Virus record (IMG/VR): IMGVR_UViG_3300037963_004915
Coordinates: 3,454-26,419 of that record
Origin: a virus
DNA: 22,966 bases
Strand: one strand, 5' to 3'
Shown here: positions 1 through 22,966 of the stretch, piece after piece
Numbering within the stretch: the first letter of the stretch is position 1
Layout of the letters: each line of letters starts with the position of its first letter
Translations under genes and position numbers: made by a program
The notes under the pieces: model-generated
The model's input: the letters and a program-made list of their open reading frames with translations, nothing else
What the model was told of the DNA's origin: nothing
Database searches by the model: none

Positions 1-606
1 ACCACCAGGTTGATTAGCAGCAGTTGTATCAACCACACCAGTACCACTTGCAATTGAACCACTAACAACATTGAATACCCTACCACCCTCATTTACTGTT
101 GCAACATTAGTTGCACCACTATCATCAATTAGGTGTATTTTGTGTGGTGTGCCTGCACTACTAGCACTTACTACAAGTTCCCAATTACCTGGGTCTACCT
201 TTTCTCTCATTCTTGCTCTATTAAATGCTATAAAATAAAATTCATCAGATGCACTTGGTGCACCAGTAAATGTAAATTTTTCAGTAGCAGGTGGAAGTAA
301 AACATTTGCAAATTGTCTGTAATTTGCTGCACTTTCTCTTGCACCTATTGTGAGTTTAGTGGTATTTCCTTGTGAACCACTTCCATTAAAATGAGCATAT
401 CCGATATCAAATTGTACTTCAGATGTCGAATCTGTATCTGGATTTTTATGTCTTACTGCTAAAAAAGACCCAGTTGCAGCTTGAGTAGAACTTGTAAAAA
501 ATGAAGTTAGTGTTCCACTACCACCACTCCAAATACCACTTGATATTTTTACTCGTTGATTCTCTACTACATCATTTGCTCTATCGAATCTTGTAAATAC
601 TGACAT
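1..606 (-). CDS. Virion structural protein, C-terminus cut by window edge
   Basis: An open frame of 202 codons runs from an ATG at 606 to the window edge without a stop, so only the N-terminal part is present. A strong AAGGAG (613-618) lies 6 nt before the ATG and decides the start. The protein begins MSVFTRFDRANDVVENQRV, followed by Ser/Gly/Thr-rich segments with FFTSS, a layout I associate with tail or virion proteins of marine T4-like phages. No catalytic motif is visible. It is the last gene seen in the late structural operon and follows the poly-Arg gene by 10 nt. A structural role is inferred from composition and position; the exact function is unknown. Confidence 0.7.
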   Translation of the reverse strand, partial: MSVFTRFDRANDVVENQRVKISSGIWSGGSGTLTSFFTSSTQAATGSFLAVRHKNPDTDSTSEVQFDIGYAHFNGSGSQGNTTKLTIGARESAANYRQFANVLLPPATEKFTFTGAPSASDEFYFIAFNRARMREKVDPGNWELVVSASSAGTPHKIHLIDDSGATNVATVNEGGRVFNVVSGSIASGTGVVDTTAANQPGG

Positions 607-616
607 CTTCTACTCC

Positions 617-1423
617 TTATAATCTACTTGGGTCAGCTTTGACTGTAATTGCTACATTAAAAGTAGCACCTGTCGAAAGACCAGTAACTGTTAAATTTGT
701 TGAGGTATCTGCGGTAACTGAACGAGAAACAACTCTTATTGATTTACCCTCTAAAGTTATTGAACGCTTTCTTTCTTCTTCATTCAAAAATACAGGTGTA
801 GTAGCACCAACATTAGTTTGGATATCTGATATTGCAGCTGCACCTGCAGATGCTGCAGCTAAATCTGCTGGAGTAAATCCTGGTGGGAAATTACCAGCAG
901 CAAATCCTGCTCCACCTGCAATATTACCAAAATTTGCAGGCCCCCTTCCTCTACCTCTACCTCTTCTTCTTCTTCTTTTTCGTTTTCTACGAATAATATT
1001 AGGTGTTAAGTTTGCAATAGTTGCATCATGTAATGTGAAACTATATCCTGCTTCTGCATCACTACCATTTCTTGTATTAGGAACTACTGTCTGTGTTATG
1101 CCAGGACCAGTAAATGCTAAATTAGGAGATGGTAACTCTAATATAGGTAACTTCGCAGTATTTTTTGGTAACGATACCAATTTAAATCTCATAATTTGAT
1201 TCTCATCTACAAATGCTTCAAGTAAAGGCATGTTTTCAATTACTGCCCCATAATAATTAGAACCATTTGGATGAGTTACATCCCACAAACGATAATCGAT
1301 TTCATCATCTGCTAATGCAAATTTAGTTATATTGAATTCATCTTGACCTCTAGCTAATGCTTCTCTACCCTTTTTGGTGAGAACGGCATCAACAGTGATA
1401 CTTGTATTATTTAAAAATCCCAT
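617..1423 (-). CDS. Virion protein with internal poly-arginine tract
   Basis: 268 residues, ATG start preceded by AGGAGT at good spacing. Residues 1-140 are a mixed-fold N-terminal part (MGFLNNTSITVDAVLTKKG...) that looks like other phage structural proteins. Residues 145-161 are almost entirely Arg, Lys and Gly (RRKRKR followed by RRRR and GR repeats). Residues 162-205 are Gly/Ala/Pro-rich and probably disordered, and 220-268 look like a small beta-rich domain. It is the first gene after a 66-nt gap carrying a candidate promoter, and the following structural gene starts 10 nt downstream. The basic tract could contact nucleic acid or the host surface; that is speculation. I do not recognise the family with certainty. 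Confidence 0.75.
   Translation of the reverse strand: MGFLNNTSITVDAVLTKKGREALARGQDEFNITKFALADDEIDYRLWDVTHPNGSNYYGAVIENMPLLEAFVDENQIMRFKLVSLPKNTAKLPILELPSPNLAFTGPGITQTVVPNTRNGSDAEAGYSFTLHDATIANLTPNIIRRKRKRRRRRGRGRGRGPANFGNIAGGAGFAAGNFPPGFTPADLAAASAGAAAISDIQTNVGATTPVFLNEEERKRSITLEGKSIRVVSRSVTADTSTNLTVTGLSTGATFNVAITVKADPSRL
941..981. repeat. Low-complexity pyrimidine run encoding the Arg-rich tract
   Basis: The plus strand is an almost uninterrupted pyrimidine run built of CTACCT-like and CTT units. On the coding minus strand it is read as AGA, AGG, GGT and CGT/CGA-type codons giving Arg, Lys and Gly. Such runs can vary in length by replication slippage. Confidence 0.7.
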
Positions 1424-1466
1424 TTTTTACTCCTATTGATTTGAACAAAGATGGTGGTGTTCTTAT

Positions 1467-1478
1467 ATAAATATAACA
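1467..1478 (-). promoter_or_regulatory. Candidate leftward promoter motif (TGTTATATTTAT), copy 1
   Basis: The 12-mer TGTTATATTTAT on the minus strand lies about 44 nt upstream of the ATG at 1423 in a 66-nt gap. The same 12-mer occurs 24 nt upstream of the ATG at 13536, and partial similarity extends on both sides (AAC upstream; TA, AGAA and CAC downstream). Both leftward transcription units with any sizeable upstream gap in the late operon carry it, so a phage promoter element is likely. The class is unknown. The plus strand here also reads TATAAATA (1466-1473), but no rightward gene follows. Confidence 0.45.
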
Positions 1479-1489
1479 TCGTTTACTTT

Positions 1490-4400
1490 TTACTCCACTT
1501 TTAATGCGGATTCACCTGATTCCTTAACTACAAGTTTTGTAGGTGAGGTTATTGTTATTTCTACAGGGTCATTACCGTCTATAGTATTTTTCTTTGTTAA
1601 TGTTATTGGTTTATAGTATACCCTAAACAAACTACTGTCATATGATACACTTTGAAATTCTGCTGGATGAAAAGATGCACTATAAGGATTATCTATTGAA
1701 GCACTTAGTGATGAAGAATAAAATTTTTGTTTTATTTCATTATGTTCACTTATCCTTGAGGAACTAACAAATGTCATGACAGGGTCTGTTAAATCTGATG
1801 TTATACCACCAAAAGTAACACTTGCAGTTGCATATAATGTTCCATATTCAGATTTTGGATTTATTTCATCAAGAACGGTTAATGATGGTATACCCAAAAA
1901 TCCAAGTGAACCACTTTCCAAACTATTTAAATTTAATTCACTTTCAAATGTTGGAAATTCTCCATCAATTCTAAAAGGATGTATAGATTGACTTAATCTA
2001 TTTGTTAATTGTACTCCATCTTGAAATTGATTAGCATTTTCAAAAAATGTGTTTTCAAATTCTGGTTGTTTACCAACAACTTCTTTAGCTCGTTCAAGTA
2101 TATTAGGTTCTATAAGTATACCAAATGTTGTATTTGCTCTTGCAGGAACCATTGTTTTCAGTTGGTCCCAAATACTTTTATCGTAATATTGTAGTATTCT
2201 CATATAATCCCAAAAATTATTTGCTCGAGCATACTTTTTCCAATACTCTCTTTGTGTTTTTTCTAATCCTCTATATTCATATTCATATTGGTCTCTTGGG
2301 TCACCTATTTGGTCATCTATATCAAAATTAGCTAAACTATATATAATATCTTCATTTACTACATCTACAGGTGAAAAGTAAATACCTAATTTATTTGAAT
2401 CTGTAGGTGCGGTATCATATGCAGAAGCCTCTCTTCTTACATTTACAGATAAACCACCAACAAGATTTGTAGGTTCTACTCTTATCTTTGTTGCGTTTCT
2501 TCTACTTGGTCCAATATTAGGTATTTGTAATTCCTCTTTATCAACAACACTTCTAAATGGATTGTCTGCAAATAGAGTTGCATCTGAACCAGTTGCATAA
2601 GATGTTCTAAATGATTTATCATCTATACCATTTGGAAATGTATCAAGGTTTACATTATCACCCATTGTTAATCTATATTCAAGATTATCATACTGAGATG
2701 CAGTAGTATTACCATTATATGCCTGTGGTGCTCGAACATGATTATCAAAAACACTTTGTGATAATGGTTCACTCCACAATCTAAATTCCATCATAGAACC
2801 ACTAAATAATACCCCTTTCATATGATTAGTATTACTTGCAGCTACTGAACCACTACCACCAATAAATAAATTACCATTTGTTATAAATGCATCATTTAGT
2901 TTTTGTCCATTAGAAGTTGTACCATCAGTTGTTAAACTCGATGAATCTTGGTAAAGTATAGTTTCTCTCGTTGCATCGTATTGTTTACAAGTAAGTTCAT
3001 ACTTAACAGAACTTTTTCTATCTTCATCAGCATTTAAATCAATACCACTACCACTAATACGAGTGAGCATAACACTCCAAAAATCACCATTATAGACAGG
3101 TAATTCAGATGAAGTTATAAATGTGTCTGTACCAGAACCTGATATTGCAAATTCTAAGTGACCTTTGTTATCTGGTGCACCATTATCTCTTAAATTAATT
3201 GCCCAACTACCCTTTGAACCTGATGCTTGCATTATTTGTTGGTCTTTAGATGGAGTTAAACTTCTATATCTAAACTCTATTGTTTGTGGTTTTATTGCAG
3301 GAGAATCAGTATTAGACCATGGAGCAATCAATATATTATTAGATTTAAAATCTAATGCATAAGTAAATTTTCTTTTTATTTCTGGTGCAACTCTTTGACC
3401 AGGTAAATTTGGTCCACCATACTCACGAACTCTTAATATAGAACTCGGTATACCATAACAATTAATTAACCCCTTTAATGCCCTCACAGTCCCTTTTGTT
3501 TTTAAAAAGAATGGTAGGTTATCAAGTATTCTTTTCCATATTTCTTCTGTCAATGATTCAGATGGAGATTCATTAAGTGCACCACCATCAATATCCTTTC
3601 CAAGTAGATATGTAGGCACAATTACTAAATCATTACCATTTGTAAATTTTATTCCAAATTGTTTACCAACTTCACGAACTATATCTTTTGATATTCCCTC
3701 AGATACTTTAGATGACCGTTCATTTACATCTGTAAAGTGTCTAACATATGACCATATTTCATCAAATTGTTGACCTATCATATCTGTAAAATTTAAAAAT
3801 TCTATATTTGAAGTATCATTTCTTACAAATGCAGGTAATTGATTTACCAACCTATCATCATTTCTTTTATCATAATCTTGTGCGTAACTTATTTGAGTAT
3901 CATACCAACCTGTAAATACAGAATGACTAGTGTGATAAATTGAAGTACTACCTGCAGCACCCTCTTTAGGCCAAGATGAATCATAAAATTCTCCAACAGA
4001 ACTACTTATGTAACTTGATGATACTGTATACAAAAAGTTTTCATATGGGTCAAACGAATTTATTACTCGTCTCTTCAAAGTTTTTTGTCTATTAAGTGAA
4101 GATAAAGAACCAGTAACATTTGTTAAATCATTAATTTCTTTAGTATAATTTTGTATCAACTCTACTTTTTTCTTCATGTTCCTTAATCGTAATTCTGCAC
4201 TACCAAACTGATTAAAATTACCGTATGCATAATCAGAAAAATCTATAAACTTTTCTGTTCTTTTTTGATAATCAACATTAACTTGTACATCTAATAAACT
4301 ACTTGAAAATAATTTATCTGCAATTTCTTGTTGTGTAGTGGTATCTGTACCAACAATATTTTCCATTGTTTGAAAACCAGTACCTTGAAAATTTATTGGA

Positions 4401-6433
4401 TTATCTTTAGAATTAAAATTTGGAACTCGTAAATATAATAGTTCTTCTAAATCTTCTTCAAATGGAATCATATCTATCGTATCCTCATATGGTTCCATTT
4501 TTTCTTCAACAAAATATACTTTAGAATTTACTTCTATTGTATCGGGTAATGGTTCATATAGTTTTATGTATCTTGCTTTTTTATCTGCTATATCATTTAT
4601 TGGAAGTGTACCATCGTTAAGTGGTAACGATTGAGCAGGTGCATCTAAAATCATAATACATAAATGCATTCCATCATCTGATACCATATAGTTATTTAAT
4701 CTTCCTACATTATTTTTACGATAGTTTACATAAAATTCATCAAATACTTTTGTTGGTTGTTGTTCACCACTATGGTCAAATTTAGTTGCTGCAGCTTCAT
4801 ATGATAAATCCACTCTAACTTTATTGAAATCTAATACTTCAGTAATTGTTGCTACATAATCAATAGGAACTTTATCTGGTAATTCACCCTCTTCTTCTGC
4901 AACAGCCAAAACAACATCTCTTGTAGTTGGAATCATTGGTTCATCTACAATATATTCATTGCCTGGTTCTAATAATCCAGGTTTACCAAGTGGTGGCTCA
5001 AACTCATCTACTGATTCTCTATTATTTGGATTTTGTGCTGGTGGTAAAGCACTTCCACCACCACCTCCACTACTGCCTGGTGAATCCTCTTGGTCTTCTG
5101 CTAATCTTAACATATTGATTCTATTTTTTCTCATTGTTAAGAAATGGTCCATACTTTTCCACTTACCAAGAGTTGCAGAAACAACATTATTTGCATAAAC
5201 CGTATGGTGTTTATCAAGTATTAAATTATATACATCTAATGGTGGGTAATTAAATTGAGTACCTACCTCATCTGCTCTGTACCAACTACCTTTATGTTTG
5301 ATGGGGTGTCCTGCAGTAGTTATAAGATTACCATATTTTGCTAATCCATCACCATATGGTCTATTATCTTTTACTACTTTTTTAACTTTAGCAAAACCTT
5401 GATTGGTTTTTACTTTCATACCAGGTTTCATCATTTTAATAGGTATCATTCTATTATTACTCAATCTGATTTTTGTATCCCCTACAAAACATGCACTACC
5501 ATAATCATCAAATTCATCATAATCTTGATAATCATTATCTGGTGCAGGAGTATCTTGAACTTGTTCTGTTACTGGTATGGAAACTGCTTCTTTAATTGCT
5601 CGTTTTAATTTTCTTCTTATTTCTTTAGCAGCATCTAAAAATCTTCTTCTGGCTTCTTCTTTTGGTCTTGGTCTTTCATCATCTATCTCATCATCCTCAT
5701 CATCTTCTACTACAGGTGGTGGGGGTGGTGGTTGAAACTCAAACATTTCTTTAATTACAATTTCTCCACCAACCATCGAATCGGTAAATCCTCTTTCATT
5801 TGTACCTGGTTCGAATAGTAATACATTAGGGTCTGTTAAATCAAATCTTATTTTACCAGCACCAGGTGTGTTTGTTTTTGGTATATAAACCATATCCTTA
5901 TTGATAGATGCAAAATTTTTCTGATATGGTACATTTTGAATTTGTTGTACATCTACTTTGACTTCTCTTCTATTTGGAGATATTTCTTTTATAAGATATT
6001 TTAATTCTCTTTCAAATAATTCAGAAAGTGGAGTATCTTCACCACCCTTGTCACTAAAAAATCGAGGTCTACCATTAACAACTTGAGTTCTAACTTTACC
6101 CACATGAATAAAACCATCTTCATTAATCAAAACACTCTTTTTTTGTCCAGCTAATCTTCTGAGAAATAAATACTGAACTGTAAATCTACCTTGAGAAAAT
6201 TGACTACCAATACTTCTAAGATGTGTACCAACATCAATATCTATTGTCTGTTCATTAGAAAATGAAACATCTTGGGGTTTTAAAATTTCATCTCCGTATA
6301 AAATATCACCAGATTCATCATATATTAGTAATCGTATAAAATCATTATCATCTTTACCCCAACCACTATATACACTTTTTGGAACATCTAATTGTAGTTT
6401 ATCTTCTTCACTTATACCATAGGTTATTGGCAT
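1490..6433 (-). CDS. Giant tail/baseplate protein with embedded Hint domain and LamG-like domain
   Basis: 1647 residues. The start ATG has GAGGT upstream and overlaps the previous gene by 10 nt. Order of parts: residues 1-230 N-terminal region; 235-240 a run of six prolines, then an acidic stretch and a basic helix (262-285); 315 to about 416 a Hint (intein/hedgehog-type) domain; about 450-465 a Gly/Ser/Pro linker; a central region with a coiled-coil-like stretch (LRLRNMKKKVELIQ); a segment with LPFFLKTKGTVRALKGLINC, seen in large tail proteins of marine T4-like phages; about 1020-1245 a LamG/concanavalin-like beta region (YALDFKS ... IEFRYRS); and a beta-rich C-terminus. It lies downstream of gp25, gp6 and the S74 protein, so it is probably a baseplate-periphery or fibre-connector protein. 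The structural role is well supported by context; the exact homologue is uncertain. Confidence 0.8.
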   Translation of the reverse strand: MPITYGISEEDKLQLDVPKSVYSGWGKDDNDFIRLLIYDESGDILYGDEILKPQDVSFSNEQTIDIDVGTHLRSIGSQFSQGRFTVQYLFLRRLAGQKKSVLINEDGFIHVGKVRTQVVNGRPRFFSDKGGEDTPLSELFERELKYLIKEISPNRREVKVDVQQIQNVPYQKNFASINKDMVYIPKTNTPGAGKIRFDLTDPNVLLFEPGTNERGFTDSMVGGEIVIKEMFEFQPPPPPPVVEDDEDDEIDDERPRPKEEARRRFLDAAKEIRRKLKRAIKEAVSIPVTEQVQDTPAPDNDYQDYDEFDDYGSACFVGDTKIRLSNNRMIPIKMMKPGMKVKTNQGFAKVKKVVKDNRPYGDGLAKYGNLITTAGHPIKHKGSWYRADEVGTQFNYPPLDVYNLILDKHHTVYANNVVSATLGKWKSMDHFLTMRKNRINMLRLAEDQEDSPGSSGGGGGSALPPAQNPNNRESVDEFEPPLGKPGLLEPGNEYIVDEPMIPTTRDVVLAVAEEEGELPDKVPIDYVATITEVLDFNKVRVDLSYEAAATKFDHSGEQQPTKVFDEFYVNYRKNNVGRLNNYMVSDDGMHLCIMILDAPAQSLPLNDGTLPINDIADKKARYIKLYEPLPDTIEVNSKVYFVEEKMEPYEDTIDMIPFEEDLEELLYLRVPNFNSKDNPINFQGTGFQTMENIVGTDTTTQQEIADKLFSSSLLDVQVNVDYQKRTEKFIDFSDYAYGNFNQFGSAELRLRNMKKKVELIQNYTKEINDLTNVTGSLSSLNRQKTLKRRVINSFDPYENFLYTVSSSYISSSVGEFYDSSWPKEGAAGSTSIYHTSHSVFTGWYDTQISYAQDYDKRNDDRLVNQLPAFVRNDTSNIEFLNFTDMIGQQFDEIWSYVRHFTDVNERSSKVSEGISKDIVREVGKQFGIKFTNGNDLVIVPTYLLGKDIDGGALNESPSESLTEEIWKRILDNLPFFLKTKGTVRALKGLINCYGIPSSILRVREYGGPNLPGQRVAPEIKRKFTYALDFKSNNILIAPWSNTDSPAIKPQTIEFRYRSLTPSKDQQIMQASGSKGSWAINLRDNGAPDNKGHLEFAISGSGTDTFITSSELPVYNGDFWSVMLTRISGSGIDLNADEDRKSSVKYELTCKQYDATRETILYQDSSSLTTDGTTSNGQKLNDAFITNGNLFIGGSGSVAASNTNHMKGVLFSGSMMEFRLWSEPLSQSVFDNHVRAPQAYNGNTTASQYDNLEYRLTMGDNVNLDTFPNGIDDKSFRTSYATGSDATLFADNPFRSVVDKEELQIPNIGPSRRNATKIRVEPTNLVGGLSVNVRREASAYDTAPTDSNKLGIYFSPVDVVNEDIIYSLANFDIDDQIGDPRDQYEYEYRGLEKTQREYWKKYARANNFWDYMRILQYYDKSIWDQLKTMVPARANTTFGILIEPNILERAKEVVGKQPEFENTFFENANQFQDGVQLTNRLSQSIHPFRIDGEFPTFESELNLNSLESGSLGFLGIPSLTVLDEINPKSEYGTLYATASVTFGGITSDLTDPVMTFVSSSRISEHNEIKQKFYSSSLSASIDNPYSASFHPAEFQSVSYDSSLFRVYYKPITLTKKNTIDGNDPVEITITSPTKLVVKESGESALKVE
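5186..5491 (-). other. Hint (intein-like) domain coding segment inside the tail protein
   Basis: Protein residues 315-416. Block A is CFVGDTKIRL with Cys315. Block B is TTAGHPIKHKGSWYRADEV with the T-x-x-H arrangement. Block F is VYNLILDKHHTVYANNVV. No homing endonuclease fits in about 100 residues. The usual terminal His-Asn plus Cys/Ser/Thr of a splicing intein is absent: after VYANNVV comes SATLGKW. By family knowledge this fits a bacterial intein-like or autocleaving Hint module better than a splicing intein. Disordered acidic/Tyr and Gly/Ser linkers flank it on both sides, as expected for a processing module inserted between folded parts. Confidence 0.75.
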
Positions 6434-7266
6434 TTTTCAAACCTCACATTAATATCATCATAATCCACTCTGTATAATCCAAGTAATTTATCAACTGCTT
6501 GTGGATTAGTTTTCATAACTTCTTGTGCCATAACACCTTTATATCTTTGTGTACCCCATATATATCTGAATTCATATGTGTTAAATCCATTTTCTATACC
6601 AACTGGTACGATATCTCGTTTTAATCTTTCATCACTAAATATTTTCTTTAGTGCTTTACCGACTTTTTTAACTGTTTTCTTTACTGCTTTTACTGTACCA
6701 CTTGGTTTTATTCTATCTAAAACCTTTTTACCAAGACTTTTTTTCTTGGGTGGTTTTGCATCTTGTGCTGCTTGGTCGGTTAAATCTGCTATAGTTTTAT
6801 TCAATCTATTTATAGTATCGGTAAGACTTTGGTTCAATTCTTCCGTTGCGGCTTCTTGTTCTGCCAATGCTTCTTGTAACACTACTGTATCTGCTTCATC
6901 AATACCTTCAGCTTCTAATTCATCGTCTATATCATCTACCTCGTTTGGAAATATTTCTAAAAATTGTAAATCATTACCAAACTTTTTTATTACTAATTCT
7001 TGAGTACTCACTCTTTGATTTACAAGTAAACGAACATTTTGATGTGGTGCATCAATAGAATTCCCTAAATTATCTGGATCTTCAAATGATTGTAAAACAC
7101 CCTCACCATTTCTGATAGGAGTTACTGCATCTAATGCAGAACCACTAATTTGCATTCGTTTAAATGCATCTTCTGCAAGTTCTTTTTGGCGTTGTTTATC
7201 ACCATCATTTACATTAGTGTAAAATTGATTGTTTTTAGATTTTAACTGTTCTGCAGTGTACGGCAT
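6424..7266 (-). CDS. Virion protein with short C-terminal S74 intramolecular chaperone/peptidase domain
   Basis: 280 residues, ATG start. Residues 125-165 form an acidic coiled-coil-like helix, 172-208 a strongly Lys-rich segment, and 211-272 a compact S74-type domain: SDERLKRDI, then YEFRYIWG, KGVMAQEV and a terminal YRVDYDDI. In endosialidase-type S74 domains a Ser and a Lys five residues later form the self-cleavage dyad; here these are Ser211 and Lys216. The domain is shorter than usual because the C-terminal helical stalk is missing. Such domains assist trimerisation of fibre proteins and are then released. It sits between the DNRLRE-like protein and the giant Hint protein, overlapping the latter by 10 nt, so it belongs to the tail. 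Confidence 0.75.
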   Translation of the reverse strand: MPYTAEQLKSKNNQFYTNVNDGDKQRQKELAEDAFKRMQISGSALDAVTPIRNGEGVLQSFEDPDNLGNSIDAPHQNVRLLVNQRVSTQELVIKKFGNDLQFLEIFPNEVDDIDDELEAEGIDEADTVVLQEALAEQEAATEELNQSLTDTINRLNKTIADLTDQAAQDAKPPKKKSLGKKVLDRIKPSGTVKAVKKTVKKVGKALKKIFSDERLKRDIVPVGIENGFNTYEFRYIWGTQRYKGVMAQEVMKTNPQAVDKLLGLYRVDYDDINVRFEKCQ

Positions 7267-7267
7267 T

Positions 7268-8446
7268 TTATCTCACTACTTTAAATATATAATCATCATC
7301 ATATATCATTGATGTTTGGTCAACACCACTTCCACTAACCACTTTAATTTCAAATCTATAAAATCTTTCTGGTTGAAAACTATTTAACCAAACATTCATA
7401 TAATTACCAGATGAATCACAACTTACAATTGAACCAGTACCAAATGGTATAATAACATCTTCGGTATATGCATCTTTAATAGAGTAATATGTACCATGTT
7501 CGAGTTCAACACTTCCACTTGGTAGATATTTTACTGTCAATGCTGCTGGTGTAGTATCAAAAGTTCTTGCAGGATATAATTCTCTACCTGCAAATCTAAA
7601 TTTAACTTTAGAGTTTTCTTTGTACTCCTCTTTCATATTTTTAAAGTAAATAGTTAATCTATCTAAATCCGTAGGACTTAGTGCACTCAAACTACCAGTA
7701 TTCCAACTTGAATCATCCCATTCAACTTCTAATTTAGGTGGAAATATAGTGTGTGTTTCTCTTGAGAAAAATAACAAATCACCAAGTGGTGTAGTATTAT
7801 GTTCATCAGAACCTGTAGCAGTTGTTGGGTCATAAACACAAAATTCACTACCAGTAGTAGGTATATTTTCTCGTTTTAAGATAAATCCATTATTAGGAAA
7901 TATTGAACTTGAATAGATTTGATTTTTAACTAAATCAGTTACATCCATTCTTATGTCTGTAGTTTCGTAACTTAAATTAAAAGATGCCGATACATTATAT
8001 TGACTATCTAAACTACTCGTGTACCATGTACCACCTATAGTATCACTTCCACTTACCCATTGTGTTTTTGTAGTAGCATTATCACGATACTTCCAACTAG
8101 CACCATTATCAATAGCTGGATTTGCATCTAACCTACCAGTTCCAGCACCCCAACTACCACTTACTATGTAGGCATGTAAAGATTGTGTTACTGCCAACTC
8201 ATGTGAACCAGCATCATATAAATTTAAATAGTACTTAGCAGTACTTGGTATCAAACCACTTTGTATGGAAGATGAGATGTAACTATAATCAAATTTAATA
8301 ATTGCTCTTGAAACTGCAACTGTAGTTCCTGCAGTATTTACAAATTTTCTAATTTCAAGTATTTCATCAAGTGCTGTGTTTATTGAGGAAGATACATTTC
8401 CCTCATATAATGTTGTATCAGCAGTTGGGTATTCAAAATAATACAT
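7268..8446 (-). CDS. Virion protein with N-terminal DNRLRE-like domain
   Basis: 392 residues, ATG start with AGGAG 7 nt upstream, overlapping the gp6-like gene by one base. The N-terminal half resembles the DNRLRE beta-sandwich fold: TADTTLYE, SRAIIKFDYS, a Trp-containing SGSWGAGTG and SWKYRD region, then MDVTDLVKNQ and GFILKRE. The C-terminal half is beta-rich with tyrosines (FRFAGRELYP, FYRFEIKVVSG) and has no enzymatic motif. Its place directly after gp25 and gp6 suggests a baseplate or fibre-associated role. DNRLRE domains are adhesive or structural in other proteins; the role here is inferred from position. Confidence 0.65.
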   Translation of the reverse strand: MYYFEYPTADTTLYEGNVSSSINTALDEILEIRKFVNTAGTTVAVSRAIIKFDYSYISSSIQSGLIPSTAKYYLNLYDAGSHELAVTQSLHAYIVSGSWGAGTGRLDANPAIDNGASWKYRDNATTKTQWVSGSDTIGGTWYTSSLDSQYNVSASFNLSYETTDIRMDVTDLVKNQIYSSSIFPNNGFILKRENIPTTGSEFCVYDPTTATGSDEHNTTPLGDLLFFSRETHTIFPPKLEVEWDDSSWNTGSLSALSPTDLDRLTIYFKNMKEEYKENSKVKFRFAGRELYPARTFDTTPAALTVKYLPSGSVELEHGTYYSIKDAYTEDVIIPFGTGSIVSCDSSGNYMNVWLNSFQPERFYRFEIKVVSGSGVDQTSMIYDDDYIFKVVR

Positions 8447-10416
8447 TAAGAGTCTCCTACTACTCTACCTTGTATATCTGAAGCTGGAAACTTTAACTCA
8501 AATATACATGGGTCGAGTGATGGATAAACAATACCATCTTTGGTTGCAGTGTTTATATCATATACATTTCCACTATAACCATTACTACTTCTGTACCTAT
8601 TTTCAATCACAACCATTTGTTTACTTGGGTTATCATCTTCAGGTGGTACAATACTCTGAACACCATCGGTAAGAGATATTGCAAAAGATATATCACTCAA
8701 CACAATAGGTTGATTTATTTGCCACTTATCAATAATAAAGTGTTGTTTTACTTTATCAATACATTTTGCTAATACTTCTGGTTTATTAAAACCACTTTTT
8801 ACAATTATAGAAAATCGAACTGCTATATTAACAATATATGCATCTTTAATATTTATTGCATCTGTAACTAAACGATACTGAGATAAGTATATTCTTAAAT
8901 TTTGTTTTACTGTTTCATTTAACAATGTTAATTTTTTAGTGGCATTAAACCCCAATACATAAAAATTCATTGCTAATGGATTTGGTATTGGAGTTACATT
9001 TGGTTGTTTTACAATCCTACCCTCTCTAATAACAGTCTGTGTATTTTTTTCAAGTTGTTCATCTTGTATTATAAATACTTTTGCAATAGCACCATATTTT
9101 TGTGGTAATGAATATACACGAGTTACATAATCTTCTTTAGTAACTGCTCTATTTTGTGAATTAAAATATGCAATTGCGTTTAATCTAACCTGTTCAGGTG
9201 ATTCTGCTCCACCACCACCAACTGCAGGTTCAATATTATTTGCTACTAAAGATGCTCGTGTTGAATCGAGAGTATCTACATCTAACCCATCATCATTTAT
9301 TAAAAAATTTACATCACCAAGTTGTGTTATCTCACCACTTACCACATTATCTTCTATCTTACCACCATATGTATATGTTACATTTAATGTAATGTTGCTT
9401 GGTGCAAGACCATATGTTTTAGTTTTTAAAAAATTACTTGGGTCAAAACTTGTATCAAGTTTAGATATACCAGTACCTAAAGATGAACCTACATTATCTG
9501 GATTAGGAATCAATTCTTCATCAGCATTAGTACTAACACCAGCACCAAATCGTATTTCCGTTTTACCATCACTTCTAATATATGTTGTAAATCTACGAGC
9601 AGTTTTAACTAATTTAAGTAAAAATGGTGCACTTGTTTTGTTTGTAGACACATCAGGTGAGTTAGCAGCATTATTTTCTATATCATCAAATACTGTATCT
9701 TGTGCTAAAAAAGGAACTTGATACCATTTGTTACCATCATCATCAATACATGAAGTAATTTCAATAACATTTTTTTCGTTTAAAATTATTTTATCAAACT
9801 TTTTTGCTGCACCAAATGTAAATGTATCAGTTCTTACTTCACCACTCTCAACCATAGCATTTTTATATAATGTATATTCTGTTGGGTCATCACCACTAAC
9901 ACTACTTATTACTTCAGTTCGAGGGTCAAGACTTGATGAAAAAGCAAAATTTAAATCATCCATTAATCTAAATTGAGTACCTGAATTTGATAAAAGAGTA
10001 CTATTTGCTCTTATAATTGGTGCATAATCTAAATCTGGTCGATAAGTTTCATTAACTTCTTCTGCAGGAACTGTAATACCAAATTCAACTTTTGCAGTTG
10101 CAGGACTTGATAATTTTGGTTTATATCCAAATGATTGTGCAATCTTAAAAATGTTTTTCTTTTCTTCTGCAGAATGTAATAATGCTTCACGATATTGATT
10201 ATCAATGTAATATGATAATACATCTCCTACATATGAAGCCATTTCAATAAACATCATTCCAGGTGACGCTTCATTAAAATCATTATATGCACTTGGATAG
10301 TAAGTTTTTGCAAACTCAATTAAATTTTGTCTGATGGATGGAAAATCTCTACCTATATAGGTAACTTCTTTTTTTTCTTTTTTTATATTTGTTCCATATT
10401 CTACATCTGATGGCAT
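8446..10416 (-). CDS. Baseplate wedge protein, T4 gp6-like (J-like)
   Basis: 656 residues, close to the 660 of T4 gp6. ATG start with AGGAG 7 nt upstream. The N-terminus has the typical YIGRDFPSIRQNLIEFAK, then FNEASPGMMFIEMASYVGDV and YYIDNQYREALLHSA. The middle carries NSQNRAVTKEDYVTRVYS and YGAIAKVFI, hallmarks of gp6/J-family wedge proteins. In T4 this protein forms the inner baseplate ring and clamps gp7. It is immediately downstream of the gp25-like gene, the conserved order in T4-like phages. Family confidence is high. Confidence 0.9.
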   Translation of the reverse strand: MPSDVEYGTNIKKEKKEVTYIGRDFPSIRQNLIEFAKTYYPSAYNDFNEASPGMMFIEMASYVGDVLSYYIDNQYREALLHSAEEKKNIFKIAQSFGYKPKLSSPATAKVEFGITVPAEEVNETYRPDLDYAPIIRANSTLLSNSGTQFRLMDDLNFAFSSSLDPRTEVISSVSGDDPTEYTLYKNAMVESGEVRTDTFTFGAAKKFDKIILNEKNVIEITSCIDDDGNKWYQVPFLAQDTVFDDIENNAANSPDVSTNKTSAPFLLKLVKTARRFTTYIRSDGKTEIRFGAGVSTNADEELIPNPDNVGSSLGTGISKLDTSFDPSNFLKTKTYGLAPSNITLNVTYTYGGKIEDNVVSGEITQLGDVNFLINDDGLDVDTLDSTRASLVANNIEPAVGGGGAESPEQVRLNAIAYFNSQNRAVTKEDYVTRVYSLPQKYGAIAKVFIIQDEQLEKNTQTVIREGRIVKQPNVTPIPNPLAMNFYVLGFNATKKLTLLNETVKQNLRIYLSQYRLVTDAINIKDAYIVNIAVRFSIIVKSGFNKPEVLAKCIDKVKQHFIIDKWQINQPIVLSDISFAISLTDGVQSIVPPEDDNPSKQMVVIENRYRSSNGYSGNVYDINTATKDGIVYPSLDPCIFELKFPASDIQGRVVGDS

Positions 10417-10439
10417 TTTATCTCTCCTATTATAATGGA

Positions 10440-10958
10440 CTAAACTCCAGTCGTGGATGTTATTGTGACCGTTTCTATTGCTGTTGGGTCACTAACATCA
10501 ACTGTAAAGGTTAATCTTACAATAATTCTGTTTTTATCAACTTCATCCATTACAGATTCAACCTCAATAAGCGTGATATAGGATAGTTGTTTACCTACTA
10601 CTTCACGAATTTCTTCTTCTATTCTATTTGTTAAGTCTGGTGTTGCCTGTTCAAAAAGTAAATCAGTCAAATTACTACCAAAGTCAGGTAATCCTAGCCG
10701 TTCACCTTTTCTTGTTAATAACACATTTTTTAAATTTGATTTTGCTTGTTCTTTTAAGGTTCTAGCTCGAGGAAAAAAACCAGTAGCACCAACTTCATAT
10801 GTTAGTGGAAAGGTTAATCCAAAGAAAGATTTTTCATCTGCATTTAAATGATATATTGCAGGATTATCATACTCATCAGGATTTTCAGAAAATTCAATGA
10901 ATCTTTGAATTTGTTCCTCGGTAGGATTATCAAAATCAAATAATATTGGGTCTGGCAC
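10440..10958 (-). CDS. Baseplate wedge protein, T4 gp25-like
   Basis: 172 residues (T4 gp25 is 132). The start codon is GTG at 10958 with AGGA 7 nt upstream; the nearby ATG is followed directly by TAA, so it cannot be used. The core LLTRKGERLGLPDFGSNL, then LLFEQ and NRIEEEIREVV is diagnostic of the GPW/gp25 family, which links the baseplate wedge to the tube and sheath initiation site. An N-terminal extension of about 50 residues (FDNPTEEQIQRFIEF...) is longer than in T4. The gp6 homologue follows after 23 nt. Confidence 0.92.
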   Translation of the reverse strand: MPDPILFDFDNPTEEQIQRFIEFSENPDEYDNPAIYHLNADEKSFFGLTFPLTYEVGATGFFPRARTLKEQAKSNLKNVLLTRKGERLGLPDFGSNLTDLLFEQATPDLTNRIEEEIREVVGKQLSYITLIEVESVMDEVDKNRIIVRLTFTVDVSDPTAIETVTITSTTGV

Positions 10959-10967
10959 TTACATTTC

Positions 10968-11456
10968 CTATTTCATTTTATCGTGTTTCATTAAATCACT
11001 ATAATCGCGTGTTAAAGCGTTCATAACATCTTCTGGTATTTCATCGGTACTTTTACCCATTTCTTTAACAGTCTGTACTGCTCCTATTTCTCGTTGTACA
11101 TTTTTATCACCACCAGCTCTTAAACTATTTCCATATCCTAAAAGTTCTGCAGCTCTTGAACTATCAAACGCTCCACCACCCATTGTTGGGTACTCATCCA
11201 TTTCTTGAGAATTACTATTCAACCCAACTGTCTCATTTAATACTTCATTAAGTGCTGAATTTTTTGTGTATTCTACCATCTTTCTTTTCTTTTTAATCGG
11301 TTTTGGTTTTGATAACTTCTTAACTGGTTTTATACGATTCTTAAGAGAAGATTTTCCCTCGTTAATAAATATCTCATTAACTTGTTTTCGAACCTCTACT
11401 TCGACTGTTTTTTTTACTACTTCTCGTATTATCTTTACTAATTGTTTATTAGTCAT
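10968..11456 (-). CDS. Unassigned virion-operon protein, basic N-terminus
   Basis: 162 residues. ATG start with a near-perfect AGGAGG 5 nt upstream. Residues 1-30 are a helix starting MTNKQLVKIIREVVKKTVEVEV. Residues 35-62 are very Lys/Pro-rich (KPKPIKKKRK). Later parts contain NSALNEVLNETVG, met in small structural proteins of marine T4-like phages, then a Gly-rich and a polar helical tail. It lies 9 nt upstream of gp25. It could be a scaffold, assembly or minor virion protein. No enzyme motif; function unknown. Confidence 0.65.
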   Translation of the reverse strand: MTNKQLVKIIREVVKKTVEVEVRKQVNEIFINEGKSSLKNRIKPVKKLSKPKPIKKKRKMVEYTKNSALNEVLNETVGLNSNSQEMDEYPTMGGGAFDSSRAAELLGYGNSLRAGGDKNVQREIGAVQTVKEMGKSTDEIPEDVMNALTRDYSDLMKHDKMK

Positions 11457-11465
11457 GTTGACCTC

Positions 11466-11957
11466 CTAAAATACTTGAAACCCCATACCCACTAATGGTG
11501 GTATTGGGGGTGTTGAAATGAATACTAATTGTGAATGATATGTTTCAAAAGCTGTGGTTAATTTATCTAAAAATTCATCTACACTTTGTGGTGCAATTGA
11601 AGCTGGTGTATCAATATATACTCCTGAAAATCCTGGTGTAGTTACAATTGGTGGTGCACCTGATGCTGCAACTGCACCAGCCCAATAAGAGGTTAAACCT
11701 AAATCAACTGCTCTACTCAATGGAAATCTACCATTACTTTTAAAACAAACTTTCATCATATTTGTTAAACCTGTTGGAAATAAAGACTTCATTGGAACTG
11801 GTGGCAATGGTGGTGCACCAACTGTATTTGCTTTAGTAAATCCAATTTTAATGGTGTTATCATATTCTTCACCAATTACTTCTGCCATAGTTTCCCCACT
11901 TTCAAAGCCTTCATTATATCTTAACTTGTACCTAGCTTTAAATATACCAAACGCCAT
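11466..11957 (-). CDS. Unassigned structural-operon protein
   Basis: 163 residues starting MAFGIFKARYKLRYNEGF. The ATG overlaps the stop of the upstream gene by one base and has no good ribosome-binding site, so translation is probably coupled. The sequence is rich in Pro, Gly and Ala (VGAPPLPPVPMK, AASGAPPIVTTPGF) and ends FISTPPIPPLVGMGFQVF. There is no transmembrane helix and no catalytic motif. Position between the hub-like gene and gp25 suggests a tail or baseplate role. I do not recognise the family. Confidence 0.65.
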   Translation of the reverse strand: MAFGIFKARYKLRYNEGFESGETMAEVIGEEYDNTIKIGFTKANTVGAPPLPPVPMKSLFPTGLTNMMKVCFKSNGRFPLSRAVDLGLTSYWAGAVAASGAPPIVTTPGFSGVYIDTPASIAPQSVDEFLDKLTTAFETYHSQLVFISTPPIPPLVGMGFQVF

Positions 11958-13159
11958 TATATCGTCTTATTTACACTAAGAATCCCACCTTTACCAGATT
12001 CGATTCCTAAAATTTGTTTAATGTTTGATTGAAGTTTAATACCACCACTTGGATTTACTGCTACTGGACCTGTAGGTGCAATTAAACCCGTAGTGATTAA
12101 CTTCATAATTTCTTCTAACAGAGTAATCAATTCTTCACCCAATACTAATGAAAATTTTGCATCAAATGCACCTAATTTTGTAACGGGTGTTTCAGTAACA
12201 ACTTCTGCAACTGATGATAGTGATATATTATTGTTACTAAATAATCCGATATCTCCACTATTTTTTGTATTCAAAATAATTTTATCGGAGTTTATTAATA
12301 CAGATTTACCATCATATGGTTCAGGAATTAATTTTGATACATGACCAGGTGTAAACTTTAATACTTGATTTGTAGTTAGATATACACTTGAACCATCTGT
12401 ATCTAATTCTTCTTCGACAGGTTTTTTTGGGTCGTCTGCTGATAATCTTGTTTGTCCTACATTCAATAATATATTACCCGAGTTTTCTCCCTCGACACCA
12501 GTAACCTTTGTTATATCACTTCCTAATCGTATAGTATTTTCAAATCTTCCCTCTATTATTAAATCACCCTCATTTGGTAATAATCTATTTGCAGGAGATT
12601 TTTGTGTTATATCTATACCCATTTCTTGACTTATATCATCATCATTAGAATATGAAAGTGTATCACTTAACGGATTACCCTTTTCATCAACCCCATCAGG
12701 TATCAATGTACCTTTAATATTACCACTACTAGCTCGATGCATTAAATTTTGTGATGGGTTTCCAAACAGATTTAAAGGACCAGGTGATAGATAATAATAT
12801 TCACCAAAATATTGTGTACCAATCAAAATCTCACCAATAGTGGGTATCATATTTATATTTGGATTAAATGGTTTGAAATCAAAACATTCTGAAACATTTT
12901 GACCTGCTTGTGAGTGTACAAATCTAGCTCTAACTCCACCAATATAACTGAAATCTGTTTGACCATCTAAAGTTTTAGGAAATTCTGCAAACTCTGATAC
13001 GATGTGTACTTCAAGAACTTCAATTGGTTCTAATTCAAAAAATAAAGAATCTCCATCAGAAATTTCATGGAGTAATTGCATCTGAGATGTAGTAGTCTGC
13101 AGACGATTATTTATAGGACCAGTTTTATTGGTATTAGTTTTTTTTATTATTCTTGGCAT
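11957..13159 (-). CDS. Baseplate hub/spike-like protein (OB-like plus beta-helix-like)
   Basis: 400 residues. Residues 45-130 resemble an OB-like beta region (FELEPIEVLEVHIV, then IPTIGEILIGTQYFGEYYYL). Residues 198-214 carry GDLIIEGRFENTIRLGSD, followed by a SSVYLTTNQ motif (257-265), a combination I associate with gp5-like hub or spike proteins of marine T4-like phages. Residues 285-320 show short repeated beta strands (VLINSDKIILNT, then IGLFSNNNISLSS) like a spike beta-helix. No lysozyme domain is seen, unlike T4 gp5. ATG start overlapping the preceding stop by one base. The identification is from motifs and position, not from alignment. Confidence 0.6.
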   Translation of the reverse strand: MPRIIKKTNTNKTGPINNRLQTTTSQMQLLHEISDGDSLFFELEPIEVLEVHIVSEFAEFPKTLDGQTDFSYIGGVRARFVHSQAGQNVSECFDFKPFNPNINMIPTIGEILIGTQYFGEYYYLSPGPLNLFGNPSQNLMHRASSGNIKGTLIPDGVDEKGNPLSDTLSYSNDDDISQEMGIDITQKSPANRLLPNEGDLIIEGRFENTIRLGSDITKVTGVEGENSGNILLNVGQTRLSADDPKKPVEEELDTDGSSVYLTTNQVLKFTPGHVSKLIPEPYDGKSVLINSDKIILNTKNSGDIGLFSNNNISLSSVAEVVTETPVTKLGAFDAKFSLVLGEELITLLEEIMKLITTGLIAPTGPVAVNPSGGIKLQSNIKQILGIESGKGGILSVNKTI

Positions 13160-13536
13160 TAATTTAATTTAGCTGTAATGTTATCACTTTCATCTTGTAA
13201 CTCTTCAACAGTACTATGAATATTATCCATTAATTGTTGTTTTTCTTTTTCAGTTAATCCAAACTCACCCTCAGATTCCCCTTTTACAGAACCTTGTGCT
13301 AATCGTTGTACGATTGTTGCAAGTTTAACTAACTGTTCATCATTCTTTACATTGATTTCTAAATACTCTTTCAACATAGGAATTATTTGAACTGCAGTAT
13401 CACCATCTTTAATAAATGATGTTACCTCTTTCATTAACACTTCTAATTGTGTTTTATTTCGCTTTGAATTATCATATATATCTTTGAATACATCTGATAG
13501 GGTTTTACCCTCAAAAATTTCATAATCTGCTGACAT
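13159..13536 (-). CDS. Small helical protein, first gene of the late structural operon
   Basis: 125 residues, mostly helical by composition (MSADYEIFEGKTLSDVFKDIY ... LKEYLEINVKNDEQLVKLATIVQ), acidic, ending in a coiled-coil-like stretch. ATG start with AGG 6 nt upstream. It leads the leftward operon behind the control region at 13537-13692 and overlaps the hub-like gene by one base. It could be an assembly chaperone or a minor tail protein. No family recognised. Confidence 0.65.
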   Translation of the reverse strand: MSADYEIFEGKTLSDVFKDIYDNSKRNKTQLEVLMKEVTSFIKDGDTAVQIIPMLKEYLEINVKNDEQLVKLATIVQRLAQGSVKGESEGEFGLTEKEKQQLMDNIHSTVEELQDESDNITAKLN

Positions 13537-13559
13537 AATATACCTAAAGTGATTCTATA

Positions 13560-13571
13560 ATAAATATAACA
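13560..13571 (-). promoter_or_regulatory. Candidate leftward promoter motif (TGTTATATTTAT), copy 2
   Basis: The minus-strand 12-mer TGTTATATTTAT lies 24 nt upstream of the start at 13536. It repeats the element upstream of the poly-Arg gene, with flanking similarity extending over roughly 25 bases. It is probably the promoter of the structural operon. The spacing to the start differs (24 versus 44 nt), which fits a transcription signal better than a translation signal. Confidence 0.5.
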
Positions 13572-13592
13572 CTTGTTAAAAATAACTTAATA

Positions 13593-13600
13593 TATAAATA
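13593..13600 (+). promoter_or_regulatory. T4-late-type promoter box TATAAATA facing the small membrane gene
   Basis: An exact match to the T4 late promoter core TATAAATA, about 93 nt upstream of the plus-strand ATG at 13693. This phage encodes a gp55-like late sigma factor at 14769-15488. The sequence between box and gene includes a short CGGA/TCCG hairpin (13645-13657) and GGGAG at 13678-13682. The AT-rich context makes chance matches possible. Confidence 0.5.
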
Positions 13601-13692
13601 TATATAAGAAAAGTTTATTTTATATATACAATAGTTATATAGGTCGGATAAATTCCGGCGTGTATTGATTAACTAACGGGAGAAAAAACCAT

Positions 13693-13914
13693 ATGAAGGA
13701 AGTCATAACACTCGTCAAAGGATATATCGATGATATTGCTCATCTAATGCTATCCTTTGTTGCCATTGGAGCTATTGGAGAAGTAATTTTCGGTAGTGGA
13801 GTCTTTGGCGTAAATGTTATTGGTAACCTAACATCTATCATAAACACATTCGGCGAATCCGGTTTCGCTGGACTAGTCGCATTGTTGGTGTTGGTGGGTT
13901 TATTCCGTAAGTAG
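13693..13914 (+). CDS. Small two-helix membrane protein, only plus-strand gene
   Basis: 73 residues with two hydrophobic segments, about 17-36 (LMLSFVAIGAIGEVIFGSGV) and 55-70 (SGFAGLVALLVLVGLF), and a charged FRK end. GGGAG lies 10 nt before the ATG. It is the only rightward gene, between two leftward operons, with its own TATAAATA box and a hairpin downstream. Codon use is distinctive: 18 of 73 codons end in C, unlike its A/T-ending neighbours, suggesting high expression or a separate origin. A holin-like or virion membrane role is possible; a family is not assigned. Confidence 0.75.
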   Translation: MKEVITLVKGYIDDIAHLMLSFVAIGAIGEVIFGSGVFGVNVIGNLTSIINTFGESGFAGLVALLVLVGLFRK

Positions 13915-13935
13915 TACTATATCGGAAAACACAAT

Positions 13936-13962
13936 AGGGGGAGTCTATCCGAGGCTCCCCCT
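13936..13962. terminator. GC-rich hairpin between convergent genes
   Basis: An 8-bp stem AGGGGGAG/CTCCCCCT (13936-13943 with 13955-13962) and an 11-nt loop, in a very AT-rich genome. It lies 21 nt after the plus-strand stop and overlaps the last codons of the GH6 gene, whose stop (13945-13947) is in the loop. Leftward it is followed by a moderately U-rich stretch. A bidirectional terminator is the likeliest role. Confidence 0.65.
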
Positions 13963-14778
13963 TATCAAATCCACAGTTTTTTGAGCATTGAATCTTCCAG
14001 CTTTTGGCCAACCGTTTACAGCACCATCACTTTCACCTGGAGTTTTAATCCAAAGGTATGCATCACAATAATCTGAATTGGTTTTAGTAGTGGGCAATGG
14101 TCCAAGTTTCATGTTTGGAGGATTAAATGTTTCATCTACCTCATTACCATTACGAGAGGTATCAATCACATAACTACATCCAATGTTATTTGCAATATAA
14201 TCACCATAATTTATACATTTATCTGTAGTTACAAAATTACTTGTATTAAGACTAAATCCTTTTATAGATTCATTCATAAATATATTTAAATAATCTACTG
14301 CTTCCATCTTTTTTAACCAATATGGATGACCAATATCAAGATAAATCAAAGCATTTGATTGAGTTAATATTTTTAGTGATTCTATTATAAGATATTTTCT
14401 ATCCCTAAAATCTTGTGTACTCATGTTACTCATATGAGGAATTGCATCAGGTTCAAAAATTACTAAGGGTTGATAATCACCTATACCGTCTGTAACATTT
14501 CTTATATATTTTAGATAATCGTTTGGGTGTAATCCACCTTTAGAATGTCCACCCACATCCCTACCAGTAATCGAATATAAAACAATGGTAGGTTGTGTAG
14601 GAAACGCATGTTTACATAATCTATGTATTCTTGATGATAATCTCTTTATTGGTTTTTTTATATTCTTTTCTACATACCAAACTGCGTGAGGTTGAGATGT
14701 AATATAACCAAGTTCAGGATAATTTATTATGTTATGTTTTCTATAATTCCACGAATGTTGAAATAGTATCAAAACCAA
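13945..14778 (-). CDS. Glycoside hydrolase family 6 (endoglucanase/cellobiohydrolase-like)
   Basis: 277 residues covering a compact GH6 domain. GH6 enzymes cleave beta-1,4-glucan with inversion. The conserved blocks appear in order: SQPHAVWYV (28-36), ITGRDVGG (Asp74), IFEPDAIPH (Asp111, the expected acid), IYLDIGHPYWL (Asp148), GFSLNTSNF, YVIDTSRNG, LGPLPT and LWIKTPGESDG (Asp251). All four key aspartates are present. No signal peptide or carbohydrate-binding module is seen, so export would need lysis or virion attachment. The start is not ATG: TTG at 14778, overlapping the sigma gene by 10 nt, or TTG at 14772 in a TTGA overlap. The stop lies in the terminator loop. It is last in the operon after the late sigma gene. 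Target could be cellulose-like exopolysaccharide; that is inference. Confidence 0.88.
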   Translation of the reverse strand: MVLILFQHSWNYRKHNIINYPELGYITSQPHAVWYVEKNIKKPIKRLSSRIHRLCKHAFPTQPTIVLYSITGRDVGGHSKGGLHPNDYLKYIRNVTDGIGDYQPLVIFEPDAIPHMSNMSTQDFRDRKYLIIESLKILTQSNALIYLDIGHPYWLKKMEAVDYLNIFMNESIKGFSLNTSNFVTTDKCINYGDYIANNIGCSYVIDTSRNGNEVDETFNPPNMKLGPLPTTKTNSDYCDAYLWIKTPGESDGAVNGWPKAGRFNAQKTVDLIRGSLG

Positions 14779-15488
14779 CTACCAGTCAATTTGGTATCTA
14801 TTGAACCTGTACTAAGAAATCGTTTGTGTAGGTTTACATGATGTTTTTTCATCACATTAATCACACGAGTAATATGTTGTGTATTACTGCCAGTCATTTC
14901 TCTAATTAAAATGTACAAAGCTTTTTTGTTAAAGTTTTCAATGTTATGTCTCATATCAATCAATTCAACAACTGAATTAGCAACATCTAAATCTTTTTTT
15001 CTTTTGAAAACAGTAGTCATATTACTTTTCCAATATTGAGCTAGTGATTCAACATAATCAAATTTTTGAACTTTATTTTCACGAAATCTAGCTTCAGAGA
15101 CAGGGTCTCGTTTGTAATCCGATGTTTCTTCAGAGGTGTGTTGTTTTAATCTTTTATAATTACCATTATTGTGAAGAATCAAATAATTCTTAGCAACAAT
15201 ACTAAAGTATGAGAATGCCTTTCCCTTACCCTCTGTAAATTTATGAATGTTCATATATAAAAAGGATACTACCTCGTGTTTTACATCTTCTGATGGGACA
15301 TCAAAATAATAAAACTTAAATGTATGAATAATGTTTTCACACAACTTTTCAAACGGAACTCGTATATGTTCATTGTAAATCCGTTCTTTCATATAAGGTC
15401 TATCTTCTTTATTCAACCGAATAATCGCATTCTCAGTATCTTGGTTAAAATAATATCGTGGTGAACCTTTTTTTGCTTTTCTTGGCAT
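14769..15488 (-). CDS. Late transcription sigma factor, T4 gp55-like
   Basis: 239 residues (T4 gp55 is 185). ATG start with AAGGA 6 nt upstream. Residues 88-104 (GKGKAFSYFSIVAKNYL) match the sigma region 2-like core of gp55 proteins, preceded by a helix with DVKHEVVSFLYMNIHKF. The N-terminus MPRKAKKGSPRYYFNQD and the basic C-terminal half are typical extensions. In T4-like phages this protein directs host RNA polymerase to TATAAATA-type late promoters; an exact box is present at 13593-13600. A 1-nt overlap with the upstream gene suggests coupled translation. Confidence 0.85.
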   Translation of the reverse strand: MPRKAKKGSPRYYFNQDTENAIIRLNKEDRPYMKERIYNEHIRVPFEKLCENIIHTFKFYYFDVPSEDVKHEVVSFLYMNIHKFTEGKGKAFSYFSIVAKNYLILHNNGNYKRLKQHTSEETSDYKRDPVSEARFRENKVQKFDYVESLAQYWKSNMTTVFKRKKDLDVANSVVELIDMRHNIENFNKKALYILIREMTGSNTQHITRVINVMKKHHVNLHKRFLSTGSIDTKLTGSWF

Positions 15489-15739
15489 TATATATCCTTT
15501 TCTGTTATTTTTGTTAAATCATTTACGGTATCTTTGATACCCTCAAATACAGTACCGATTTCATCATCAGATTCGAACTTACCCTCTGAATCTAATTCAT
15601 CGAGTATACTTTTAGTTTGTATTACTCTAGCAGAATATTCCTCAACCCAATCTTCTAATCTTTCTACTTTACGAAATAAATTAAAACTTGTATACATAAA
15701 TGTTATTGTGGTTATTCCTAAAATTATTTCAATGACCAT
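15488..15739 (-). CDS. Small single-pass membrane protein
   Basis: 83 residues. ATG start with GGAG 7 nt upstream. Residues 2-20 form one membrane helix (VIEIILGITTITFMYTSF), followed by a coiled-coil-like stretch and an acidic segment DSEGKFESDDEIGTVFEGI. Small proteins with this plan (N-terminal helix, then an FE.DDE.G.VF motif) occur beside gp55 in marine T4-like phages as far as I recall. Function unknown. Confidence 0.7.
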   Translation of the reverse strand: MVIEIILGITTITFMYTSFNLFRKVERLEDWVEEYSARVIQTKSILDELDSEGKFESDDEIGTVFEGIKDTVNDLTKITEKDI

Positions 15740-16512
15740 TATTTATCTCCAAATAGTTCAGTAAATAAATCTTTGGCATTTTCACCTCTAAGTTTAGTAT
15801 CTACTTCAGTATTTACTGCTTTTTTAATATTAGTAACTGATTTAGCAACTCGTTTAGTTTCTTTTTTATCTCCACGAGTCCACTCATCTGCTTCTATAAA
15901 GGTTGCCATGACATCTGCTTGATGTAGAATACGAGCAATATTACTTCTAAGTGCAACCTCTTTGGAATATGTTTTTAAATACTTTTCATTTGCTTGTTCA
16001 TACAAACCATCTGTAAGTCTTAAACCAATATATTCATTTTCGGTCATTTTGATACCAAAATGTTGAAGTAACCAACATGCCCTATCCGTAACTGTCATGA
16101 ATGTAGGTATAGGATTATGGTTATATATTTTACCTTGATTTTTTCTGTGCCAATCAGATTCATTAATTACATAATAATCATCTTCTAAATCACCAACCTT
16201 ACCTAAATCATGATGGAGTGCTGCAAAAATTAATTCCTCATCTGTAAAATTAATATCTGCACCATTTTGTTCCCATAATTTTTTTATTTGTTCTGAAAAA
16301 TCAACAATATGTAATACATGCTCTACATAACCACCAACCATGGCATTATGATAATGTTCTCTACCACTTGCTGGTGCTACTACCATTCTATCCTCAAAAT
16401 AATCATACATTGTATTTAACTTATCTAATCGTTCGCCTGAAAAGGTTTTACCGATTATATCTCTAAGTCTATTCCAATTATCTTGTATTTGTTGTTCAGT
16501 AAGTTGTTTCAT
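15739..16512 (-). CDS. HD-domain phosphohydrolase
   Basis: 257 residues. The HD metal-binding pattern is visible: His65 in GYVEHVLH, His101-Asp102 in ALHHDLGK, and Asp200 in LHQADVMA. HD enzymes hydrolyse phosphoesters, often nucleotides, using a divalent metal. The gene follows a sigma70-like promoter in the 71-nt gap upstream and overlaps the next gene by one base. GGAG lies 13 nt before the ATG, which is long. It could be a dNMP/dNTP phosphohydrolase or act on a signalling nucleotide; the substrate cannot be read from sequence. Confidence 0.85.
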   Translation of the reverse strand: MKQLTEQQIQDNWNRLRDIIGKTFSGERLDKLNTMYDYFEDRMVVAPASGREHYHNAMVGGYVEHVLHIVDFSEQIKKLWEQNGADINFTDEELIFAALHHDLGKVGDLEDDYYVINESDWHRKNQGKIYNHNPIPTFMTVTDRACWLLQHFGIKMTENEYIGLRLTDGLYEQANEKYLKTYSKEVALRSNIARILHQADVMATFIEADEWTRGDKKETKRVAKSVTNIKKAVNTEVDTKLRGENAKDLFTELFGDK

Positions 16513-16544
16513 AATGTTTGTATTTCTCCAATCTAAGATGTTAT

Positions 16545-16574
16545 AATATATGGCTTTTTTACTATATAAGTCAA
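16545..16574 (-). promoter_or_regulatory. Sigma70-like promoter for the HD gene operon
   Basis: On the minus strand TTGACT (16569-16574) and TATATT (16545-16550) are separated by 18 bases. The site is in the only gap of this operon between coding genes (16513-16583), 32 nt upstream of the ATG. It would start an internal transcript for HD, small membrane protein, late sigma factor and GH6 by host RNA polymerase before late transcription. Confidence 0.6.
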
Positions 16575-16583
16575 GTGTTTTTT

Positions 16584-17438
16584 TTATTTTTTTTCATTTA
16601 TTGATTTTAGATAAGAACCACCGATATTCCAAAACAATGTCTTACCTTTTAATTTTTCTATATTCTGTTCTAACCAGTACCATTGTTTTTTATCCCAAAA
16701 TTCATTACAATCAAATGGTACTTCATAATCATCCATCATATCATCAAATGCATAAGGTGATTTCTCAAGTATGATATTTTTTAAATCACCCGCATGATTT
16801 TCATTTAAAATCTTTTTTGTTGATGAGAATGCACTCATCGTAATAGAGTAAACCTTTCGTGATACCGAATCCAACTTCCACCAATCATCACCATACTCTA
16901 AAAATTCTTTTATCAATCCACTTGCAGTTACACCACTTCCGATACTCACTACAAGATTGTCATAATCCCTATCTTTTAATACTTCTTTCATCCTATCACC
17001 CATATAACTTATATATGCAGGATGATTAAACGCGTAAGGTAATTGTTGCCAACCATTTTCTTTTGCTTGAGTGTTTAGTTTGTTTTGCATAAATGCCATC
17101 ATATTAGGTCTCATGGGATGTAACTTACCACCATTACCCTCAACTCGTTCTAACAATATTTTTGGAAACCTATCAGTATTAGGATATGCAGAAATAAATT
17201 CTATATCATAGTCTTTACATAACTTACTTAATGTCCAACCTGTCCAACTACCATAAACTGATAAGTGTGTTAGTGGTTTTGATTTATCTATACTATCACT
17301 CTCTAAGATTTTTTTGATACCCTCAATCTTTGCCCATCGTGGAAATATATTACCATCTCCAACTAAATCATCTCTCTTGACATCAACATCAATACCTTTA
17401 AGTGAATATGTTTCTACTGGTGTTTGTATTAAACCCAT
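16584..17438 (-). CDS. Fold-type II PLP-dependent enzyme (ACC deaminase/desulfhydrase-like)
   Basis: 284 residues. The N-terminus TPVETYSLKGIDVDVKRDDL matches the start of the ACC-deaminase/D-cysteine-desulfhydrase branch of the TrpB-fold family. The probable PLP lysine is Lys37 in FPRWAKIEGI, analogous to PFSKIRG in phage relatives. SIGSGVTASGL (165-175) matches the phosphate-binding Gly loop, and WNIGGSYLK the C-terminal loop. The family removes or replaces groups on amino-acid side chains using PLP. It overlaps the end of the AsnB-like gene by 10 nt and has only a weak ribosome-binding site, so the two are translationally coupled and may share a pathway. The substrate is unknown. Confidence 0.75.
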   Translation of the reverse strand: MGLIQTPVETYSLKGIDVDVKRDDLVGDGNIFPRWAKIEGIKKILESDSIDKSKPLTHLSVYGSWTGWTLSKLCKDYDIEFISAYPNTDRFPKILLERVEGNGGKLHPMRPNMMAFMQNKLNTQAKENGWQQLPYAFNHPAYISYMGDRMKEVLKDRDYDNLVVSIGSGVTASGLIKEFLEYGDDWWKLDSVSRKVYSITMSAFSSTKKILNENHAGDLKNIILEKSPYAFDDMMDDYEVPFDCNEFWDKKQWYWLEQNIEKLKGKTLFWNIGGSYLKSINEKK

Positions 17439-18934
17439 TTCCCAAATCCATTTTCAGTACCAGATAAGGTATCTCTCATACCCTTATGTTTAAAACCAAA
17501 TATTCTTTCAAAGTTATCACCGATACAATGAAATAGTTTTTTTCTATTTCTAAAATTTATTTCTACATCATTTAAAATTACATCTTCAATATACTCTTTG
17601 AAATTTGTTCCTTTCTGAAACGCTCTTTTCTCTTGGTCACATACCTCATCTGGTAAGTGTCCACGAAATGCTTCAGCAAGTGGTTTCTTCCATTGGTTTC
17701 CACTATTATCTAATACTGGTTGTGTAAGGTTAGTAGTGTAATCTAAAAAATCTAAATCAAAGAATGGACATCTTAATTCTATTGTTCCATAATTCATAAA
17801 GATATTATTTCCGCGAAGTAAATTACCATAGTATTGTTTCTCAAATAATTTCTTTCGTACATCACTCCAATCTGGTTTCTTACTGAACATTCTGAATGTA
17901 CCATATGAACCATACGATTCATCAGAACCCTCACCACTAAACGCAACCTTAACACCATCCTCTGCCATTCTCTCGGCAACATAACTTTGTAGAATACCAA
18001 CTTCCATTTGGACTGTCGATGGATATTCTATAACCTTTATTGTTTCTAAAAATTTTCTTTTTAATTCTTCTGGGTCTCGTGGTATCTCTACCTCAACCAA
18101 TGGTACATTGATATGTTCTGCAACCATTCTTGCAAACATTAAATCTCTTGAATCCTCATCAAACTTACAAGTGTATGAAACGATATCAGGTACTTTCTTA
18201 CTTAACAAATAAGTAATCACACTTGAATCAATACCACCACTTAAACAAGTTGCAACCTTAACATCACTTAATAATCTTTTTTCTACAGCGTTATCTAATA
18301 ACTCATATGTTTTTTTATTAACCTCATCTTGGTCAAACTCTTTATCTTCAAATGGTGTCCAAGTAAAATAATAATCTTCCTCAATATGTACTGAACCAGT
18401 AATTGTATTTATTTTAACTACTGAATTTTTTGGAACAAACTTACATTCTGCTTGTGGTAATATTTTTAATATTGATTTCATTTCTGATGCAATCAAAATA
18501 TTTGTATCATTGTTATAAATATATAATGGAATTTTACCAACCCAATCTCTTGATATAACTAATTCATTTGTTAATTCATCATGCAATACAAAACTAAACA
18601 TACCCTCTAATCTTTTTAATTCATTTTCTTTGTACAAATATAAAATTATTTCTGAATCACTATTACTAAAAAATGTATAACCTCGTTCTTCATATTCTTT
18701 TCTTAATTGTGGATAGTTCCAAATCTCACCATTAACAACAAGTGCATAATCATCAAATACAAATGGTTGGTTTCCTGCCTCACTTACATCATTGATACTC
18801 AATCGATTATGACCAAGATGTACATTACCACTTTCGTATATACCTCTATTATCTTTACCTCTATGTTCAATCTGTTGTAGCATATCAACTACTACTTCAT
18901 CACTATGATTGATAGTACTAACTATTCCACACAC
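17429..18934 (-). CDS. asnB: Asparagine synthase-like glutamine amidotransferase (AsnB family)
   Basis: 501 residues from a GTG at 18934. This start gives Met-Cys-Gly-Ile-Val, placing the class II amidotransferase nucleophile at Cys2 as the mechanism needs a free N-terminal Cys. AAGGAG lies 7 nt upstream of this GTG, while the ATG six codons earlier has no ribosome-binding site. Glutaminase residues: Arg44 (GHNRLSI), Asn68-Gly69 (VNGEIWN) and Asp in SDSE (92-95). The synthase half has the ATP-binding SGGIDSS (232-238) and SGEGSDE. It uses glutamine ammonia and ATP to amidate a carboxyl such as aspartate. E. coli AsnB has 554 residues. It overlaps the thymidylate-synthase-like gene by 17 nt and the PLP gene by 10 nt. 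It may serve asparagine supply or amidate another substrate; position favours the latter only weakly. Confidence 0.88.
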   Translation of the reverse strand: MCGIVSTINHSDEVVVDMLQQIEHRGKDNRGIYESGNVHLGHNRLSINDVSEAGNQPFVFDDYALVVNGEIWNYPQLRKEYEERGYTFFSNSDSEIILYLYKENELKRLEGMFSFVLHDELTNELVISRDWVGKIPLYIYNNDTNILIASEMKSILKILPQAECKFVPKNSVVKINTITGSVHIEEDYYFTWTPFEDKEFDQDEVNKKTYELLDNAVEKRLLSDVKVATCLSGGIDSSVITYLLSKKVPDIVSYTCKFDEDSRDLMFARMVAEHINVPLVEVEIPRDPEELKRKFLETIKVIEYPSTVQMEVGILQSYVAERMAEDGVKVAFSGEGSDESYGSYGTFRMFSKKPDWSDVRKKLFEKQYYGNLLRGNNIFMNYGTIELRCPFFDLDFLDYTTNLTQPVLDNSGNQWKKPLAEAFRGHLPDEVCDQEKRAFQKGTNFKEYIEDVILNDVEINFRNRKKLFHCIGDNFERIFGFKHKGMRDTLSGTENGFGKWV

Positions 18935-19604
18935 GAAGTAACTCCTTGACATTTTTCTTTTCGTTATTCATATCACCAAGATGAACTGAACCACCAATTG
19001 TTGTAACCCGTTTTAATTTTAAATCTGCTTGTTCACATAAGAACTTACCCATCTCACATAACGCCATCCAATCAGCATAACCACTTTTACTAATTCTCAT
19101 GCTACGAAAAAATGCAGTTAAATACAATCCCTCTTTACGAGGTTTCAAGTCAATTGATAATAAACAAGGCATTCCACTCATTGTTTTCCTACCATCTGAT
19201 TTAGGGTCATAAATACTCATTGCAATTGTTTTACTATTCTTATGTTCTTTTAATCTCTTAATAGTTTGTTCTACTTGATTAAAACTATTATCCCAATTAA
19301 TCATTCTACCCCAATAAGTTTTGTTCCACTTTACTTTGGTATCATTTTGTTGAAATTGTAATTCATCCATAAATGGGTGTAGTTTTGGTTTTACAAATGT
19401 AACTGATGATGCATAATCTATCCTATCATCACCAAAGATATACCGAAAGGTAGAATCAAATTTTTTATCGATATCAAAGTTATCTTCTATCTCTACGGAC
19501 ATATTAATACTTTCGTTCATCACATCTTTGTTACCATGTTCTAAAAGATACTCGTGTGATTTTATCCAAGCATCTGTCGGTGAATTTGCTTTAATTACTT
19601 TCAT
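18918..19604 (-). CDS. Thymidylate synthase-like protein, possible dCMP hydroxymethylase
   Basis: 228 residues, shorter than the 264 of E. coli ThyA. The C-terminal half shows the fold: GMPCLLSIDL with Cys147 (nucleophile position), LYLTAFFRSMRIS with Arg167-Ser168 (the phosphate-binding RS), YADWMAL, and GGSVHL with His208. By direct alignment on the RS pair, the position equal to Asn177 of E. coli TS is Asp178. In T4 dCMP hydroxymethylase this Asn-to-Asp change shifts the substrate from dUMP to dCMP. The catalytic Asp169 position of TS is Arg here, so chemistry may differ. It overlaps the methyltransferase stop by ATGA, indicating coupling. Confidence 0.75.
   Translation of the reverse strand: MKVIKANSPTDAWIKSHEYLLEHGNKDVMNESINMSVEIEDNFDIDKKFDSTFRYIFGDDRIDYASSVTFVKPKLHPFMDELQFQQNDTKVKWNKTYWGRMINWDNSFNQVEQTIKRLKEHKNSKTIAMSIYDPKSDGRKTMSGMPCLLSIDLKPRKEGLYLTAFFRSMRISKSGYADWMALCEMGKFLCEQADLKLKRVTTIGGSVHLGDMNNEKKNVKELLRVWNS
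18942..18947 (-). promoter_or_regulatory. Ribosome-binding site that fixes the AsnB-like start
   Basis: AAGGAG on the minus strand, 7 nt before the GTG at 18934 and downstream of the ATG at 18952. It makes the six extra N-terminal residues of the longer frame unlikely. Confidence 0.8.
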
Positions 19605-21220
19605 TTCTTATGATACACAAATATAGGTTCGAATTTATACACATTATTATCATGTTCAACTGAATTTAATATTCCAGTCTTACTTGGGTCTAACCCAATC
19701 ATTCTTGTCATTAACATTTTTAATTTACCTTTATATTCACATCCAAGTTCTTCTAATATTTTTCTACTATCACCCTCTAAATCATAATAAGTATTTGCAC
19801 CAATTTTGATACTAGCAATATTCCAAAGTATATATCTATCATCTTTAAGATACTCATATGCAGTTGTAAGAGTTGGTCTAAGAAAATTATCAACCCAATC
19901 TTCATATTCTGAATATGCTTTAAAACTTTGATTCTCATCTTGTGAATATTGTTCACGATTAAAATACGGTGGTGAAGTAAACACCAAATCTAATTTACCT
20001 TTATACTTTTGAAAATTTGGATTGTTACTTATTAATTCACTACCCTCTCTAAATACATCATATGTATTACTTTGCTTTTGTACTTCAAAAAATTGAGTAA
20101 ATGTTTCAGAAAAATCATCTACACAATTTTCATTGTAAAAATTAGCAACTGCTTCATACCTACCAAAATTATCAGGATTAGGGTCGGTTCCTACATAATG
20201 TATTTTTTTACGAGAACTCATTGCTCCCAATATCCTACCACCCCAACCACTTGATGGGTCATATATATGAAATCTTTGGTCTTGATTTTCTATATGGTCT
20301 GTAAATTTTTCATATAGTAATTTTGCTGTAAGTGGTGGGAAGTTTACTGCAGGTTGTCCACATGCTAATCTAAATACTTGTAATATCTTTGGAAAAATTC
20401 CAACCGTTTTATCATAGTGTCTAATTAAATATAAAAATTTAGTTACTTTACCACTTTTACTTGTTTCTTCTGAAATTATATCTTCTATGTTACTTAACAT
20501 AGTATCATCTAATAACCCATTATCTTTACACTCTTGCACGTCTTTTGCAGTTAGGTATACATTACCATGGCCTTTGTATTCTTCATTCATAGTACCATAG
20601 TTTCCGACTGTACTTTCCTTTACTCTTGCAAGTACAAATCTCACATCTTTATGTTTACCAATACAAACCTTACCATCATGGACATTCTTGATAAACTCTT
20701 TACCACTCTCTCCATTCCAAAATGGATTTTCATCTTTCTTGGTTACAATACTTCTTGACCATGAATACATGGAATCTCTTTTTACTGCCCTACGCATTAT
20801 ATGTACAAACTTTTCTTCCATGCTTGGGTCACCAAAATGGTCATAGATAGATAAACCATTATCAGCAGATTTACCAATACTGATTTTTGTTTTTAACATT
20901 GTTGGAAAAAACTGATTAACACCAGATGCATCTTTATTAAAATTCTTAATTATACCAAGTGATTCACTATCACCAGTATTATCCTCAATCAAATAATCAC
21001 AAGGATTACCTTTTAACTTTTTAAACTTTTTTATTAACCCATCTTCATCTTTACCAATGACAGGTGGTGTACCATAAACATCCCATTGTTCAGTAACTTC
21101 ACTGCGAAGTAATCGTGCCCATTCTGTAAACTCGTCGGTAGACATTTGTAAAAGCTTATGATAGGTGGTGTTTGATTTAAACTCAGAGAATCGACTTCTC
21201 TCATAAAACCATTTTTTCAA
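19601..21220 (-). CDS. SAM-dependent amino-methyltransferase with TSPPYF motif
   Basis: 539 residues. Motif I-like region is YDPSSGWGGRILGA (320-333) followed by a GTDPNPDN turn. The catalytic motif IV is LVFTSPPYF (412-420), the TSPPY form of N4-cytosine and some N6-adenine methyltransferases. The C-terminus has the family's EPIFVYHK. Residues 1-300 are an extra N-terminal region without a recognised domain (FSEFKSNTTYHK, GTPPVIGKDEDG). The start is TTG at 21220 with GAGG 6 nt upstream; a nearby ATG is out of frame. Role: probably base methylation or a step in DNA modification. No restriction partner is in the window, consistent with phage self-protection. Confidence 0.8.
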   Translation of the reverse strand: MKKWFYERSRFSEFKSNTTYHKLLQMSTDEFTEWARLLRSEVTEQWDVYGTPPVIGKDEDGLIKKFKKLKGNPCDYLIEDNTGDSESLGIIKNFNKDASGVNQFFPTMLKTKISIGKSADNGLSIYDHFGDPSMEEKFVHIMRRAVKRDSMYSWSRSIVTKKDENPFWNGESGKEFIKNVHDGKVCIGKHKDVRFVLARVKESTVGNYGTMNEEYKGHGNVYLTAKDVQECKDNGLLDDTMLSNIEDIISEETSKSGKVTKFLYLIRHYDKTVGIFPKILQVFRLACGQPAVNFPPLTAKLLYEKFTDHIENQDQRFHIYDPSSGWGGRILGAMSSRKKIHYVGTDPNPDNFGRYEAVANFYNENCVDDFSETFTQFFEVQKQSNTYDVFREGSELISNNPNFQKYKGKLDLVFTSPPYFNREQYSQDENQSFKAYSEYEDWVDNFLRPTLTTAYEYLKDDRYILWNIASIKIGANTYYDLEGDSRKILEELGCEYKGKLKMLMTRMIGLDPSKTGILNSVEHDNNVYKFEPIFVYHKK

Positions 21221-21231
21221 ATATAACCTCT

Positions 21232-21783
21232 TTAATTTAAGTGTGTAACCAAATCCAAATTAGTTCTCATAATTTGAGCAGAATCAAATCTATATGGTTT
21301 GGTTCCAGGCGTTTCTAAGATATCAATACGATTAACCCATCTTGGATTCATTGTATCTTTAACCTGATAAACACCGTCCTTTCCATTAGTTCCTTTTAAC
21401 AAAATAAAATCGCCATAATCTAACCACCCACCCCATCGTGTCAAAAGGTTTCTACTAACCGCTATGAATCGGTACTCGCTAGCTTTGTGTACCCTTATGC
21501 GCGTTCCATCCGCGAGAATGTTCGGTGTAGAATCAGTTTGATACGGAACTGGGTGATACATTGTTACGGTAACTTCTAGTCCCTCAAGTTTATGTTCTGA
21601 AACTAACTTGTTAAGTCTATAGTTTTCCGATTTCAAATCATTCACATTATCCATGTAAAAACTTTGGTAATTGTCAAAAATAACTGTCCAAATGTACCCA
21701 TTTGCAATAAGTACACTTAGAAACGATAAATATGTTTTCCAATGCTTCATAATAGTATTATAAAGTACTTCATTCACACTCAT
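21232..21783 (-). CDS. Membrane-anchored 3D-domain protein
   Basis: 183 residues from the ATG at 21783, with GGAG 10 nt upstream. The longer open frame starts inside the tmRNA acceptor stem and is not a sensible start. Residues 15-37 are a membrane helix (WKTYLSFLSVLIANGYIWTVIF), then a short coiled linker. Residues 70-156 carry the 3D double-psi beta-barrel pattern: VTVTMYHPVP, DSTPNILADG, FIAVSRNLL, GDFILLKG, VYQVKDTMNP and RIDIL (Asp143 and Asp154). The 3D fold is shared with MltA and RlpA-type proteins that act on peptidoglycan. It is probably a periplasm-facing factor in cell-wall remodelling or lysis; activity is unproven. Confidence 0.75.
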   Translation of the reverse strand: MSVNEVLYNTIMKHWKTYLSFLSVLIANGYIWTVIFDNYQSFYMDNVNDLKSENYRLNKLVSEHKLEGLEVTVTMYHPVPYQTDSTPNILADGTRIRVHKASEYRFIAVSRNLLTRWGGWLDYGDFILLKGTNGKDGVYQVKDTMNPRWVNRIDILETPGTKPYRFDSAQIMRTNLDLVTHLN

Positions 21784-21833
21784 AAATAAATATCTCCATT
21801 TCTTTTTAAAATACAACATTTTTTTATTTTTTG

Positions 21834-22236
21834 TGGAGCTGGGGGGATTCGAACCCCCGTCCTGCATATATTTTATAAATAGTCATTCACAGCTTAGTTT
21901 GGTTCCAAATCGGTAGTCACCAACAACCCACCATGTCTCACTTTACTCAGAGTGGTTTAACTGATGAAATTTTATACTCTATCACACGAGTGGATGTCTA
22001 ACTTATTTTATGACCGAGTGTTAGACAACTCAGTATCTTAAGCCGCGTAGGCGTAAGATGGTTGGGAATCACCGATTGGTAATTCTGAGTAATCATACTC
22101 AGTCAAATGCCAATCTATCACCAACCCGTCTAGCGATTGTTCGCCAATTGAGTTTCGTTGAGTTTTATTTAAGAGTCTACTCAAACTCTGCTGCACTAAC
22201 TTACAAAACGATACCAGTCGATTTCCAGTCAGCCCC
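21834..22236 (-). ncRNA. ssrA: One-piece tmRNA (SsrA-type)
   Basis: 403 nt without encoded CCA. The 5' end GGGGCTGACTGGAAATCGAC pairs with the 3' end CAGCTCC in a 7-bp acceptor stem; the T-arm reads GGACGGGGGTTCGAATCCCCC. A 10-bp helix 2 forms between TTTTGTAAGT near the 5' side and ATTTATAAAA near the 3' side. An H-type pseudoknot pk1 lies at 22158-22189 (stem 1 22172-22176 with 22185-22189; stem 2 22158-22163 with 22179-22184). A helix GTCTAAC/GTTAGAC (21996-22002 with 22020-22026) follows the tag stop. tmRNA frees stalled ribosomes and tags incomplete proteins. Its 5' end is 3 nt after the stop of the preceding small gene, so it is probably processed from a longer transcript. Confidence 0.93.
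22038..22145 (-). other. Predicted tmRNA tag reading frame, unusually long and structured
   Basis: From a likely resume codon GGC (22143-22145), 12 nt after pk1, an open frame of 35 codons ends at TAA 22038-22040. The tag would start GEQSLDG and end QPSYAYAA, the latter being a plausible Clp-type degradation end. Most bacterial tags are near 10 residues. The frame is filled by nested stems 22060-22065/22121-22126, 22074-22079/22110-22115 and 22085-22091/22096-22102, and the resume codon lies in a small hairpin (22132-22136/22141-22145). The shifted frame GCG AAC AAT CGC TAG would give only ANNR. Confidence 0.6.
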
Positions 22237-22239
22237 ATA

Positions 22240-22404
22240 TTAATCAATTTCATCATGACCATCTTCATCGTGCCACGGATATAATTCACCATCGACATTT
22301 GAATCTACAGTGTATTGTAAATCCTCAATTAATTGTTCAATAATACTCCAATCTTCTTCATTGTATGCATCTTCTAACAATTTAATTATTTCATCATAAT
22401 TCAT
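22240..22404 (-). CDS. 54-residue acidic protein upstream of tmRNA
   Basis: An ATG at 22404 opens a 54-codon frame ending TAA at 22240: MNYDEIIKLLEDAYNEED and, further on, VDGELYPWHDEDGHDEID at the end. It is very acidic, with two short helices. The ATG overlaps the end of the beta-barrel-like gene by 11 nt; only a weak GGA lies upstream. The continuous frame fills the gap between that gene and the tmRNA exactly and has no membrane segment or motif. It is probably real and coupled to its neighbour; function unknown. Confidence 0.6.
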   Translation of the reverse strand: MNYDEIIKLLEDAYNEEDWSIIEQLIEDLQYTVDSNVDGELYPWHDEDGHDEID

Positions 22405-22966
22405 ATTCAAATCCAATCTTAGCTTTATAAAATTCTTTACCTTGTAATTTAGAAATTTCTCCTAAATTATATATCCTAAACTTTTTAGTAAGTTGATATG
22501 ATACTTTAAATTTATCTTCAAACTCAAATGTATCCCTACCATCTTCTTCGCTTGGTGGAAAGTATCCATCAAATGTAACTTCTACTTCTACTTTGTCATT
22601 ACGATATTTCTTCTTTTTACTCATACCAAAAGATACGAATGTTACAAAGTTTTTACTAAACACATTTTCATCTGTGTTACGACTCGTGAAACCAAATGAC
22701 CAATCATTCCAACTTCGTCTTGAGTCAATCTTTAAATATCTAACATCACGACTTTCTTTGTTCATATATTCTGGTTTGAAGTAAATACCATTATCAAACT
22801 TATACCAAAACAAATCATCAATATAAAAAGAACCTAACTCTCTTTCCCATTGTCTGTTAGCAAAAAAGTTATCTTTACTTATTCCAATACTAACTTCGTA
22901 ATCATCTGGATTAGGTTGTACATTTGGTGTTCTTGCAGCAAATGATGTAAACAACATTACACCTGC
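22394..22966 (-). CDS. Beta-barrel-like protein, 5' end cut by window edge
   Basis: The frame is open to the window edge; the ATG at 22957 is probably internal because the preceding residues (AGV, then MLFTSFAARTPNV) look like the hydrophobic end of a signal peptide. The mature part is rich in alternating strands with aromatic residues (YKFDNGIYFKPEYM, KVEVEVTFDGYF, KFKVSYQLTKKFRIYNLGEI) and ends in KIGFEYEL, a strand-like terminus. This fits a small outer-membrane beta-barrel of a Gram-negative host. It is the first visible gene of the second leftward operon. Its role in a phage, such as surface change, is guesswork. Confidence 0.6.
   Translation of the reverse strand, partial: AGVMLFTSFAARTPNVQPNPDDYEVSIGISKDNFFANRQWERELGSFYIDDLFWYKFDNGIYFKPEYMNKESRDVRYLKIDSRRSWNDWSFGFTSRNTDENVFSKNFVTFVSFGMSKKKKYRNDKVEVEVTFDGYFPPSEEDGRDTFEFEDKFKVSYQLTKKFRIYNLGEISKLQGKEFYKAKIGFEYEL

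Follow-up and report, generated by a model that had tools for sequence, protein, structure and literature searches.

What could four overlapping viral genes that encode four different kinds of enzyme accomplish together? The window analyzed here is a 22,966-nucleotide stretch of viral DNA. Its minus strand carries a cassette encoding a TSPPY (N4/N6-type) SAM methyltransferase (MT; positions 19601 to 21220, 539 amino acids, TTG start), a thymidylate synthase (TS)-like protein whose predicted reaction is 5-hydroxylation or hydroxymethylation of dCMP at C5 (18918 to 19604, 228 amino acids), an AsnB-like glutamine amidotransferase/ATP-dependent synthetase (17429 to 18934; PF00733, PF13537), and a PLP enzyme (16584 to 17438, 284 amino acids). 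The initial annotation had assigned the same four enzyme classes, and domain matches agree with it (PF01555; PF00303; PF00733 with GATase_7; phrog_7093). We consider it probable, judging from sequence, that the cassette is a pathway by which a T4-like phage hypermodifies cytosine, with a carboxylate-activating step performed by the AsnB-like protein.

The gene boundaries depend in part on the choice of start codon. The AsnB-like open reading frame as called spans 17429 to 18952 and contains an in-frame GTG at 18934, which is most likely the translation start; initiation there would yield Met-Cys-Gly-Ile, so that the glutaminase Cys becomes residue 2. In all 17 listed AsnB relatives, Cys-Gly-Ile is likewise immediately preceded by an in-frame ATG or GTG. 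Recomputed on the window's reading frames with this GTG, the MT/TS-like, TS-like/AsnB, and AsnB/PLP overlaps are 4, 17, and 10 nt, as originally annotated. The same three overlaps occur in L003, L008, and L021, and both L008 and L021 have ATG at the place of the MT start codon TTG. Overlaps of 4, 13, and 4 nt are found in L052; G015 has the 17- and 10-nt overlaps and lacks the one between MT and TS, and G008 retains the 10-nt overlap alone. In L132 a single frame joins TS and AsnB without an AsnB start, which could reflect either a deletion or an error of assembly. All four genes are under purifying selection, with dN/dS between 0.06 and 0.14 when each was compared with three relatives, 12 comparisons in all.

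The module is common to many uncultured T4-like phages, represented by 39 TS clusters from viral contigs. The initial annotation held that it would be refuted if homologs of the four genes were rarely found together; instead, the families co-occur. AsnB lies near TS in 36 of 36 clusters with enough room and PLP in 32 of 33, and MT lies within 8 kb of TS in all 18 clusters with room. Counted over 65 TS loci with any flank, AsnB is present in 62 of the 62 with 800 nt downstream, PLP in 52 of the 53 with 3 kb downstream (the exception is L131), and MT in 53, many of the 12 misses being loci that are cut off. MT is missing despite 8 kb downstream in L094 and L131, the methyltransferase of L131 being fused and divergent. 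L131 and L136 combine TS with a synthetase-only AsnB-like protein and a radical SAM enzyme, with no PLP gene nearby. Because AsnB relatives are scarce among phage records (17 of 50,697), we judge such linkage unlikely to arise by chance. The module lies between uvsX/gp41 and gp43 in 13 of 18 clusters. This interval is occupied by gene 42 and b-gt in T4, and by the 5-hydroxy-dCMP synthase and sugar genes in RB69. The window's lineage differs: the cassette is near baseplate genes and, in G001, about 80 kb from gp43.

The TS-like protein matches PF00303 (4.8e-7, 29.6 bits; cut-off 24.3) and also TIGR03283 at 5e-23, yet under that model's cut-off. PF00303 missed G007, although tblastn locates a TS-like gene there. 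The gene has no match among the 50,697 phage records, and a search of the PDB with the single sequence returned nothing useful; a sequence profile was needed to reach MilA (4e-8) and dCMP hydroxylase (2.6e-6). The predicted fold (model pTM 0.84) matches MilA and the phage dCMP hydroxylase AfhB in a tie (Z 18.8 and 18.7). Cys147, Ser168, and Asp178 are kept in 21 of 21 aligned relatives, and Asp178 occupies the place of T4 Asp179. In PMC5175136 and PMC6400193, the T4 Asp179 position is described as specifying cytosine and the Cys as nucleophilic, and PMC5175136 indicates that Ser at the Ser168 place favors deoxyribose. The predicted site of action is C5 of dCMP, and the conservation of Asp178 lends support to the dCMP substrate proposed in the initial annotation. 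A canonical thymidylate synthase was rejected on the basis of the Asp at the specificity site and a separate ThyX in G008, the only one of 17 records in which ThyX was found. Since G008 has ThyX, dTMP supply there need not depend on the TS-like protein; with ThyX in 1 of 17 records only, gene content is compatible with a thymidylate role elsewhere.

The AsnB-like protein matches PF00733 (1.9e-42) and GATase_7 (6.5e-34), and its top solved relative is asparagine synthetase B (1ct9, 7.5e-48). It shares with that enzyme the two-domain architecture, the Ntn Cys, the PP-loop, and GEGSDE; Cys2, SGGxDS (the PP-loop), and GEGSDE are invariant in eight aligned phage proteins. The two differ at a segment, TT[IV]RAS, whose Arg binds aspartate in asparagine synthetase. 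In alignment with asparagine synthetase 9b6c (TTVRAS), this Arg faces Gln309, which is present in all eight phage proteins; the 1ct9 alignment is shifted here, and the window's segment, STVQMEVGILQS, contains no Arg. They also differ in that the synthetase domain stands alone, the glutaminase domain being missing, in seven viral loci, and in that the AsnB-like protein is encoded near a TS-like gene (36 of 36 TS clusters) or, where TS is absent, with MT and PLP. Plain asparagine synthesis was rejected in view of the Arg-to-Gln change and the loss of the glutaminase in some relatives.

The PLP protein matches phrog_7093 (5.5e-24), and Pfam PALP only under its cut-off (0.02). A tblastn search against phage M6 found gp52 (2e-18, 28% identity over 94%), and Lys37 is present in 14 of 14 aligned PLP proteins including that of M6. 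Judged by distant relatives, the enzyme would be of fold type II; the profile match to ACC deaminase (1j0a, 0.0013) is weak. An HD-domain gene (15739 to 16512, minus strand; phrog_28876, 2.8e-11; Pfam HD 0.0078, under cut-off) follows PLP in the window-type relatives and precedes rSAM-TS-AsnB-PLP in L100, and in M6 an HD gene adjoins the TS gene. HD lies within 8 kb of TS in only 4 of 18 clusters, and the phosphohydrolase is a possible accessory to the cassette, perhaps acting on the nucleotide pool. Radical SAM enzymes occur within the module of L024, L100, L131, and L136, fused in L131 to a TSPPY methyltransferase, and in 3 of the 65 TS loci. A pattern scan for this family turned up just two viral proteins, each of them part of the module, and its patterns missed the L131 fusion. 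M6 gp53 matches Radical_SAM under the cut-off, and MetK is present in two of four large records.

The methyltransferase has features of N4/N6 DNA methyltransferases, namely a PF01555 match above the model cut-off (5.3e-8, 33.5 bits; cut-off 26.7), SPPY, and SAM motif I, and may transfer methyl groups to DNA. The motifs S-x-G-W-G-x-R and SPPYF are invariant across 15 aligned proteins, the window's and paralogues among them. Its predicted fold is that of a class I methyltransferase (model pTM 0.71), with the tRNA methyltransferase Trm11 as top match (Z 15.3) and the tRNA enzyme TrmN among the others; these whole-protein matches are those common to many class I methyltransferases. The methyltransferase gene, which comes first in the cassette, also encodes an N-terminal region of about 290 amino acids. 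Each of the four large records contains one to three TSPPY methyltransferase frames.

We considered several other explanations for the cassette. One holds that the TS-like protein acts with folate as a dCMP hydroxymethylase of the T4 type and that 5-hydroxymethyl-dC afterward receives an amino-acid-derived decoration, much as the initial annotation proposed. The conserved Asp178 and Cys147 are compatible with this chemistry, and MilA, a CMP hydroxymethylase, is the best profile match and the nominal first in fold. In PMC5175136 and PMC6400193, however, T4 Asp171 is placed on the pterin side and Tyr218 in the pterin water network and at the sugar 3'-OH, and the TS-like proteins retain neither: the Asp171 place holds Arg in 19 of 21 and Ala in 2, and the Tyr218 place Gly in 18, Arg in 2, and Thr in 1. 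The catalytic Glu58/60 (Glu60 in T4) has no clear equivalent, an invariant Asp50 lying near in an N-terminal half where the alignment is unsure. In hhalign comparisons, the TS-like profile scored 97.2% against RB69-type 5-hydroxy-dCMP synthases (E 3.8e-11, 197 columns) and 10.7% against T4-type dCMP hydroxymethylases. C5 hydroxymethylation as originally stated is thus unsupported, and we regard a T4-type hydroxymethylase as unlikely. Profile similarity by itself cannot settle which chemistry applies, because the RB69 and T4 types match each other at 98.5%, above either one against the TS-like protein. In a tree the TS-like proteins form a separate clade on a long branch, with deep joins unsure, which makes transfer of chemistry to them risky. 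Given these relationships and the equal or better match to MilA, hydroxylation and hydroxymethylation are both putative activities.

Less likely still is a metabolic operon that supplies nucleotide and amino acid pools through thymidylate, asparagine, and threonine/serine breakdown while the DNA stays unmodified. Judged purely by family name (asparagine synthase, threonine dehydratase, thymidylate synthase), the genes would fit, and in the 16 of 17 records where ThyX was not found, no TS-family gene other than the TS-like one was observed. This explanation is at odds with the linkage to TSPPY methyltransferases and replication genes, with Asp178, which indicates cytosine rather than dUMP, with Gln309 in place of the asparagine synthetase Arg, with the absence of the glutaminase domain from some relatives, and with G008, which carries ThyX besides the TS-like gene. 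The least probable of these alternatives is a cassette that targets RNA, for instance tRNA. It would account for the Trm11 and TrmN folds of the methyltransferase and for a weak resemblance of the AsnB-like protein to the tRNA-modifying PP-loop family PF03054 (2.5e-4). TS-family enzymes, however, work on mononucleotides, the methyltransferase bears the PF01555 DNA-methylase signature, and replication genes surround the module in 13 of 18 clusters. Ser168, according to PMC5175136, favors deoxyribose, though Lys125 stands where MilA has Lys133.

Turning to known systems, the likeness to phage base-hypermodification pathways remarked on in the initial annotation is supported. In Pseudomonas phage M6, the hypermodified thymidine is 5-(2-aminoethyl)-dU, and gp52 probably works on an amino acid moiety; the decoration is reported, in the 2022 account by Lee et al. 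(Pathways of thymidine hypermodification), to be amino-acid-derived. Our cassette resembles that of M6 in its TS-family enzyme, homologous PLP enzyme, HD gene beside TS, and, in a few relatives, radical SAM. It differs in having Asp178, where the M6 type is expected to have Asn (uracil), and in replacing the M6 kinase and transferase by TSPPY methyltransferases and an enzyme of the AsnB type: neither the 5-hmdU DNA kinase (HMUDK, PF18723) nor the amino acid:DNA transferase (PF18724) was found in 18 virus records, some perhaps fragments, with M6 as a positive control for both. RB69, which has a 5-hydroxy-dCMP synthase and an arabinosyl-hydroxycytosine pathway, shares the TS-superfamily enzyme with a cytosine Asp, the profile similarity, the loss of T4 Asp171 (Asn in the RB69 type), and, for many relatives, the uvsX-gp43 location; the AsnB and PLP enzymes and the separate TS-like clade set the cassette apart. 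As a phmmer query, RB69 p048 retrieved 38 reading frames from the collected phages at E 0.01, and the four listed are TS-like genes. T4, whose 5-hydroxymethyl-dC pathway uses gene 42 and glucosyltransferases, shares the replication-module position of many relatives and the TS-fold Cys and Asp, and differs at Asp171 and Tyr218. Glycosylation as in either phage was rejected: with nine other RB69 proteins (p045-p047, p049-p053, and p055) as queries, phmmer at E 0.01 retrieved nothing from the collected phage reading frames (mostly from partial records), and T4 alpha- and beta-glucosyltransferase and gp56 had no match at 1e-3 in four large records. A search of 17 records for T4-type dCTPase (PF08761), run without a T4 control and with a weak one (1 of 14 genomes, under cut-off), gave no hit, which makes full replacement of dC doubtful. 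Flavin use by dCMP hydroxylase is indicated by the titles of PDB entries 9iqc and 9iqu.

Based on these comparisons, we propose that, ahead of replication, the TS-like enzyme would alter dCMP at C5, in all likelihood giving 5-hydroxy-dCMP as in the RB69 type, and that kinases and polymerase would carry the modified nucleotide into DNA. The AsnB-like protein would use ATP to activate a carboxylate and then form an amide with glutamine-derived ammonia; the PLP enzyme would act on the amino acid moiety, so that the base bears an amino-acid-derived group; and TSPPY methyltransferases, joined in a few relatives by radical SAM enzymes, would tailor the base further. The gene identities, conserved linkage, key residues, and the replication-module position of most relatives with enough flank are observations, from which each reaction, the reaction order, the nucleotide or DNA level of action, and the product are inferred. 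The product is most likely an unusual cytosine in viral DNA, probably amino-acid-decorated, as the PLP homology to gp52 and the radical SAM partners of a few relatives suggest by analogy. A more specific version is tentative: a third cytosine route of T4-like phages in which nucleotide-level 5-hydroxy-dC receives an amino-acid-derived group on the ring oxygen or an adjacent site, the AsnB-like enzyme activating and amidating a carboxylate, the PLP enzyme building or trimming the amino acid part, and radical SAM, 2-hydroxyacid dehydrogenase, and methyltransferase variants producing a combinatorial family of bases with no M6-type kinase intermediate. The compared pyrimidine pathways use a TS-like enzyme with sugars (T4, RB69) or a kinase with amino acid transfer (M6). 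If our proposal is true, an ATP-using AsnB-like route to modified cytosine would be new chemistry for evading host defenses, carried by many uncultured T4-like phages with a TS-like gene unmatched in phage records, and a source of new enzymes for DNA labeling.

We found no paper describing this gene set in the open-access literature searched, and it is most likely a variant of a known pathway type. Against the proposed pathway count another group of phages that carry MT, PLP, and AsnB, with a TS-like gene in 0 of 9 records, as well as the lack of a nearby PLP gene in L131 and L136, the scarcity of radical SAM among TS loci, and the location of the cassette in the window's lineage. A deazaguanine pathway, suggested by phage Motura, whose AsnB adjoins QueC/QueD/QueE, was rejected; among the scanned window proteins, AsnB alone has weak QueC similarity. 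In Streptomyces phage TurkishDelight, where phmmer at E 1 matched MT, TS, and PLP to none of 14 translated proteins, the AsnB-like gp124 is 31% identical over 92% and is encoded between two methyltransferase genes.

The four genes of the cassette form a real, conserved and modular unit. They occupy four minus-strand frames (window 16584-21220) that overlap by 4, 17 and 10 nt, as the initial annotation had described, and the most likely start codon of the AsnB-like gene is GTG 18934, giving Met-Cys-Gly-Ile. The methyltransferase matches PF01555, the TS-like protein PF00303/TIGR03283, and the AsnB-like protein PF00733 plus GATase_7; the PLP enzyme is barely visible to Pfam (0.02) and is assigned by PHROGs to phrog_7093. 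Compared with the related loci L004, L008 and L021, each of the four genes has a dN/dS of 0.06-0.14. The initial annotation had also named co-occurrence of homologues in other phages as a check, and the grouping held up when this was run. Scanning viral contigs with the TS-like alignment gave 65 loci. Grouped at 95% nucleotide identity these collapse into 39 clusters, and the longest locus stands for each. Among clusters with room on the contig, AsnB lies about 2 kb or less from TS (2.5 kb if upstream) in 36/36 and the PLP gene no more than 4.5 kb downstream of TS in 32/33, and a TSPPY methyltransferase lies within 8 kb of TS in all 18 clusters with 8 kb on both sides.

The window belongs to a 26.4-kb virus record, and a 120-kb viral contig (L003/G001) carries a cassette and neighbors identical to those of the window. 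By gene content the phage is T4-like, since G001 contains relatives of T4 gp41, gp43, gp44 and uvsX, and the window contains a baseplate-wedge-like gene and a phage-encoded tmRNA (21831-22236, minus strand; Rfam RF00023, 88 bits; tag GDSQPSYAYAA). In 13 of the 18 clusters with 8 kb on both sides, the cassette sits between uvsX/gp41 and gp43, the place occupied in T4 by gene 42 and beta-glucosyltransferase and in RB69 by the TS-superfamily protein p048 and sugar genes. According to PMC13390438, the RB69-type locus at that place encodes a 5-hydroxy-dCMP synthase. The window lineage is an exception in placement, with its cassette near baseplate genes and, in G001, far from gp43. A glycosyl hydrolase family 6 gene (cellulase-type family; 13945-14778, minus strand; PF01341, 3.4e-37) adjoins the window cassette and is kept in many, not all, window-type relatives. 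A 1647-aa protein (1490-6433, minus strand) includes a stretch, CFVGDTKI..., that resembles a Hint/intein-type domain. Between the phage polymerase and ribonucleotide reductase genes of G001 sits a frame (105267-108056) whose product resembles a TonB-dependent outer-membrane receptor.

An AlphaFold2 model of the TS-like protein (pTM 0.84) aligned with the CMP hydroxymethylase MilA (Z 18.8, rmsd 3.4, 204 residues) and with two further entries, one titled phage dCMP hydroxylase (Z 18.7) and the other riboflavin-dependent monooxygenase with dCMP (Z 18.2); as fold matches, MilA and these entries are tied. Cys147, Ser168 and Asp178 are invariant across 21 relatives; PMC5175136 and PMC6400193 describe the corresponding Cys as the nucleophile, the Ser as selecting deoxyribose and the Asp as selecting cytosine. 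Lys125 is likewise invariant and stands at the place of Lys133, a residue that in MilA is associated with ribose; a preference for deoxyribose is therefore only tentative. Equivalents of Asp171 and Tyr218 of T4 dCMP hydroxymethylase are not kept. By hhalign, the TS-like protein scored 97.2% with RB69-type proteins versus 10.7% with T4-type proteins; those two types are closer to each other (98.5%), and in a tree the cassette protein forms its own clade. Among NCBIfam models, TIGR03283 scores best against both the TS-like protein and RB69 p048, but not against T4 gp42. A search with one TS-like sequence at E 0.001 found the gene in no phage record.

The AsnB-like protein retains the glutaminase Cys and ATP-binding motifs. 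In all eight aligned phage AsnB-like proteins, Gln309 stands opposite an Arg of asparagine synthetase 9b6c that presumably serves in aspartate binding, and the substrate is therefore probably not free aspartate. Relatives are rare among phages, occurring in 17 of 50,697 records; the two with 80% coverage are both TurkishDelight, where two methyltransferase genes flank the AsnB-like gene. PLP relatives were found in 64 of those records, with identities always below 60%; Pseudomonas phages account for 52 of the 64. One is gp52 of phage M6, an enzyme we take to be a decarboxylase. Lys37, the presumed Schiff-base lysine, is kept in 14/14 aligned PLP proteins, M6 included. In M6 the TS gene adjoins an HD gene, and the phage further encodes a 5-hmdU kinase, an amino acid:DNA transferase and a protein with a sub-threshold match to radical SAM. 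Its DNA contains 5-(2-aminoethyl)-dU (PMC6449724). Searches of 18 virus records found neither the 5-hmdU kinase nor the amino acid:DNA transferase in any of them; M6, the positive control, gave matches to both.

We consider it quite probable that the cassette performs DNA modification of some kind. The best account, toward which we lean less firmly, is a cytosine hypermodification pathway in which dCMP would most likely be converted to 5-hydroxy-dCMP, as in RB69-type phages, and the base would then receive an amino-acid-derived decoration. Counting against this reading, none of 17 virus records yielded a T4-type dCTPase, so that any dC replacement may be partial, or another pyrophosphatase may serve. 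Among the 17 records, dUTPase occurs in six, ThyX in one (G008), and a single TS-family gene (PF00303) in each of 14, with none in three. The kind of pathway is already known; this enzyme set did not turn up in the literature that could be searched.

In addition to the methyltransferase of its cassette, G001 carries two related frames (one of them a short 203 aa) beside clamp-loader and polymerase genes. G008 carries two methyltransferases in all, neither directly adjoining TS, and G015 and the 80 kb covered of G004 carry one each. Of four records, two (G008 and G004) yielded MetK. An S-adenosylmethionine lyase-like protein is encoded near the G008 cassette. In one phage, such a protein (L061:1865-2494; PF23780) and a SAM synthetase (L060:11855-13024) both lie close to the cassette.

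The cassette also varies in composition. A radical SAM enzyme lies between AsnB and PLP in L024, upstream of TS in L100, and as a tail end at the contig edge in L023. In L131, a radical SAM enzyme is fused to a TSPPY methyltransferase (4486-6891; PF04055 plus PF01555), with TS next to it and a synthetase-only AsnB-like gene close by; L131 has gp41- and gp44-like genes, although its polymerase resembles the PolA type. This synthetase-only form was found in seven viral loci, with TS beside it in all seven contigs. L136, from an Ignavibacteria MAG, carries a synthetase-only AsnB-like protein with methyltransferase, TS and radical SAM. In L132 (8001-10133), TS-like and AsnB-like parts share one frame without an AsnB start, reflecting fusion, deletion or an assembly fault. 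A second group comprises 13 loci (L156, L158-L165, L167, L169, L171 and L172), and a TS-like gene was found in none of the nine whole records searched. A methyltransferase precedes PLP in 13/13 and AsnB follows downstream in 11/13; the other two contigs end soon after PLP. A 2-hydroxyacid dehydrogenase-like protein follows PLP in the two loci translated, L158 and L172 (L172:9004-9882, between PLP and AsnB; PF02826 and PF00389, Pfam for L172 only). Directly 3' of AsnB in L158 is an aspartyl/asparaginyl beta-hydroxylase-like protein (6009-7172; PF05118, 1.5e-9).
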